Assembly: GCF_000828475.1 (NCBI RefSeq)
Contig: NZ_AP014648.1
Location: forward strand, 2,615,400-2,679,399
Origin: Methyloceanibacter caenitepidi
Lineage (GTDB): Bacteria; Pseudomonadota; Alphaproteobacteria; Rhizobiales; Methyloligellaceae
Direction: 5' to 3'
DNA length: 64,000 nucleotides
The notes below the pieces were generated by a model. It had not been told where the DNA came from, did no database searches, and saw nothing but the letters and a program-made list of their open reading frames with translations. Every line of letters begins with the position of its first letter. Positions within the stretch are counted from its first letter, which is position 1. Positions 1 to 64,000 of this stretch are shown piece after piece. The position numbers and the translations under genes were made by a program.

Positions 1-307
1 GGACCCACGCGATCCAGCCCGACCCGGCGCCTTCCCCTGGCAGGTATGAGCGCCACTCGCCGTCGATATAGCGGGCGACGCGCTTTTCCCATCCGATCCA
101 GGCGCCGGTGGCCGGACCGCCGCCTCCCGCCACGATATAGCAATCTCCTTCGGCAGGACTTGCCGGCGGTTCCAACAGGTCCTTGTCGAGTACGCTGAGC
201 TGGACCAACGTGTCGAGCAGCGTCATCGCCTCGTTATGCGTGACATGCTTCTGCGCTTGCGCAGCCGCGATATAGGGAATGCGCAGCTTCGCGCTTTCTT
301 CGGTCAT
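1..307 (-). CDS. DUF2793 domain protein of the GTA tail region (3' part beyond window)
   Basis: The frame opens with ATG at 307 and runs off the left edge, so about 102 N-terminal residues are visible. It reads MTEESAKLRIPYIAAAQAQK, then a segment rich in HVTHNEA and CYIVAGG motifs, as in DUF2793 proteins. In alphaproteobacterial GTA and prophage clusters these follow the large tail-tip gene. It is the last gene of the minus-strand tail module, 76 bp past the tail-tip stop, and has a hairpin repeat in its leader (348-378). DUF2793 proteins are assumed to be fibre or accessory tail proteins; no biochemical role can be read here. Confidence 0.75.
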   Translation of the reverse strand, partial: MTEESAKLRIPYIAAAQAQKHVTHNEAMTLLDTLVQLSVLDKDLLEPPASPAEGDCYIVAGGGGPATGAWIGWEKRVARYIDGEWRSYLPGEGAGSGWIAWV

Positions 308-347
308 GTTTTCTTTCCGGATTTGACGAGAACCAAGACCACACAGC

Positions 348-378
348 GCGCTCAAGCAGGCCGCTAGGCCGGTAGCGC
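348..378 (-). repeat. GTA-leader hairpin repeat, copy 1
   Basis: A 31-nt imperfect palindrome with outer arms GCGCT/AGCGC around a GGCCGCTAGGCC core. It ends 40 nt before the start codon of the DUF2793 gene on the sense strand. It is identical by eye to the copies at 4534-4564 and 21630-21660. Confidence 0.8.
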
Positions 379-383
379 AAAGA

Positions 384-3300
384 TCAGTGCTGATAGTCCC
401 AGATCAGTTGCTCTGACGCGGGTCCGGGCCCATAGACGGGCGAGACCTGCGCGACGCGCACATGCACGTTCCATTGCGGCGCACCGAAATCGTCCGCCTG
501 CATCGCCGCCGTGTACGAAATGGATGGCGTGTCGCTCTCCACGCTTCGCAAGACGGAGCCGTCCGGCCCGTCGAGAATGTCGAGCCGGTACAGCTCGACG
601 TCCTCGCCGAGCGGCACTTCAAGGCCTTCCCAGCTGTCGCCGCCAAAGCGCGTGCGCCGGATCCACGCGATAGACCAATCGCCGTTTGCCGGATCGCGCT
701 TGCCTTGGACGTGCACAGGCGCATAGGGCCGTAAGCCCAACCCTTGCACGGCGTAAGACGCACTGCCGTAGGTATCGGACTCGAGGCCCTCGCTCACGGG
801 CCCGTATTTGTAGTTCAGCGCGAGGCCGACATCGTCGGGGCGCAGATTGAGCGCGGTCACCGCGCTGTTGATCAGCACGAAGAGTGCGCCCGCCGGCACG
901 GGGTTGCGCATGGCGCCTTCGGTTCCGTTCAGCCCGCGCAACAACATGGACAGATCGTAGGTGCCAGTCTCAATCAGCGTCGCGAGCTGAAACTGGATCA
1001 ACTCGAACGTGCCGTCCGCGTTCTGGATGGCGGCGAAGTTGGCGCCGTTCAGCAACGCCTCCTCGGTGACGGACTCGAGTTCGCCGTAGTCGAGAGCGAC
1101 GCGCAGGATATTGCTCTTGTCGTAGCGGTGCAGCGGGCCGGAATAGGTATCGAACACGGTGCGGCCCATGGTGGCGCGCGCCGGCACGATGGCGTTCAAC
1201 TCATAGCCGCTGGTAGACGGAGAACGGTACACGGCGACACCCCCCGGCCAGGGATCGGCGTTGGCGGCAACATAGCCCGCATACGGCGCTTCATCGCCGC
1301 GCAGCAGCGGCAAATCCATGAACACGGCATCGGTCGGTCCGTACACGGTGACGGGATCGAACTCGCGCTCCTTTTCCGGCGCCACGACGGAATCGAGATT
1401 GAACGGCTCGACCGACCGCGCGTCGATATCCTTGAACGTCGCATCGCGCGTCTCCGTCAGACGCCAGAGCGTGTCGCGGGCGCCCGAGGACAGTGTGACC
1501 ACATCGCCGGGCTCGAGCGCGAGCCGGCTCGGCGGCAGCGCGAATGCGCCCCGCTCGCGCGCGGCCCAGGCATCGCGCAGCCATCCTTCGGCGATGGCGA
1601 GCGCCTTGCCCTGCCCCATCACGATCGGCAGTTCCGCGGCCGCCGCCCGATCGCTGCGGCTGCCGAGCCGCCGCGCGTCGACCGCGCCTTGGGCATAATC
1701 GTGATTGCCGTCGATATAGGTGATCTTCGCCGAGAGCGGCAGCTCCGTCTCCTGGCCGCGCGTCAGCGTATAGAGCGGCGCGTCCGGATCGGTCTCCACA
1801 AGCGCATCTGGAGTGACGCTTGCGACCGACCCGAGAAACCCGCGATGGGCGAACTGAATGAGCCCGCCGGATTCCGAGGCATCGAACAGGAACCCGAGAC
1901 CCAGCGGCTGCAGCGCCTCGCGCACCGACATGATGCGGTCGATGACGAACCCGTCGAGGAAGCCATAGAGCTTCGTCACGTCGTAGCGGAAGAAGCCGTA
2001 GTCCTCGAGGATCGCCCGCACGACAGCCGCCAGCGCGCCGCCGCCCACGCGCCCGGTCAGCCAGTGCCCCAGTTCCCAATTGCCGCCATCGGCCCAGACC
2101 GACGACGCATAGGGAAAAGCGGGAAACGGCCGCGCGTCCCAGGTGTAGACGAAGATGCGCGAGGCATCGACCATGCGCCCGCCATAGACGCCCGAGACCG
2201 GGTTCTGCCCGGACACATAGTCTTCGTGGCTCGGATCGAAAAAGCTCTGGATCGCCTGGATGTAGCGGCGCTGCACGAGATCGTCGCGCACGCCGCGCGA
2301 GAAATACGGCGCGAAGGATTCCGAGCTTTTCGGATCGATGAACACGTTCGGCTGGTTCGGCCCCTTGTCCACGGCCGGACACCCGACCTCGGTGAACCAG
2401 ATGGGTTTGCCTTGCGGCACCCAGCCCGTATGCGCGCCGCTCTCGACGCCGCCCGGCCGGTCGTAGTGGAGGTTCTGCCACCACTCTTTGATGGCTTTGG
2501 TCTTGTAGATCCACGGCTTGCCGTAGGCGCCGTCGGTGATGGGCAGCCGCGTTTGGGTAAGACGTTCCGCGCTCGCCTCGTTGCCGGTCGCCCCCGCCGC
2601 CGGGTAGTACCAGTCGAAGCCCTCGCCGCCGCGGATATTGCTGCGCAGGTAATCCAGATCGTAGATCGACTCCCAGCCCGCCTGACGGTCGAGATGGGCG
2701 TCGCCGTCGCGCCAGTCCGACAGCGGCCAATAGACGTCGATGCCGACCGCATCGATATGGGGCGAGCTCCATAGCGGATCGAGATGGAAATAGACGTCGC
2801 CCGTGCCGTCGTCCGGCTGGTGACCGCGATACTCGGTCCAGTCCGCGCCATAGGTGATCGCGGTAGCCCCGCCGAGCACGCCGCTGACATCGGCGGCGAG
2901 ATCGACTAATGCGTCCACGAAGGGAAAGCTGCCTGCACTCTCCCTTAAAGATGTCGCCCCGCGCATCTCCGAACCGATCAGAAACGCGTCCACGCCGCCC
3001 GCCGCTTTGCACAGATGCGCATAGTGCAGAATGAAGCGGCGGAAGGACCATTCGTCCGGCCCCGCATACGTCACGCTCTCGCCGTCAATGGCGAAGTCGG
3101 CGGCCTCCGCCGCACCCACGAAGGCCGCGACTTGGCTCCCGCATGCGGCCGTCTTGTCCACCGTACCGCCGAGGCCCGGCGCCGGGTCGCAGGTGATGCG
3201 TCCGCGCCAAGGATACGCCGGCTGGCTGGCAGCGTCCGAATACGGGTCCGCCAACGCATTGTCGGTCGGCACATCCATCGAGATGAACGGATAGAACGTC

Positions 3301-4451
3301 ACCTTCAGCCCGCGCGCCTTGAGATCCTTGATGGCCGCGACCACCGCCGCGTCCGCCGGCGTACCGCCATAGGCCGGACGTCCGTCTTCTTCGGAGACCA
3401 CATGCGCTTGCGTCCGCGATGCTCCGCCGACGGACCACTCATACGGCCAGGACTCCTTGGCCGCGACCTCGACGCCGGGCTTCACCTCGCACACACCGAT
3501 ACGTAAGTCCGTGCCGAACCAGCTCACCACGATCGACACGTCGGCGACGTTTGGCAGCTGTGCCTCGAGCTGATCCAGAGCCACGTCCCAATCCGTGCCG
3601 CCAAGGGCCGTATGCAGATTTTCGGCGACGGAGGCGCCGTTCTCGATCCGCATCACGCGGTCGGTGTCGTAGACGAACTCGCCGGCGCTCGGGATCAGAT
3701 TGACCGCCCGCACCTCCTTCTCGAATGTGTCCACCGCGCGAAACACTTCGAAATTGAGCTGCGGCAGCCGGTTGCCGAAGCGCTCCAGGGGCATGTTCTC
3801 GAACACGACGTAAGCAGTGCCGCGATAGGCGGGCACGCGGGTAGCGCCCCCCTGCTTCGAGGCGATCAGCCCGTCACGGCCTTGGCCCTCACCGCCGAGA
3901 TGGACGCGGATGGTGAAGTCCGACTGGCGCAGCTCCTTGCCGTCGGCCCAGATGCGCCCGATCCGCGTGATCGGCCCTTCGCACACCGCATAGGCCGCGT
4001 TGGCGTAATAGCTGTACTCGACCGTCTTCACGGTCTGCTGCGCGCTGGCCTGGCTCCCCTGCCCCGAGCCGCCGCCGCCGAACACGTTCTTGCCGCCGCC
4101 CGTCTGCTGCCCGCCGCCCGTCGTCTGGGTGGTGACGGTCACCTGCTCCTTGAAGCGCGTGGCCCAGATGAGATGGCCGGGCAGACGCGCGCGCCCATAG
4201 ACGCGCGGCAGCGGCGTGCCCTCGCTGGACGCGCCCACGGCCACGTCCGACAGGCGCGGGCCCTCGAGCACTTGCGTCTCGCCGGAGCTCGCGGCGAGCG
4301 GCGCCATCAGCGACCGGTCGAGCAGCGCCCCGCCGACAGAGCCCACCGCGCCGCCGATGGTGGCGCCGGTCAAGGCCGTGCCGAGCACGCTGCCGGGAAA
4401 GATCGCGCCGCCAATAGCCGATCCCACGGCACCGAGAACCAGTGTCGCCAC
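384..4451 (-). CDS. GTA tail-tip protein with TIM-barrel-like domain (RcGTA gp15 type)
   Basis: A protein of about 1355 residues and the largest structural gene of the cluster. GTG at 4451 is preferred over the upstream ATG at 4541: the protein then begins with the ATLVLGAVGSAIGG stretch typical of this family, GGAG lies seven bases upstream, and the upstream frame runs back into repeat DNA. The central part (IGSEMRG, WYYPAAG, FTEVGCPAVDKGPNQPNVF) matches the glycoside-hydrolase TIM-barrel-like GTA domain, followed by a phage-tail-3 type region. In RcGTA the homologue forms the distal hub that contacts the recipient envelope. It follows the NlpC/P60 gene after a gap filled with repeats. Confidence 0.93.
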   Translation of the reverse strand: MATLVLGAVGSAIGGAIFPGSVLGTALTGATIGGAVGSVGGALLDRSLMAPLAASSGETQVLEGPRLSDVAVGASSEGTPLPRVYGRARLPGHLIWATRFKEQVTVTTQTTGGGQQTGGGKNVFGGGGSGQGSQASAQQTVKTVEYSYYANAAYAVCEGPITRIGRIWADGKELRQSDFTIRVHLGGEGQGRDGLIASKQGGATRVPAYRGTAYVVFENMPLERFGNRLPQLNFEVFRAVDTFEKEVRAVNLIPSAGEFVYDTDRVMRIENGASVAENLHTALGGTDWDVALDQLEAQLPNVADVSIVVSWFGTDLRIGVCEVKPGVEVAAKESWPYEWSVGGASRTQAHVVSEEDGRPAYGGTPADAAVVAAIKDLKARGLKVTFYPFISMDVPTDNALADPYSDAASQPAYPWRGRITCDPAPGLGGTVDKTAACGSQVAAFVGAAEAADFAIDGESVTYAGPDEWSFRRFILHYAHLCKAAGGVDAFLIGSEMRGATSLRESAGSFPFVDALVDLAADVSGVLGGATAITYGADWTEYRGHQPDDGTGDVYFHLDPLWSSPHIDAVGIDVYWPLSDWRDGDAHLDRQAGWESIYDLDYLRSNIRGGEGFDWYYPAAGATGNEASAERLTQTRLPITDGAYGKPWIYKTKAIKEWWQNLHYDRPGGVESGAHTGWVPQGKPIWFTEVGCPAVDKGPNQPNVFIDPKSSESFAPYFSRGVRDDLVQRRYIQAIQSFFDPSHEDYVSGQNPVSGVYGGRMVDASRIFVYTWDARPFPAFPYASSVWADGGNWELGHWLTGRVGGGALAAVVRAILEDYGFFRYDVTKLYGFLDGFVIDRIMSVREALQPLGLGFLFDASESGGLIQFAHRGFLGSVASVTPDALVETDPDAPLYTLTRGQETELPLSAKITYIDGNHDYAQGAVDARRLGSRSDRAAAAELPIVMGQGKALAIAEGWLRDAWAARERGAFALPPSRLALEPGDVVTLSSGARDTLWRLTETRDATFKDIDARSVEPFNLDSVVAPEKEREFDPVTVYGPTDAVFMDLPLLRGDEAPYAGYVAANADPWPGGVAVYRSPSTSGYELNAIVPARATMGRTVFDTYSGPLHRYDKSNILRVALDYGELESVTEEALLNGANFAAIQNADGTFELIQFQLATLIETGTYDLSMLLRGLNGTEGAMRNPVPAGALFVLINSAVTALNLRPDDVGLALNYKYGPVSEGLESDTYGSASYAVQGLGLRPYAPVHVQGKRDPANGDWSIAWIRRTRFGGDSWEGLEVPLGEDVELYRLDILDGPDGSVLRSVESDTPSISYTAAMQADDFGAPQWNVHVRVAQVSPVYGPGPASEQLIWDYQH

Positions 4452-4493
4452 GTTGCTGCTCCGAATGGATGAGAAGTTTAAGTCAAACTCGAC

Positions 4494-4523
4494 GCGCTCA
4501 AGTAGGCCGCTAGGCGATAGGGC
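4494..4523 (-). repeat. GTA-leader hairpin repeat, degenerate copy 2
   Basis: It starts GCGCTCAAGTAGGCCGCTAG like the consensus but its right arm has decayed to GATAGGGCG. It lies 42 nt upstream of the tail-tip GTG, directly next to the intact copy at 4534-4564. A further loose tail (GATAGCGCAAAA) occurs near 4578. Confidence 0.65.
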
Positions 4524-4533
4524 GAATGAAAAT

Positions 4534-4564
4534 GCGCTCAAGCAGGCCGCTAGGCCGGTAGCGC
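4534..4564 (-). repeat. GTA-leader hairpin repeat, copy 3
   Basis: A 31-nt palindrome with arms GCGCT/AGCGC and core GGCCGCTAGGCC, matching copies at 348-378 and 21630-21660. It lies in the 266-bp gap between the peptidase gene and the tail-tip gene. Confidence 0.8.
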
Positions 4565-4617
4565 AAGAAAGAGAGCCCGATAGCGCAAAAAAGAAGCCGC
4601 GCGATCCAGTCTGTGGC

Positions 4618-4714
4618 TGTCATGCCCGCGAAAGCGGGCATCCAGTAATGAACGCCCTATCGCATCACGAAGACCGGTGGCTACTGGATGCCCCGATCAA
4701 GTCGGGGCATGACA
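4618..4714. repeat. MITE-like two-armed palindromic element A
   Basis: A 97-bp element that begins TGTCAT and ends ATGACA. Each half is itself a hairpin (TGCCCGCGAAAGCGGGCA and TGCCCCGATCAAGTCGGGGC), and internal ATCCAGTA/TACTGGAT motifs face each other. The right half is nearly identical to the element at 19561-19660. Palindromic intergenic repeats of this look are common in Hyphomicrobiales genomes. It ends just past the peptidase stop codon. Confidence 0.75.
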
Positions 4715-4717
4715 CCA

Positions 4718-5152
4718 TCACTTGTCGTCCGGAAATCTAAAGGCGGCCACGGCGCGCCGCCGCCACCAAACGCCTAAGGGCACCTCGACGACGCCGAGAC
4801 CTTCCTGAGCGTGGATCATGTGATCGCCGTCGGCGAGAATCCCCGCATGCTTGGCAACGCCCTTGTCGCGCATGCGGAACACGAGCACGTCGCCCGCCAG
4901 CGCGTCGGACACGCTGCCGAGCGGCACCAAATGCCGGCAGGCGGCGGCGATCAGCGTCTCCGAGCCGGTCGCATTGCCCCAGTCGCGGCTATACGGCGGC
5001 ATGGCCTCGGGCTCCGGCCCGTACAGCGCACGCCACACCCCGCGGATGAGGCCGAGGCAGTCGCAGCCGGCCCCGCGCACGCTCCCCTGATGGTGATAGG
5101 GCGTGCCGAGCCAGCCGCGCGCGCACTGAACGATGGCATCGGGTTGGGGCAT
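4718..5152 (-). CDS. NlpC/P60 family cell-wall peptidase of the GTA tail (gp14 type)
   Basis: 144 residues starting MPQPDAIVQCARGWLGTPYH. ATG at 5152 was chosen because the conserved domain begins right there, with GAGAAAG upstream; the longer frame to 5212 adds only basic, non-conserved residues. The catalytic cysteine is probably Cys32 in GAGCDCLGLIRG, with a histidine downstream in VAKHAGI, the usual NlpC/P60 Cys-His arrangement. In RcGTA this protein sits in the baseplate and cuts recipient peptidoglycan during DNA entry. Length and position between the DUF2163 gene and the tail-tip gene match the GTA layout. Confidence 0.92.
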   Translation of the reverse strand: MPQPDAIVQCARGWLGTPYHHQGSVRGAGCDCLGLIRGVWRALYGPEPEAMPPYSRDWGNATGSETLIAAACRHLVPLGSVSDALAGDVLVFRMRDKGVAKHAGILADGDHMIHAQEGLGVVEVPLGVWWRRRAVAAFRFPDDK

Positions 5153-5288
5153 ATGCTTTCTCGAATCCGTGCGCACTCGGCGCTCATCATGCCGCCATCG
5201 GCGCGGCTTCATTTCGGCGCAATCCGGGCGGCATGCTCATGATGGACCCCGGCGATCCCCGCCGGGGTTGTCCTTGAGACAGACAGTC

Positions 5289-5390
5289 ATGAACGCGGAA
5301 GACCCGAAGAGCAGACTTCCTTACGTCTACACTTGGCTTGGGACGGCGGCCGTCATCGCCGCACTCATCTACCTGTTTCACTTCATATAG
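5289..5390 (+). CDS. possible 33-residue single-pass membrane protein
   Basis: A small frame beginning MNAEDPKSRLPYVYTWLG followed by a hydrophobic stretch ending LIYLFHFI, consistent with one membrane segment. It lies on the strand opposite the tail genes, in the 339-bp gap between the DUF2163 and peptidase genes. No clear ribosome binding site is visible, and a GC-rich hairpin (5247-5267) precedes it. Not recognised as a family; it may be a real small protein or chance. Confidence 0.35.
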   Translation: MNAEDPKSRLPYVYTWLGTAAVIAALIYLFHFI

Positions 5391-5491
5391 AGCCCGCAAC
5401 GATGACCGAGGCCTCGTGACCTGCGGCGACGCACTCAGGCAGGACCGCGTCCTGCATCGGAACGGCGCCGGAAACCTGTCGGCGGGGCCCC

Positions 5492-6382
5492 TCACCGCAC
5501 CCGGCCCCCGTCGTTCTTGTCTGAGCGGCTGACGACGCGGAGCATGAAGTCGTTGCCGGGCACGTGGGGGAAGCCGCGGAAGTTAGCCGTGTTCGAAAAC
5601 TTGGCGCGGCAGGTGCCGAATTGCTTGTCGCAGCCGGCCTGCACCTTGAAGCCGTCCCCGGCCGCAATCGCTTCCGACGGCCGCTGCCACAGCTCGATCG
5701 TGACGCCGCTTGAGGCCTTGGCATGTAGCTTCACTTCGCTCGTGCGCCCGTCGTTGGCGCCCGATTCCCACGTCAGCAGACCGCGCGTGAACCAGTTCGA
5801 CGCGTGAGCCTCCAAACCGCTCGCCGTGAAACGCCGGGGCGAGGCATCGAGGCTCGCCACCGTGCCGTCCGCCGAAAATGCCGCCTGGTCCAGATCGATC
5901 TTGCAGCGCGCATCGCCGAGATCCGCATCACAGCCATATTGGATGATACGGCCCTTCGGCTGCTGCAGCGCGTGGGCGAGCCCGCGCACCTCGCAGCGGA
6001 AATGATGCGCCCCGCGCGACACCTCGCCGAGATTGCCGGTGCGCATGAGCACACGATGGTCCGGGTCCGCCCAGTTCACGCGGTAGATCTCGATGGCCGC
6101 GTTGTCGAACAGGCCCGCGGCGAGATCCGCCTCGTTCAACCGGTCCGATTTGAGGGCGCCGTCCACGTCGAGCGTGTCCACGTTGAGCCCCACGGCGCTG
6201 GCGATCTCCGAGCCGGTGAAGCCGCTCGCGGCTTCATAGAGGGTGCCGCCGAATTCGAGATCGCGGTCGTGGTCCGTGAAGCCGAACGAGACCGCATCGT
6301 TGCGCGTGATGCGCCAGCACCAGCACAGCGTCGTGGCGCCGCTGTCGAGATGATCCTGCAGCGCGGACGAGATCGCTCTCAT
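5492..6382 (-). CDS. DUF2163 tail hub protein (GTA gp13 type)
   Basis: 296 residues starting MRAISSALQDHLDSGATTL. The ATG at 6382 overlaps the stop of the DUF2460 gene (ATGA, 6379-6382) and has GGAGGTG in front. DUF2163 / phage BR0599 family proteins carry the motifs seen here: TLCWCWRITRNDAVSFGFTD near the N-terminus, C-terminal cysteines in YGCDADLGDARC, and GCDKQFGTCRAKFSN near the end. In RcGTA the homologue is part of the baseplate hub with bound iron-sulfur; whether these cysteines bind a cluster here is inference. Confidence 0.92.
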   Translation of the reverse strand: MRAISSALQDHLDSGATTLCWCWRITRNDAVSFGFTDHDRDLEFGGTLYEAASGFTGSEIASAVGLNVDTLDVDGALKSDRLNEADLAAGLFDNAAIEIYRVNWADPDHRVLMRTGNLGEVSRGAHHFRCEVRGLAHALQQPKGRIIQYGCDADLGDARCKIDLDQAAFSADGTVASLDASPRRFTASGLEAHASNWFTRGLLTWESGANDGRTSEVKLHAKASSGVTIELWQRPSEAIAAGDGFKVQAGCDKQFGTCRAKFSNTANFRGFPHVPGNDFMLRVVSRSDKNDGGRVR

Positions 6383-7014
6383 AGGCGCACCTCCATAATG
6401 GGAATTTGCGGGATCGAGCCTGCGTCGAAATCGCTGAGATCGATCTCGAGGCGGTCCGTGTCGAAGCGCACGGCCACGTCGAATTCGAAGCCCGCCGTGA
6501 CGGGCGCGTCTAGGGGCGGCACCGCGCCGGGCAGGAACGTCACGAGCCCGGTATTGGTGCCGAGCGCGTAAGTCTCCGGGTCCTGCACCACGCCATCGAC
6601 CGCGACGGAGACCGTGCCCGGCACGGGAAGCAGAACCGTGCGCGACCAGGGGGCGTATCCGCTGCCATAGGTCTTGACGAGCTGGAACGCCGCCGTCGCG
6701 CCGTCGCCTATGCCGATCGCCTGATCTGTGGCGGCGGGCGTCTCGGACGGCGCGCAGGATTTGTAGTCGCTCCAATCCTTCCAACGGAAAGCATGCAGCC
6801 GCCCGCGCCGCTCTTCGAAAAAGGCGAGCACGGCGTGCAGATCGTCGAGGCTCTTGATGCCGTAGCCAGCATCGTAACGCCGCTTGGAGTCGGCCCAGCG
6901 GCTGTTGCGTTCCTCGTAGCCGGAGCCGAGCACCACGATCTCGGTGCGCCGTTCCGGCCCGCCCCGGCTGCCGCGTGTCACAGCGGTCGGAAAGCGCACA
7001 TCGTGAAAGGCCAT
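6379..7014 (-). CDS. DUF2460 distal tail protein (GTA gp12 type, TIGR02217)
   Basis: 211 residues, a typical family length. It starts MAFHDVRFPTAVTRGSRGGP and contains the conserved RNSRWADSKRRYDAGYG and AFRWKDWSDYKSC segments of TIGR02217/DUF2460. In RcGTA the corresponding protein is the distal tail protein joining the tail tube to the hub. It is translationally coupled to the DUF2163 gene by a 4-bp overlap and lies 30 bp after the tape-measure stop. Confidence 0.93.
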   Translation of the reverse strand: MAFHDVRFPTAVTRGSRGGPERRTEIVVLGSGYEERNSRWADSKRRYDAGYGIKSLDDLHAVLAFFEERRGRLHAFRWKDWSDYKSCAPSETPAATDQAIGIGDGATAAFQLVKTYGSGYAPWSRTVLLPVPGTVSVAVDGVVQDPETYALGTNTGLVTFLPGAVPPLDAPVTAGFEFDVAVRFDTDRLEIDLSDFDAGSIPQIPIMEVRL

Positions 7015-7044
7015 TGGTCCGTGCTCCGCCTAATGATTGCGCTG

Positions 7045-7623
7045 CTAAAGGTTTCGTTGCCCGCGCCCGACAGTGCGGGAAAGCATGGCCGCGAGTTGCC
7101 CTTCGGACCGGCGGAAGCTCTCCGCGTCCGGCGTAGTCACGTTGAAGGTGACGTTGACCGCGCGCCCTGCTCCGTCCGCCTGCACGCCGAGCCGGCCGTC
7201 TTTTGCGCGCGCGAGCGGCAGCACCGCCTCCGGCCCCGCCTCACCCGCGAGCCCGCGCGGAGCCCCCTGCCCGAGCGGAAACGTCATGGGCGAGGAGATC
7301 ACCCCGCCCTTGGCAAACGGCACGGGCAGCGCGCTGCCGAGGCCCGCACCGGTGACGAGCCCGGACAGCGCATCGCCGAAGGTCTTGCTGATGGGCGCGA
7401 GCGCGGCCTCCAGCGTATTCTGCGACAGGTTCAGCGCGAGCTGGCGGACAACGTCCGACAGTTCGCGGCCCTTGAGCGTTGCGTCCGTGAAGGCGTTCGT
7501 CAGATTGCCGGCGAAGCTCGCACTCAGCCGGCTCGCGTCCGCGAGCGCGGCGCGCAACGGCGCGATATCGCCGCCAATGACGACGTAAAGCCCGTCGCGA
7601 TCATCCGGCATGCGTCTCTCCAT
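7045..7623 (-). CDS. short phage tail tape measure protein (GTA gp11 type)
   Basis: 192 residues, slightly shorter than its RcGTA counterpart, which implies a very short tail. Features are an N-terminal amphipathic region (VVIGGDIAPLRAALADASRL), a helical middle (LALNLSQNTLEAALAPISKT) and a Gly-rich segment (LPVPFAKGGVI, GEAGPEAVLPLA), the signature of GTA/lambda-family tape measures. It overlaps the chaperone gene by 23 bp. The start could be ATG 7623 or ATG 7611 (MPDDRDG). Confidence 0.88.
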   Translation of the reverse strand: MERRMPDDRDGLYVVIGGDIAPLRAALADASRLSASFAGNLTNAFTDATLKGRELSDVVRQLALNLSQNTLEAALAPISKTFGDALSGLVTGAGLGSALPVPFAKGGVISSPMTFPLGQGAPRGLAGEAGPEAVLPLARAKDGRLGVQADGAGRAVNVTFNVTTPDAESFRRSEGQLAAMLSRTVGRGQRNL

Positions 7624-7783
7624 CGGGGTAGCGTTGCATCAGCGCCGCCAGGTCGTCGCGCGAGGGCGGCGCTTGGGCTATTCGAGAACCGAACGCGCCG
7701 CGCAGGGCCGCGTCCAGCTCGCGCGGAGTCATGGCCCAGAAGTCGCGGGGACAGAGGCGAAGGCTCCCGAGCCCTGCTTCCAT
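7601..7783 (-). CDS. phage tail assembly chaperone (TIGR02216, GTA gp10.1 type)
   Basis: A 60-residue product: MEAGLGSLRLCPRDFWAMTP followed by RELDAALRGAFG. The FWAMTPREL motif is diagnostic for the GTA-type tail assembly chaperone. Reading upstream of the ATG at 7783 in the same frame gives PFPWAAA, which is also part of the conserved family N-terminus, so translation may begin further upstream at a codon I cannot identify (no in-frame ATG, GTG or TTG is nearby). It lies between the gp10-like gene and the tape measure, as expected. Confidence 0.82.
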   Translation of the reverse strand: MEAGLGSLRLCPRDFWAMTPRELDAALRGAFGSRIAQAPPSRDDLAALMQRYPDGETHAG

Positions 7784-7815
7784 GGCGGCCGCCCAAGGAA
7801 ACGGCTCGCGGCTTG

Positions 7816-8187
7816 TTACGCCGCGTCTATGTCCAAAGGGACGTTCGCCTCGCTGTGCTCGGGCAGGCTGCCGTCCCGCGCGGCGGTGAACGTCGCCGCC
7901 AGCAGCCGCGCGACGATATCGACAAAGCCCGCCGCGCCGCCGGGCGCACGCATGGCGCCGACGGCATCGTCAGCAATCTCGTAGCCCGCGCCGCGCAAAC
8001 CGGCGCCAATCATCTTGATGGCGTCGCCCGCCGCGATACGCCCGGCCTCGAAGCGCTCGGCGACGGCCAGCATGTCGTCCTCGCCGAAGGCGTGCTCAAG
8101 CTCCGCCAACGCGCCCAGCGTCAGACACAGCCGGTAGGTCTTGCCGTCCAGAACCGCTTCGATCTCGCCGCGATGCGTGTTGACCAT
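7816..8187 (-). CDS. gene transfer agent family protein (gp10 type, DUF3356-like)
   Basis: 123 residues beginning MVNTHRGEIEAVLDGKTYRL. The pattern of a short beta domain followed by LTLGALAELEHAFGEDD and AAGDAIKMIGAGLRGAG is characteristic of the small protein after the tail tube gene in GTA clusters. Related proteins act as tail assembly chaperones. It lies 9 bp after the tail tube stop and 33 bp before the TIGR02216 ATG. Confidence 0.87.
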   Translation of the reverse strand: MVNTHRGEIEAVLDGKTYRLCLTLGALAELEHAFGEDDMLAVAERFEAGRIAAGDAIKMIGAGLRGAGYEIADDAVGAMRAPGGAAGFVDIVARLLAATFTAARDGSLPEHSEANVPLDIDAA

Positions 8188-8196
8188 GCCTGCCCC

Positions 8197-8610
8197 CTAC
8201 GCGGCGGTGAAGGCGAGAGCGCCGGCGGATTCGAGGCCGAGTTCGAAGCTCAGCTCGCCGTCGTGGCGTCCGCCGTATTCCAGCGTCACGATCTGGAACG
8301 GCCCCTCGACCGTGCCGAAATCGGGCACGATCACCTGCCAGTCGCGCACGGTGCCGTCGAAGAAATATTGCCGCAGCGTCTCGTCCGAGGTGGCGTCCTT
8401 GAAGATGCCGCTGCCGGAAAGCCGCGCGGTCTTGAGGCCGGCGCCGGCCAGAAGCTCGCGCCAGCGCCCGGCGCTCTCCTGATCGGTCGCGTCCACCGTG
8501 GCGGCATTGAAGGCGAGCGATCGCGCCCGCAAGCCGCCCACGGTCACGAATGTGCCGCCGCCGTCCGAGTCCACTTTCAAGAGGAGGTCCTTGCCCTTTT
8601 GCGCCGTCAT
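8197..8610 (-). CDS. phage major tail protein, TP901-1 family (tail tube, GTA gp9)
   Basis: 137 residues, MTAQKGKDLLLKVDSDGGGT onward. The start at 8610 is preferred because GAGGAAG lies just before it and the family begins with this AQKGKDLLLK segment; the longer frame to 8883 runs backwards through the terminator and the TerB gene. The conserved DATDQESAGRWRELLAGAG and SGSGIFKD motifs fit TIGR02126. It forms the tail tube. It is separated from the upstream GTA genes by the terB cassette and a terminator (8631-8664), so it may be transcribed separately or need read-through. Confidence 0.92.
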   Translation of the reverse strand: MTAQKGKDLLLKVDSDGGGTFVTVGGLRARSLAFNAATVDATDQESAGRWRELLAGAGLKTARLSGSGIFKDATSDETLRQYFFDGTVRDWQVIVPDFGTVEGPFQIVTLEYGGRHDGELSFELGLESAGALAFTAA

Positions 8611-8630
8611 GCTTCTTCCTCGCGTTGAGA

Positions 8631-8664
8631 CAAACAAAAAGAGCGGCCCCGAAGGACCGCTCTC
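8631..8664 (-). terminator. rho-independent terminator after the terB gene
   Basis: On the minus strand a GAGCGG/CCGCTC stem with a TTCGGGG loop is followed by CTTTTTGTTTG. It lies 33 bp past the TerB stop and 20 bp before the tail tube ATG. Confidence 0.8.
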
Positions 8665-8696
8665 GAAAATCTTCGTGCCGGTGCTAGCGATCTGCG

Positions 8697-9161
8697 CTAG
8701 TTCGCCAAACGCGCCTCGACCATCTTGCGTAGGATCACCCGGTCGCGGGTGGAGACGCCGATGAGTTCGGCCACGCGCCAGACGAGGTTGGATTCGAACT
8801 CGTCCACGACGCCGTCGGCCATGACCACTTCCCACAGCATTTCGACAATGCGCTTGCGCCCGTCCTGATCGAGCTCGCGGCACAGCACTTTGGTGAACCG
8901 GTAGAGATCGACCGCGTCGCGCTCCTCGGCGCTCGCATCCTGAAACAGGCGCTTCAGCTCATCGGATGAAAGGTCGAACCGGCGCTGCAGCAGCGCCTTC
9001 ACCTTATGCTTTTCGTTTGGGTCGAAATTGCCGTCGATGCTGCCGGCGTTGATCAGCAGCGCGGCCGAGGCGATGCGCAGTTCCTCCTCGTGGAGGTCCT
9101 TGAGTTGCGTCTCCTCGTCGACGCCCTCGACGAAATTCACCAGCTTGGTCCAAAGCGACAT
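8697..9161 (-). CDS. TerB-family protein inserted in the GTA cluster
   Basis: 154 residues starting MSLWTKLVNFVEGVDEETQL. The helical body with the acidic signature INAGSIDGNFDPNEKHKVKALL and later WEVVMADGVVDEFESNLVWR matches the TerB/DjlA acidic-repeat fold, which binds metal ions and is linked to tellurite resistance or envelope stress. It has an AAGGGA ribosome site. It is not a normal GTA structural gene: it separates the tail terminator (DUF3168) from the tail tube and is bracketed by terminators at 9222-9258 and 8631-8664, which suggests an independently transcribed cassette. Its function here is unknown. Confidence 0.85.
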   Translation of the reverse strand: MSLWTKLVNFVEGVDEETQLKDLHEEELRIASAALLINAGSIDGNFDPNEKHKVKALLQRRFDLSSDELKRLFQDASAEERDAVDLYRFTKVLCRELDQDGRKRIVEMLWEVVMADGVVDEFESNLVWRVAELIGVSTRDRVILRKMVEARLAN

Positions 9162-9221
9162 ACAGATCCCTTCCGGCCAGTTGTCATCCGGCCCCCGTCG
9201 GGGCGCAATTCAGTCGGGCAC

Positions 9222-9258
9222 ACCCCTATAAAACAACGAAAGCCGGGACAAGCCCGGC
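9222..9258 (-). terminator. terminator after the DUF3168 gene
   Basis: The minus strand reads GCCGGG-CTTGT-CCCGGC followed by the T-rich TTTCGTTGTTTTATAGG. It closes the connector gene block before terB. The same T-rich stretch could contain the terB promoter. Confidence 0.7.
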
Positions 9259-9286
9259 GATCTCGGAATTCATGTATTTGACTGGC

Positions 9287-9709
9287 TTACGCGGCGGCCT
9301 GCTGCTGCGGCTCCGTCACCGCGCGATAGCGCACGATGCCGTGCATGGTCTCGCCGTCCGGATCGATCCGCGCCTCGGCGAATTCGTGGCGCAGATTGAC
9401 CAGATAATGATCGTCGAGGGTGAGCGGCTGGTCGTGGAGCAGCGTCTTCACCGCCTCCATGATCTCGTGAACTTCTTCGGCGCTGTCCGCACGCGTCCAC
9501 ACATGGAGCGTCAAATCGTGCTCGGTGCCGAGCTCGGTGCCGGTGCTCCAGTCGAGCGTTACGGTCTGACCGAGCGTGATGTAGGGCAGCGGTTGACCTT
9601 GCGGGGCCTTGCTGTAGATCCGGTCTCCGCCGAGCCGGTCCGTCAGTGCAGGCGCGCTGGAAAGGGTCTGATAAATGCTGCGTTGGAGATCCCAACTCGC
9701 GGCGGCCAT
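9287..9709 (-). CDS. DUF3168 tail terminator protein (GTA gp8 type)
   Basis: 140 residues beginning MAAASWDLQRSIYQTLSSAP. The ATG at 9709 has a strong GGAGGA site; the upstream extension to 9790 overlaps the previous gene and is not conserved. DUF3168 hallmarks are the N-terminal LQ..IY..L helix, PYITLGQ, HDLTLHVWTR and a C-terminal RYRAVTE strand. In RcGTA the homologue caps the tail tube beneath the connector. It ends in AAA, after which the terminator follows. Confidence 0.9.
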   Translation of the reverse strand: MAAASWDLQRSIYQTLSSAPALTDRLGGDRIYSKAPQGQPLPYITLGQTVTLDWSTGTELGTEHDLTLHVWTRADSAEEVHEIMEAVKTLLHDQPLTLDDHYLVNLRHEFAEARIDPDGETMHGIVRYRAVTEPQQQAAA

Positions 9710-9774
9710 GCTGTCCTCCACCAATGTCGTTACCAGGCATTTAGGAACGCCGGCGCCGAATGCAATGGAATGCC

Positions 9775-10125
9775 TCAGTGCTTGGCCCAACGCGCCCGTA
9801 AAGTATTTGTGAGTTCTTGCTTAACGCGAGGTAAACGCGCGCGGAAAACCGGCCAAAGAAAAGGCCTTGCGCGCATTTTCCGTGTCCCGAACTCGAGGAA
9901 CCGCGCAGCCCTGTGCCGCGTCCCGACGGCGAAGACCGGCCTGTCGCGCACGCTTACGTCAATTGTTTCAATCGTTTCGCCAACTTGCCCAGGCGCGCCC
10001 AGCGCCGCCTCGGCCCTGATCGCCTCCGCCTGACCGGCCAGGGTCTCGCGAACGTCGCGCTCGAGGCCCCGCGCCGCCAGGCGCCGCTGCAGCGCTTCGA
10101 GGCCTTTGACGCTAGCGGTGATCAC
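9775..10125 (-). CDS. HK97 gp10 family head-tail protein
   Basis: 116 residues. The start is GTG at 10125, overlapping the previous stop as GTGA (10122-10125) with GAGGAG upstream; the protein begins VITASVKGLEALQRRLAARG. The later RAARFLEFGTRKMRARPFLW segment is the typical C-terminal motif of HK97-gp10-like proteins, which act at the head-tail joint or tail terminator. It is coupled to the preceding head-closure gene. Confidence 0.87.
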   Translation of the reverse strand: MITASVKGLEALQRRLAARGLERDVRETLAGQAEAIRAEAALGAPGQVGETIETIDVSVRDRPVFAVGTRHRAARFLEFGTRKMRARPFLWPVFRARLPRVKQELTNTLRARWAKH

Positions 10126-10445
10126 AGGTCCCGCTCCTCGCACAGACAGCGCAGCCAGCGGCGGCGCTCGCCCACATCCGCGGCGGTCAGGATTTCGAAG
10201 ACGCGGGTCCCGAACACAAAGCGCATGGCCGGACGCACGCCGTCGCGGTAGCGAAGCACGACCTCATAGGCAAGCTTGCCCGCGAGCCGTCCGGCCTCGA
10301 CCCCTTCGGACCCACCAGCCGGCGTCAGCTGCGCCCACACCTCGGCCACATCGGTCCAGCTCGTGGTCGCCCCGCCTGCCCCGTCGCTGACGCGCTGCAC
10401 TTCCTGCAACGTCAGCCGATGGCGAAGTTCGCTTAGGCGCGTCAC
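10122..10445 (-). CDS. head-tail adaptor / head closure protein (GTA gp7 type)
   Basis: 107 residues from GTG at 10445, which overlaps the upstream stop as GTGA. It starts VTRLSELRHRLTLQEVQRVS and continues GGATTSWTDVAEVWAQLTP, the typical SPP1 gp16-like head-tail joining (stopper) signature. The frame to 10544 runs through the upstream gene and is not the true start. Tight 4-bp overlaps on both sides place it in a translationally coupled connector block. Confidence 0.88.
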   Translation of the reverse strand: MTRLSELRHRLTLQEVQRVSDGAGGATTSWTDVAEVWAQLTPAGGSEGVEAGRLAGKLAYEVVLRYRDGVRPAMRFVFGTRVFEILTAADVGERRRWLRCLCEERDL

Positions 10446-11017
10446 AGGCGCACCCGGCGAAAAGGCTGCAGCAGCCCCGCCGCGATGGCCGGCACGCCTT
10501 GGGGACCCGGACCCAGCTCCACCGGCTCGCGCCGCTCGAACCAATGGGCAACGAGCAAGAGAAGCGCCTGGCGGATCGGCTGCGGCACATCCGTAGGCGC
10601 ATCGCCGAAACCGGCGACGAACGCCACTTCGAAACCGTTGAACGGCCGCAGGCCCACGGACGGGACCAGTGCGGTCAGCACCAGGCGGGCCGGATCTGAC
10701 AACACGTCGATGTCGTACCCGCCCGCATCGACGGCGGACGTACCCCCGTCGCCGTCATGCAGCCTCACCGCGCTCACCGACTGCACGGGGCCGAGCGGCA
10801 GGGCCACGCACCCTCGCTGCGGCACCGCATCGAGAAAGTGCGACCAGCTCTGCGTGATCAGCGCGAGCCCCCGCGAGCGCTCGATAAGCATCCGCGCGGC
10901 CACGATGAGCGATGAGATCAGCGTGTCCTCGTCGTCCGTATCGACGCGCAAATGCGCCTTGGCCTCGGCCAAGCTGATGGGCTCGGCGGCGGGCGCCGCC
11001 GTCAACACATGCACCAT
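10442..11017 (-). CDS. head-tail connector (phiE125 gp8 family, GTA gp6 type)
   Basis: 191 residues starting MVHVLTAAPAAEPISLAEAK, with AHLRVDTDDEDTLISSLI and QPIRQALLLLVAHWFERRE as conserved family segments (TIGR02215). It forms the adaptor ring under the portal in related particles. GAGAGGTG precedes the ATG at 11017. It is the first gene of the connector block. The XRE gene starts divergently only 88 bp away, so the two share an AT-rich intergenic region and possibly control. Confidence 0.9.
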   Translation of the reverse strand: MVHVLTAAPAAEPISLAEAKAHLRVDTDDEDTLISSLIVAARMLIERSRGLALITQSWSHFLDAVPQRGCVALPLGPVQSVSAVRLHDGDGGTSAVDAGGYDIDVLSDPARLVLTALVPSVGLRPFNGFEVAFVAGFGDAPTDVPQPIRQALLLLVAHWFERREPVELGPGPQGVPAIAAGLLQPFRRVRL

Positions 11018-11038
11018 GACACACCTCTCTAAATTTTG

Positions 11039-11066
11039 TTGACAGGAAGATTTATAGTTTTATATA
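11039..11066 (+). promoter_or_regulatory. promoter of the XRE regulator in an AT-rich spacer
   Basis: TTGACA (11039-11044) and TATATA (11061-11066) are separated by 16 bp. The 11031-11100 stretch is strikingly AT-rich against the surrounding GC-rich DNA and contains TATAG...CTATA dyads that could be an operator for the XRE protein. Confidence 0.65.
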
Positions 11067-11105
11067 TTTTATGAAATTTAATTATCTATAGAAGGTACAT
11101 GGAAG

Positions 11106-11435
11106 ATGGCTAAGAAAAGTAATGGTTTAGGGGATCGCATTCGTAGGATCAGGGAGGCACGCGCTTTTAGCCAGTCTGACCTGGCGAAAATGGCCAACGT
11201 TACTCCTACGGCCGTGTGGAATTGGGAGACAAACGGTGTCGTGCCCAGAGCTGAAACGCTTCTGGTTGTTGCCCAACGGCTTGGTGTGACTAAAGAATAT
11301 CTCCTGACGGGACAATCGGGCGTTCAGGATCCGGCGACAAGCGCTTCGACTGAAGAGCTGTCTCTCGAAGATCTCATCCGAGCGATTGCTGCGAAGGGAT
11401 TCGAAGTTTCGATACGGCCAAAATCTCCCTCGTAA
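11106..11435 (+). CDS. XRE-family HTH transcriptional regulator within the GTA cluster
   Basis: 109 residues. A helix-turn-helix spans roughly residues 10-65 (RIRRIREARAFSQSDLAKMA, then VTPTAVWNWETNGVVPRAET), typical of Cro/C1-type repressors, followed by a short acidic tail with an EELSLEDLIRAIAAKGFEV helix. It is encoded opposite to all GTA structural genes, between capsid and connector genes, with lower GC and its own consensus-like promoter. This looks like an acquired phage-type repressor. It may control itself, the connector block or the neighbouring cargo. No integrase accompanies it. Confidence 0.88.
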   Translation: MAKKSNGLGDRIRRIREARAFSQSDLAKMANVTPTAVWNWETNGVVPRAETLLVVAQRLGVTKEYLLTGQSGVQDPATSASTEELSLEDLIRAIAAKGFEVSIRPKSPS

Positions 11436-11442
11436 AATTAGT

Positions 11443-11489
11443 GGCGGCCGCTCACGCGAGGGAGGGGGTGGGCGCGCGAAGCGGCCGCC
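11443..11489. repeat. long inverted repeat after the XRE gene
   Basis: Perfect 10-bp arms GGCGGCCGCT (11443-11452) and AGCGGCCGCC (11480-11489). There is no T-run, so terminator function is uncertain. Confidence 0.5.
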
Positions 11490-11660
11490 GGCCTGGCCAG
11501 GCACAACTGGGATCAACGACGACGGCAGGCACGCCGCACGGCGTTCGTTAACGCGGGCCTTCAAAACCACAACATGTCGTAGGGAACAGCGCGCGAAGAT
11601 TTACGAACCCCTGATTCGTCGCCGCTCTGTTCACGGTGTGGGCTTGCGCGAAGCGCCTAA

Positions 11661-11697
11661 GGCGCGGCCTCCAACACAAGATGTGGGAGGCCGCGCC
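11661..11697 (-). terminator. strong hairpin downstream of the capsid gene
   Basis: Perfect 12-bp arms GGCGCGGCCTCC (11661-11672) and GGAGGCCGCGCC (11686-11697), starting 15 bp past the capsid stop on the minus strand. There is no following T-run, so it may stabilise the capsid mRNA 3' end rather than terminate. Confidence 0.6.
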
Positions 11698-11712
11698 AAT
11701 CGCTGGCGGTGC

Positions 11713-13056
11713 CTAGGACGTTCCGAACTTCAGAAGCTTGATGGCATCGAAGTCCTGCACGCCGCCGCCCACGCGCTTGGTCGTGTAGAACAGCACGTAG
11801 GGCTTGGCCGAGAACGGATCGCGCAGCACGCGGATGCCCGCCCGGTCGACCACGAGATAGCCCCGGCCGAAGTCGCCAAAGGCGATCGCGAACGTGTCGG
11901 TGTCGATGTCCGGCATGTCCTCGCTCTCGACGATCGGATAGGTCATCAGCGTAGGCGACAGGTCCGCGCGCTCCGGCGGCTGCCAGAGGTAGTTGCCGTC
12001 CGCATCCTTGAACTTGCGGATCGTTGCCTGCGTCGCCCGGTTCATGACCCAGTGCGCGTTGGCGCGATAGTCGGACTTCAGCGTGTAGATGAAGTCGATG
12101 AGATCGTCGCTCGGGTGCGATGAATCGAACGCACCGTCATTGCCGGTCGCCACATAGCCGATCTTGTCCCAGGCCCAGGAGCCGTTCTCGACCTTGGTAT
12201 AGTCGAGAAAGCCGCGCGGCTTGTTGTTGCCGTCGCCGGAAATGAAGGCCGCGCCTTCCTGTTGCGCGAAAGCGACCTGGATTTCCTCCGCCAGCCACTC
12301 GTCGATATTGACGGCGGAGTCGTCCAGCAGGCTCTGCGTGGCCGACGGCATGGCGTAGATCTCCATGGTCGGGAAGGTCAGCTCGGCCAGCGTCGGCGAG
12401 TTGGTCTCGTCCCGCGTCGTGGTCTCGGCGACCCAACCGGTCGCGGGGCCCGTGACGGAGAAAGGCTTCTTGTAGACGGACGCGCTCACCGTGCGGTTGC
12501 CGGCGATGGCGCGGATGGGCGAGATCTCCTTCACGCCGCGCAGCACTGCCGCCTCGACCTCCGGCGGCACCAGATAGCCGCCGTCCGCGCCGTCATTGGT
12601 GCTGATCGCCAGCGCCTTCTGCTCCAGCGACAAAAGCCCGGACGTCTCGCCCCGGCGTATATAGCCGTCGAACGCGGCTTTGTGCTGCAGGTGCGCGCCG
12701 GAGGCAAAGCGCGCCGAAGAAGACAGGCGCGGCCGCGCGCCCTTGAGGGTCAGGCGGTCCAGATACGCCTTCTGCTCGTCCAGCGCCTGGTTGATGCGGT
12801 CGATCTTGTCCGTGGTCACCACGTCGGCGGGCATGCCCCGCTGGAGCGCCCGGATCTTGTCGTCGTTCTCCTGCTTGAAGAGCTCGAAGTTCTGCAGGAA
12901 TTGCTCGAAGGCGAGCGCCACGTCGTCGCCGGTCCCGCCGGGCGTCGTGGTCACCACGGTGGTGGCCGGCACGCCGGGGTCCATCACATCCATTTTGCCG
13001 TAGCGGGCCTTTGTCTCGAGGTCGTCGAGAGCAGTCGTATCGTGCTGTTCGTCCAT
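11713..13056 (-). CDS. HK97-family major capsid protein (GTA gp5)
   Basis: 447 residues. The N-terminal roughly 110 residues are charged and helical (the delta/scaffold domain, with FEQFLQNFELFKQENDDKIR), normally removed by the prohead protease. The mature domain follows, with GGYLVPPEVEAAVLRGVKEI, GWVAETTTRDETNSPTLAEL and a C-terminal FYTTKRVGGGVQDFDAIKLL, all classic HK97 fold signatures. It has a GAGGAC ribosome site. In RcGTA the capsid gene directly follows the protease gene; here about 4.2 kb of cargo separates them, and a terminator (13195-13222) stands just upstream, so it is probably transcribed from its own leader. Confidence 0.95.
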   Translation of the reverse strand: MDEQHDTTALDDLETKARYGKMDVMDPGVPATTVVTTTPGGTGDDVALAFEQFLQNFELFKQENDDKIRALQRGMPADVVTTDKIDRINQALDEQKAYLDRLTLKGARPRLSSSARFASGAHLQHKAAFDGYIRRGETSGLLSLEQKALAISTNDGADGGYLVPPEVEAAVLRGVKEISPIRAIAGNRTVSASVYKKPFSVTGPATGWVAETTTRDETNSPTLAELTFPTMEIYAMPSATQSLLDDSAVNIDEWLAEEIQVAFAQQEGAAFISGDGNNKPRGFLDYTKVENGSWAWDKIGYVATGNDGAFDSSHPSDDLIDFIYTLKSDYRANAHWVMNRATQATIRKFKDADGNYLWQPPERADLSPTLMTYPIVESEDMPDIDTDTFAIAFGDFGRGYLVVDRAGIRVLRDPFSAKPYVLFYTTKRVGGGVQDFDAIKLLKFGTS

Positions 13057-13163
13057 CGTCAGTCCTCTGTTTTAGGGGCGGGAATGCGCCCCATGCGGCA
13101 ACGCCGCGGCGCGCGATGCGCACCACGGGCAAAACCGTCAGGGGCTGGTGGAAAAATTCAATC

Positions 13164-13194
13164 GCGCTTAAGTGGCGCGAAGCGCGAAGGCGCC
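13164..13194 (-). repeat. GTA-leader hairpin repeat, divergent copy upstream of capsid
   Basis: It begins GCGCTTAAGTGGCGCGAAGC and ends GGCGCC. It resembles the portal-leader copy (19500-19529) more than the other three, so there are two subtypes. It ends 107 nt before the capsid ATG. Confidence 0.55.
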
Positions 13195-13222
13195 AGAAAA
13201 AAGCCCGGCTCAAGAGCCGGGC
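13195..13222 (-). terminator. rho-independent terminator without an adjacent gene
   Basis: The minus strand carries a 9-bp perfect stem GCCCGGCTC-TT-GAGCCGGGC followed by TTTTTT. The DNA immediately upstream on that strand is the antisense of the ApeA-like gene, so its original gene (probably the protease) seems to have been moved away by the island insertion. Confidence 0.8.
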
Positions 13223-13409
13223 ACAACTAGGTTGAACTCTTGTCGGCCCCCAACGCTAGGCAGGCTCTTAGGGCGATCAATCCTGCCGAAAGTGCTGCCC
13301 GCTGGCGTAGTGCCAGCTTGCAGGATGACTGCACGCCAAAGTTGCGCACGGCACCTTTCACCGCCAGGATGTCATCTAATCAGAATCGGTCCTGCATGAA
13401 AGGTGTGAC

Positions 13410-14774
13410 ATGGTCCGGATGGAAGTCTTCAAGGAATGGTTTGCCGTCAGGATGAACCACAGCGACGATGAAACCTGGCCCGGCCGACTCTCGTATGATC
13501 CGAATGATGGAATCTATCTCAATGCAATCAACTTCGCGGAGTGGGAACTTGGAGGAGAGGGCAATCCCTATTTTGAGGGAGAGACCATTACTGGTTATCT
13601 CGACTACCAAACTCCGACGACACTCGTCCGACCGTTCATACAGAACTTCAATCCAGGCAGCATAGGAAGAGATTTCGCGCTCACTCGTGCACGGTACCGA
13701 GTCGTTGCCAACGGCATCCTGAAGAAACTGCACCTAGAGACTCTAGGCGATCGATGTTTTGAGGGCTTCAATTGCGAGCTGCCCTCTTTTCATGCCTGGA
13801 TCGCTCCGCAGCTGGTACAAAGCAGCTATTCTGCCGTTGGAAGCCTACCGTTGCCCAACATCGTGATTGGGGAACCTTCGAAGATTGAACTTTCGCTCTC
13901 TTCAGCTACAGCCGAGGTGGTCAAATACACATCTGCAGGCGAAGACGCTCCAATTAGGCAGCACACAGTGCTTTCGCTGGTTCTGAGCGAACCCGCCGAC
14001 TACGAAGCAGTGATGCGATTGGTGTCGGCAATCGAAATCATGTTCAGCTTTTTGATTGGTGCACGCCTAGAGACGTCGGTCCTCAATCTCCCCACTACGC
14101 GCTACAACGAGGACGCTTACAAGATCACAGCGGAATGTTGGATTGTTCCGGCATGGAAACGCGCCGCTGCCGCGCCTCATCCGCAACATCGCCTCTTCAC
14201 AGAAGGCGTCTCTCCCGTGGATACACAAGCTCTCTTAGATCGATGTCTATCCAATCCGGTCGAGCTGATTTCAATAATGAACGTAGTGCTCTGCGTAGAA
14301 TCGAATGATGGTCGGATTGATGACAGCTTCGGGGAACTGCTAGGAGCACTAGAAGCCTTTGACAAAAAGCAGTTCGGAAGCGGCGCCGATCCAAACATCA
14401 ATCACATTCGCAAGCAGTTAAAGGAGCTGGTCGAGAAGCACGGAACTGAAGAGCAGAAGGCAGTCTGCGTTCAAATTGGAGATTCATTTCGTAACGAGTA
14501 CTCACTGCGAAAGCGACTAAAGCGTCTCTATGACATGTGGAAGGCTGATGGCTTCAAAGGAGACCCCGATCTCGGGAGGATTGTGGACATCCGAAATCTC
14601 AAACCTCATGGCAGAGGCCATCGCTTATCGCCTGATGTTGTAGGTGAGATCATAGTGTTCATGCCGTTCCTGTGCGCTCTGGCTCGTTATCATATTCTCA
14701 AAGTACTGGGATTTAGTGCGTACGACATTGGTCAGGGCTTCAGACGCATGTCTCGCTATCAGGACTTCGTCTAA
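13410..14774 (+). CDS. ApeA-like HEPN anti-phage protein
   Basis: 454 residues, MVRMEVFKEWFAVRMNHSDD, with AAAGGTG before the ATG. The N-terminal part (about 7-135) has the layout of ApeA N-terminal domain 1: W-x-G-x-L-x-Y near 23-29, then a beta-rich stretch closing with LPSFHAWI (124-131). The C-terminal helical part (about 280-440) carries the HEPN RNase motif R395-N-L-K-P-H400 (RX4H), preceded by ELLGALEAFDKKQF. ApeA is a known single-gene defence protein acting by abortive infection. Codon use is clearly less GC-rich than the neighbours, and it sits between GTA capsid and protease genes facing the other way, so it was probably acquired. Family placement is by motif only. Confidence 0.72.
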   Translation: MVRMEVFKEWFAVRMNHSDDETWPGRLSYDPNDGIYLNAINFAEWELGGEGNPYFEGETITGYLDYQTPTTLVRPFIQNFNPGSIGRDFALTRARYRVVANGILKKLHLETLGDRCFEGFNCELPSFHAWIAPQLVQSSYSAVGSLPLPNIVIGEPSKIELSLSSATAEVVKYTSAGEDAPIRQHTVLSLVLSEPADYEAVMRLVSAIEIMFSFLIGARLETSVLNLPTTRYNEDAYKITAECWIVPAWKRAAAAPHPQHRLFTEGVSPVDTQALLDRCLSNPVELISIMNVVLCVESNDGRIDDSFGELLGALEAFDKKQFGSGADPNINHIRKQLKELVEKHGTEEQKAVCVQIGDSFRNEYSLRKRLKRLYDMWKADGFKGDPDLGRIVDIRNLKPHGRGHRLSPDVVGEIIVFMPFLCALARYHILKVLGFSAYDIGQGFRRMSRYQDFV

Positions 14775-15060
14775 GTGAACCCTCCGAGTGGCCCAACAAT
14801 TCCATTGTGTCTGACTCATATCTTCAGGCCCATGTCCCCCAAGACCTGGCGAACCGCCATCCAAAGTCACAACCGAGCCACGAACATCGCGAGCGGGCAG
14901 GTCTCGAAACGGGGATTGCCCCGGCGGTTGGGCATGGCATGCCACGCGTAGACCTCCCCGAGTTGCAAACCATTGGCGTCTTGTGCGGGTCCGTGTTTGA
15001 CCCGATTGGCCCGTTGCGTTAGCGAAGGCGGCAGCGCCGCCCCCAACCCGTTCAGCCGAC

Positions 15061-15960
15061 ATGCCCAAGATGAAGTTCGTAGCCAAGCTCGCGCTCGCGA
15101 GCATCGCCGTTGGGCTCCTCGTCCTCGGGCTGAAATGGGCCGCCTACCTTGTGACCGGCAGCGTCGCGCTTTATTCCGACGCGCTGGAAAGCGTGATCAA
15201 TGTCGCCACGGCGATCGCGGCGTTCCTGGCCGTCCGCCTCAGCGCCGTGCCGCCGGATGCCAACCATCCTTACGGCCACCAAAAGGTCGAGTACCTGTCC
15301 GCCGTCGTCGAGGGCGTCCTGATCGTCGTCGCGGCGCTGGCCATCCTGCGGAAGGCCTATTTCGGCCTGATGGACCCGCATCCGTTCACCGCGCCGGTGC
15401 CGGGCCTTGCGCTGAACATCGTCGCGAGCCTGATCAACGCCGCCTGGTGCTTCGTGCTCCTGCGCTATGGCCGCCGGCATCGCTCGCCCGCGCTCGTGGC
15501 CGACGCCAAGCACCTGCTCTCCGACGTGATCACCTCGGTCGGCGTCGTCGCCGGCGTCGTTCTCGTCGTCCTGACCGGCTGGACCCCGCTCGATTCCATC
15601 GTCGCGGCCCTCGTCGCCCTCAACATCCTATGGTGGGGCTGGTCGCTCATGCGCGAGTCCGTCGGCGGCTTGATGGACGAAGCCGTGTCGAACGAGATCC
15701 TGTCCGACATTCGCCTCGTGATCTCGCGCGAAGCCGAAGGCGCGATTGAAGCCCACGACCTCCGCACGCGAACCGCGGGCCCCACGGTGTTCATCGACTT
15801 CCACCTTGTCGTCCCCGGCGCGATGAGCGTGGAGGAGGCTCACGACATCTGCGACCGCATCGAGGCCGCGCTTAAAGAAGAGATGAGCCACGCAGTCATC
15901 ACGATCCACGTCGAGCCCGAAGACAAGGCCAAGATGGGCGCGGGCGTGCCGGTCCTTTAG
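15061..15960 (+). CDS. cation diffusion facilitator family transporter
   Basis: 299 residues with about six membrane segments in the first 200. CDF signatures: TGSVALYSDALESVINV in TM2, HPYGHQKVEYLSAVVEG after TM3, and DAKHLLSDVITS in TM5, supplying the Asp/His metal ligands. A soluble C-terminal domain follows (about 205-290, ending AVITIHVEPED). It exports divalent metals such as Zn, Fe or Mn against protons; the substrate cannot be told. Its GC content matches the host chromosome, unlike the ApeA-like gene before it. The 286 bp upstream holds no supported gene; a minus-strand open frame (14867-15060) there lacks a start. Confidence 0.92.
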   Translation: MPKMKFVAKLALASIAVGLLVLGLKWAAYLVTGSVALYSDALESVINVATAIAAFLAVRLSAVPPDANHPYGHQKVEYLSAVVEGVLIVVAALAILRKAYFGLMDPHPFTAPVPGLALNIVASLINAAWCFVLLRYGRRHRSPALVADAKHLLSDVITSVGVVAGVVLVVLTGWTPLDSIVAALVALNILWWGWSLMRESVGGLMDEAVSNEILSDIRLVISREAEGAIEAHDLRTRTAGPTVFIDFHLVVPGAMSVEEAHDICDRIEAALKEEMSHAVITIHVEPEDKAKMGAGVPVL

Positions 15961-16026
15961 GAATGGCGTTCCGAAGCGCGACCGCCACGCCTGTCTTTGA
16001 AATCGGACATTCCGTGCCCGCCCTCC

Positions 16027-16401
16027 TCAGGTCGGCTTGAAGATGCCTTCTTCCAAGGTCCAAAGCGTCATTCCGGCGTGACCGGCATACGGCTGTAACT
16101 TAGAAGCCTCAATGGCCTGAAGCACCCGGAGTGCTTGGTCGGGAGCAAGAGCTAGCGTGTTCTTGGCAGCATTCATTCGAACCCACTGGCTATCGTGGTT
16201 ATAGAGCGTCGTAAGTACTCGTCGTGCGTCTTGAGGCCGACTCCGGAGTTCCCCCACAACGGCCTGCTCCTTCCGGAACAGTTGGTTGTAGTAGTCCGAC
16301 GAGTCGCCATAGAGCACCGCATCCTCTTCAGCCAAACTAAGTGCCACGAATCGCTCAACAAGCTCTTCCAGCGTTAGCTTCTTTAGATCGATACGTGTCA
16401 T
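16027..16401 (-). CDS. DUF2019 protein, probable immunity partner of the HNH toxin
   Basis: 124 residues beginning MTRIDLKKLTLEELVERFVA and ending in the family-typical GMTLWTLEEGIFKPT. All-helical HEAT-like composition with DARRVLTTLYNH and VRMNAAKNTLAL. Its ATG overlaps the stop of the upstream nuclease gene (ATGA, 16398-16401), so the two are translationally coupled, the usual layout of a toxin and its neutraliser. DUF2019 proteins are of unknown biochemical role; the immunity assignment is inferred from coupling and size. Confidence 0.8.
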   Translation of the reverse strand: MTRIDLKKLTLEELVERFVALSLAEEDAVLYGDSSDYYNQLFRKEQAVVGELRSRPQDARRVLTTLYNHDSQWVRMNAAKNTLALAPDQALRVLQAIEASKLQPYAGHAGMTLWTLEEGIFKPT

Positions 16402-17246
16402 GGCTTGAGAACCCCAAATTGAATCAGCACCTTAATCCCAACTCGGTAGCGGGTTTCCCAATCCTCGCTTCGAAGCACGTCCCTCGGCTTCTGGTTCCCA
16501 AATTCAAGCTGTTCGTTTTTGAAGTAGTCCGAGATTCGCTGATGCTTGAACTTGGGAATTCGCACAAGATTCTCAGGAGAGTTGATCCGAGCCTTCTCCT
16601 CTTCCGTCGCCGAGTTTTGCTCAACAATATGATGGATTTCGTAGCCTGGGGATCTGCCCTCTTGTGCGGCGTCCTGAAGCTCTTCCAATGACTTTGGCGG
16701 ATCATGATAGCTTACCATTGACGGCAGATGCTCTTCGGAAATCCAGCGAGCTATATTGCTTACGAGGAGCGCGCGACGGACATTGCGGACGACTAGTTCG
16801 CGGTGCGCGCGGCGAGCAGCGCCTCGGAGAGCGGCACGCACTGCGGCAATCTCAATCATACGGTAAGTCACGAACTTTATGAGAGCATTCTTCGTTCTCG
16901 AGCGGGTTGGCTTCTCAGCTGGAACATCCGACAGCTCCTGAACCCGCTTTGGCAGATAGTACGGCCGTGGCGAGACATCCGTAAGCGTATTCGGGTCGTC
17001 GTTCTGCGCGACGCGAACGAGGCGCTCATCGCTTGACCGGCCGCTGGCACTGCCGCCGCCGTCCGTCCACTGCCCGCCGTGCGGGTTGCCGGCCGGGACG
17101 CGCGGCTGGTTGGGGTCGTAGCCATACTTCCGTTCGACCGAGTCGCGCAGGTCCAGAAGCGCCTTCTCCACGCGATACGCGCAATAGAACCAATAGGCGC
17201 GGCGAAGCGCGTGCAAGGCCTCGCGGCCCGCGACAGATGCAGTCAT
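16398..17246 (-). CDS. GTA-linked polymorphic toxin with C-terminal HNH-type nuclease
   Basis: 282 residues. The N-terminal module (1-65) contains LRRAYWFYCAYRVEKALLDL and PNQPRVPAGNPHGGQWTDGG (45-64), a linker motif found near many phage and GTA structural proteins. After a low-complexity linker and helices, the C-terminus (200-282) carries GYEIHHIVEQN (His205-His206), PENLVRIP (Asn226) and KHQRISDY (His235), the spacing of HNH/HH-type toxin nucleases. Base composition changes inside the gene: the 5' part (17036-17246) is GC-rich like the GTA, while the rest is near 50% GC, as expected for a swapped toxin tip. It lies 53 bp after the protease stop on the same strand. Confidence 0.75.
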   Translation of the reverse strand: MTASVAGREALHALRRAYWFYCAYRVEKALLDLRDSVERKYGYDPNQPRVPAGNPHGGQWTDGGGSASGRSSDERLVRVAQNDDPNTLTDVSPRPYYLPKRVQELSDVPAEKPTRSRTKNALIKFVTYRMIEIAAVRAALRGAARRAHRELVVRNVRRALLVSNIARWISEEHLPSMVSYHDPPKSLEELQDAAQEGRSPGYEIHHIVEQNSATEEEKARINSPENLVRIPKFKHQRISDYFKNEQLEFGNQKPRDVLRSEDWETRYRVGIKVLIQFGVLKP

Positions 17247-17299
17247 GCCACGCCCTCAAGAAAACTGTTCGATTGTCGTGCTAGTCGTCTGTGTCCGGA

Positions 17300-17896
17300 C
17301 TAAGCGCCGCGCATGATCTGCGCGCCGCGCCGCAAGGCCCGGGCGAAGCCGGGCAGATTGTCGGGCGCCCGCAAACGCGGACGCGCATCACGCGGCGGCG
17401 GCGCTTGCCGCTTCACCGCGCTCACCCGCGCGTCGGGCAGCATGGGAAATGTCACCACGGAGATTTCCCAAAGGTCGATTTTGTCGAGACGGCGCACACC
17501 GCTCGCCGGGTCCGTGCGCCCTTGTACGGTGCGGAAGCCGATGGAAAGCCCGTCGAGCGCGCCGGCACGCATCAACGACAGCACCTCGCGGGCGCGGGTC
17601 ACCTCGGGCATCAAGCGCCCTTTTGCGAAGAGCCCGCGCGCGTCCTCGGCCAGCTCCAGCCACACGCCGATGGGCTCGTTGGGATCATGCTGAAACAGCA
17701 GCTTCACGCCGCGGGCCCCGCGCGCGGCGAGGCTCTCCCGAAAAGCCCCGGGCATGACGAGGTCCTGGCCGAGGTCCACCTGGCCGAAGACGCTCGCGTA
17801 GCCGGAGAACGTGCCGTCCGCTTCGACGGTCTGCAGATTGACGGGCGCGAACTTGACCTCGCGCTCCGGCGCGAGCTCGCCAAAGCGTTGCAGCAT
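17300..17896 (-). CDS. HK97-family prohead protease (GTA gp4)
   Basis: 198 residues. Conserved pieces: GTFSGYASVFGQVDLGQDLV, the catalytic His70 in LLFQHDPNEPIGVW and the catalytic Ser118 in GALDGLSIGFRT. A basic, Pro/Arg-rich tail follows (about 160-198). It matures the capsid by removing the N-terminal scaffold domain. It is separated from its substrate gene by the cargo island, whereas they are adjacent in RcGTA. Confidence 0.93.
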   Translation of the reverse strand: MLQRFGELAPEREVKFAPVNLQTVEADGTFSGYASVFGQVDLGQDLVMPGAFRESLAARGARGVKLLFQHDPNEPIGVWLELAEDARGLFAKGRLMPEVTRAREVLSLMRAGALDGLSIGFRTVQGRTDPASGVRRLDKIDLWEISVVTFPMLPDARVSAVKRQAPPPRDARPRLRAPDNLPGFARALRRGAQIMRGA

Positions 17897-17967
17897 CGTG
17901 ATGGTCTTTCCCGTTGGGCGCGCCCGCCCAAGGAAGTCACTCCAATGGGGTCACGCTATGTGAAGCG

Positions 17968-18168
17968 TCAAACGCCCTTCATCGCGACGCCCGCGGTCAG
18001 CAGGCCCCAACCGAGCACCGCAGCCCAGAAGGCGAAATGCGAAACGGACGCGAAGCCGCCGTCGATCACACCGAGCACGCCGAGCAGATAGAGCACGACC
18101 GCGACGACGATGCAGACGATGGATAGATAGAAGACGTTCTTGGTCGGTGGTGTCAGACGGATTGCCAT
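17968..18168 (-). CDS. small two-pass membrane protein of the GTA cluster
   Basis: 66 residues starting MAIRLTPPTKNVFYLSIVCI with two hydrophobic segments (about 13-35 and 44-62). Its position between portal and protease corresponds to the small gene (gp3.5) of RcGTA clusters. Function unknown; it may be an accessory protein rather than part of the particle. Confidence 0.75.
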   Translation of the reverse strand: MAIRLTPPTKNVFYLSIVCIVVAVVLYLLGVLGVIDGGFASVSHFAFWAAVLGWGLLTAGVAMKGV

Positions 18169-18242
18169 AGCCCCTCTCCTTGCCGATTCTCTTCATGTGA
18201 GTCCCGGCGAAAGGCTAGCATGCGCCCTGGCGTCCGCCCAGC

Positions 18243-19460
18243 TTAGGGCGGCGGCGCGCCGGACAACGTATCGCCACCGTCGATGGCGCCGTAGCCGACG
18301 GCCGCCCGCTTCTCGTTGACGGTCAAAAAGTCAGAGGCTTGCACACGCGCCCACAGGGCCTCGCGCTCGGTGGAGAGCGCTTCCACCGCGTCGAGGTCGG
18401 GCTTCAGCTCCAGCGCCGGCGTGTCCGGTCCGTTCCCGAGGTCGAAGCCCGGCGCAAGCCAGGCGGACAGCGCCTTGGCGGTGCGGGCCACGAGCGGCAA
18501 CACGGTCTGCCGCCAGAAGGAGCGGTTCGCCTCCGCGTAGTTCGCATAGGTATTGTCGCCGGGAATGCCGAGCAGCATGGGCGGGACGCCCAGCGCCAGG
18601 GCCACTTCTCTTGCTGCCACGTGCTTCGCCGAGATGAAATCCATATCGCGGGGGCTGAGCCCCATGGCCTTCCAGTCGAGTCCGCCTTCCAGCAGCAGCG
18701 GGCGCCCCGCATTCGCCGCGCCGGCGAAGCCGTCCTCGAGTTCGGTCTTCAAGCGCTCGTATTGTTCGGCCGAGAGCTGCCCGTCCTTCGCGGTGTAGAC
18801 CAGCGCGCCGGAAGGACAGGCGGAGTTGTCGAGCAGCGCCTTGTTCCAGATGCCGGCCGCATTGTGCAGATCCAGCCCCACGGCGGCGGGCTCCAGCGGG
18901 CTCAGGCCGTAATGGTCGTTGAGCGGATGGAACAGCGCCATGTGCAGGATGGGCCGCACGCGGGGGCCCTCTTGATCGAACCGCATGGTCTGCCCCGAGA
19001 CGGCATATTCATACGCCTCCGGCCAGCCGTCCGGTCCCGGCACCACTTTCATGCGGTCGGGACGCAGCGCGTGGAGCTCGCGCACCGTACCGTCCACCGC
19101 CACGGCCTCCAGGTAGGCATTCCCCGCCACAATCAGATGGCCGAAGAAGGACTCCAGCAGGTCCGGCCCGCACTCCATCGGATTCGGCCGCTTGAGAAGT
19201 GCGAGCAGCGGATGCTCGTCGATCTCCTTGGCGCCGTCGAACAGGTAGAGCGGCACGGAGGCCGCGGCTTCGGCGATCATGCGCACAGAGCGATAGACGA
19301 TCGGGTTCTTGGTGAAACCTTCGCGCGCCAGGCTGGCGTAGTCGCGCGGGGTCCAAACGGGATGCCCGCCCGTGGCCCAAGCGATCAGCTTCGCCGTCTG
19401 GCTCGCCTTGGCTTCGAGGCCGAGCAATCGCCTCAACTGAGTCCGTAAACCCGTTGTCAT
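18243..19460 (-). CDS. HK97-family portal protein (GTA gp3)
   Basis: 405 residues, MTTGLRTQLRRLLGLEAKAS, with AAAGGTG before the ATG. Family signatures: KNPIVYRSVRMIAEAAASVP, HPLLALLKRPNP, GNAYLEAVAVDG and GIPGDNTYANYAEANRSFWR. It forms the dodecameric DNA entry ring of the head. The ending (GAIDGGDTLSGAPPP) is typical. A repeat-filled 211-bp gap containing a hairpin copy and a MITE-like element separates it from the large terminase. Confidence 0.94.
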   Translation of the reverse strand: MTTGLRTQLRRLLGLEAKASQTAKLIAWATGGHPVWTPRDYASLAREGFTKNPIVYRSVRMIAEAAASVPLYLFDGAKEIDEHPLLALLKRPNPMECGPDLLESFFGHLIVAGNAYLEAVAVDGTVRELHALRPDRMKVVPGPDGWPEAYEYAVSGQTMRFDQEGPRVRPILHMALFHPLNDHYGLSPLEPAAVGLDLHNAAGIWNKALLDNSACPSGALVYTAKDGQLSAEQYERLKTELEDGFAGAANAGRPLLLEGGLDWKAMGLSPRDMDFISAKHVAAREVALALGVPPMLLGIPGDNTYANYAEANRSFWRQTVLPLVARTAKALSAWLAPGFDLGNGPDTPALELKPDLDAVEALSTEREALWARVQASDFLTVNEKRAAVGYGAIDGGDTLSGAPPP

Positions 19461-19499
19461 GAATCACCTTTTACGAGTCGCAGAAGAGCCAAAGAATTC

Positions 19500-19529
19500 G
19501 CGCTCAAGTAGCGCGGAGCGCGGTAGCGC
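19500..19529 (-). repeat. GTA-leader hairpin repeat, copy upstream of portal
   Basis: It starts GCGCTCAAGTAGCGCGGAGC and ends GGTAGCGC, with outer arms GCGCT/AGCGC and an inner GCGC/GCGC stem. It ends 39 nt before the portal ATG. Confidence 0.75.
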
Positions 19530-19560
19530 CATAACGAGTTCACACCCGCCACGCCACTCT

Positions 19561-19660
19561 TGTCATCGCCCGGCTCGACCGGGCGATCCAGTACAGGCCG
19601 GACGTCATGATCGCGAGGACCGGTGGTTACTGGATGCCCCGATCAAGTCGGGGCATGACA
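19561..19660. repeat. MITE-like two-armed palindromic element B
   Basis: A 100-bp element, TGTCATCGCCCGGCTCGACC at the left and GGGGCATGACA at the right, with internal ATCCAGTA and TACTGGAT motifs. Its right half (from about ACCGGTGGTTACTGGATGCC on) is nearly identical to element A at 4618-4714. It lies just after the large terminase stop. Confidence 0.75.
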
Positions 19661-19671
19661 AAGGAGCGCAT

Positions 19672-21018
19672 TCAAACAAACCGCACTCTCGGCTCCGCAC
19701 CACCGCGCAAACACAGATCCGTCAGGGCCCAGACCAACGCATCTACGCGGTCGGGGCTGCCCCCGCCGGAGAGGCCATCGAGGCCGAAGTCGCACATCTC
19801 GTCTTCGAGTGCCGGTAGCGCGCCCACGTGAGACACGCATGCGCGTTCGTAAAGGGCCGCCACGGGCTCGGCCCGCAGCACCTTGCCCCGCATGGCGCGC
19901 ACGCTCCGCACCGGCACGGACCCGTCCACCTGCCGCAACACGGTCTCGACCAGCTCGCCGCCTTGGTTCACCTCGGCGACGATGCGGTCCGCCTCGAAGC
20001 GGCGGCACGCGGCGATGGCGGCGCGCGCCCAATCGAGAGGCCGCACGCCCTGCACGGTCGCATCCGCCAGCACATAGGCGCGCCCGTCGTCTCCGAGACC
20101 GGCGACGACAATCCCGCAGGCATCGGCGCGGGGGCCGGAACTTGCCGGCGGATCCACCGCGACGACGACGCGGACCAGCGGCGGCGGCGCGTCGACTCGG
20201 TGCCGCTCGATGATCTCGCGCGGCCACAGCGCGTCCGGCCGGTCTTCCAGCAGTTCCGCCTCGAGCTCTTGCCGCCCGAGCCGCGTGCCGCGATAGCGCC
20301 CGACCACCGCCTCCAAAAACGATGGCGCCAGGTTCGCCGCGTTGGCGGCGGTTGCAACACGCGTGACGACGGTGCGCGCATCCACGAGCAGCGCCTTGAT
20401 CAGCGGGATCGGCCGCGGCGTGGTGGTCACCACCTGCCGGGGCGCTTCTCCGAGCCGCAAACCGAACTGCAGCATGTCCCAGGTCTCCTGCGGCCGCCGC
20501 CACTTGGCGAGTTCGTCGCACCAGGCGGCGGTGAATTGCGGCCCGCGCAAACTTTCCGGATCCTCCGCCGAGAACAGTTGCGCCACGGCGCCACTCTCCC
20601 AGCGCAATTGCCGCTTCGACGGCTCGAACAAAGGCCGCGCTCCCGGCGGGTGCACCGCCAGCAAACCGGACACGCCTTCGACCATCACGGCACGCACGTC
20701 CGACAGCGTTTCGCCGACCAGCGCGATGCGCGCATCGGATGAGTGACGGGCCTCAGCGCGCACCCATTCGGCACCCGCGCGGGTCTTGCCGGCCCCGCGC
20801 CCGCCCAGCATCAGCCAGGTGGTCCAGGCCGGCGCCTCGCCGGTTGCTCCGTCGGTAGACGATAGGGGCGGGAGTTGGTCGTCCCGCGCCCAGACCTCGA
20901 AATCGTAGTGCAGCGCCGTGAGCTCATCCGGCGAAAGCCTTGAAACGAATCGCTCAATCGTCTCCGGGCTGGAGGCGCGCAAGGCGGCCCGCAAGGTCGC
21001 GGCGGAGTCTGTCCGCAT
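19672..21018 (-). CDS. terL: terminase large subunit (GTA gp2)
   Basis: 448 residues starting MRTDSAATLRAALRASSPET. ATG at 21018 was chosen because longer frames run through the small terminase gene. The Walker A is LMLGGRGAGKTRAGAEW (Gly72-Thr79), a Walker B-like FTAAWCDELAKW follows, and the C-terminal nuclease domain begins with VVAVDPPASSG. It packages host DNA into GTA heads by headful cutting. It overlaps the upstream small-terminase gene by 65 bp, implying coupled translation. Confidence 0.95.
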   Translation of the reverse strand: MRTDSAATLRAALRASSPETIERFVSRLSPDELTALHYDFEVWARDDQLPPLSSTDGATGEAPAWTTWLMLGGRGAGKTRAGAEWVRAEARHSSDARIALVGETLSDVRAVMVEGVSGLLAVHPPGARPLFEPSKRQLRWESGAVAQLFSAEDPESLRGPQFTAAWCDELAKWRRPQETWDMLQFGLRLGEAPRQVVTTTPRPIPLIKALLVDARTVVTRVATAANAANLAPSFLEAVVGRYRGTRLGRQELEAELLEDRPDALWPREIIERHRVDAPPPLVRVVVAVDPPASSGPRADACGIVVAGLGDDGRAYVLADATVQGVRPLDWARAAIAACRRFEADRIVAEVNQGGELVETVLRQVDGSVPVRSVRAMRGKVLRAEPVAALYERACVSHVGALPALEDEMCDFGLDGLSGGGSPDRVDALVWALTDLCLRGGAEPRVRFV

Positions 21019-21565
21019 CGGCACCGTCCTGTGTCTTCTTCCGGTCTTTGCCGCCGCGCGCGGCCTTGTCGTGGGCTGCTTTGGCCTCGTCCATCTCGAC
21101 GAGCTTGGCGTAGAGCCGCGCCAGGGAATTGAGGTTGCGGGCATCGCGCTCGGCTTCGGCGGCGCTTTGCGGTCGGCCCTCATTCTCGGCCATGCGCGTC
21201 TCGATCTCGCTCATCTTGGCATCCAGCAAGTTGTAGAGGCGTTTTACGATCCGCCTGCGCCGCCTCTCGGTGGGTGTGGGCGGCCGGCCCTCGCTGGGTG
21301 GCGGCGGCCGCCGTGTCGGCAGACGCACGAGCGGGGCCACCCGCTCCCAGCCGCCGGCATGCTTGCGCCGCCGTATCGTCTCCTCGGAGGTACCGTGCTT
21401 CCAGGCGATGCGCGCCTCCGACATCCCGCTATGGAGATAGTCGTAGTGTACCGCCTCCCAGTCGATCGTAGCGTTCACGCGGTCATCGCGGACCGAGGGC
21501 GCGCGCGCCTCTCCCCGTTCAGCGCGCGCGGTCTCGCCGCGCCCGTCCGTGTCGGGTTGCGTCAT
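20954..21565 (-). CDS. GTA small terminase-like protein (gp1 type)
   Basis: 203 residues from ATG 21565 (MTQPDTDGRGETARAERG), with AAGG upstream; the frame extending to 21784 runs into the leader. A helix-turn-helix lies at about 32-75 (WEAVHYDYLHSGMSEARIAW, TSEETIRRRKHAGGW), followed by a long basic, helical region (RRRRIVKRLYNLLDAKMSEI, RNLNSLARLYAKLVEMDEAK), as in DNA-binding small terminases of the GTA type. First gene of the cluster, preceded by a structured 230-nt leader and a recognisable promoter. Confidence 0.85.
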   Translation of the reverse strand: MTQPDTDGRGETARAERGEARAPSVRDDRVNATIDWEAVHYDYLHSGMSEARIAWKHGTSEETIRRRKHAGGWERVAPLVRLPTRRPPPPSEGRPPTPTERRRRRIVKRLYNLLDAKMSEIETRMAENEGRPQSAAEAERDARNLNSLARLYAKLVEMDEAKAAHDKAARGGKDRKKTQDGADADRLRRDLAGRLARLQPGDD

Positions 21566-21629
21566 GGGTACCTTGTTGTTGTCTGGATTTGGAGACCAAC
21601 AGTCTCCGACTGCGTCATGCCGGGAACCC

Positions 21630-21660
21630 GCGCTCAAGCAGGCCGCTAGGCCGGTAGCGC
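21630..21660 (-). repeat. GTA-leader hairpin repeat, copy upstream of the small terminase
   Basis: A 31-nt palindrome with arms GCGCT/AGCGC and core GGCCGCTAGGCC, the same as at 348-378 and 4534-4564. It ends 64 nt before the ATG at 21565. Confidence 0.8.
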
Positions 21661-21802
21661 ATTGAGAAAACTCCCCCTGAAACCAACAACGCCGCCCCAT
21701 TTCTGGAAGCGGCGTTCTTAACGCGATCAGCGACGCAGGAACTAGGAGGGTACGCCCCCTCAAGGGGCCGTGCCCCTCGCCCAACTGTCGCGTTGTAGGG
21801 AA

Positions 21803-21831
21803 AATCTAGCCCATGAGCGTCACGCTGTCAA
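21803..21831 (-). promoter_or_regulatory. predicted sigma-70 promoter of the GTA cluster
   Basis: On the minus strand TTGACA (21826-21831) and TAGATT (21803-21808) are separated by exactly 17 bp. The spacer contains the palindrome AGCGT-C-ACGCT (21816-21826), a possible operator. Transcription would begin near 21796, giving a leader of about 230 nt before the small terminase. Confidence 0.7.
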
Positions 21832-21895
21832 GGACTTTTTTCCTAAATTTTCGTCTTTGAGGCTCGACCGTCCTACTCCGTGCAGGTCGGGTGCC

Positions 21896-22273
21896 CTACT
21901 CCGGCTTGGACTTGCAGGGAATGCCGTCGGCGAAGCACTTCGAGTACAGCCCCTGCACGGCGCAGCTGAGATTGGAGTCCTTGGCGAGATCGAAATCCAG
22001 TTCCGTGTCGGGAAAGACCTTAGCGGCCTTTTCCATCCAATTCTCGATCGCCACGGTCTCGGCCTCGTCGCGATCGGCCGTGAAGCCCGGACCGCTGCCG
22101 GTGATCATCTCGGTGCCGCATTCCAGATCCGCGGCCATATCGGCGTCGGCTCCGGCGTCCGGTTTCGGCACGGACAGATCGAACGCATCGTCTTGAGCGA
22201 ACGCGAGGCTGCCCAGCGTCAGCAGCCCTATCGCGGCGATCGCCCCAATCGTCTTCACGGCAAAGCTCTGCAT
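21896..22273 (-). CDS. small secreted protein of unknown function
   Basis: 125 residues, MQSFAVKTIGAIAAIGLLTL, with a signal peptide cleaved probably after SLAFA. The mature part is acidic, with cysteines in LECGTEM, NLSCAVQGLYSKC and IPCKSK, and a central RDEAETVAIENWMEKAAKVF helix. A GTG three codons upstream (22282) is an alternative start, with GGAGG closely before it. I do not recognise the family. It lies directly upstream of the GTA cluster on the same strand, so the GTA promoter region is also its 3' end. Confidence 0.75.
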   Translation of the reverse strand: MQSFAVKTIGAIAAIGLLTLGSLAFAQDDAFDLSVPKPDAGADADMAADLECGTEMITGSGPGFTADRDEAETVAIENWMEKAAKVFPDTELDFDLAKDSNLSCAVQGLYSKCFADGIPCKSKPE

Positions 22274-22776
22274 GGCCGGCACACTCCCTCCCGGTAACCC
22301 ATTGTTCTGTTGGATGTCTCTTCTGCGCAGGACTGGCTCGTTTTAGATGGTTCGTTGTCCCTCGAATGAAAGAGGCTTGCGTCGGATTGAAGAGACCCGC
22401 AGTCGGCGTCGCCATTCTTTCCGTCCTTTCGGGGAGATTCAAGATCGCGGGACCCATCGCGCACCTCACGCACCTGTGATGGGCGAAGCGGGCAACTGCC
22501 CGAACCTGAGGCATTCGGACGCGCATATGTTCTTGATAACGCCTTTCTTTGCCGCGACTGTTGGCGGATAGGGGCCGTTCGGGGGGACTCGCCTCACACC
22601 AGATTGCTATGGGCTCAAGCCAAAGGGCGGCTTTCCAGCCGTGCCGGCATTAAGGTTGCGGGCCTTGAGAGACTTGCCGCCCACGGGGTCGTTCGGGCAC
22701 CTTGGCAAACGAATTTGTAGTTGCGTTAGGCGTGCGGCGTGTGCCGTGCGGAACGCCGAAGAGGGAACGTAGGATC
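22274..22776. other. intergenic region without recognised features
   Basis: About 500 bp between the divergent secreted-protein and lipoprotein genes. Only short unsupported frames and no clear repeat, RNA or operator were seen; it must contain both promoters. Confidence 0.5.
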
Positions 22777-23061
22777 GTGACGAGGCTATGCGGGGCATTG
22801 TTGGTCACTGCCGTCGTGGCGCTGGCGCTCGGCGCCTGCAGCCGCAAGGGCCCGGCCCCGGACGTGTCCTTCCTGCCGACCGCCGCGGTCGAGGACGCGG
22901 ACAAGAAGGCGGCCTTCGAGGCCGCCAAGGCCGTCTGCCTCGAACAGGCGCAGCGCAAGGGGATATCCTCGGTCACCCGCATTCTTCTGTTCAAGGGCAA
23001 GGTCTCCGAATCCGACTACGTGGATTGCATGGAGGCAAAGGGCTTCGCGGAGCTCGAATAG
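22777..23061 (+). CDS. small lipoprotein of unknown function
   Basis: 94 residues from GTG 22777 with AGGA upstream: VTRLCGALLVTAVVALALGA followed by a lipobox cysteine (LGAC, about residue 21). The mature part is short, helical and charged, with two further cysteines (KAVCLEQAQRK, DYVDCMEAKGF). The longer frame from 22702 would bury the signal peptide and is rejected. It lies alone, about 190 bp before the penicillin-binding protein gene; a link to the envelope is only suggested by location. Confidence 0.75.
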   Translation: MTRLCGALLVTAVVALALGACSRKGPAPDVSFLPTAAVEDADKKAAFEAAKAVCLEQAQRKGISSVTRILLFKGKVSESDYVDCMEAKGFAELE

Positions 23062-23247
23062 ACCCGGACACGCCTTGAGGGCCTGACGCCGGGCCTCGCG
23101 CAAGCCGCGCGGGATTTTCTGCCGTACATCCCGCCAAACCTCTATAAATGGCCGTATTCGGTGTATACTTAAGAATTCGGGTCGTCTCCCTTGGGACGGC
23201 CGGCTTTTGTGTGGGCGGATCGCACTCTCTCAAGAGGTCCAAAGTCG

Positions 23248-25518
23248 TTGCGGGATATTCAGGGCAATAATCGCGGCAAGCTGATCGATTGGCTAAAGAT
23301 CGATTCGTGGATCGATTCGGGCCTTTATTCCGCGCTGACCGGCTTCCGCGATTGGTGGGGCGCTTACTCGTCCTTCTTCGGCCGCTTCGAGATCAAAGGA
23401 TTCTGGCGGGTTTGCAACGAGCTGGTCTGCGATGGCCTCACGCTGAGCGTGGGCGGCCTGCTCGTGGTTCTCGCCTTCGCGCTGCCCTCGTTCGAGATCG
23501 CCCAGGGCAAGATCAACCTGTCGGACGAGTTCAGCGTCACCTTCCTCGACCGCTACGGCAACGAGATCGGCAAGCGCGGTCTCCTGCGTGACGACTCCGT
23601 GCCGCTCGAGGAAATCCCCGATCACATGATCAAGGCGACCCTCGCCACCGAGGATCGGCGCTTCTTCGATCATTTCGGCATCGACATCATGGGTACGACG
23701 CGCGCGCTGGTGCAGAACGCCCGCGCGGACACGGTCGTCCAAGGCGGTAGCTCGCTGACGCAGCAGCTCGCCAAAAACATGTTCCTGTCGCCCGAGCGCG
23801 CCATCACGAGAAAGATCAAAGAGGCGTTCATCGCCATCTATCTCGAAAACCACTACACCAAACCGGAACTTCTCAAGCTCTACTTCGACCGGGCTTATCT
23901 CGGCGGCGGCTCCTATGGCGTCGAGGCTGCGGCGCAGTACTACTTCAACAAGTCGATCCGCGACGTCACGTTGGCGGAGTCGGCCATGCTGGCGGGCATG
24001 TTCAAGGCGCCCACCCGCTATGCACCTCACGTCAATCTCGCCGCTTCGCGCGCGCGCGCCAACGAAGTGCTGAGCAACATGGTCGAAGCCGGCTATCTCA
24101 GCGAGGGCCAGGTCTACGGCGCCCGGCTCAACCCGGCGCGCATCGTCGAGCGCGGCGACTCGAACACGCCGGACTACTTCCTCGACTGGGCCTTCGAAGA
24201 GGTCCAGCGCATTATGGCCGGACGGCCCAACCGTATCGTCGTGGCCCGTACGACGGTCGACCTGGGGCTGCAGAAAACGGCCGAGACAGCTGTCGAAGAT
24301 ACGATCTCGCAATTCGGCCGCTCCCGGAACTTCAACGCCGGCGCCCTCGTCTCAATAGAGACTAACGGTGCCGTGCGCGCCATGGTCGGCGGCAAGGACT
24401 ATGGCGTCAGCCAATTCAACCGCGCGGCCCATGCCTATCGGCAGCCGGGCTCGTCGTTCAAACCCTATGTGTATTTGAGCGCGATCGAGCATCTCGGCTA
24501 CACGCCCGACAGGCGGGTGGTGGACGGTTATGTGAGCTGCGGCCGCTGGTCCCCGAAGAACTATTCGGGCGGTTACCGCGGCGCCATGACCTTGCGAACG
24601 GCGCTTGCGAAGTCGATCAACACGGTCGCCGTGAAGCTCTCGCTGGAAGTGGACCGCCAGACAGTGCTGGACGACCTGGAAAAGATGGGCGTCAAGCATT
24701 TGAAGAAGACCTGCTCGATGGCGCTCGGCGATAACGGCATGACGCCGCTCGAGCATGTGGGCGCCTGGGGCGTCTTCGCATCCGGCGGCCTGTCCATCCG
24801 CCCCTACGGAATCGAGGAAATCAGCACGATCGCCGGTCAGCTGCTTTACAACCATGACCGTGACGAGCCGAAGCCGAAGCAGATCTTCAAGCGTGAGGCA
24901 GTCGAAACGCTCAACAACATGCTGCAAACCGTCGTCGACGCGGGAACCGGGCGCCGCGCGCAGCTCGACTACACCAATGCCGCCGGCAAGACAGGGACGA
25001 GCTCCAACTATCGCGATGCGTGGTTCATGGGTTTCACCGGCAAATACGTCACCGGCGTTTGGTACGGCAACGACAACTTCTCGCCCATGGGCCGCGTGAC
25101 GGGCGGCAGCTTCCCGGCACAGACCTGGAAAACCTTCATGGACGCCGCCTATGACGGCGACAACATTCCAACCGCGCCGGGCGTCACGCCGCATCCGCGG
25201 CAGATTGCCGAACGGCAGCGGCTCGCAGCGGTCATGTCGCAGAACACCTCCGCCGACTTGCCGGTGCCGCCGCCCGTCGACACATCCAAAGACATGTCCA
25301 AGGCGACCCGCCAGGTTCTCGGCAATATCGCGACGCTGTTGCAGAAAGCGCCCGCCGTAACGCCGAACAGCGCCGATCGCCAGAGCCGGGCGACCCCGCC
25401 GGCCGGCAACAAGCCCAAATCGAATGTGGCGTCGGCCGAGGGTACAGTCATCCCGCAAGCGGTCTCGAATCGTAATGCGGAGCGGGCGGCGCGCACAGCC
25501 AGCACCGACCGTCAGTAA
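23248..25518 (+). CDS. bifunctional penicillin-binding protein, class A (PBP1A family)
   Basis: About 756 residues. Counting from the longest frame start (23191), a membrane segment lies at about 84-104, followed by a GT51 transglycosylase domain with the catalytic Glu154 in ATEDRRFFDHFG and QGGSSLTQQLAKN. The transpeptidase domain has Ser421 in PGSSFKPY (SxxK), SIN (475-477) and KTG (600-602). It polymerises and crosslinks peptidoglycan at the inner membrane. The C-terminal 100 residues are Pro/Ala-rich and disordered. The start is uncertain: TTG 23248 has AGAGG ten bases upstream, while the frame is open to TTG 23191. Confidence 0.9.
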   Translation: MRDIQGNNRGKLIDWLKIDSWIDSGLYSALTGFRDWWGAYSSFFGRFEIKGFWRVCNELVCDGLTLSVGGLLVVLAFALPSFEIAQGKINLSDEFSVTFLDRYGNEIGKRGLLRDDSVPLEEIPDHMIKATLATEDRRFFDHFGIDIMGTTRALVQNARADTVVQGGSSLTQQLAKNMFLSPERAITRKIKEAFIAIYLENHYTKPELLKLYFDRAYLGGGSYGVEAAAQYYFNKSIRDVTLAESAMLAGMFKAPTRYAPHVNLAASRARANEVLSNMVEAGYLSEGQVYGARLNPARIVERGDSNTPDYFLDWAFEEVQRIMAGRPNRIVVARTTVDLGLQKTAETAVEDTISQFGRSRNFNAGALVSIETNGAVRAMVGGKDYGVSQFNRAAHAYRQPGSSFKPYVYLSAIEHLGYTPDRRVVDGYVSCGRWSPKNYSGGYRGAMTLRTALAKSINTVAVKLSLEVDRQTVLDDLEKMGVKHLKKTCSMALGDNGMTPLEHVGAWGVFASGGLSIRPYGIEEISTIAGQLLYNHDRDEPKPKQIFKREAVETLNNMLQTVVDAGTGRRAQLDYTNAAGKTGTSSNYRDAWFMGFTGKYVTGVWYGNDNFSPMGRVTGGSFPAQTWKTFMDAAYDGDNIPTAPGVTPHPRQIAERQRLAAVMSQNTSADLPVPPPVDTSKDMSKATRQVLGNIATLLQKAPAVTPNSADRQSRATPPAGNKPKSNVASAEGTVIPQAVSNRNAERAARTASTDRQ

Positions 25519-25635
25519 GTCGCCCGCGTTGCGCCTAGATCGAAAGACGATGCTCGCGTGACAGCACTTCCCGACATGCCGCTCTCCGGCGCGCAGACCC
25601 ATAACAGCCTTTGGCGTGACGAAGGCGGCACGTCC

Positions 25636-26226
25636 ATGCGTGCGCTCGGCTACTTCATTGGCGCTTTTGCCGTCGCGCTGCTCCTGGGGATTGGATCGGC
25701 GTGGTACATGATCGAGCGTGGCTCCATGCTCACCACCACCCGCGTCGGACCGTGGACGAGTTGGCTCAGCGAGGGAAATCCCAACGCGGATCCTTATACG
25801 CGGGCCCATCTTGCCAGGAGCGGCCGCTTGCCGCTGACGTCGACGGCGGCCCGGTATTTCATGGCCACCACAGACTCCGCTGGCAGCCACTTGAGTCCCC
25901 AATGCGAGTACCTCATCGCGGGCGGTCCCTTGAACGCTCGCTGGTGGTCTCTTGCTCTGTACGACTCGCAAGGGTCCATCATTCCTAATCCCTCCAACCG
26001 TTACAGCTTCAACAGTGAGGAAGCGATCCGCCGGTCGGACGGGAGCTACGAAATCCATCTTTCGAAGAGCGCGCGGCCCGGCAACTGGCTGCCGAGCGGA
26101 ACCGATCCATACAGGGACCTCAGACTCTTGCTGCGCGTCTACGGCCCCCGCGAAACTGATGCCGCCGGCATCGGCCAGATCCCCGACGAGAGCCTTCCAA
26201 CAATCGAGCGTGTGCGATGCGAGTAA
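25636..26226 (+). CDS. DUF1214 domain protein, membrane anchored
   Basis: 196 residues from ATG 25636 (MRALGYFIGAFAVALLLGIG), one N-terminal anchor, then the DUF1214 domain: VGPWTSW, NADPYTRAHLARSGRLPL, STAARYFMATTDSAG and NPSNRYSFNSE. The upstream GTG at 25558 would put 26 extra polar residues before the anchor. It overlaps the DUF1254 gene by 10 bp. DUF1214 and DUF1254 are often found in one protein; here they form a split pair. Biochemical function unknown; probably periplasmic. Confidence 0.87.
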   Translation: MRALGYFIGAFAVALLLGIGSAWYMIERGSMLTTTRVGPWTSWLSEGNPNADPYTRAHLARSGRLPLTSTAARYFMATTDSAGSHLSPQCEYLIAGGPLNARWWSLALYDSQGSIIPNPSNRYSFNSEEAIRRSDGSYEIHLSKSARPGNWLPSGTDPYRDLRLLLRVYGPRETDAAGIGQIPDESLPTIERVRCE

Positions 26227-26831
26227 GATTGCCGGGACTATACATTGCCCTGGCCGTCGTGCTCGCCGGGCTCATTCACGTGGTCGCCGTGCTGACCTTG
26301 CCGGTGCTCGCGCCGCGCGATGCCCACGCCCGGCTTGCTGCCCTCGGTCCCACCAACACGATCATTCAGCTTCCGCCCCTGAAGCCCGGACAACAGGTCA
26401 TGCCGAACATGGCGCCGGACGTGCGCTACGCCATGTGCCTGTTCGATCTCTCCGAAGGCCCGGTGCATCTGCGTGCGAATATTCCCGATGAACTCTGGCT
26501 CATCGCGTTCTACACCCCGATCGGCGAGAATTTTTACACGGTGGTCGGCGCGGACATGAAGCGCGGCAATGTGGACCTTGTCGTCACGACCGGCGATCAG
26601 TCCGTGGCGGATGCGACGGGCGATTCTCCCGAAGCCCTCGAGAACCTGCTGGTGGTCAATTCGCCCGCGAACAAGGGCATAGCCTTGATCCGGGCTCCCC
26701 TGGCCGGTCCGAGCCGCAGCTTCGAAGCCCAGCGCGCCCTTGAAGCCGCCTATTGCGGACAGCAGCGGGCCACGGTGGCGCCCCCCGCAGCGGCAACGCC
26801 CCTACCCGCACCGGCGCCTTCAGGCTTGTGA
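26217..26831 (+). CDS. DUF1254 domain protein, membrane anchored
   Basis: 204 residues. An N-terminal anchor (LYIALAVVLAGLIHVVAVL) is followed by a DUF1254 domain with PNMAPDVRYAMCLFDLSEGP, IPDELWLIAFYTPIGENFYT and EALENLLVVNSPANKGIALI, then a Pro/Ala-rich tail. It is translated with the DUF1214 partner (10-bp overlap). The two probably act together in the periplasm. It converges on the small gene at 26820 with overlapping ends. Confidence 0.87.
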   Translation: MRVRLPGLYIALAVVLAGLIHVVAVLTLPVLAPRDAHARLAALGPTNTIIQLPPLKPGQQVMPNMAPDVRYAMCLFDLSEGPVHLRANIPDELWLIAFYTPIGENFYTVVGADMKRGNVDLVVTTGDQSVADATGDSPEALENLLVVNSPANKGIALIRAPLAGPSRSFEAQRALEAAYCGQQRATVAPPAAATPLPAPAPSGL

Positions 26832-27011
26832 CTTCGTCAGGGCCTCCGCCCTGTGCTCTACATCGGCGCTAGACGATGTCCGTTCCTGAGGGCCATGGCG
26901 CTCGATACGCACGCCCGGAAAGATGATGATCTCACCGAGCGCCCCCTCAGACGGCGCTTCCTTTCGGGCGCCGTCGTGCTCCGTCATGCGGAATTCCAAT
27001 ATGGTCGCCAT
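26820..27011 (-). CDS. small conserved hypothetical protein
   Basis: 63 residues starting MATILEFRMTEHDGARK, with IIIFPGVRIERHG in the middle. The ILEFR...EIIIFPGVRIER pattern recurs in short rhizobial hypothetical proteins, and GGAGACC precedes the ATG, so I regard it as real. No function known. The 3' end overlaps the convergent DUF1254 gene by 12 bp. Confidence 0.7.
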   Translation of the reverse strand: MATILEFRMTEHDGARKEAPSEGALGEIIIFPGVRIERHGPQERTSSSADVEHRAEALTKSQA

Positions 27012-27125
27012 CTCAGGTCTCCACGGATTGCCTCACGCGATGCGCAAACAGATCACCCACACAACGCGTCTTTCCCGAATTAGGACCCCGTTAAGGTTAA
27101 CGAACCCCTAACGGATCCGCGCAGC

Positions 27126-27473
27126 TTAGGCTGCGATCAACGCATCGCCGAGAAAGTGCCGCCCCTCTTTGTCCTCGACCGCGATCACCCAGAGGTCGGG
27201 GTCGAACTCCTCCTGCCGCGCGAGATATTCGGCCACGGCCTGTGCGTTTGCGGCTTCACCGCCGAAGCAAGCCACCCAGAAGCGTTCGGCCTCGGTCGCG
27301 GACAGTCCGGCTGGTGCGGGCGCGTAAAGATTGAGCGTGCCATCCAGCCTGTCGACTTCGATGAAGATCGCGCCCGCGTCCTCGTGGCCGCGCTTGACTA
27401 CGACCGCGGGAACATTCTCGACGGCGCATCGGCGCAAGTAGGCGCTGACCCAGATCCCGCTCTTCAGACGCAT
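27126..27473 (-). CDS. DUF1491 family protein
   Basis: 115 residues: MRLKSGIWVSAYLRRCAVEN, then VVVKRGHEDAGAIFIEVDRL and a C-terminal EEFDPDLWVIAVEDKEGRHF, all conserved DUF1491 features. Full length, with a GAAGAAGG ribosome site. Restricted to alphaproteobacteria; role unknown. Confidence 0.88.
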   Translation of the reverse strand: MRLKSGIWVSAYLRRCAVENVPAVVVKRGHEDAGAIFIEVDRLDGTLNLYAPAPAGLSATEAERFWVACFGGEAANAQAVAEYLARQEEFDPDLWVIAVEDKEGRHFLGDALIAA

Positions 27474-27514
27474 GAGACGGCCTTCTTCATCGGGTCGAGG
27501 ATACGGTAATCGGC

Positions 27515-28264
27515 CTAGCGGTTGCTAGCCGCGGTCCTGGTGAGGTCGCGTCCTGTCACGCGCTGCAGCTCGGCAAGAAGTTCCGGCGTGATCGTGCCGG
27601 TGACAGCCATGTTGCGGTCTTGCTGAAACGCGCGGACGGCGTCGGCTGTGTTCTCGCCCCATTGACCGTCAATGACCCCGGGGGCGTAACCGAGTTCTGC
27701 GAGCACCTGCTGCACGCGCAGGACCGTACCGTCGCCGGCCGCCTGCGCGGCAATGCTGTCGGCCGGCGGAACCGAGCCGGTCGCGTCCGAGTTGGCGATT
27801 GTATCGCCGAGCAGAATCTGGCGCAGCACGTCGTCGCTCGGAAGTCCGGTGATGGCGAGCCCTTCGCGCATTTGAAACGCGGAGATGGCTTTGCGCGTCT
27901 TGTCCGACAATTGGCCGTCGACGGTTCCCACGTCGTAGCCGCGCAACGAAAGCTCCCGCTGGATAGCCCGGACAACCAGCAGCGATTCCCCATTTCCAGG
28001 GGCTTGCGCAGGCAGATCCGTCACGGCCGGCGCCACGGCCCCACCGGACTCCGGCGCCTTTTCATAGGTGCTGGCCGTGCTGCCGTTACGCGCGCCTGCG
28101 CGCGGCGGCTCGACACCGATCACACGAGTGGTGCCGTTGCCCGCGGACATTGCATCCGCCATGCCGTGCGGCGCGTGCTCCTGCAGGTAGAGAGCGTTGT
28201 AAATGATCGTCGCGGTCATGCCCAAAAAGGCCAAAAACAAAAGCCGCGCTGTGACTACGCCCAT
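27515..28264 (-). CDS. membrane-anchored protein with two peptidoglycan-binding domains
   Basis: About 249 residues. An N-terminal anchor (TARLLFLAFLGMTATIIYNA) is followed by a Ser/Pro/Ala linker and two PG_binding_1 domains: one around LVVRAIQRELSLRGYDVGTV and DGQLSDKTRKAISAFQ, the other around LRVQQVLAELGYAPGVIDGQ and WGENTADAVRAFQQD. It tethers to the cell wall. No catalytic domain is visible. ATG 28264 or GTG 28273 can serve as start. Its stop is 41 bp upstream of the DUF1491 ATG on the same strand, so the two may be co-transcribed. Confidence 0.87.
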   Translation of the reverse strand: MGVVTARLLFLAFLGMTATIIYNALYLQEHAPHGMADAMSAGNGTTRVIGVEPPRAGARNGSTASTYEKAPESGGAVAPAVTDLPAQAPGNGESLLVVRAIQRELSLRGYDVGTVDGQLSDKTRKAISAFQMREGLAITGLPSDDVLRQILLGDTIANSDATGSVPPADSIAAQAAGDGTVLRVQQVLAELGYAPGVIDGQWGENTADAVRAFQQDRNMAVTGTITPELLAELQRVTGRDLTRTAASNR

Positions 28265-28382
28265 TAGTCCCACAAATCGGTTGTTGAGGTCTCGCCCACC
28301 CGAATCGAGAGGGACGCCATGCCCCTCCCCCTAACGCATCTTGGCGGCGGAAGCTAAAGAGTTGCTAAACGCCTGTCCGCGC

Positions 28383-30161
28383 CTAGGCAGCTACTACCGA
28401 AGCCGCGTGCTCTTCCTTCGCCGGGGATTCTGCCTCAACTTCAAGCGGCAGAACGATACGCACGGTCGTGCCCTTGCCCAGCGTGCTTTCGAGGCCCAGC
28501 GATCCTCCATGAAGCTGCGCGAGCCCCCGTACGACGGACAGGCCGAGGCCCGCGCCCTCGTAGCTGCGGTCATAAGAACTCGCCGCCTGGACGAACGGGT
28601 CGCCAAGGCGCGGTAGGTCCTTCTCGGCAATGCCGATGCCGTTGTCGGTCACGGCGAACACCATGTTTTCGCCCTCGACCGAGGCGGCAACTCTCACCCA
28701 GCCGCCTTTCTCGGTGAACTTGATGGCGTTCGAGATCACATTAAGCAGCATTTGCTTGCAAGCGCGCTTGTCCGCCGCAAGTTCCGGCAAGCTATCCGCA
28801 ACCCGGGTCGTAAGAGTCAGCCCCTTCGTCTCGGCCGTATGGCGCAGAACATCGCAGCACGACTTCACCAAGTCGCCCACGCAGAAGGGCTCCCGCACGA
28901 TGGAGAACTTGCCCGCTTCGATCTTCGACATGTCGAGGATGCCGTTCACGACGCCCAGCAGATGCTCGCCGCTCTCATGGATCAGCCGCGCGTAATCGCG
29001 ATAGCGCTCCTCGCCAAGCTTGCCGAACAGTTCCCGCTCCAGGATCTCGGAGAAACCGATGATGGCGTTGAGCGGCGTCCGCAGCTCATGGCTCATGCTG
29101 GCGAGGAATTGGCTCTTGGCACGGCTGGCGCCTTCGGCCTCGCCGCGGGCGCGCAGGAGATTCGCCTCGTATTCCTTGTGCTGCGAGATGTCGCGCGTGA
29201 CGGCAACGACGGCGGACTGGTCGAGGCCGTCGGTCTGCGGCATCGGCCGGCAGCGCATTTCGACCCAGGCGTAATAGGCATTGTCGCTGGAACCGCCCCG
29301 GCGCAGGCGAAATTCCACCGATATCGGTTCGTTGTTCGCACGGCACCGGTTAAGCGCCGAGAGATAAGCCGGGCGATCGCCGACATGGACATGTTCGAAG
29401 AGGCCGTCGCCAAGCACTGCGGGCGCCGTGGCGCCCAGAAGCTGCCGCGCGGCTTGCGAGGCGAACATCACACGTCCGCGGTGATCGTGCAGCGTGATCA
29501 TGTCGTTCACGTTCTCGGCGAGCAGACGATAACGTTCCTCGCTGGCTTCGATGGCGTATTCGGATTGCCGGTGAACGAGTTGAAGAGTCACCACCAGACC
29601 GGCCGCATAGGCGATGGCGCTCAAGGCCACGATAAAGGCAAAGGCTGCGGGCGGGATCGGCAGGGTGAACGGCGTCGGGTCGATGCCTCCGGCGCCCAGC
29701 AGGGCGAGCACGACAAGTCCCGTTCCCGCGGCGCCGACGGCCCACGCAACGCTGCGCCGGTCGGTACTCAGGCCCGCCTCGAGCGGCACGGCGACGAGCC
29801 ACGGCAGCAGCGCCGAGGCAAGCCCGCCGGTCAACCAGGCGCAATAGGTGACGAGGCCGGCAAAGTTCATCGCGGAGATCCGATGCGCGACGGCAAAACG
29901 GCCGGTTCGCGACAGATAGATCGCAATCGCGATCGGCGACATCAGCCACAGGAAAGCGAAGGCGCTCAACAAAGATGGCTTGCCCCCGACAACCAAATAG
30001 ATGGGGAACACGCACAGCGCCAAGGCGCCGCCAAGGAGCCGCGAGGCAATAAAGGTCTGGTGCCGCGCCAAGGTCAGTGCGTCGCCACGCGCCGACTCAT
30101 GGACAAGCGACCGGAAATAGGCTGACAGGCCGCGGATACTTTCTTGACTCAACACTCGCAA
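28383..30161 (-). CDS. PAS-domain sensor histidine kinase (DivJ/PleC-like)
   Basis: 592 residues. Six or so membrane segments at about 40-195, a PAS domain at about 207-330 (RYRLLAENVNDMITLHD), then the HisKA box with His358 in FLASMSHELRTPLNAIIGF and an HATPase domain with NVISNAIKFT, DNGIGI and GAGLGLSV. This is the architecture and H-box of the DivJ/PleC/PdhS kinases that phosphorylate DivK in alphaproteobacterial cell-cycle control, but many other kinases look alike, so the pathway is inference. No receiver domain or adjacent response regulator. Confidence 0.87.
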   Translation of the reverse strand: MRVLSQESIRGLSAYFRSLVHESARGDALTLARHQTFIASRLLGGALALCVFPIYLVVGGKPSLLSAFAFLWLMSPIAIAIYLSRTGRFAVAHRISAMNFAGLVTYCAWLTGGLASALLPWLVAVPLEAGLSTDRRSVAWAVGAAGTGLVVLALLGAGGIDPTPFTLPIPPAAFAFIVALSAIAYAAGLVVTLQLVHRQSEYAIEASEERYRLLAENVNDMITLHDHRGRVMFASQAARQLLGATAPAVLGDGLFEHVHVGDRPAYLSALNRCRANNEPISVEFRLRRGGSSDNAYYAWVEMRCRPMPQTDGLDQSAVVAVTRDISQHKEYEANLLRARGEAEGASRAKSQFLASMSHELRTPLNAIIGFSEILERELFGKLGEERYRDYARLIHESGEHLLGVVNGILDMSKIEAGKFSIVREPFCVGDLVKSCCDVLRHTAETKGLTLTTRVADSLPELAADKRACKQMLLNVISNAIKFTEKGGWVRVAASVEGENMVFAVTDNGIGIAEKDLPRLGDPFVQAASSYDRSYEGAGLGLSVVRGLAQLHGGSLGLESTLGKGTTVRIVLPLEVEAESPAKEEHAASVVAA

Positions 30162-30542
30162 CTCGGAGCGGCACGGGACCGCTTCGTCCTAGGAACCTCA
30201 GTTAGCGGTCCATTATTCCCGAGCCTCACTTAAAGAAAGCATAAGGCCGCGCGACTTGCCGCCGCCCCGGTGGCGTCCCGCTCCGCTTGGCGAGCCAAAC
30301 TCCTTGCCGATTTGATTAAAATTTTAGGCAAGTTTATTTCAAATGCATTTACGGACTTAAACATTGCGTTTACTCGGCACCATGGGAAAAACTGATAGAG
30401 GAAGTTGAGAGTTCGAGTAAAAATTTACGGGGTTTCGGGAAGGGACGTTATTTTCTTGCGCGTATAGTTCCCTCATCTGCAAAAAAGCAGAGCAAAGAGC
30501 GGCGAAAAAAACGGGGCCGCCATCGACAGAGAGGGCAGACAA
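30162..30542. other. AT-rich intergenic region
   Basis: 381 bp between the divergent kinase and DUF5330 genes. The 30310-30430 part is AT-rich (for example TTTGATTAAAATTTTAGGC) and must contain the DUF5330 promoter. No clear repeat or RNA. Confidence 0.5.
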
Positions 30543-30986
30543 ATGATGTTCCTGATCAGATCGGCCTTTTGGCTGGTAGTGCTCATCCTCCTGATTCCAA
30601 CGGACGGCGAGCAACAAAAGAAGATTTACGGTATGGCGCAGACGGCTGTGGCCGACATTCGCAGTTTCTGCGTGCGCAACCCCGAAACCTGTGATTCGGG
30701 CCAGTTCGCGATCAATGTGCTGGTGCAGAAGGCGCAGTATGGCGCCCACATGGTTCAGAGTCTGGTCAATGATCAGACGGGTACCTTCGCGCCGGCCCGT
30801 TATCCTCGTGACAGCCAACAGGCCGCTGCAAATCGGCCGTCGGCCCACCAAGGACCCGTCGATAACTCTGTGATGCCGGTACCGTCGGCGGTGCCCATCG
30901 AGCCGACACCCTGGATAAACAGCGGGTCGCAGAACACGCTGAGCCCGGAAGACCTCGAGACGGAGTGGAGCGGCCCGAACGTCTAG
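30543..30986 (+). CDS. DUF5330 protein with N-terminal membrane anchor
   Basis: 147 residues, MMFLIRSAFWLVVLILLIPT, then SFCVRNPETCDSGQFAINVL, the Cys-containing motif that marks DUF5330, and a long Pro/Ser-rich disordered C-terminus. Common in Hyphomicrobiales; function unknown. It precedes SufE in the same direction by 194 bp. Confidence 0.82.
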   Translation: MMFLIRSAFWLVVLILLIPTDGEQQKKIYGMAQTAVADIRSFCVRNPETCDSGQFAINVLVQKAQYGAHMVQSLVNDQTGTFAPARYPRDSQQAAANRPSAHQGPVDNSVMPVPSAVPIEPTPWINSGSQNTLSPEDLETEWSGPNV

Positions 30987-31180
30987 CCGTCCGGCCGCTT
31001 GCCACGACAAAGAGCACCAAGAACATCCTGAAGCACGGAAGTTTCCCCGGCAGCCCCCCGCCTGCCACCAGACGCGCAAGCGGCCGGTCCCTCCCCTCGG
31101 GACCGTCCCTTGCGCGTTCCTTTGCCGCTTCTTGCCCCCAAGCGCTCGCAGTGAGCGGCGAGCAGGCCTATATTCAAGCC

Positions 31181-31630
31181 ATGGACACCGCAACGACCAT
31201 TGACCGCCCCTCTTTCGAGGAAATCCTCGCCGACTTCGAGCTGCTCGACGATTGGGAGGACCGCTACCGCTACGTCATCGAGCTCGGCAAGAAACTGGAA
31301 CCGCTGCCGGACGAGCTCCGCAACGCCGACACCAAGGTCCAGGGCTGCGTCAGCCAGGTCTGGCTTTCCACAACGGTCCATCGGAACGGCGTACCGCGCC
31401 TCGCATTCATCGGCGACAGCGATGCGCACATCGTCCGTGGGCTCGTCGCGATCCTGTTTGCCATCTACTCCGGCAAAACCGCGGACGAGATTCTCGACAT
31501 CGACGCCGTCAAGACCTTGGGCGAACTCCACCTCAACGAGCACCTCACCCCGCAGCGCTCCAACGGGCTGATGGCCATGGTGACGCGCATCCGCACCGAC
31601 GCGGAGAAGGCGCGCACCGGCGCGGCTTAG
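31181..31630 (+). CDS. sufE: SufE family sulfur acceptor protein
   Basis: 149 residues starting MDTATTIDRPSFEEILADFE. The persulfide-accepting cysteine is Cys56 in DTKVQGCVSQVW; LGLHLTPQRSNG-like conservation appears as LHLNEHLTPQRSNGL. SufE takes sulfur from SufS and stimulates Fe-S cluster assembly. ATG 31181 is chosen because the upstream extension overlaps the DUF5330 gene and is not conserved. No suf genes are adjacent. Confidence 0.92.
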   Translation: MDTATTIDRPSFEEILADFELLDDWEDRYRYVIELGKKLEPLPDELRNADTKVQGCVSQVWLSTTVHRNGVPRLAFIGDSDAHIVRGLVAILFAIYSGKTADEILDIDAVKTLGELHLNEHLTPQRSNGLMAMVTRIRTDAEKARTGAA

Positions 31631-31645
31631 GGGACGACTCCAACA

Positions 31646-32506
31646 TCAGGACTGGTCGGTCCCGTCCGCGATTCCGTCGATGCGCGGCCGGTAGCCGGGT
31701 TGCCCCCATTTCCGGAATTTGCGTTTGCGATCGTCGTCATTGGCGATGAGCCCATAGTGTTTCGCCAGCCGTGTGAGGGCGATCTGGAGCACCACCTTGC
31801 CGGCGCGCTGCGGCCAGCCGTTCTCCTTCTCGGCCTCCTCGAGCCCTTTCAGTTCACAACAAATATCGACGAGAACGCCCGAGATCTCGGGCCCCACCGC
31901 AGCCAGCGCGCGCATGACTCGGTCCTTTGCCGCCAGGACCTCATCGCGAAGCGCCGCCGGGTCGGTCGGTGCCTCGCGCCGCGACCGGCTCGCCGGCTCG
32001 GCCACGGACCAGTTGGCCGTCACGCGCGGGTTCATCTGGGCGAACCAATAATCCGCGCGCAAGCGCTCCCCAGCCTCGAACTGTTCCTGCCCAATGAGCG
32101 GCCGTCCCGACCGGTCCTTCCGACTACGAAGCCAGCCAAGCGGACTCTCGCCGTCGTTAAGGAGCACTGACTGCCGGGTGCCGTCGACCTCGCGCATGTC
32201 CCGAGACCGGCGCTGATGCTGTGCGCGGAACGGTTCGAAACCTTCGGCGCCGTTTCGGCGAACCCGTGCGTGACCCTCGTCGCTCAGAACCATGCCACGA
32301 TTGGTACGTTCCAGGAGGTCGGCCGCTATGCACGCCTTCACCAAATCCCGGTCCACGGATTTGACGACGATGCGGCCTGCATCCGAAAGACGGAAGCCGC
32401 CCTTGTCGTCTTCGACGAGCACCGCGCCGCCCGCGAGCCGATGCAGGAGCCGCCGATGTGGCGTCGCGGGCGTTGTGTCCAACCGGCGCGCGTGCCGCGC
32501 GCTCAC
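31646..32506 (-). CDS. DUF6456 domain protein, coupled to HTH gene
   Basis: 286 residues from GTG 32506, which overlaps the HTH gene stop as GTGA and has GGGAGGTG upstream. The N-terminal part resembles a winged-helix region (LHRLAGGAVLVEDDKGGFRL). The DUF6456 domain occupies about 125-270 with NDGESPLGWLRSRKDRSGRP, AGERLRADYWFAQMNPRVTA and LVDICCELKGLEEAEKENGW. These motifs suggest a nucleic-acid-binding regulator conserved in alphaproteobacteria. Function is unproven; tight coupling suggests joint action with the HTH protein. Confidence 0.85.
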   Translation of the reverse strand: MSARHARRLDTTPATPHRRLLHRLAGGAVLVEDDKGGFRLSDAGRIVVKSVDRDLVKACIAADLLERTNRGMVLSDEGHARVRRNGAEGFEPFRAQHQRRSRDMREVDGTRQSVLLNDGESPLGWLRSRKDRSGRPLIGQEQFEAGERLRADYWFAQMNPRVTANWSVAEPASRSRREAPTDPAALRDEVLAAKDRVMRALAAVGPEISGVLVDICCELKGLEEAEKENGWPQRAGKVVLQIALTRLAKHYGLIANDDDRKRKFRKWGQPGYRPRIDGIADGTDQS

Positions 32507-32892
32507 TTGCACCTCCCGCGCCAGGAAAGCGCCCCAATCACCGCCGCGACCGCGCATTCCAGCCGTTCCACGCGGCTGTCCAGATCGGGGTCGTCGCGCC
32601 GGTCTTCGACTACCTCGCAGGCATGGGCGACAGTGGTCCGGTCGCGCGCAAACAGAGCGCCTACTTCGGTCATGCTCAACCCACAGACAACATGGGTGAG
32701 ATACATGGCGACCTGGCGGGCGAAGGCAGCCCGGGGAGAGCGTCGCGTGGCCGCGCCGAGCTCCGATGGGTCGACCTCGAACACCAGCGCCACCGCAGGA
32801 TCGATGATCTGGCGTAGCGTGCCGCGCACGCCATTGCGCGGTTCGATCCCCTCCCGCATGTCCCGATGTCGCTCACTCCCCAACGCACTCAT
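32503..32892 (-). CDS. helix-turn-helix protein with DnaA C-terminal-like domain
   Basis: 129 residues starting MSALGSERHRDMREGIEPRN, with AGAGGAG before the ATG. The middle (about 26-100) resembles the DnaA DNA-binding domain: SPRAAFARQVAMYLTHVVCG, LSMTEVGALFARDRTTVAHA. It lacks an ATPase domain, so it is a stand-alone regulator rather than an initiator. First gene of a two-gene operon with DUF6456; a perfect palindrome overlaps its putative -10 box (32915-32934), which suggests autoregulation. Confidence 0.85.
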   Translation of the reverse strand: MSALGSERHRDMREGIEPRNGVRGTLRQIIDPAVALVFEVDPSELGAATRRSPRAAFARQVAMYLTHVVCGLSMTEVGALFARDRTTVAHACEVVEDRRDDPDLDSRVERLECAVAAVIGALSWRGRCK

Positions 32893-32912
32893 GAACTCGC
32901 TCCTCTCAACTC

Positions 32913-32934
32913 ATTATAGGAATAACTTCCTATA
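32913..32934 (-). promoter_or_regulatory. palindromic operator overlapping the -10 of the HTH gene
   Basis: TATAGGAA-TAAC-TTCCTATA (32915-32934) is a perfect 8+8 inverted repeat. TATAAT (minus strand, 32913-32918) overlaps its edge, 20 bp before the ATG of the HTH gene. Confidence 0.65.
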
Positions 32935-33054
32935 TACTCTACGAGCGAACGCAATGGGCGGGGATAGAGAAGCGACTCGGGAATCTTCGTAATGCGCGTC
33001 TCTTCCCGCGCAAATCTCGGCGTTGGCTAGCGTGCTGCGCTAAAGCACAGTGGC

Positions 33055-33585
33055 CTATGCGCGGAGGACCTCGGGTCCTCGCTGCCCGGCGCAATACGCC
33101 GTGAATTCGGAGATTTGCTCGACATCGGTCTCGGAAGCGCCGGTGTCGTGGCAGAGGATGCGATCGACCCGGATGCCATCGTCCGACAGCGGCAGGCGCA
33201 GCCAGTAGAGCACCACATGCTCCCGCCCCTCGGCAGGCCCGTGCGCGATGCCCTGGGCGCACACGGCATCAGTCGCGATCCGCGAGTGAATAGTGTGCCA
33301 CGGCGTGGCGCGGCGGCCCGAGAACACCTCCGTCAGGGTCAGCCCCGTGATCTCGCGTCCGTAAATCTCCCGCAATCGCGTTCCCGCTAGGCGAAAATGA
33401 CTGCGTTCGAATCCATCGCGCAGGTCGATGACCGCAAAGTGCGGCAGGAGGTCCGGAAACTTGAGGGGATCGAAATCCGCGCGGGCCGGCATCGCACGCC
33501 CGCGAGCGATGCCGCACCAATAGTCGAAAAGCACACGCTGTTCCGGCAGCACCAACTGTGCCCTGAAGGCGCAATCGGACAGCAT
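33055..33585 (-). CDS. PAS_5 family (single PAS domain) protein
   Basis: 176 residues from ATG 33585, preceded by GAGGGGG. Features: LFDYWCGIARGRAMPARADF, DFDPLKFPDLLPHFAVIDL and ERSHFRLAGTRLREIYGREI, the layout of PF07310 (PAS_5) proteins common in alphaproteobacteria. It has no output domain, so it may sense or bind a partner. Role unknown. Confidence 0.85.
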   Translation of the reverse strand: MLSDCAFRAQLVLPEQRVLFDYWCGIARGRAMPARADFDPLKFPDLLPHFAVIDLRDGFERSHFRLAGTRLREIYGREITGLTLTEVFSGRRATPWHTIHSRIATDAVCAQGIAHGPAEGREHVVLYWLRLPLSDDGIRVDRILCHDTGASETDVEQISEFTAYCAGQRGPEVLRA

Positions 33586-33844
33586 TTTACCCCCTCGCAA
33601 AATCGAATCGGCCCGCACCCCGACTATGGGGGTTTCAAGCCGTCACATTCAAGAGAGGTGCGAAATTTTGCCTGATATCACAATAGGTTGTGTCGATGCG
33701 GCAAGGGCACACCGGATATTGCGCTTCAAGCCGAGCAGGGCGGTGTCACCGCCTGATGCCCGCGCTAAGGATGGTGGTGAACATGACGAACAGGCGGCCG
33801 ACAGGTGATGGCCGTGACCAGGCGCTTGCCAGAGCGCGCTCGCG

Positions 33845-34252
33845 TTAGCGGCGGCGCTGTCCGAGACCCATCCGCTTCGCGAGATCCGACCGGGCCGCAG
33901 CGTAATTCGGCGCAACCATCGGGTAATCGTGCGGCAAGCCCCATTTCTCCCGGTACTCTTCCGGCGACAAATCGTAGTGGGTCCGCAGGTGGCGCTTGAG
34001 CGACTTGAACTTTTTGCCGTCTTCCAAGCAGATGATGTATTCCGACGTCACGGACTTCTTGATAGGGACCGCAGGCCGAAGCTCTTCCTTGGCCGGCTGT
34101 GCACCCGTACTGGAGGCCTTCTTTAGCGCGTCGAATACGTTGTTGATCAGGGCTGGCAGATCCGTGGCCACAACAGTGTTGTTGCTGACATAGGCCGAAA
34201 CGATCTCGGCCGTCAGTTCAACAAGCTCGTCCTTTTCCACCACTGCGTCCAT
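33845..34252 (-). CDS. mucR: MucR family zinc-finger transcriptional regulator
   Basis: 135 residues starting MDAVVEKDELVELTAEIVSA, with AAAGGAG before the ATG. The Ros/MucR zinc finger lies at about 77-105: Cys in EYIICLEDGKKFKSLKRHLR and His in HLRTHYDLSPEEYREKWGL, then the conserved HDYPMVAPNYAAARSDLAKR. MucR proteins are H-NS-like regulators of exopolysaccharide, motility and virulence or cell-cycle genes that bind AT-rich DNA. The long AT-richer upstream region could hold autoregulatory sites. Confidence 0.95.
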   Translation of the reverse strand: MDAVVEKDELVELTAEIVSAYVSNNTVVATDLPALINNVFDALKKASSTGAQPAKEELRPAVPIKKSVTSEYIICLEDGKKFKSLKRHLRTHYDLSPEEYREKWGLPHDYPMVAPNYAAARSDLAKRMGLGQRRR

Positions 34253-34706
34253 GATTTGGCTCCTTTAACCGCGAGCGTTCCTATTCGAACGCTGGAAACG
34301 GCGATTCTGCGACTCAATTCGCATTCCACATAATCAAGCGCCCTTGAAAGTCATCAAATTGCGCCGTTTTTGTGGCTTGAAACTATCGAACTTATGAAAC
34401 TAACAGCCTTTGAGCACGTTTAGTTCCATCTAATTGCTTCGTATAGCATCCTCCGGTGGAATCGCAACGAACTTTAGCTCGCGAAGACTGTGGAAAAAGC
34501 CCGCTGGCGCCACGGGCTCTCGTTTTTCTCTACGTTCAGCCCTCGCTGATTTTGTTTGCATTGGCGGAAGTCTCTTGTTTACCGGGGAAGAGCGAGATCA
34601 CGGGTAATCGTTGCTGGATCAAGCTTGTGTGACACCGCCTAGGGACCTGCGCGGGCCACCCTATATTCTGTACCGGACACCAGGACGACCGATAAGAAGG
34701 CAAGTC
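34253..34706. other. intergenic region upstream of mucR and msrB
   Basis: 454 bp between divergent genes. The 34310-34450 part is AT-richer than average and is a plausible MucR autoregulatory region. No gene, repeat or RNA element recognised. Confidence 0.5.
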
Positions 34707-35147
34707 ATGAGCACCACGCATAAGAAGACAGGCGCCCCGATCCCCACCACGAAGGACGATTGGCGCGAGCAGCTCACACCGGAGCAGTTCCATGTGATGC
34801 ATGAGCATGGGACCGAGCGGGCTTTCAGCCATCCCTACCACCAGGAAAAGCGCGCCGGTATGTATCGCTGTGCCGGTTGCGGCGCGGCCCTGTTCAGTTC
34901 GGACACGAAGTTCGATTCCGGCACGGGCTGGCCGAGCTTCACCGATGTTGCCGCCGCCGATACGGTGACGAAACACGAGGACAACAGCTACGGCATGCGG
35001 CGCGTCGAGGTCCGCTGTGCCAATTGCGAGGCCCATCTCGGGCATGTTTTTCCGGACGGACCCGGGGACACCGGCCTGCGCTATTGCATCAACGGTTGCG
35101 CTCTCGACCTTGACACCGGCGGCGCGGACGGCAACACGTCGGGCTAG
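34707..35147 (+). CDS. msrB: peptide-methionine (R)-S-oxide reductase MsrB
   Basis: 146 residues from ATG 34707. Zinc ligands are Cys55/Cys58 (YRCAGCGAAL) and Cys104/Cys107 (RCANCEAHLG); the catalytic cysteine is Cys127 in RYCINGCALDL. GTGWPSF is the substrate-binding motif. It repairs methionine-R-sulfoxide using thioredoxin, which fits the trxB gene further right, though the two are not linked. Cytosolic; full length. The additional cysteine at 131 could act in resolving. Confidence 0.95.
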   Translation: MSTTHKKTGAPIPTTKDDWREQLTPEQFHVMHEHGTERAFSHPYHQEKRAGMYRCAGCGAALFSSDTKFDSGTGWPSFTDVAAADTVTKHEDNSYGMRRVEVRCANCEAHLGHVFPDGPGDTGLRYCINGCALDLDTGGADGNTSG

Positions 35148-35232
35148 CTTCGGAGCGTGGTGTGCGCCTTCTCAGCGAGAACGCACACCATACTCAACCA
35201 TGGCCCTTTTACGTCTCGATTAGACCTATCCA

Positions 35233-37323
35233 ATGAACAAGCCCGATCTTCCGCCGCGCGGCCCCGTAGCCCCGCGCCGCCCCTCCCAGTCGCACCATCA
35301 CGGCATCGATCGCGAAGACGACTATGCGTGGCTGCGCGCCGACAATTGGCAGGCCGTCATGCGCGACCCCGCCGTTCTCCCCCCGGATATCCGCGCGCAT
35401 TTGGAGGCGGAAAACGCCTACACGGCGGCTGCGATGGGGGATACGGAGGCGCTGCAGGAGACGCTGTTCGCCGAAATGAAGGGCCGGATCAAGGAAGACG
35501 ATTCATCGGTGCCCGCGCCGGACGGTCCCTTCGACTACTACACGCGCTACATCACGGGCGGGCAGCAGCCGCTGTTCTGCCGGCGCCCCCGTGGCGGGGG
35601 CGAGGAGACGATCCTGATCGACGGCAACGCGCTGGCCGAAGGCCACGCCTATTTCCGCATTTCGCAGGTCGCTCACAGCCCCGACCACAAGCGCATCGCC
35701 TACGCGGTCGACACCAAGGGCTCGGAATATTTCACGGCCAAGGTGATCGATGCCGAGACCGGCGCGGTCGTCGAAGAGGCGGTCACGGATGCTTGCGGCG
35801 GCCTCGAATGGGCCATGGACAGCCAAACGCTGCTTTATGTCTGGCTCGATGAGGAGCACCGGCCGCGCAAACTCTTCGCGCACAAGATCGGCGACAAGGC
35901 TGAACACCGCTTGATCCACAACCAAACCGACCCCGGCCTCTTCCTCGACATCAGCCTGACCCAGGACGGCAAGTATCTCTTGCTCGGCACCCACGATCAC
36001 GAGACGACCGAAGTCAGCCTGATCGATGCCGCCGATCCATACGCCAAGCCCCGTCTCGTTGCGCCAAGACAAGCCGAGCACGAATACTCGGTGTGCCACC
36101 ACGAGGGCCGACTGATCATCCTCACCAACTCGGATAGCGCCGAAGATTTCCGCATCGTCGAAGCGCCCGCCGACGACCCCTCGCCCGCCAACTGGACTGA
36201 AATCGAACCGCACCGGCCCGGGCGGCTGATTCTCGACATCATCGCGTTCAAGGATTTTCTCGTGCGGCTCGAACGCGAGAACGGTTTGCCCCGCATCGTC
36301 ATCCGCCGTTTCGCCGACGGCGAAGAGCACGAAATCGCCTTCGACGAAGAGGCCTACGCGCTCGGCATGAGTGCGGGTTACGAATACGACACCACGACCT
36401 TGCGTTTCACCTATTCGTCGATGACGACGCCGTCGCAAGTCTACGACTACGACATGGCGACGCGGGAGCGGACCTTGCGCAAGACGCAAGAGATCCCAAG
36501 CGGCCACGACCCGAGCCAATACGTCACGCGCCGCGTCTTCGCCCCGGCGAAGGACGGCGAGACCGTGCCCGTGACCCTGCTCTACCGCAAGGACACGAAG
36601 CTCGACGGCACCGCGCCGCTCCTGCTCTACGGTTACGGCTCCTACGGCATCACCATTCCGGCCAGCTTCTCGACGAACGCATTGAGCCTCGTCGACCGCG
36701 GCTTCGTCTACGCCATCGCCCATGTGCGCGGCGGCAAGGACAAGGGCTTCGCCTGGTACAAGAACGGCAAGCGCGCCAAGAAGACGAACACCTTCACCGA
36801 TTTCATCGCCGCGGGCGAATATCTCGCGAAGGAGAAATTCACGTCGCGCGGGCGCATAGTGGCCCAAGGCGGCAGCGCGGGCGGCATGCTCATGGGGGCT
36901 ATCGCCAACATGGCCCCGGATCTGTTTCTCGGCATCATCGCCGAAGTGCCCTTCGTCGACGTGCTGACGACGATGCTCGATGCGAGCCTGCCCCTCACCC
37001 CGCCCGAATGGCCCGAATGGGGCAACCCGATCGAGAGCGCCGAGGACTACAAGACCATCGCGGCCTACTCGCCCTACGACAATGTGAGGGCGCAAGGCTA
37101 TCCCAACATCCTGGCGCTCGCGGGCCTCACCGATCCGCGCGTGACCTATTGGGAACCCGCGAAATGGATCGCCAGGCTGCGCGAGACCGGCACGGGGAAC
37201 AATCTCATTCTCCTGAAGACGAACATGGAGGCGGGTCACGCCGGAGCTTCGGGGCGCTTTGACCGGCTGAAGGAAGTCGCGCTGTCGTATGCCTTCGCGC
37301 TGAAGCTGGCGGATCGCGCCTGA
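35233..37323 (+). CDS. ptrB: oligopeptidase B (S9 family serine peptidase)
   Basis: 696 residues. An N-terminal beta-propeller region (about 70-410) and a C-terminal alpha/beta-hydrolase domain. Catalytic triad: Ser548 in AQGGSAGGMLMG, Asp634 in LTDPRVTYWEP and His669 in EAGHAGASGRFD. The acidic residues for cleaving after Lys/Arg in oligopeptides appear to be in the expected regions. Single gene, 85 bp after msrB. Confidence 0.94.
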   Translation: MNKPDLPPRGPVAPRRPSQSHHHGIDREDDYAWLRADNWQAVMRDPAVLPPDIRAHLEAENAYTAAAMGDTEALQETLFAEMKGRIKEDDSSVPAPDGPFDYYTRYITGGQQPLFCRRPRGGGEETILIDGNALAEGHAYFRISQVAHSPDHKRIAYAVDTKGSEYFTAKVIDAETGAVVEEAVTDACGGLEWAMDSQTLLYVWLDEEHRPRKLFAHKIGDKAEHRLIHNQTDPGLFLDISLTQDGKYLLLGTHDHETTEVSLIDAADPYAKPRLVAPRQAEHEYSVCHHEGRLIILTNSDSAEDFRIVEAPADDPSPANWTEIEPHRPGRLILDIIAFKDFLVRLERENGLPRIVIRRFADGEEHEIAFDEEAYALGMSAGYEYDTTTLRFTYSSMTTPSQVYDYDMATRERTLRKTQEIPSGHDPSQYVTRRVFAPAKDGETVPVTLLYRKDTKLDGTAPLLLYGYGSYGITIPASFSTNALSLVDRGFVYAIAHVRGGKDKGFAWYKNGKRAKKTNTFTDFIAAGEYLAKEKFTSRGRIVAQGGSAGGMLMGAIANMAPDLFLGIIAEVPFVDVLTTMLDASLPLTPPEWPEWGNPIESAEDYKTIAAYSPYDNVRAQGYPNILALAGLTDPRVTYWEPAKWIARLRETGTGNNLILLKTNMEAGHAGASGRFDRLKEVALSYAFALKLADRA

Positions 37324-37347
37324 GCTTACCTATCTGAATCCTTGGAT

Positions 37348-37383
37348 CGTCATGCCCGGACTTGATCCGGGCATCCACGAGGT
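37348..37383. repeat. single-arm palindromic repeat after ptrB
   Basis: CGTCATGCCCGG-ACTTGAT-CCGGGCATCC is one arm of the same palindromic family as the elements at 4618, 19561 and 38808. Confidence 0.65.
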
Positions 37384-37483
37384 ACCATCTGGATCGGCCC
37401 GATGCCTTGACAACAAGGCTTGCGGCCCTCCGCCTCGTGATCCCAAGATGGACGAACTTCAGTCGACGGATCGGCGCTGAACA

Positions 37484-38158
37484 ATGAGCCTTCTCGACAT
37501 CTTGGCCTTCGCCTGGTTTTGCCTGTGTTACTTCGGCTATGCCTGGGCCGTGCGCTATGGCCCGCTGAAATCGCGCCGCGGGCTCGTTGCCGCCGTCAAC
37601 GACCGCCGTGTGCAGTGGATGGAAACGGCCCTGAGGCGCGACATCCGCATCATGGACGCCCAACTCCTCACCTCGCTGTCGAGTGGGAACGCCTTCTTTG
37701 CGTCCACGTCCGTGCTCGTGCTCGGCGGACTGACCGCGATGCTCGGAGCTGCGGACAATGTGAAGAACCGCCTCGAGCAACTACCCTTCATCGCGGACGC
37801 ACCAATCGTCATGTGGGAGTTCAAGATCCTGTTCCTCATGTTGCTGATGATCGTGGCCTTCTTCGCCTTCGCCTGGGCGTTCCGGCTGACACACTATGTG
37901 GGCACCATGTTCGGAGCCTTGCCGCTGCAATCCGAGGCGAACACGGCCGAGGCGCGCGCCCACGCGCGCAAGACCGCCCAGCTCGTTGGGCTGTCGGGGC
38001 GTCATCTCAACGCGGGTCTCAGGACCATCTATTTCGCGATCGCCGGGCTCGCCTGGTTTGTGAGCCCCATCCTCTTTGTGCTTGCCTGCGCCCTGGTGAC
38101 GTTCATCGTGTACCGCCGCGAATACGCCTCGGAAGCCTTCACCGTCATCGACCGTTAG
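37484..38158 (+). CDS. DUF599 family membrane protein
   Basis: 224 residues with four hydrophobic segments (about 5-23, 67-88, 110-132, 187-212). Family motifs: RRVQWMETALRRDIRIMDAQ and LLTSLSSGNAFFASTSVLVL. Function unknown; inner membrane. It begins about 160 bp after ptrB, with a palindromic repeat between. Confidence 0.9.
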   Translation: MSLLDILAFAWFCLCYFGYAWAVRYGPLKSRRGLVAAVNDRRVQWMETALRRDIRIMDAQLLTSLSSGNAFFASTSVLVLGGLTAMLGAADNVKNRLEQLPFIADAPIVMWEFKILFLMLLMIVAFFAFAWAFRLTHYVGTMFGALPLQSEANTAEARAHARKTAQLVGLSGRHLNAGLRTIYFAIAGLAWFVSPILFVLACALVTFIVYRREYASEAFTVIDR

Positions 38159-38230
38159 GCCGCCTGGAACGGGCAAATAGCCGGAGACGGCCCTAGTCGA
38201 AGCCGCGCCACCTATGCCAGAGTGCCGCTC

Positions 38231-38785
38231 ATGCTGCTCTCACGCGAAAAATCCCAAGTCCTCATCGTCGACGTCCAGGACAAGCTCCTGAATGCCATCA
38301 AAGGCGCGGATCGTGTCATCGACCGCTGCGTGCGCCTCGTCATCGCCGCCCGCAAGCTCGGCATCCCCATCACCATGTCGGAGCAATATCCACAAGGGCT
38401 GGGGCCGACCCACGATTCCGTGCGCGACGCCTTCGCCAACGACGGCTTCGTCGCCGACAAGACCGAGTTTTCCTGCATGCGCAACGAGATGTTGCGGGAC
38501 CGGCTCCACAACCTACGCCGCGAAGGCCGCTCACAGGTCGTGATCGGCGGCATCGAGGCCCATGTCTGCGTGGCGCAGACCGCCATGGACCTCGAAACGC
38601 AAGGCTTCGAGGCCTTTGTGGTCGCCGACGCCGTCGGCTCGCGCTCGAAGAGCAGCCTCAAGCTGGCCCTGTCGCGCCTGCAGAAATCCAGCGTCGACAT
38701 CGTGGACAGCGAGATGGTTCTGTTCGAATGGATGGAACGCGCCGGAACCCCGGAATTCAAGGCGCTGCAGGCCCTCATCAAGTAG
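38231..38785 (+). CDS. isochorismatase-like cysteine hydrolase
   Basis: 184 residues. Catalytic triad candidates: Asp in LIVDVQDKLLNA, Lys in DKTEFSCM and Cys in GGIEAHVCVAQTAMDL. The family includes nicotinamidase and other amidohydrolases; GIEAHVCV is the usual YcaC/hydrolase nucleophile loop. Substrate unknown. ATG 38231 or GTG 38222 can start it. Confidence 0.88.
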   Translation: MLLSREKSQVLIVDVQDKLLNAIKGADRVIDRCVRLVIAARKLGIPITMSEQYPQGLGPTHDSVRDAFANDGFVADKTEFSCMRNEMLRDRLHNLRREGRSQVVIGGIEAHVCVAQTAMDLETQGFEAFVVADAVGSRSKSSLKLALSRLQKSSVDIVDSEMVLFEWMERAGTPEFKALQALIK

Positions 38786-39318
38786 GTTCTTGGGGCTTGC
38801 CCGACCGTGTCATACCCGCGAACGCGGGTATCCAGTAAACACCGCCCGTCGTGATCCGGAACGGCACTGGTTACTGGATCACCCGGACCATCAAGCTTGT
38901 GCTCGGGCCGGCGCAGCCGGACCCGGGTGCCGGGTGATGACAAGGGGGAGACAAATCGCCCTTGCGATGGTCTCCAACCACCCCTCCACATCGCCAAGCG
39001 CAGCCACTAAGGCTCCGAATACGTGAACCGACCCTGCAGGATCGGTTCATGTTGGGTTCAGGTGGAAAATCGCACTCTCCAAAGCGTCAGATCCCTGTAC
39101 TGATTGTAGCGAACCTTCCTCGGCACCGGGCGTGGAGTTCAGGGGCTCCACGCCCACCCCGATTTCTCCGGAACAATTGAGACGCTTGGGGTATTGTCTT
39201 CGATACCCCGCATGGCAACCTGGCCCCTTTGACGCGGCCCCGGTTGCTTCGGCATGGCCGACGCTTTAGCTTCGCGCCGTCCGGTATTCTTTTCACTCTA
39301 AGTTCGCGGAGACCCAAA
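38786..39318. other. 533-bp intergenic region with palindromes
   Basis: It contains the MITE-like element at 38808-38942, a 26-bp near-perfect palindrome (TGAACCGA...TCGGTTCA, 39024-39049, with internal CCTGCAGG) and a GGGGTAT/ATACCCC hairpin (39188-39209) about 110 bp before the superoxide dismutase start. No gene is supported. Confidence 0.55.
38808..38942. repeat. MITE-like two-armed palindromic element C
   Basis: A 135-bp element, TGTCATACCCGCGAACGCGG at the left and CCGGGTGATGACA at the right, with ATCCAGTA and TACTGGAT in the middle and a longer, compound right arm (GGGCCGGCGCAGCCGGACCC). Same family as elements A and B in the GTA cluster. Confidence 0.75.
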
Positions 39319-39924
39319 GTGGCATTCGAACTCGTACCCCTCCCCTACGCATACGATTCCCTGCAGCCCTATATGTCGGCCGAAACGCTGGAGTATCACC
39401 ACGACAAGCACCACAAGGCTTACGTGGACAAGCTGAACGACCTGATCAAAGGCACCGACTACGAGGGCAAGGAACTCGAGACCATCATCAAGGAAAGCTT
39501 CGGCAAGGACGCCGGCGTGTTCAACAACGCCGCGCAGAACTTCAATCATATTCATTTCTGGCCCTGGATGACCAAGGACGGCGGCGGCAAGAAAGTGCCG
39601 GGCGCGGTCCTGGCGCTGATCGACCGGGACCTTGGCGGCTTCGACAAGTTCCGCGAGGACTTCCTGGCCGCCGGTGCGGGCCAGTTCGGATCGGGCTGGG
39701 CCTGGCTGACGCTGAAAGACGGCAAGCTGGAAGTAACTAAGACGCCGAACGGCGAGAACCCGCTCGTCCATGGCGGCTGGCCGCTGCTCGGCTGCGATGT
39801 GTGGGAGCATTCCTATTACATCGACTACCGCAACGCGCGGCCGAAATACCTGGAAGCGTGGTTCGACAATCTCATCAACTGGGAGCATGTCGAGGAAATG
39901 TACGCTCAGGCGCCGTCTTCCTAA
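39319..39924 (+). CDS. sodB: superoxide dismutase, Fe/Mn type
   Basis: 201 residues from GTG 39319 with GGAG upstream: AFELVPLPYAYDSLQPYMSA. Metal ligands: His27 (LEYHHDKHH), His in FNHIHFWPW, Asp and His in GCDVWEHSYYIDYRN. Cytosolic. Sequence alone does not settle Fe versus Mn, but the QNFNHIHFW region is typical of the alphaproteobacterial group. A shared bidirectional terminator follows at 39964-39993. Confidence 0.95.
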   Translation: MAFELVPLPYAYDSLQPYMSAETLEYHHDKHHKAYVDKLNDLIKGTDYEGKELETIIKESFGKDAGVFNNAAQNFNHIHFWPWMTKDGGGKKVPGAVLALIDRDLGGFDKFREDFLAAGAGQFGSGWAWLTLKDGKLEVTKTPNGENPLVHGGWPLLGCDVWEHSYYIDYRNARPKYLEAWFDNLINWEHVEEMYAQAPSS

Positions 39925-39963
39925 GGCGCTTCGCGCCGTACAGCGATAGGCACAGAGTTTTAG

Positions 39964-39993
39964 AAACGGGCGTCCTTCGGGGCGCCCGTTTTG
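39964..39993. terminator. bidirectional terminator between sodB and the ABC-F gene
   Basis: AAACGGGCGTCC-TTCG-GGGCGCCCGTTTT forms a stable stem with A- and T-rich flanks on both sides and lies between the convergent ends of the two genes. Confidence 0.85.
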
Positions 39994-40009
39994 CTTTGGA
40001 GCGTCGGCC

Positions 40010-41914
40010 TTAGGCGTCGACTTCCGCCATGGCCGTCTCGACCGCTTCGCTCGCTTCCAGCCAGCGGGCTTCGGCTTCCTCGATCTCGCGGGTGAGCTGT
40101 CCACGCTGCTTCATGAGCTCGCTCGCTTGCGCCGGCGACGCATCGATCAGCTTGGCATCCACCACCTCGCGCTTCTTGGTCAGCGTCTTCATATCGGCTT
40201 CGGCATCGGCAATGGCTTTGCGCAAGGGTTTGGTGCGCTCGCGCGCGTCGGCGGCTGCTTTGCGCTTCTCCTTGCGCTCGGCCTTCGACAACGTGTCCTT
40301 CGGCGCTTCGGTTTGGGACATTCCATTGCCGGACTTGCCTTTGCCCGCGCGCGCTGCGCTCAGCACGCTGTCGCGGTAATCCTCGAGCGTGCCGTCGAAC
40401 TCCTGCGCCCGGCCGCCATCCACCAGCAACAGCCGGTCGGCGATGAGGCCCAAAAGATGCCGATCGTGGCTGACCACGATGACGGCGCCGCCGAAACCGG
40501 CGAGCGCCTGCACCAAAGCCTCGCGCGCATCCACGTCGAGATGGTTCGTCGGCTCGTCGAGGATGAGGATGTGGGGGGCATCGCGCGTCACCAGCGCAAG
40601 CGACAGCCGCGCCCGCTCCCCGCCGGACAGCGCGCTGACCTTCACGCCGACCTTGTCGCCGGAGAAACCGAACCGGGCGAGATGGGCCCGCACCTCGCCG
40701 GGCTTCGCCTCCGGCATCATGCGCTCCATGTGCTGCAGCGGCGTGTCCTCCGACACAAGCTCTTCGATCTGGTGCTGGGCGAAATAGCCGACGGAAAGTT
40801 TGCCGCTCGCCTTGATCTGGCCATCCATGGGCGACAGTTGGCCTGCGAGCGCCCGCGCCAAGGTGGTCTTGCCGTTGCCGTTGCGGCCCACGAGGGCAAT
40901 GCGATCGTCCGGGTCGATGCGCAAGTCGATATGCGACAGCACCGGCTTACCCGGCACATAGCCGACGGCGACATCCTCCAGCATCATCAGCGGCGGCTTC
41001 ACCTCTTTGGGCGAAGGGAAGTCGAAAACGAGCGAAGCGTCGTCGAAGACTTCAGCCTCAGGCGCCATGCGTTGCAGCGCCTTCAGGCGGCTCTGCGCCT
41101 GACGGGCCGTATGCGCCTTGTAGCGCCAGCGGTCCACATAGGCCTGCAGCTTCTGGCGCTTTGCCTCTAGCTTGGCGCGCATCGCCGCGTCCTGCGCCTG
41201 GCGCTCATGCCGCTGCCGCTCGAACTGATCGTAATTGCCCACGTAGAGCGTGGTCTTGCCGTGGTCCACATGCACGATGTGGCTGACGACGTTGTTCAGC
41301 ATGTCGCGCTCGTGGCTCACCACGATCAGGCTGGCGGGATAGGCGCGCAGGAAGGACTCGAGCCACAGCGCCGCCTCGAGATCGAGATGGTTCGAGGGCT
41401 CGTCGAGCAGCAGCAGATCGGGCTCGGAGAAGAGCAGCGCTGCGAGCGCCACGCGCATGCGCCAGCCGCCCGAGAACTCCGTCAGCGGGCGGTGCTGGTC
41501 GTCCTCGGAGAAGCCGAGCCCCGCGAGGATACGTGCAGCCCGCGACGGCGCCCCATGGGCGTCGATCGCGTTCAGGCGCTCGTGAATTTCAGCGATGCGA
41601 TGCGCGTCCGTCGCGGTGTCGGCCTCATCCAGAAGCGCGGCCCGCTCCTCGGCCGCCGCGAGCACGGTTTCGAACGGCGTCGCAAGCCCGCCGGGCGCAT
41701 CCTGCTTGAGATAGCCGATCCTGGTCCCGCTGGGCGCTTCGATGCGCCCCTCGTCGGCCTCGTAGATGCCGGCGATCATCTTGAGCAGCGAGGACTTGCC
41801 CGCGCCATTGCGGCCCACGAGCCCCACACGGGCTTTCGGCGGCATGGCGACGGAGGCGCGGTCCAGAATGACGTGACCGCCGAGGCGCAAGGTTATGGAG
41901 TCGAGCGTGAACAT
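40010..41914 (-). CDS. ABC-F family ATPase (YheS/Uup-like)
   Basis: 634 residues with two ABC domains. Walker A1 is GRNGAGKSSLLKM (about 35-47) with signature EFSGGWRMRV and Walker B LLLLDEPSNHLDL. Walker A2 is GRNGNGKTTLARA with signature ALSGGERARLSL and ILILDEPTNHLDV. The inter-domain linker is rich in charged residues (RQRHERQAQDAAMRAKLEAK), and the C-terminal part (about 540-634) is a charged coiled coil as in Uup. ABC-F proteins act on stalled ribosomes and have no membrane domains. Confidence 0.92.
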   Translation of the reverse strand: MFTLDSITLRLGGHVILDRASVAMPPKARVGLVGRNGAGKSSLLKMIAGIYEADEGRIEAPSGTRIGYLKQDAPGGLATPFETVLAAAEERAALLDEADTATDAHRIAEIHERLNAIDAHGAPSRAARILAGLGFSEDDQHRPLTEFSGGWRMRVALAALLFSEPDLLLLDEPSNHLDLEAALWLESFLRAYPASLIVVSHERDMLNNVVSHIVHVDHGKTTLYVGNYDQFERQRHERQAQDAAMRAKLEAKRQKLQAYVDRWRYKAHTARQAQSRLKALQRMAPEAEVFDDASLVFDFPSPKEVKPPLMMLEDVAVGYVPGKPVLSHIDLRIDPDDRIALVGRNGNGKTTLARALAGQLSPMDGQIKASGKLSVGYFAQHQIEELVSEDTPLQHMERMMPEAKPGEVRAHLARFGFSGDKVGVKVSALSGGERARLSLALVTRDAPHILILDEPTNHLDVDAREALVQALAGFGGAVIVVSHDRHLLGLIADRLLLVDGGRAQEFDGTLEDYRDSVLSAARAGKGKSGNGMSQTEAPKDTLSKAERKEKRKAAADARERTKPLRKAIADAEADMKTLTKKREVVDAKLIDASPAQASELMKQRGQLTREIEEAEARWLEASEAVETAMAEVDA

Positions 41915-41982
41915 GGCGCCCGTGTAGCACAGGGTACGCGAATGCCACTAGCGGCCGCGCACGCGTCCCAATGCCACGAGCG

Positions 41983-43563
41983 CTAACGCCGGCGCTGGCC
42001 TCCGAGCGCGTTCCGCCTAATCGCGTCTTCCAGCACGCGCGTCGCCATGGGCACCACCGCGCGCACCACGGACTTGCCGAGCGCCGTCCAGAAGCCGTCG
42101 CCGCGCGATCCGCCGGACGATTTCGTGGTGGTCTTGGACTTCTCCTCCGCAGCTTCCGCCTCGGCCGCGGCCTTGGCCCGCTCCTCTGTCCGCTTCTGAA
42201 GGATTTCGTGAGCGGATTCCCGGTCGATCGACTCATCGTATTTGCCGGCGACCGGGTCCTTCTCCATGAGCGCTTTACGCTCGTCCTTCGTGATCGGCCC
42301 CACTTGCGAGGACGGCGGCTTGACGTAGGTGTGCTGGACGATGCTCGGCTGGCCCTTCTCGTCGAGCGTCGAGACCAGCGCCTCGCCGATGCCCATGGAC
42401 ATGATCATCTGCTCGGTATCGAGATCTGGGTTCGGACGGAAAGTCTCGGCCGCGGACTTCACCGCTTTTTGCTCGGCGGGCGTAAAGGCGCGCAAGGCAT
42501 GCTGCACGCGATTGCCGAGCTGGCGCGAGACCGTGTCGGGCACGTCGCGCGGGTTCTGCGTCACGAAATAAACGCCGACGCCCTTCGAGCGGATCAGGCG
42601 CACCACCTGCTCGACCTTCTCGAGCAGCGCCTTCGGCGCGTCGCGGAACAGCAGATGAGCCTCGTCGAAGAAGAAGACGAGCTTCGGTTTCTCGGGGTCG
42701 CCGATTTCGGGGAGTTCCTCGAACAGTTCCGACAGCAGGAACAGCAGGAAGGTCGCGTAGAGCCGCGGGCTCTGCATCAGCTTGTCGGCAGCCAGCACAC
42801 CGATATAGCCGCGCCCCTCGTCGTCGGTCCGCATCAGATCCTTGCCCACGTCGAGCGCGGGCTCGCCGAAGAAGTGATTGCCGCCCTGCTGTTCCAGCAC
42901 GAGCAGCTGCCGCTGAATGGCGCCGATCGAGCGCTTGCCCACATTGCCATAGCGCGTGGTGAGCTCGTTCGCCCGCGCCGCGAGGTCCTCCAGGAGCGAT
43001 TGCAGATCCTTGAGGTCGAGCAGCGGCAGCTTTTCCTCGTCGGCGATGCGGAAGGCGATGTTCAAAACGCCTTCCTGCGCATCGCTGAGATCCATCAGCC
43101 GCGACAGCATCAGCGGGCCGAGTTCCGACACGGTCGTGCGCACCGGATGCCCCTGTTCGCCGAACAGATCCCAGAAGATCACGGGATGGGCGGTGAACTT
43201 CACGTCGTAGCCGATCATGGCCGCGCGTTCCTTGATCCAGCCCTTCTCCTTGCCCATGGCCGCGACGCCGGACAGATCGCCCTTCACGTCGGCGCAGAAC
43301 ACCGGCACGCCCGCGTCGGAGAAGCTCTCCGCGAGCCCCTGCAGGGTGACGGTCTTACCTGTGCCGGTGGCGCCAGTGATGAGGCCGTGCCGGTTGGCGA
43401 GTTTCAGGAGAATGTATTCGGGCTTGGTGCTCTTGCCGATGAACACCCAATCGTCGGGGATCTCGATCGGCTCCACGACGGCAGTCTCGGTCTCCGCCGC
43501 CTCTGCCGTCTTGCCGTCCTCGGTCGCTGCGTCCTTCACGGAAGCTTTCGTCCGCCTCGCCAT
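41983..43563 (-). CDS. HerA-like ATPase (DUF853 family)
   Basis: 526 residues from ATG 43563 ([20 protein letters not shown]); GGAG lies before it and the longer frame is not conserved. The P-loop is [15 protein letters not shown] (64-71 GxxxxGKT), with a Walker B-like [12 protein letters not shown] and an arginine-finger region [12 protein letters not shown]-like ([19 protein letters not shown]). A C-terminal coiled, charged region (about 455-500) and a basic end follow. It is a predicted DNA- or protein-pumping ATPase of unknown role. Confidence 0.88.
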
Positions 43564-43749
43564 CCCCCGAACTCCTTCAATCGCCCAAATCTGCCGTTGC
43601 GGCACTCTAGCCGCCGCGCGCGCCCGACGCCAACAGGAGCGCGCGCCGCCGGACCAAGTTCGCCACCCCCACTGGTTGCTCGTCCGTGGGTTTCTTGCCG
43701 CGCTGGCTTCTGCTAGGAGAAAATCCAGAACCAATCTAGGCTTACACGC

Positions 43750-45585
43750 ATGTCAGACCTGTCACTCGTATCCGCCTTTCCGAAGGCCGAAGATTCCGCA
43801 TGGAAAGAGCTCGTTGAGAAAGCGCTGAAGGGCGCTCCGTTTTCCATTCTGGAATCAAAGACCTACGATGGCTCCGTTATCGAGCCGCTCTATCCGCCTG
43901 CCGAAGACGGGGCGGTCGTTCCGGGCCGCGATCCGGGCACGCCCTGGGAAATCACCCAGCGCATCGACATCACGGATCCCGGCACCGCGAACGGCCAGAT
44001 TCTCGAGGATCTTAACAACGGAGCTTCGGGCATCGCGCTCGTGTTTCAGGGTGCCGTCGGCGAATGCGGCTATGCGCTGCCGGCGGAGGCTGACGCGATC
44101 GGCGCCGCGCTCGAAGGCGTGCACCTGGAATGGGGCGTCCCGCTCGAACTTCAGCTCGGCACCAATGCGGCGGCGGTGGCCAACATGGTCGCCGATCTGG
44201 TCGACTCCCGCGGCCTGCCCGCGAACCACACCAATATTCGCTTCGGCTTCGATCCCATCGGCGTACTCGCCGCCAAGGGCGCGACGGACGCCACCCCTGA
44301 GGATGTCGCCGCTCTCGCCAAAGATTTGTCCGCGCGCGGTTTCAAAGGCCGCTTCGCCGCCGCCGACGGCCGTCCCGTCCATGAGGCCGGCGGCACCGAG
44401 GCGCAGGAGCTGGCCTTCGCGCTGGCGTCTGCGATTTGCTACCTGCGCGCCTTCGAGGCGGCGGGCATTCCGTTGGATGAGGCGCGGCGGATGATCTTCT
44501 TCCGCCTGGCTGCCGACCAGAACCAGTTCCTGACCACCGCCAAGTTCCGCGCCTTGCGCAAGCTGTGGTCGCGCGTCGAGGAAGCCTGCGGGCTGACGCC
44601 CGAGCCCGCTTTCGTCACCGGCGAAACCGCGTGGCGCATGATGACCAAGCGCCACGCGCAAGGAAACATCGTGCGCGGGACCATCGCCACGCTGGCCGCC
44701 GCCGTGGGCGGGGCCAACGCCGTGACCGTGCTGCCCTACACCGCAGCCCTCGGCCTGCCGGAGGCCTTCGGCCGCCGCGTGGCCCGCAATACGCAGAGTG
44801 TGCTGCTGGAAGAGTCGAACCTCTATCGCGTGGCCGATCCTGCCGCCGGTTCCGGCGCGCTGGAAGCGCTGACGAGCGAGCTGTGTGCCAAGGCCTGGCG
44901 CCTGTTCCAGAAGTTCGACGAAGCCGGCGGCGTGCTCGCGGTCCTCGAAAGCGGTCTCTTCCAAGAGGCCGTCGCCGAGACCCGCGACGCCCGCGAGAAG
45001 GCCATGGCGCAACGCAAAGACTCGCTGATCGGCACGTCTGAGTTCCCCGATCTCGGCGAGGACGATCTGGCCGTCATGGATGTCGCACCGGCCCCGGCCG
45101 AGACCGGCGCGCAAGAAGTGACGCCGCTCAAGCCCATGCGTCTCGGCGAGCCGTTCGAAGCCTTGCGTGACCGCAGCGACGCCGTGCTGGCGAAGACCGG
45201 CGCGCGCCCGAAGATCTTCCTGGCCTGTCTTGGGCGTCCGGCCGATTTCAACACGCGCGCGTCCTTCGCCAAGAGCCTGTTCGAAGCAGGCGGCATCGAG
45301 GCCATCGCCGCGTCGTCCGAGAAGACGCTTCCCGAGACGATCGAAGGCTTCCGGGAATCGGGCGCCTCGCTCGCCTGCCTGTGCTCCTCGGACAAGGTCT
45401 ATGCGGAGCACGGCGCCGAAGCCGCGAAGGCGCTGAAAGACGCCGGCGCCGCCCATGTCTATCTCGCCGGGAAGCCCGGCGATATCGAAGCCGCGCTGCG
45501 GGACGCAGGCGTCGAAAGCTTCGTCGCGGCAGGCGGCAACGCGCTGGAAACACTGACTGGCGCCTACGAACATTTGGGGGCTTAA
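43750..45585 (+). CDS. mutA: methylmalonyl-CoA mutase small (beta) subunit
   Basis: 611 residues, [20 protein letters not shown]. Domain layout as in MutA: a catalytically inactive TIM barrel (for example [20 protein letters not shown] and [20 protein letters not shown]) and a C-terminal B12-domain-like fold lacking the DxHxxG cobalamin motif ([20 protein letters not shown]). It pairs with MutB to interconvert methylmalonyl-CoA and succinyl-CoA. Its TAA is followed at once by the mutB GTG. Confidence 0.93.
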
Positions 45586-47736
<2,151 letters not shown>

Positions 47737-48771
47737 ATGACGGCCAAAGCTTCAAGCAGCCCGGGCGCCGTGACCGCCAAACCCCAGCAAAGCGTTGACG
47801 AGATCGCAGATGCTGTCCGCAAAGGCGACAGGGTGGCGCTGGGCCGCGCCATTACGCTGATCGAGAGCACGCGGCCCGAGGATCAGGTCCGCGCGCGGGA
47901 ACTGCTGAAGACCCTGATGGCCGACACTGGCAGAGCAATCCGTATCGGCATCAGCGGGCCACCCGGCGCAGGAAAGTCCACGCTCATCGATCAGTTCGGC
48001 CTCAACCTGATTGCAGCAGGTCATAAGGTGGCCGTGCTCGCGGTCGATCCCACCTCGTCGCGCACAGGCGGCTCCATTCTTGGCGACAAGACCCGCATGG
48101 GACGGCTCGCCTCGGAGACGAATGCCTTCATTCGCCCCTCCCCGGCCGGCACCAGCCTCGGCGGCGTGACAAAGACGACCCGCGAGACCATCGCCATCGC
48201 CGAGGCGGCCGGCTTCGACGTGGTTCTGGTCGAGACGGTCGGCGTCGGCCAGTCGGAGACCGCGGTGTCCAACATGGTCGACGTGTTCGTGGTCGTGGCC
48301 ATTCCGGGCGCGGGCGACGAACTGCAAGGCATCAAGCGCGGCCTCCTGGAGCTCGCCGACATCATCGCCGTCAACAAAGCCGACAGCGACAACGTGGAGC
48401 GCGCGAACCGCGCGGCCACGGAGTATCGCGCGGCGCTGCACATCCTTGCCTCCGGCAACACCGCCTGGCAGCCGGCCGTGCTCACCATGTCCGCGCGGGA
48501 CAACACCGGCCTCGATACGCTGTGGGAGAAGATCGGAGAGTGCCGCCGCTCCTTGTCGGAAGCCGGGGTCCTCGACGACCGGCGCGCCGAACAAGCCGCC
48601 ACCTGGATGCGCGAGATCTTCGAACAGCGCCTCCTCGCCGCCTTCAAGGGCGGACGCCGCGCCGCGCGCGAATATCAGGACATCGAGGACCAGGTGCGCG
48701 CGGGCACGATGAGCCCGGCCGACGGGGCCGATGCGCTCGCCAAGCTTGTCGGGCTCAAGGATCCCGAGTAG
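47737..48771 (+). CDS. meaB: methylmalonyl-CoA mutase-associated GTPase MeaB
   Basis: 344 residues. G1 loop GISGPPGAGKSTLIDQFG (72-89), VETVGVGQSETAVSNMVD (G3 area) and VNKADSDN (G4 NKxD). MeaB is a chaperone GTPase that loads and protects the cobalamin cofactor of MutAB. Its ATG directly follows the mutB TAG. Presence next to mutAB makes the metabolic assignment firm. Confidence 0.96.
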   Translation: MTAKASSSPGAVTAKPQQSVDEIADAVRKGDRVALGRAITLIESTRPEDQVRARELLKTLMADTGRAIRIGISGPPGAGKSTLIDQFGLNLIAAGHKVAVLAVDPTSSRTGGSILGDKTRMGRLASETNAFIRPSPAGTSLGGVTKTTRETIAIAEAAGFDVVLVETVGVGQSETAVSNMVDVFVVVAIPGAGDELQGIKRGLLELADIIAVNKADSDNVERANRAATEYRAALHILASGNTAWQPAVLTMSARDNTGLDTLWEKIGECRRSLSEAGVLDDRRAEQAATWMREIFEQRLLAAFKGGRRAAREYQDIEDQVRAGTMSPADGADALAKLVGLKDPE

Positions 48772-48853
48772 CCGCAGACGGGCCTTCCGCTCGGGTCAAC
48801 CACAAGTCCGATAAGCCCTTCCCTCTTTCGCAAAGCGGGGCTAAGCCAGAGCT

Positions 48854-49534
48854 ATGGCAGACGTTTCGTCCGACCCCATGGCACACGATTCGGCCAGACC
48901 ACGCGTCCTCGTCACGGGCTTTGGCCCGTTTCCCGGCGTCGCCGAAAACCCGTCCGGCTGGATCGCCGAACGGGTCGCCGCAACCGCACCCCCCACCGAC
49001 TGCATGCTCTATCGCGCGGTTTTGCCGACCGAATGGACGGCCGTCGCCAGCCGCGCCGCTTATTTCCACCAGGCCATCCGGCCGCGCCTCATGATCCATT
49101 TCGGCGTCCAGACCGAGGCGACGGAAATTCAGCTGGAGTGCAAGGCCCATAACCAGACCGAGCAGCGCCCGGACGCCGCCGGCGCCCATCCCGGGCGCTC
49201 TGACGTGATTACCGGGTGCAGCGACACGCTCGAGACTTGGCTGCCCGTCGATGCGCTCGCCGCGCGGCTGCAAGCCGAGAACTTCCCGGCATCCGTCTCT
49301 CAGTCCTGCGGCCGCTATCTCTGCAACGATCTCTATTTCCGGTCGCTCCATTGGGCGGAGCAGAACGGCAGCGACGCGCTCTTCGTGCACATCCCGCAAC
49401 CCCATGTCCTCAGCCTACACTCCCTGCTGCAGGCAGCGGAGATGATCCTGCAGGAGGCGCTGCAAGCGGTGCAGCTGCAGAGCAAGTTCGAGGCGGGGCC
49501 GCTGGGCACGCCACCCCCGACGGACATGCCATGA
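48854..49534 (+). CDS. pcp: pyroglutamyl-peptidase I-like cysteine peptidase (C15)
   Basis: 226 residues. RVLVTGFGPFPGVAENPSGW is the typical N-terminus. Catalytic residues by alignment to the family: Glu95 (EIQLECKAHN), Cys157 (SCGRYLCNDLYF) and His179 (FVHIPQPHV). It would remove N-terminal pyroglutamate from peptides. Start ATG 48854 or 48878 (MAHDSARP). Its stop overlaps the ATG of the next gene (ATGA, 49531-49534). Confidence 0.9.
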   Translation: MADVSSDPMAHDSARPRVLVTGFGPFPGVAENPSGWIAERVAATAPPTDCMLYRAVLPTEWTAVASRAAYFHQAIRPRLMIHFGVQTEATEIQLECKAHNQTEQRPDAAGAHPGRSDVITGCSDTLETWLPVDALAARLQAENFPASVSQSCGRYLCNDLYFRSLHWAEQNGSDALFVHIPQPHVLSLHSLLQAAEMILQEALQAVQLQSKFEAGPLGTPPPTDMP

Positions 49535-50907
49535 CCAAGTCCGGCAAGCCCGCCGCCCCCGGCGGCGCACCTCAGATCGGACGGCGGGACGCGCTGCTGG
49601 CGGGCCTCGGCACGGGTGTTGGCGCCGGACTCGGCATGATGGGCCCGCACACGGCGCTGGCATTCGACGGCACCAGCAGCCGCGGCATCGTCCCGGCGGG
49701 CGGCGCGGTCTCGCAAACCGCGACGCTGCAACAAGCCCTCAACGAGGCGGCCGCCAACGGCGAACCGCTGTTCCTGCCCGCGGGCACCTACAAGACCGGC
49801 ACGTTGACGCTGAAGGCCGGCACCCATGTGCAGGGCGTTCCGGGACGGACGATCCTGAAATCGGACGGCGTGCCGATCTTCGTCGTCGAGGACGCGGACA
49901 ATGTGCGCCTGTCGGGCCTGGTGCTCGATGGCGGCGGCGCACCGCTCGCCGACGACGGCGCGCTGATGACGGCCACAGGTGCGACCGCGCTCGACGTCTC
50001 AGCCTGCCGCTTCCTCAACAGCGGTGCCGGCGGCATGACCCTGCGCAAATCCTCGGGCCGCATCTCGAACTGCACGTTCGGCAACATCACGAGCGCTGCC
50101 CTCTTCAGCGAAGACGCGGGCGGTCTCGAGATCAGCAGCAATCACATCCACGATTGCGGCGACAACGGCATCCTGGTCTGGCGCTCGGAAAAGGGCGAGG
50201 ACGGCACGCTCGTCACCGACAACCGCATCGAACGCATCGCGGCCAAGAGCGGCGGCAGCGGCCAGAACGGCAACGGCGTCAACGTGTTCCGGGCCGGGTC
50301 CGTGCTCGTAACGCAGAACCGTATCTCCGATTGCGCCTATTCGGCCATCCGCAGCAATGCGGGATCGAATTGCCAGATGGTCGCCAATTCCTGCTCGCGG
50401 CTCGGCGAAGTCGCGCTTTACGCCGAATTCGGATTCGAAGGCGCGCTGATCGCCAACAACATCGTGGATACCGCCGCCACCGGCATCTCCGTGACCAATT
50501 TCAACGAGGGCGGCCGGCTCGCCGTGGTCCAAGGCAACATCGTCCGTAATCTGTTCTTCCGGAAGACGGGCGAAGCCCGCGGCAGCGGCATCGCCGTCGA
50601 AGCCGACACGACGGTCACCGCGAACGTCGTGGAAGGCGCGCCGGCCTACGGCATCATTGTCGGCTGGGGCGACTACATGCGCGACGTGACCGTGACCGGG
50701 AACGTGGTGCGCAAGAGCCATATCGGGATCGGCGTCGCGGCGAGCGCCGGCGCGGGCGCGGCCCTCATCACCGACAACCTCATCGACGGCGCCCAGGACG
50801 GCGCCATCCGGGCGATGAAAGGTCCGACGCCGATCGGGCCGGACCTCGCCTTGGAAAGCGGGGTCGCCTACCCGAACCTCGCCGTCTACTCGAATGTCGC
50901 GCGCTAA
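49531..50907 (+). CDS. TIGR03808 family Tat-exported repetitive beta-helix protein
   Basis: 458 residues. The twin-arginine signal IGRRDALLAGLGTGVGAGLG (16-35) precedes a pectate-lyase-like right-handed beta-helix of repeats such as NCTFGNITSAALFS, SNHIHDCGDNGILV, TDNRIERIAAKS and TQNRISDCAYSAI. The RRDALLAG start and TATLQQALNEAAANGEPLFL agree with TIGR03808. Probably periplasmic; substrate unknown. Translationally coupled with pcp, and its stop overlaps the convergent lrp gene by 4 bp. Confidence 0.88.
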   Translation: MTKSGKPAAPGGAPQIGRRDALLAGLGTGVGAGLGMMGPHTALAFDGTSSRGIVPAGGAVSQTATLQQALNEAAANGEPLFLPAGTYKTGTLTLKAGTHVQGVPGRTILKSDGVPIFVVEDADNVRLSGLVLDGGGAPLADDGALMTATGATALDVSACRFLNSGAGGMTLRKSSGRISNCTFGNITSAALFSEDAGGLEISSNHIHDCGDNGILVWRSEKGEDGTLVTDNRIERIAAKSGGSGQNGNGVNVFRAGSVLVTQNRISDCAYSAIRSNAGSNCQMVANSCSRLGEVALYAEFGFEGALIANNIVDTAATGISVTNFNEGGRLAVVQGNIVRNLFFRKTGEARGSGIAVEADTTVTANVVEGAPAYGIIVGWGDYMRDVTVTGNVVRKSHIGIGVAASAGAGAALITDNLIDGAQDGAIRAMKGPTPIGPDLALESGVAYPNLAVYSNVAR

Positions 50908-51419
50908 TCAGCGTGCCCGTGCCGTTCAGGCTCCGCCGCTTGGGACATCAGCTCGGTCGGAACCCCCGGCGCTTGCTTGGATGTCCGGATCACGAGCGAG
51001 GTCTTGACGCTCTCCACGTTGGGCGCCGCCGTGAGCTCGTGAATGATGAAGTCCTGGAACATCGTCAGGTCCGGCGCCACGCAGCGCAGCAGAAAGTCGA
51101 TTTCGCCCGACAGCATGTGGCAATCGCGGACCACGGGGCTCGCGGCGACCCACTTCTCGAAGGCGATCAGATCCGCCTCGGCCTGGCTGTGAAGCTTGAT
51201 CATGGCGAAGGCGGAGACGTCGAAACCGAGCGCCCGATCGTTGAGCAGGACCGTGAAGCCCTTGATGATGCCCGCTTCTTCCAGCGCCCGGACACGCCGC
51301 AGGCAAGGCGGCGCCGAAATGCCCACTTTGCGCGCCAATTCGATGTTCGTGATCCGGCCATCGGCCTGCAATTCACGCAAGATCAGCCAATCCGTGGAAT
51401 CGAGGCGGGCGGCACGCAT
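50904..51419 (-). CDS. Lrp/AsnC family transcriptional regulator
   Basis: 171 residues. An N-terminal winged helix (DSTDWLILRELQADGRITNI, ISAPPCLRRVRALEEAGIIK) and a C-terminal RAM/ligand domain (MIKLHSQAEADLIAFEKWVA, HMLSGEIDFLLRCVAPD). It would be dimeric or octameric and respond to amino acids. It faces the ELM1-like gene across a region with two inverted repeats, as expected for a local regulator. Confidence 0.93.
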   Translation of the reverse strand: MRAARLDSTDWLILRELQADGRITNIELARKVGISAPPCLRRVRALEEAGIIKGFTVLLNDRALGFDVSAFAMIKLHSQAEADLIAFEKWVAASPVVRDCHMLSGEIDFLLRCVAPDLTMFQDFIIHELTAAPNVESVKTSLVIRTSKQAPGVPTELMSQAAEPERHGHAD

Positions 51420-51504
51420 CGGGCCCCATGCTCCCTAGACGATCGCGGGCCCATCGCGGTAGAAGGCGCGATGGCAGGTCACTGACGTTCAGTGGGGAAG
51501 TTTT

Positions 51505-51572
51505 GCATACTTTTATGCCTCCCACACAACGGAATCGAAAAGAATTTGAGCATTTCCCATTCTGGAAATTCT
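51505..51572. promoter_or_regulatory. candidate Lrp operators between lrp and ELM1-like gene
   Basis: Two inverted repeats: GCATA-CTTT-TATGC (51505-51518) and AGAATTT...AAATTCT (51541-51572). Both lie in the AT-rich divergent promoter region. Confidence 0.5.
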
Positions 51573-51596
51573 CGTGAGTAGGATTTAAGGAAGCCC

Positions 51597-53610
<2,014 letters not shown>

Positions 53611-53626
53611 CGGTCCTCGAGCGTCC

Positions 53627-55399
53627 TTAGAACCACACCGACGCGACGCCGAACAGGCTCTCGCCCGCCACTAGCCCCGCGGCCACGCTCAAGAGGAAGC
53701 GCGTGGCCCAGCGGGGCGCGGATTTGTGCGCGATGGCGGCGAGGCCCGCGCCCGCGAACAGCATCAGCGACGTGCTTGCCGGGATCACGAACGCGAGGCC
53801 CAGCGCGGCCCCGCTCGGCACGAAGACCAGGCGTTTGGGATCGAGCCGGCGCTCCAGCAGCGCCAGCACCACGCCGAGCACCCCGCCGACGGCCATGGCC
53901 CATAGCGCGGACGGCGCGATCCCGCCAAGCCCGTCGCTGAGGGCCTCGGCCACGGCTTTCCAAACGGCGACGGCGGGCGCCGGCCATTCCGGCGTGAAGA
54001 GCTGCGTGGCCGGGTCCGGGATCAGCATGAGGTAGACGAGGCTGCTGACGATGCTGCCGACGACGACCCCCGCGCACTGGGCCACGACCTGACGCGTGGG
54101 ATGCGCGCCGACCTCGTGGCCCGCGCGGAAATCGTTCAGGAGGTCCGCCGACTGCCCCGCCGACCCGCCGGCCACATTGGCGGTCATGAGATTGGTGATG
54201 GGCTGACCCGGCGCCATCACCCCGAACGTCAGCTGCGAAACCTTGCCGATCGCCCCGATGGGCGCGACCGACGTCTCCCCGACCACGCGCGCCGCCACCG
54301 TGGCCAGCACGAAGGCCACGGGGATGGACGCAAGCGCCATGGTCCAGTGCACATCGAACAGGATGACTTGCAGCACGATGGCAAGCGCCGCCGCGGCGGT
54401 AAACCCGGCGATCTGAAGCCGGCCGGTACTGGACCGCTGTCGGCCCGCGCGCCCGTGCCGGCCGTGCTTCGACGCCGCGAACAGCGAGGCGGCGAAGCTG
54501 GTGAGACTGGCCGCCACCATCACGGCGACGCCGGGCCACAGGAGCCAGCCGACCAGCGGCTCGAACCAGCTCACTTGGCTTGCCGAAACCTGAACGATGC
54601 CGTGATCGATCAAGGCGGGCCCGATCAGCCCCCAAGCGAGGAGCGCGCCGATCAGCAAGCCTAGCCCCGCCCGCAAGCCGATGATGCCGCCGAAGCCCAG
54701 CAGCAGCAGCGACGGGTCGAACACGAAGGTCAGCTTGGAGGCGGTCAGGGAGGGCCCCACCCTCGGGATCTGCCACACCAGCTTGTCGAGCACGTTGAAC
54801 AGGACGGCCCCAACAAGAGACGACATCAGAACCTTGACACGCGACATCGCCTCGTCCGCATGGGCGAACATGTCCCGCATGGTTTGCGCCGCCGCCATGC
54901 CGGCGGGAAACACGAGGTCCGACTGCTCGATCATGCGCGGCCGCAGGAACCAGCCGATCCAGACGCCGAGGAAGCTCACTGAGAACACCCAGACGATGAG
55001 AGGCAGCCAGGGCAGGTTCTCGCCCGTCATCGCAGCGAGTGCCGGGATGGGCGCGACGAGACCGCTCGAGGTGATGGCGGCGGCGGCCGAGGCCGTGGTT
55101 TGATTGATATTGCTTTCGAGCATGCCCCAAGCGGGGCGCCGCAGAAGCCGCGTCACAGGCGCCCAGAACGCGAAGGCGAGCAGCAAGGCGGTGATCGACA
55201 TGTTGAAAGCCCAGCCGATCTTCAGCCCTGAATAAACGTTGCAGGGGGCCAGCAGGGCGCCGAGGATCAGGCCGGTGGCCAGCGCCCTTGGCGTAAGCTC
55301 CCTCGGCGCAAGCTCTCTTGGCGTCATCCCCCGCTGTGAGGGAACGGCATCCGCCTTGGCTGACGAACCCGCCGTCGAGCTGTCGTGAATCCCCGCCAT
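53627..55399 (-). CDS. OPT family oligopeptide transporter
   Basis: 590 residues with about 14 hydrophobic segments. Family motifs: the TPRALATGLILGALLAPCNV start with YSGLKIGWAFNMSI, and FPAGMAAAQTMRDMFAH (the OPT 'AxAxT' region). Transport of peptides or metal chelates is typical; the substrate cannot be told. It converges on trxB with 16 bp between the ends. Confidence 0.92.
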   Translation of the reverse strand: MAGIHDSSTAGSSAKADAVPSQRGMTPRELAPRELTPRALATGLILGALLAPCNVYSGLKIGWAFNMSITALLLAFAFWAPVTRLLRRPAWGMLESNINQTTASAAAAITSSGLVAPIPALAAMTGENLPWLPLIVWVFSVSFLGVWIGWFLRPRMIEQSDLVFPAGMAAAQTMRDMFAHADEAMSRVKVLMSSLVGAVLFNVLDKLVWQIPRVGPSLTASKLTFVFDPSLLLLGFGGIIGLRAGLGLLIGALLAWGLIGPALIDHGIVQVSASQVSWFEPLVGWLLWPGVAVMVAASLTSFAASLFAASKHGRHGRAGRQRSSTGRLQIAGFTAAAALAIVLQVILFDVHWTMALASIPVAFVLATVAARVVGETSVAPIGAIGKVSQLTFGVMAPGQPITNLMTANVAGGSAGQSADLLNDFRAGHEVGAHPTRQVVAQCAGVVVGSIVSSLVYLMLIPDPATQLFTPEWPAPAVAVWKAVAEALSDGLGGIAPSALWAMAVGGVLGVVLALLERRLDPKRLVFVPSGAALGLAFVIPASTSLMLFAGAGLAAIAHKSAPRWATRFLLSVAAGLVAGESLFGVASVWF

Positions 55400-55453
55400 T
55401 ACTTCAGCTAACTGCCACGATCGGATCGCCGCACCAAGCGAGAACTGGCCCGG

Positions 55454-55483
55454 AAGGCCCCAAAAGCGCGATTTTCGGGCCTT
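55454..55483. repeat. inverted repeat upstream of the OPT and phasin genes
   Basis: AAGGCCC-CAAAA-GCGCGA-TTTTC-GGGCCTT, nearly perfect over 12 bp per arm. It lies in the 218-bp divergent region, so it could be an operator or attenuator. Confidence 0.5.
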
Positions 55484-55617
55484 TGGCTGGATGGCCCGGC
55501 AAGCGTTCCTTAAGGCCCGTGCCGTAGCTTTCGTGGCCTAATATGCTGTATTCTATCTCCTGTATCGCGTTGGGCTCAGGGCCCTTTGAAGAAGAGAGCC
55601 GAGCTGAAAGGGAACCC

Positions 55618-56001
55618 ATGAATAAGAAGCAAATGTTCGAATTTCCAACAGACATGCGTGACTTGGCCGAGAAGAACGTCGAGCAAGCGCGCGTGGCTTA
55701 TGGCCAGTTCATGGAGTTCATGAGCCAAGCGATGAACGCCTGGTCCGCCTCCGGCGTGCCAGAGGCGAAGAATTTCAAAACCATCCAGGAACGTGCGATC
55801 GGCTTCGCCAAGGAAAACGCCGAGCGCTCGTTTGCGCTGGCGAGCGACATGGCCAAGGCCCACGATCTGCAGGAAGTCATGACGCTGCAGAGCCGCTACG
55901 TGCAAACGCAGATGCAGACCTTCGGCATCCAGGCCCAGCAATTGTCGTGGCTCATGGCCGATGCGCTGCAGAACATGCAGTCGGGACGCACGAAGCGTTA
56001 G
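55618..56001 (+). CDS. phasin family protein
   Basis: 127 residues, MNKKQMFEFPTDMRDLAEKN; ATG 55618 with AAAGGGA upstream. All-helical, with NVEQARVAYGQFMEFMSQAM and EVMTLQSRYVQTQMQTFGIQ, as in phasin_2 proteins that coat polyhydroxyalkanoate granules. Methylotrophs and rhizobia commonly carry several phasins. No PHA synthase gene is in the window, so the granule link is family inference. Confidence 0.87.
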   Translation: MNKKQMFEFPTDMRDLAEKNVEQARVAYGQFMEFMSQAMNAWSASGVPEAKNFKTIQERAIGFAKENAERSFALASDMAKAHDLQEVMTLQSRYVQTQMQTFGIQAQQLSWLMADALQNMQSGRTKR

Positions 56002-56290
56002 AGCGGCAACCAACGCAGCCGACGGCGCGGATGGGTCACCCACAACCCAAGGGTCCTACGTGCATGGCGCAATGGCCATGCGCGCGCTTTCGTGTGCGCA
56101 GGATTACGCGCACGAGACATCAAGCGCCGATTGCCAACCTGCGAATCCTCACGCTACAACGGCTGCCACGGGGAACGGAGCTTTGCTTGATAGGCTCGAG
56201 CGAAACGAGAACGCTCTGGCCGGAGGACACTCAAGGACGGTGGCTCGGGACGGCTCTCGCCCGGGGCGTCGTGAACGATGGAAGGCCCTG

Positions 56291-57097
56291 ATGGCGTATA
56301 CCCGACTGATCGCGCTCGCGAGCGCTCTGCTTGTTCTGGCCACTGCCCCGGCGCTCGCCGCGCGCTGCGGCAACAATGCTTCCGGTTTCGAAAGCTGGAA
56401 GCGCTCTTTTGCACAGGAAGCCAAGGCCAACGGCATCGGCCAGCGCGGAATCAATGCGCTGATGGGCACCCAATACGCCTACGGCACCATCAAGGCCGAC
56501 CGCGGCCAGCACAGCTTCAAGCTCTCGCTGGACCAGTTCATGAAGAAGCGCGGCGCCTCCGCCATCGCCTCGCAAGGCAAGCGCTACAAGGCGTCGAACG
56601 CGGCCCTCTTCAATGCGATCGAACGCCAATATGGCGTTCCGCCCGGACCGTTGCTCGCGATCTGGGGCATGGAGACGGGCTTTGGCCGCTATATGGGCCG
56701 GCAGAACACGCTCTCGGCCGTCGCCACCCTCGCCTACGACTGCCGGCGTCCCCAGTTTTTCACGCCGCATCTCTACGCCGCCCTGCAGCTTATCGACCGC
56801 GGCGCCTTGAGCCCGAGCCAGGTCGGCGCCATGCATGGCGAGGTGGGCCACACCCAGTTCCTGCCGCGCAACGTCCTGCTCTACGGCGTCGACGGCAGCG
56901 GTGACGGGCGTGTCGATCTCAACAACAAGGCCGACGCACTGGCCTCGACCGCCAACTTCCTGCGCGGTCACGGTTGGCGCCCCGGTGCCGGTTATCAGCC
57001 CGGCCAGCCAAACTATCGAGCCATCCAGGGCTGGAACGCGGCAGGCGTCTATCAGCAAACGATTGCGATTGTCGGCGCCCAGATCGATGGCCGCTAA
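56291..57097 (+). CDS. lytic murein transglycosylase (MltB-like)
   Basis: 268 residues from ATG 56291 with GGAAGG upstream. Signal peptide LIALASALLVLATAPALAA (cut near Ala23-Ala24). The catalytic glutamate is Glu128 in LLAIWGMETGFGRYMGRQN, followed by QFFTPHLYAALQLIDRG and GEVGHTQFLPRNVLLYGVD. It cuts glycan strands to 1,6-anhydro ends in the periplasm. TAA overlaps the next ATG by one base. Confidence 0.92.
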   Translation: MAYTRLIALASALLVLATAPALAARCGNNASGFESWKRSFAQEAKANGIGQRGINALMGTQYAYGTIKADRGQHSFKLSLDQFMKKRGASAIASQGKRYKASNAALFNAIERQYGVPPGPLLAIWGMETGFGRYMGRQNTLSAVATLAYDCRRPQFFTPHLYAALQLIDRGALSPSQVGAMHGEVGHTQFLPRNVLLYGVDGSGDGRVDLNNKADALASTANFLRGHGWRPGAGYQPGQPNYRAIQGWNAAGVYQQTIAIVGAQIDGR

Positions 57098-57693
57098 TGG
57101 CCCGGAAGACGACCTCCAAATCCCGGAGTAGCACGTCGACTCGCCGGCGCCCAACGCGGATGACGCGGCAAACGCTCATCAACCAGTTGGGGCGGGCCAT
57201 CGCCCTGCTGCTCGTGCTGGGGCTGGTGCTGCTGCTCAACCGCTATTGCGGGATGGAGACCGAAGAGATCGGTCCGGGCGCGAAGCTCGTTGCCGTCGAC
57301 GGCGACTCGCTGCGGGCCGGCAGCGGTGAGGAATACCGCATCTTCGCCATCGACGCGCCGGAGCTCCACCAGACCTGCACCGACGCCAACGGCAAGGAGT
57401 GGGACTGCGGCCGCGCCGCGAAAACCGAACTCGCCAAACTCATCAAGCGCGGCGACGTGTCGTGCGTCGAGAAGGCGACCGACAAATACGGCCGCAACGT
57501 CGCCCAGTGCCGGGCCAAGGGCGTGCCGGATATCGGCGAGACCATGGTGCGGGAAGGCTACGCGATCGATCTCGGCCGGCAGACGGGCTACGCCTACGCC
57601 GGCGCCGAAAGCGAGGCCCGCGCGGCCGGCAAAGGCATCTGGGCCGGAACCTTCCAGCGCCCCGGCGAATGGCGCGAGCAAAACCCGCGTTAA
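57097..57693 (+). CDS. membrane-anchored thermonuclease (SNase) family protein
   Basis: 198 residues. A basic N-terminus, a membrane segment (LGRAIALLLVLGLVLLLN, about 30-48), then the SNase domain: DGDSLRAGSGEEYRIFAIDA, APELHQTC, CVEKATDKYGRNVAQCRAKG and YAIDLGRQTGYAYAGAESEA. Catalytic Arg/Glu positions are plausible (EEYRIFAIDAPE; ATDKYGRNV). It would face the periplasm. Coupled to the transglycosylase by a TAATG junction. Confidence 0.88.
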   Translation: MARKTTSKSRSSTSTRRRPTRMTRQTLINQLGRAIALLLVLGLVLLLNRYCGMETEEIGPGAKLVAVDGDSLRAGSGEEYRIFAIDAPELHQTCTDANGKEWDCGRAAKTELAKLIKRGDVSCVEKATDKYGRNVAQCRAKGVPDIGETMVREGYAIDLGRQTGYAYAGAESEARAAGKGIWAGTFQRPGEWREQNPR

Positions 57694-58075
57694 GATTGAA
57701 CGCGCCAGCACGGCGGCAGCACTGCGGCCACCACTGTCATCGATTTCACGACCGAAGTTGCCTTCCGGTCGGCGCGCGACGAGCTTCGTCGCAGCGCAAG
57801 AGCGCCAGTGTTCGGTCTTTCGCCACCCGCGTGAAGCCGTAGAACGTGTTCACCGAAGGCAGTCTCCACGCCCTCGCCGTTGCTCAGGGGCGGCGCCAGC
57901 CCCGCATAATCGCGCGCTCGAAGAGTGCGCCGCATTACACGCTCGGTAACGCGCCATCGCCGAAATGTGACAGGGTTTGAGGCGAGTCTCGTCTCAAGCG
58001 CTGGTAGCGTTCTCGCGCGCACCAGACCAACGAGGTGCGCTAGGAAGAAACCCCAACGAAACCTGGAGTGCAAAC
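57694..58075. other. intergenic region upstream of bufA
   Basis: 382 bp with no supported gene. GTGAC (about 57967) and CGTCT (about 57990) form only a weak candidate for an ECF-type promoter before bufA. Confidence 0.4.
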
Positions 58076-58333
58076 ATGAAGCTGAATGGAAAATCCGGCG
58101 CAGCGATCGCCGGAGCAGCAGCCGTATTGGTGCTTACCGCTACGGCTCCGTTGACGCCTGCCGCTGCCGCCGCCGACGTTCAATGCTTCGGGCTCAATTC
58201 CTGTAAGGGCCAGGGCCAATGCAAAACGTCAGCGAATTCGTGCAAAGGCCAGAATAGCTGCAAGGGCAAAGGCTTTATCATGATGGACAAAGCCAGCTGC
58301 CTGTCCCAGGGCGGAAGCTTGAGCCTCGGCTAA
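58076..58333 (+). CDS. bufA: BufA-type bufferin precursor (DUF2282, copper-binding RiPP family)
   Basis: 85 residues. Signal peptide with AGAAAVLVLTATAPLTPAAA, then a Cys-rich mature part: VQCFGLNSCKGQGQCKTSAN, SCKGQNSCKGKGF and KASCLSQGG (six cysteines). This is the DUF2282 pattern recently named bufferins; in known cases the MNIO enzyme BufB (DUF692) with BufC (DUF2063) converts cysteines to copper-binding thiooxazoles. GGAG precedes the ATG. No bufB or bufC gene follows here; the next gene is on the other strand, after a terminator. Confidence 0.85.
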   Translation: MKLNGKSGAAIAGAAAVLVLTATAPLTPAAAAADVQCFGLNSCKGQGQCKTSANSCKGQNSCKGKGFIMMDKASCLSQGGSLSLG

Positions 58334-58340
58334 GCCTTCC

Positions 58341-58385
58341 GTGAGCCGAGACTTCTCGACCTCAAGGTCTGGAGTCTCGGCTCAC
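58341..58385 (+). terminator. terminator-like hairpin after bufA
   Basis: Perfect 13-bp arms GTGAGCCGAGACT (58341-58353) and AGTCTCGGCTCAC (58373-58385), followed by TCTATCCTTC, 8 bp past the bufA stop. Confidence 0.8.
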
Positions 58386-58413
58386 TCTATCCTTCAATGT
58401 CCTGCGCGGATAT

Positions 58414-58484
58414 CTACGCGGCCTTGGCGTAGCAGGACTTCAGCTGGTTCATGACCTGAGCCTTGTCGAACTCGGCGCCCATGA
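58414..58484 (-). pseudogene. remnant of a second aminotransferase copy (3' end only)
   Basis: Read on the minus strand the fragment encodes GAEFDKAQVMNQLKSCYAKA then Ala and TAG, against ...KSYYAKAA* at the end of the intact aminotransferase (60611-60681). Over about 71 bp only four substitutions are visible. Upstream similarity ends abruptly at about 58485. There is no start, so it is a truncated duplicate. Confidence 0.85.
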
Positions 58485-58554
58485 CCGGAATGGCGCCAGC
58501 AGAACCCGCGCATCAACTGACCTTTCGTCGCTTGCTCTGATCGAACCTCGGCGC

Positions 58555-60567
58555 CTAAGGCGTAGCGGGCTTTTGTTCCGTGAACGTCCAATATCGGCCG
58601 CTATCGGTCGTCACTGGTGCAAGCCGCGAGCGCTTGTCCGGGCGTTTGCCTTCGAGAATGAGATCGCGCAGATCGCCGAGCACCGTGTCCGAGTCCCCGT
58701 AATAGCCGTGCCCCACGAAGTCGGTCCGAATGGCGCTGGCATCGATCGTGTCGACACCCGGCGCAATGATCACGCCATCGGCCGTGTCGCCCGCGCGCGG
58801 ATAGCCGGCAAAGGTCTTTGAGGCCAGCAGCGCATAGTCGCCTGATGAGGCATACAGCGTCGTCTTGCCCTCCCCTGCCAGGATCTTCGGCGCGATGTCG
58901 CGCTTGAACGTGTCCGCGTCGATATCGGGCGCCGCAAGGATGATCTCGTCGAACTTGTCGCGGATACTCGGGTCTTCCAGCACGAGCTCCTTCAGCGCGC
59001 CGGTCAGGACACGCGTCCCCATGCTGTGGGCGATGAGATAGATGTGCTCCGCGCCGGACTGCGCGACGAAGTCCTTCAGGAAGTTCTTGAAGTCGAGCCG
59101 CGCCCACTCGGCGTTCGTCTCGTCCACCTTGTACGAGGCGTAGCTCGCTTGCGATGGCCAGCTATAGAGCACCGGCGCGCCACCGAAGCCGAGGTCGTAG
59201 GTCATCTGCGCCGTGCGCCGCACGGCATCGACAAAGGCCACGTTGTAGCCATGCACGAAGACGAAGGCGGACTTGCGGTCCGAACTCTTCACGCGGGCCA
59301 CGACGTCTTCGAAGAATTTTTCCTTGTCGACCTCGTCCACCGAAAGCAGGACCACGAACTGTTCCGGGTCGTTGCACCATTCGAGCCGCCAGATCGACGG
59401 GGTTTCGACGACGCCGACCTTGTGTTGGGGCGGGATGCTGACCTCCGCGACGCCGAACGTCAGCGGTCCCCTGTCGCCGCCATAGACGGAGGCCGGATCG
59501 GTCTTGCCGGTGTTCTTGCGATCTGTGGCGTAGAAGACCTTTACCACCGCGTAAGAGGTCTCCTGGCGCAAATAGGCATAGCGATGCTTCTTCTTGCCTT
59601 CGAGCTTGCGGGCGGCGGCAAACGTCTTCTCCGCTTCCTTGGTGCGGCCCGCAGCCATGTAGATCCCAGCCAGCGCCTCCATCGTCGCGATGGACTTTTC
59701 GTTGCGTGCGCCGTACGCGGCTTGCCGGATGGACAGCGCGCGCTTCATCGAGCGCACCGCGTCCTTGTAGCGCTTGGCGCTCTGATAGAGATAGGCAAGC
59801 TGCTCGGCACTATCGGCCACCTCGACGCTGCGCGGGCCGAACGCGGCGACGCGGATCGCGAGAGCCTTCTTCAGCAGCGCCTCGGCCTTGCCGAAATCGC
59901 CCTGCTGCTGGTAGACGAACGCGGCTTCGAGCAGCGCCGGCACCAGTCCCGGCTGATCGGCGCCATATCGTTCCTTGGCCAGCGCCACATAGTGGTCCGC
60001 CAGCCGGGCGGCTTTCGCGTCCTTGCCCTTCGCCTGAAGCTCCTGAATTTCGGCCGGCAGCGCCTCGAGCATGCCGCGCCCAACCGCCTTCGCGCGGATG
60101 GCCTCCACGCGGACGAGAAGCGGCTCGGCGTCCGCAGCCCGGTCCTGCTGCTGGTAGACGCCGGCGAGATTGTTCAGGCTGGTCGCAACGAGCGGATGGT
60201 CTGGCCCGTAGGCCTTCTCGCGGATCGCAAGAGCCTGCTTGAGCAGGGGCTCGGCGTCGGCATAGCGCTGTTGTTGGCTGTAGACCCAGCCGAGCCAGGT
60301 GAGCGCCGTGGCGTATTCGGGACTGTCCTTGCCGGTCTCGGCGCCGGCCTCCGCCACATAGCGCTGCGCCAGGGCCTCTGCCGCGTTCATCTTGGCGCGT
60401 GCCGCAAGCGCGGGAATTTCGCGGCTGATCTCGGAAAAGTCTTCAGGCTCTTCCGCTTGCGCGCGGATGCCTGGAACGAAGAGGAAGGAAAGCGCGATCA
60501 GCGCCACGGCCAAGGGCACGGGCGCTGATCGCAGTGTTCTAACAATCCGGCGGCCTTGCGAAGCCAT
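58555..60567 (-). CDS. secreted TPR protein with C-terminal DUF900 alpha/beta-hydrolase
   Basis: 670 residues. Signal peptide (PLAVALIALSFLFVPGIRAQ, cleavage near AQA-EE). TPR repeats at about 60-330 (YATALTWLGWVYSQQQRYAD, VATSLNNLAGVYQQQDRAAD and further). DUF900 hydrolase at about 345-640: VKVFYATDRKNTGK, FVFVHGYNVAFVDAVRRTAQ, nucleophile Ser in LIAHSMGTRVLTGAL and His in DFVGHGYYGDS. The TPR-DUF900 fusion probably acts in the periplasm; substrate unknown. Flanked by the intact and broken aminotransferase ends. Confidence 0.88.
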   Translation of the reverse strand: MASQGRRIVRTLRSAPVPLAVALIALSFLFVPGIRAQAEEPEDFSEISREIPALAARAKMNAAEALAQRYVAEAGAETGKDSPEYATALTWLGWVYSQQQRYADAEPLLKQALAIREKAYGPDHPLVATSLNNLAGVYQQQDRAADAEPLLVRVEAIRAKAVGRGMLEALPAEIQELQAKGKDAKAARLADHYVALAKERYGADQPGLVPALLEAAFVYQQQGDFGKAEALLKKALAIRVAAFGPRSVEVADSAEQLAYLYQSAKRYKDAVRSMKRALSIRQAAYGARNEKSIATMEALAGIYMAAGRTKEAEKTFAAARKLEGKKKHRYAYLRQETSYAVVKVFYATDRKNTGKTDPASVYGGDRGPLTFGVAEVSIPPQHKVGVVETPSIWRLEWCNDPEQFVVLLSVDEVDKEKFFEDVVARVKSSDRKSAFVFVHGYNVAFVDAVRRTAQMTYDLGFGGAPVLYSWPSQASYASYKVDETNAEWARLDFKNFLKDFVAQSGAEHIYLIAHSMGTRVLTGALKELVLEDPSIRDKFDEIILAAPDIDADTFKRDIAPKILAGEGKTTLYASSGDYALLASKTFAGYPRAGDTADGVIIAPGVDTIDASAIRTDFVGHGYYGDSDTVLGDLRDLILEGKRPDKRSRLAPVTTDSGRYWTFTEQKPATP

Positions 60568-60610
60568 TCAACTCTCCCGACCGGGAAGAGGATCGCCGGG
60601 CTGATCCGTC

Positions 60611-61840
60611 TTACGCGGCCTTCGCGTAGTAGGACTTCAGCTGGTTCATCACCTGAGCCTTGTCGAACTCGGCGCCCATGGCGAGCATGGCGTCGGCGAA
60701 ACGGCTGACGATCTCGGTGATCTGCTCAGGCGAAAGCTGGTTGAGGATACCGATACGGACCTGAACCGGCTCGGACAGGGTCGGCCAGATGCCGAAGCCC
60801 TGCGCGCGTGCGCCCTGGACCAGCTCCTTCTCGCGGCCGGCCAGCTTGCCTGGCAGGTTCAGCACCACAAGGCTCGGCATGTTCGACGTGACCTCGCAGC
60901 CCATGGCCTCGACGGCCTGGCGCAGCGCGGCTTCGTGATACTTGTAGTCCGACGCCTTGCGGGCGCGGCCATAGCCCAGAATGATGCGGAGCGCCTCGTG
61001 GAACGCGGCGATCGCATAACCAGAGTGCGTCTGGTGGTAGACCGGCGCATCGACGTCCTTGCCGTCGATGATGCCCCAGTGCCGTGCATCCAGGATCGGA
61101 TGATGGACATAGGTGCGGCAACCCCGCTTCTTGACCACCTCGATCGCCTTGTCGGTGAAGCTCACCGGCGCGTAGGTCAGCGGCAGGGACAGCACGCCCT
61201 TCTGCGGACAGGAGGCCCAGGCCACGACTCCCGGATAGTCGTCGATATTGAAGTCGCCGACGCCAAGGCTCGAGACGGCATCGACCATGCCCATGACACC
61301 ATGCTTCACGCAGGCATCCGAGAAGCCCTTGAGGTCGTTCACGCGGCCCGAACCCGTTTCCCAGTGCGCCATGAAGGCCCACATCGGCTTGTGCTCGGCG
61401 AGGGCCTTGTCGATGGTCTCGGCGGAAATGGACTGGCCGTGCGGCGTGTCGATGATCGTCACGCTGGCCGGCTTCGGATCGAGCGAGTTCTCGGCGAGCT
61501 CCTCATCGGTGGCGGCCTTCATGCGAATGGTCAGGCCGTCGATGCTGGAAAAGGTGCCGTTGACGAAGGCCACGACCTTGTCACCGGGAAGGATTAGGCT
61601 GTGCATGCAATCGAGACCGTCCCAGCCCGTGCCGGCGACGCCGAAGGTGTAGACATTCTTGGTGCCCCACAGTTCGCGGAGCATCAGCTTCGCCTCCTTC
61701 ATGCCGCGGAGAACGTCCGCCTGCATGTGGTCGGCGACGCCGGTCTTGGCAAACGCCTCGAGCACGCGCGGATCCGTGTTGCCGGGCCCGGGGCCTGCGG
61801 CAAGGGTCTCCGGGATTACGAGCGCTGGAAATACAGTCAT
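60611..61840 (-). CDS. alanine/serine-glyoxylate aminotransferase family protein
   Basis: 409 residues. PLP Lys214 in SCPQKGVLSLPL, Asp187 in GMVDAVSSLGVG, GPGPGNTDPRVLEAF at the N-terminus and AFMAHWETGSGRVN. It belongs to class-V aminotransferases that include serine-glyoxylate aminotransferase (serine cycle) and alanine-glyoxylate aminotransferase. The N-terminus (VIPETLAAGPGPGNTDPRVL) differs from Methylobacterium SgaA, so the exact substrate is unsure. A 3' copy fragment lies at 58414-58484. Confidence 0.87.
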   Translation of the reverse strand: MTVFPALVIPETLAAGPGPGNTDPRVLEAFAKTGVADHMQADVLRGMKEAKLMLRELWGTKNVYTFGVAGTGWDGLDCMHSLILPGDKVVAFVNGTFSSIDGLTIRMKAATDEELAENSLDPKPASVTIIDTPHGQSISAETIDKALAEHKPMWAFMAHWETGSGRVNDLKGFSDACVKHGVMGMVDAVSSLGVGDFNIDDYPGVVAWASCPQKGVLSLPLTYAPVSFTDKAIEVVKKRGCRTYVHHPILDARHWGIIDGKDVDAPVYHQTHSGYAIAAFHEALRIILGYGRARKASDYKYHEAALRQAVEAMGCEVTSNMPSLVVLNLPGKLAGREKELVQGARAQGFGIWPTLSEPVQVRIGILNQLSPEQITEIVSRFADAMLAMGAEFDKAQVMNQLKSYYAKAA

Positions 61841-62003
61841 GGGATTACCCTCTGGAAGCTAACTGACATCGTACGAAAGTATAAGGCACCATCGTCTACC
61901 GGTATGGGAGACGCGGGGCAAGGCCCGGGGCCAAAATTTGGTAGCTCCAACCCTACCAGACGGCCCAGAACGAATCACCCCGCCCACCCTTGATTGAGCG
62001 CGA

Positions 62004-64000
62004 TCAGGCGGCCTGATCGCGCCGGTGGGACAGGACCTGATCGGCCGCTTTGCCCACCAATTCGGCCAAATGATCGTGCCGGGCCTGGAACGTCCCCACG
62101 CCCGCCGTCGCCGACCGCAATTCCACGATCAGGGTCTGGATTTCGGCTTCGGGGATATGGGCTTGGACCACGTCCCAGCCCGGCCAGCCCGGTCGGGCGT
62201 CGAAGCCGAGAATCTGGCCGCGGTGCGAGGAGACGATGGAGTTGACCCGGGGGGTCGCCTCCGACGGCACCGCGATCTCCACGGCCATGATCGGCTCCAA
62301 CAGCACCGGCTGGCACTGCGGCATCCCTTCGGCCATCGCCAGCCGGCCGGCCTGGCGGAACGCCATGTCCGAGCTGTCGACCGAGTGGTAGGAGCCGTCG
62401 ACCAGGCACACCGCCACATCCACCACCTGGAAGCCGAGAGGCCCCGTGTTCAGATAGTCGCGCACGCCATGTTCGACGGACGGGATGTAGTTCTTCGGCA
62501 CCACGCCGCCGGTAATGGTCTCGGAGAAGGTGAACCCGCTCCCGCGCGGTAGCGGCTTGATATCGAGCACCACATCGCCGAACTGGCCGTGGCCGCCCGA
62601 CTGCTTCTTGTGGCGTCCGCGCACCTGTGTCGGCTTGCGGATCGACTCCTTGTAAGGGACCTCCCGCGGATAGGTGGAAGCCGCGGCCCCGTATTTGCGG
62701 ATGAGGCGCTCCAGGGCGACGCGCAAGTGCATCTCCCCCTGCCCCCACAGGATCATCTGGCCCATGTCTTGATCGTGGGCGACGGAGATCGACGGATCCT
62801 CCTCGACGATCTTGGCAAGACCCGTGGTCAGCTTCACCTCGTCCTTCTTCTCCTTGGCGACCAGCGCCAAGCCGAAAACGGGCTCGGGCATCGCGGCCCG
62901 TTCGATCGAGGGGACCGCATTCTTGTCGGTCGACAAGGTGTCACCGGATTGCACGCTCTCGAGCCGCCCGAAGGCGACCGTATCGCCCGGCTTGCCGGGA
63001 CCGCGCTTGACCGGCTCTTGCCCCAAGACGTCGAAGGTGCCGGCGATACGCTCCTCGGCCTCGCCGCCGAAGACCGCGTCCCCGTCAGCGAACGTGCCGG
63101 CGAATATCCGCGCCAGCGACAGCTTGCCCGCATGGGCCGTATGGATGGTCTTCATCACGTACGCGCAGGACGCGGCATCCGCGACGCCCAAACGCGCGGC
63201 CGCGACCTCGACGAACGGCGCCTCGTGGCGAAGGGCCTTGAGAAGCCGGGCAATGCCGTTGCCGTTCTCCGCCGAGCCCAGCAGCACGGGACAGATCACG
63301 CCTTCACGCAGGTCCTCGGCCAAGTCGTCGAAGATCTTGTCGCGCGGCGGCGGCACGTCCTCGAGAAGCTGCTCCATCAGCTCGTCGTCGTAATCGGCAA
63401 GCTGCTCGAGCATCGAGAAGCGCGCCTCCTGCTCCCGGTCGGTGAGAGCGTCGGGGATGTCGACCACCTTGGACGGCGCGTGCTCGCGATAGACGTGGGC
63501 GCGCTCCAGGGCGAGATCGATGAAGCCCGTCACGATGCCGCTCTCCCAGATCGGCACCTGCCGCAGCACCAGCGGCACGGTCGACGCGGGCTGCAGCATC
63601 GGCACGATGTCGCGCACGCGCGTCTCGGCCTTGTCGATCTTGTTCAAGAACAGGAGGTGCGGGATGCCCCGGTCCTCGAGTTGCTTCAGGATGAGCTGCA
63701 AGGCGGGCACCTTCTTCTCGTCCGGCTCGCACACCACGACCGCCGCGTCGCAGGCGCCAAGCACATTGGCGGCATCGGCCTGGAACTCGATCGAGCCCGG
63801 ACAGTCGAGAAATGTGAATGTGTCACCGAGAAATTCGACCGTGGCGGCGTTGAGCTCGACGCTCATGCCGTGATGTCGGGCTTCCTCCGAGGCGTCTCCG
63901 ACCGTGTTGCCGGCGGTCGCCGTACCCTGCCTGTTAATGGCGCCGGTCCGCGCCAGAATGGCTTCTAGAAGTGTTGTCTTACCGCTGAGATAGGGGCCAA
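62004..64000 (-). CDS. elongation factor G-like GTPase (5' end beyond window)
   Basis: At least 665 residues, continuing past the right edge (GPYLSGKTTLLEAIL at the edge is the P-loop). G3 is DCPGS in FLDCPGSIEFQADAANVLGA instead of the EF-G DTPGH, and G4 is LFLNKIDKAETR. Later domains: PREVPYKESIRKPTQVRGRH, KQSGGHGQFGDVVLDIKPLP and GVRDYLNTGPLGFQVVDVAV, as in EF-G domains IV-V. It is a paralogue rather than the main FusA. The loss of the G3 histidine implies altered GTP hydrolysis. C-terminus ends ADQVLSHRRDQAA. Confidence 0.88.
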   Translation of the reverse strand, partial: GPYLSGKTTLLEAILARTGAINRQGTATAGNTVGDASEEARHHGMSVELNAATVEFLGDTFTFLDCPGSIEFQADAANVLGACDAAVVVCEPDEKKVPALQLILKQLEDRGIPHLLFLNKIDKAETRVRDIVPMLQPASTVPLVLRQVPIWESGIVTGFIDLALERAHVYREHAPSKVVDIPDALTDREQEARFSMLEQLADYDDELMEQLLEDVPPPRDKIFDDLAEDLREGVICPVLLGSAENGNGIARLLKALRHEAPFVEVAAARLGVADAASCAYVMKTIHTAHAGKLSLARIFAGTFADGDAVFGGEAEERIAGTFDVLGQEPVKRGPGKPGDTVAFGRLESVQSGDTLSTDKNAVPSIERAAMPEPVFGLALVAKEKKDEVKLTTGLAKIVEEDPSISVAHDQDMGQMILWGQGEMHLRVALERLIRKYGAAASTYPREVPYKESIRKPTQVRGRHKKQSGGHGQFGDVVLDIKPLPRGSGFTFSETITGGVVPKNYIPSVEHGVRDYLNTGPLGFQVVDVAVCLVDGSYHSVDSSDMAFRQAGRLAMAEGMPQCQPVLLEPIMAVEIAVPSEATPRVNSIVSSHRGQILGFDARPGWPGWDVVQAHIPEAEIQTLIVELRSATAGVGTFQARHDHLAELVGKAADQVLSHRRDQAA

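Follow-up and report, generated by a model that had tools for sequence, protein, structure and literature searches.

The locus examined here carries a bufferin precursor gene, bufA2, with no maturation enzyme gene beside it, and so raises two questions: how a lone precursor gene came to lie at this place, and whether its product could be matured by BufB and BufC enzymes encoded elsewhere in the genome. The window, meaning the whole stretch of DNA that was analysed, is 64 kb long and covers positions 2,615,400-2,679,399 of the Methyloceanibacter caenitepidi genome, a single contig of 3,424,964 bases. Window coordinates are used unless a contig prefix is given. The features of the locus are as follows.

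57100-57693, + strand: SNase-family nuclease gene (PF00565), the left flank
57714-57842, + strand: 5'-truncated remnant of a small secreted-protein gene (77.7% DNA identity over 130 aligned positions to the congener G012)
57977-57997, no strand assigned: imperfect palindrome TTGAGGCGAG-T-CTCGTCTCAA upstream of bufA, a candidate operator that was not significant
58076-58333, + strand: orphan bufA2 gene for a Buf2-type bufferin precursor (NF050166 match)
58341-58385, + strand: terminator-like hairpin with a 13-bp perfect stem, a 19-nt loop and a weak T tail
58415-58495, - strand: 81-bp remnant of the sga 3' end (91.4% identity to the end of the intact gene at 60612-60692)
58555-60567, - strand: TPR and DUF900 hydrolase gene, the right flank, patchy in the genus

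The orphan gene encodes an intact Buf2-type precursor

The orphan reading frame is intact, running from an ATG at 58076, with GGAG just 5' of it, to a stop codon at 58333, and encodes 85 amino acids including six cysteines. The protein scored 89.2 bits against NCBIfam model NF050166 (Cu_RiPP_BufA2; curated cut-off 60), and the only Pfam match was to DUF7640, sub-threshold. Its N-terminal leader is Sec-like (MKLNGKSGAAIAGAAAVLVL) and aligned with the leaders of 36 other BufA2 rows, as did all six cysteines with the family cysteines; six conserved cysteines are reported for 90% of Buf2 precursors (PMC12452194). All 18 positions invariant in the 36 rows are kept in the orphan, although the rows were chosen with a pattern demanding part of the Cys motif, so that invariance there is partly built in and some members were missed. 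Of the 34 positions at which 75% or more of the rows agree, the orphan deviates at 4, among them Ala22, which stands where 35 of the 36 rows have a leader glycine. Identity to the two BufA2 proteins of the genome's own operon was about 47-48 and 51-52%, and GC3 was 0.674 versus 0.780-0.874 in eight comparison genes.

The model score, six cysteines, Sec-like leader and conserved residues are those of NF050166 Buf2 (Buf_6/12Cys) bufferins, whereas the lack of adjoining bufB and bufC, the change of the near-invariant leader Gly22 to Ala and the divergence from most of the genus's operon copies set the orphan apart. When the two BufB and two BufC proteins of this genome were used as tblastn queries (E up to 0.01), no bufB or bufC was found within the 64-kb window. 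The original prediction of an orphan bufferin gene is thus borne out by the NF050166 match and the window search.

Maturation enzymes are encoded at two distant operons

Matches over the cut-off to PF05114 (BufB, DUF692) and to PF09836 (BufC, DUF2063) were found at two places each genome-wide, all hundreds of kb from the orphan and belonging to two operons.

about C1:2,328,875-2,331,219 (L009, about 4876-7220): Buf2 operon bufA2-bufA2-bufB-bufC, ~0.34 Mb from the orphan
about C1:3,151,054-3,153,019 (L010): Buf1 operon DUF2282-bufB-bufC, ~0.48 Mb from the orphan

MNIO and DUF2063 genes therefore occur in the same genome as the precursor but do not adjoin it, which makes the orphan, the third BufA2 of the genome, a stand-alone precursor and not a cluster. 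The search for DUF692 and DUF2063 genes proposed with the original prediction thus yielded two bufBC pairs, of which one lies downstream of a tandem of bufA2 genes. That prediction had also named, as evidence against itself, a bufBC pair beside another bufA copy with the present gene unexpressed; the first half of this describes the genome's own operons. Because complete bufBC operons exist elsewhere in the genome, maturation of the orphan product in trans is possible. The Buf2 operon, which shares bufA2 precursors with the orphan locus, is the likely enzyme source, and its single bufBC pair, lying behind a tandem of bufA2 genes, already sits with two differing precursors; tandem precursors are also described in PMC12452194. 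The operon is unlike the orphan in its precursors (47 and 51% identity) and in having a GTCAC...GTGAC element upstream.

Stand-alone bufA2 genes in the order

Across 397 genomes of the order, 57 BufA2 matches over the cut-off were found in 45 genomes. By-eye comparison with the MNIO places among the matches listed placed a downstream same-strand MNIO within 3 kb of 51 of the 57; in one of these, in G397, the MNIO was 2.9 kb off with an opposite-strand ORF between. Five of the 56 assessable genes stood alone (the orphan, G037:C279, G054:C9, G259:C6 and G284:C11), a match in G025 being outside the 56 since its contig ends. An MNIO gene was present elsewhere in all five stand-alone genomes and a bufA2-bufB pair elsewhere in four (by eye; the MNIO matches of these five genomes are complete, and the BufC search covered the orphan's own genome). 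MNIO genes occur in 215 of the 397 genomes anyway, so that this co-occurrence says little by itself. In G259 (L144) the sole MNIO has as neighbours two other short ORFs that contain Cys and carry a leader; the tail of one of these is rich in His and Cys.

A set of named loci comprised 80 among the matches listed, of 546 confirmed, of which 76 were assessable and 4 too short. MNIO was sought in them by tblastn with the two own BufB proteins, with which distant MNIOs could be missed, and lay 61-874 bases downstream in 65 of the 76; among the matches listed, 10 loci had no MNIO in the flanks and 1 had it only upstream on the other strand. The premise that bufB directly follows bufA thus holds for most, not all, of the assessable loci among the matches listed. 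The two sets overlap: named locus L165 is apparently G054:C9, and other genomes are shared too.

Three further apparent orphans were dropped: G001:C137 has an assembly gap before bufB, the contig of G025:C34 ends 54 bases past the match, and G029:C257 is cut by an insertion element, which we take to be IS21-like. In G029 (L089 3204-3386; same family, 80% complete), bufA2 is cut after ~60 codons and the start of a transposase-like gene, presumably of IS21 type, comes next. No MNIO match was found in the G029 genome.

The sections of Antoine et al. 2025 (PMC12452194) used here report that sizeable shares of Buf1 and Buf2 precursors are unlinked to MNIO genes and might be modified by another locus's enzymes or stay unmodified. 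The orphan is like those stand-alone precursors in having no MNIO link and in having MNIO and DUF2063 genes elsewhere, with no difference of principle from what these sections describe, and is a fresh example of an arrangement already in print; the locus history, the missing operon element and the focus on one genus are added here. A literature search joining Methyloceanibacter and bufferin returned no paper on this gene, its matches apparently arising from the word 'buffering'.

History of the locus in congeners

Twelve congeneric stretches were collected with the SNase orthologue. In 9 of the 12, SNase is followed by sga on the opposite strand; sga we take to be the name of the class V aminotransferase gene. 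SNase and sga adjoin in G003, G013, G006, G009 and G005, and are separated by the TPR-DUF900 hydrolase gene in G014, G004, G002 and G012. The genes are rearranged in G015 and G010, and the short G011 contig holds SNase only. The hydrolase gene is patchy, being at the locus in G000, G014, G004, G002 and G012 and not there in five others.

No match to the orphan BufA2, BufB or BufC was found in the 12 congeneric stretches (9 with flanks in place), while the own operons, used as controls, matched. The SNase-hydrolase stretch of ~0.86 kb with truncated remnant, bufA, hairpin and sga remnant was seen only in the window; in G014, among the closest relatives, the SNase-hydrolase gap is ~45 bases. In G012 the small secreted-protein gene is open at the equivalent place, between SNase and the hydrolase gene, so that part of the 0.86-kb stretch is older than the window lineage, and G014 and G004 could have undergone a deletion. 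For bufA, gain is a simpler reading than deletion in relatives.

The gene next to bufA had been described as a remnant on the opposite strand, and this was confirmed: it is the sga 3' end, 91% identical to 60612-60692. The remnant upstream, at 57714-57842, went unmentioned in the original prediction. The sga tail remnant now lies beyond the hydrolase gene from intact sga. A whole-genome DNA search with the SNase-hydrolase stretch matched, apart from the stretch, the sga tail (91%) and a 92-base part of operon bufA (75%), and gave no second copy of the stretch and no further copy of the sga remnant.

Phylogeny and homologues of the orphan

In a tree of 37 BufA2 rows, which lacks the operon copies of G001, G006, G009 and G011 and one of the two of G002, ten congeneric operon rows formed a clade (support 100/98) with the orphan outside. 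The eleventh congeneric operon row, G005_opA, the first of the G005 tandem pair, also fell outside it, so that the genus held more than one BufA2 lineage. The G005 locus (L017, G005:C208) has two strongly different BufA2 in tandem with one bufB. In AU tests, forcing the orphan beside operon copy B gave p 0.057, which is not rejected at 0.05; p was 0.019 when it was placed inside the opA group and 0.161 when it was set next to all ten. A recent duplication of the own operon copies is unlikely, given the 100/98 clade and the opA result, while an old genus-level paralogue in place of a gain would be compatible with the p of 0.161.

The best matches by E-value in the 397 genomes of the order were 57-60% identical (G113, G124 and G088), with G235 at 61%. 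Out of 385 genomes of the class, E 1e-18 was passed by the own genome and two more, the latter at 55 and 58% identity. No donor was found among these 397 and 385 genomes. Searches for mobile carriage gave no match in plasmids (E 1e-8) or phages (E 1e-4); among viral contigs there were 73 pattern matches, none confirmed, and a genome-contig scan with the single orphan protein gave 590 pattern matches, none confirmed. The orphan may have arrived by transfer.

Stand-alone rows had longer branches (5 versus 30 other rows, G025 and G680 excluded; Mann-Whitney p 0.0009), a comparison that is biased by denser sampling of the paired rows and was not used as proof. The long branches may mean relaxed constraint.

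Signals around the gene

The hairpin arms, at 58341-58353 and 58373-58385, are 100% complementary over 13 bp with 19 nt between. The folding energy was -35.1 kcal/mol, whereas shuffled sequences averaged -15.9 (z -6.8) and none of 200 did as well, and the stem is stable and GC-rich, as in an intrinsic terminator. The stem is followed by TCTATCCTTC, which falls short of a clean T run. The hairpin is absent from the output of the terminator scan, whose loop limit was 8. It is likely a terminator, though not a textbook one: of the predicted terminator with a 13-bp stem after bufA, the stem was found as described, without the T run and without a listing in the scan.

The upstream palindrome was rejected as an operator, since 32 of 500 shuffles contained a palindrome as good, and so did 26 of 319 window bins. 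It has a 13-mer in common with the hairpin arm (12 of 13 letters): GAGTCTCGKCTCA, with at most one mismatch, occurs at 57984-57996, 58342-58354 and 58372-58384, three times in 64 kb with 0.23 expected. All three copies bracket bufA; two are the arms of one hairpin and hence do not count as independent. The copies could reflect chance, a protein site in common or the boundary of a cassette.

Of the 14 Methyloceanibacter genomes that have a BufA2 locus, 12 carry a 26-bp element (GTCAC...CTTTGAA-N-AGG-N-GTGAC) near a Buf2-operon bufA, and the operon of the window's genome is among these; G011 and G015 are without it by the strict pattern. The own copy (GTCAC...CTTTGAANAGGNGTGAC; L006 1365-1390) is ~110 bases upstream of the operon's first bufA2. 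The element is absent upstream of the orphan by both the strict pattern and a position weight matrix. Shared regulation of orphan and operon was rejected, the orphan upstream region scoring -3.1 versus 45.8-50.5 for the nine rows from which the matrix was built, with 22 of 213 window bins scoring as well as the orphan. Lacking the element, the orphan, if expressed, is probably under control other than the operon's. A promoter scan gave no sigma-70-type match for the orphan; with 0.1 expected by chance, this is little informative.

Interpretation

An intact precursor gene, the absence of local enzyme genes, enzyme genes elsewhere and congeneric loci without bufABC would probably best be read, with some confidence, as a third, stand-alone BufA2 that was gained as a single gene, is matured in trans by BufB/BufC of the Buf2 operon and is exported to buffer copper. 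A single gene with its own hairpin would have been gained between the SNase and hydrolase genes. Once expressed, its product would be recognised and modified in the cytoplasm by BufB/BufC from the operon ~0.34 Mb away, presumably with formation of the Cys-derived thiooxazoles that mark a mature bufferin (captophorin); products of an MNIO-PME1 pair have been assigned as 5-thiooxazoles with a 4-Da loss (PMC13097082). The modified peptide would then be exported by Sec and would bind and buffer periplasmic copper. Single-gene gain is favoured by the position of the orphan outside the clade of 10 of the 11 congeneric operon rows, by its lower GC3 and by the missing 26-bp element. Maturation in trans is favoured by the retention of leader residues and the 18 invariant positions despite ~50% identity to the operon copies, the signal peptide being, according to preliminary results given in the Discussion of PMC12452194, part of the BufB-BufC recognition sequence for Buf1; Ala22 counts against it. 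With the 26-bp element missing, the orphan may lack co-induction with BufBC, or expression altogether.

The peptide could instead stay unmodified and serve as a plain thiol or disulphide binder of copper or another metal under separate control, an alternative that is named in PMC12452194 and would suit a divergent sequence at its own locus, without the genus operon element upstream. It appears unlikely: six cysteines and the family-marking motif residues are all kept, and Table 3 of that paper lists 0 of 864 genomes with Buf2 genes but without MNIO genes. Silence or decay since arrival is about as improbable. The gene stands among two gene remnants, has a lower GC3 and a long branch and is missing at the locus in the congeners examined, to which the promoter scan adds little; yet the reading frame is unbroken and retains all 18 invariant positions, and it has GGAG near the start codon and a strong hairpin behind it. 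The original prediction had further suggested that a bufA-bufB-bufC operon once stood here and lost bufBC through the adjacent rearrangement. Remnants of other genes do mark the spot as rearranged, but the suggestion found no support and is highly improbable, for neither the window nor the locus of nine congeners, which is also without bufA, holds a trace of bufB or bufC, MNIO and DUF2063 genes occur genome-wide only at the two distant operons, and the hairpin lies directly 3' of bufA. A single gained gene would fit better than an operon that lost its rear half.

Under the favoured reading of a single-gene gain with maturation in trans, a broader idea may be put forward tentatively, and is itself rather doubtful: Buf2 precursors may spread as single-gene cassettes of promoter, bufA and hairpin, without enzymes, exploiting the recipient's BufB/BufC. 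Such spread, if true, would widen the set of copper-binding peptides, differently regulated and served by one enzyme pair. Whether one MNIO-partner pair serves several precursors, some encoded elsewhere, is a question left open in the Discussion of PMC12452194. The phenomenon itself has already been described; this genome, from an apparently methylotrophic genus with cultured species, offers a clean case in which the question is directly testable: it has one enzyme pair of each type, Buf2 and Buf1, and, apart from both, a third BufA2 that shares ~50% identity with those of the operon.
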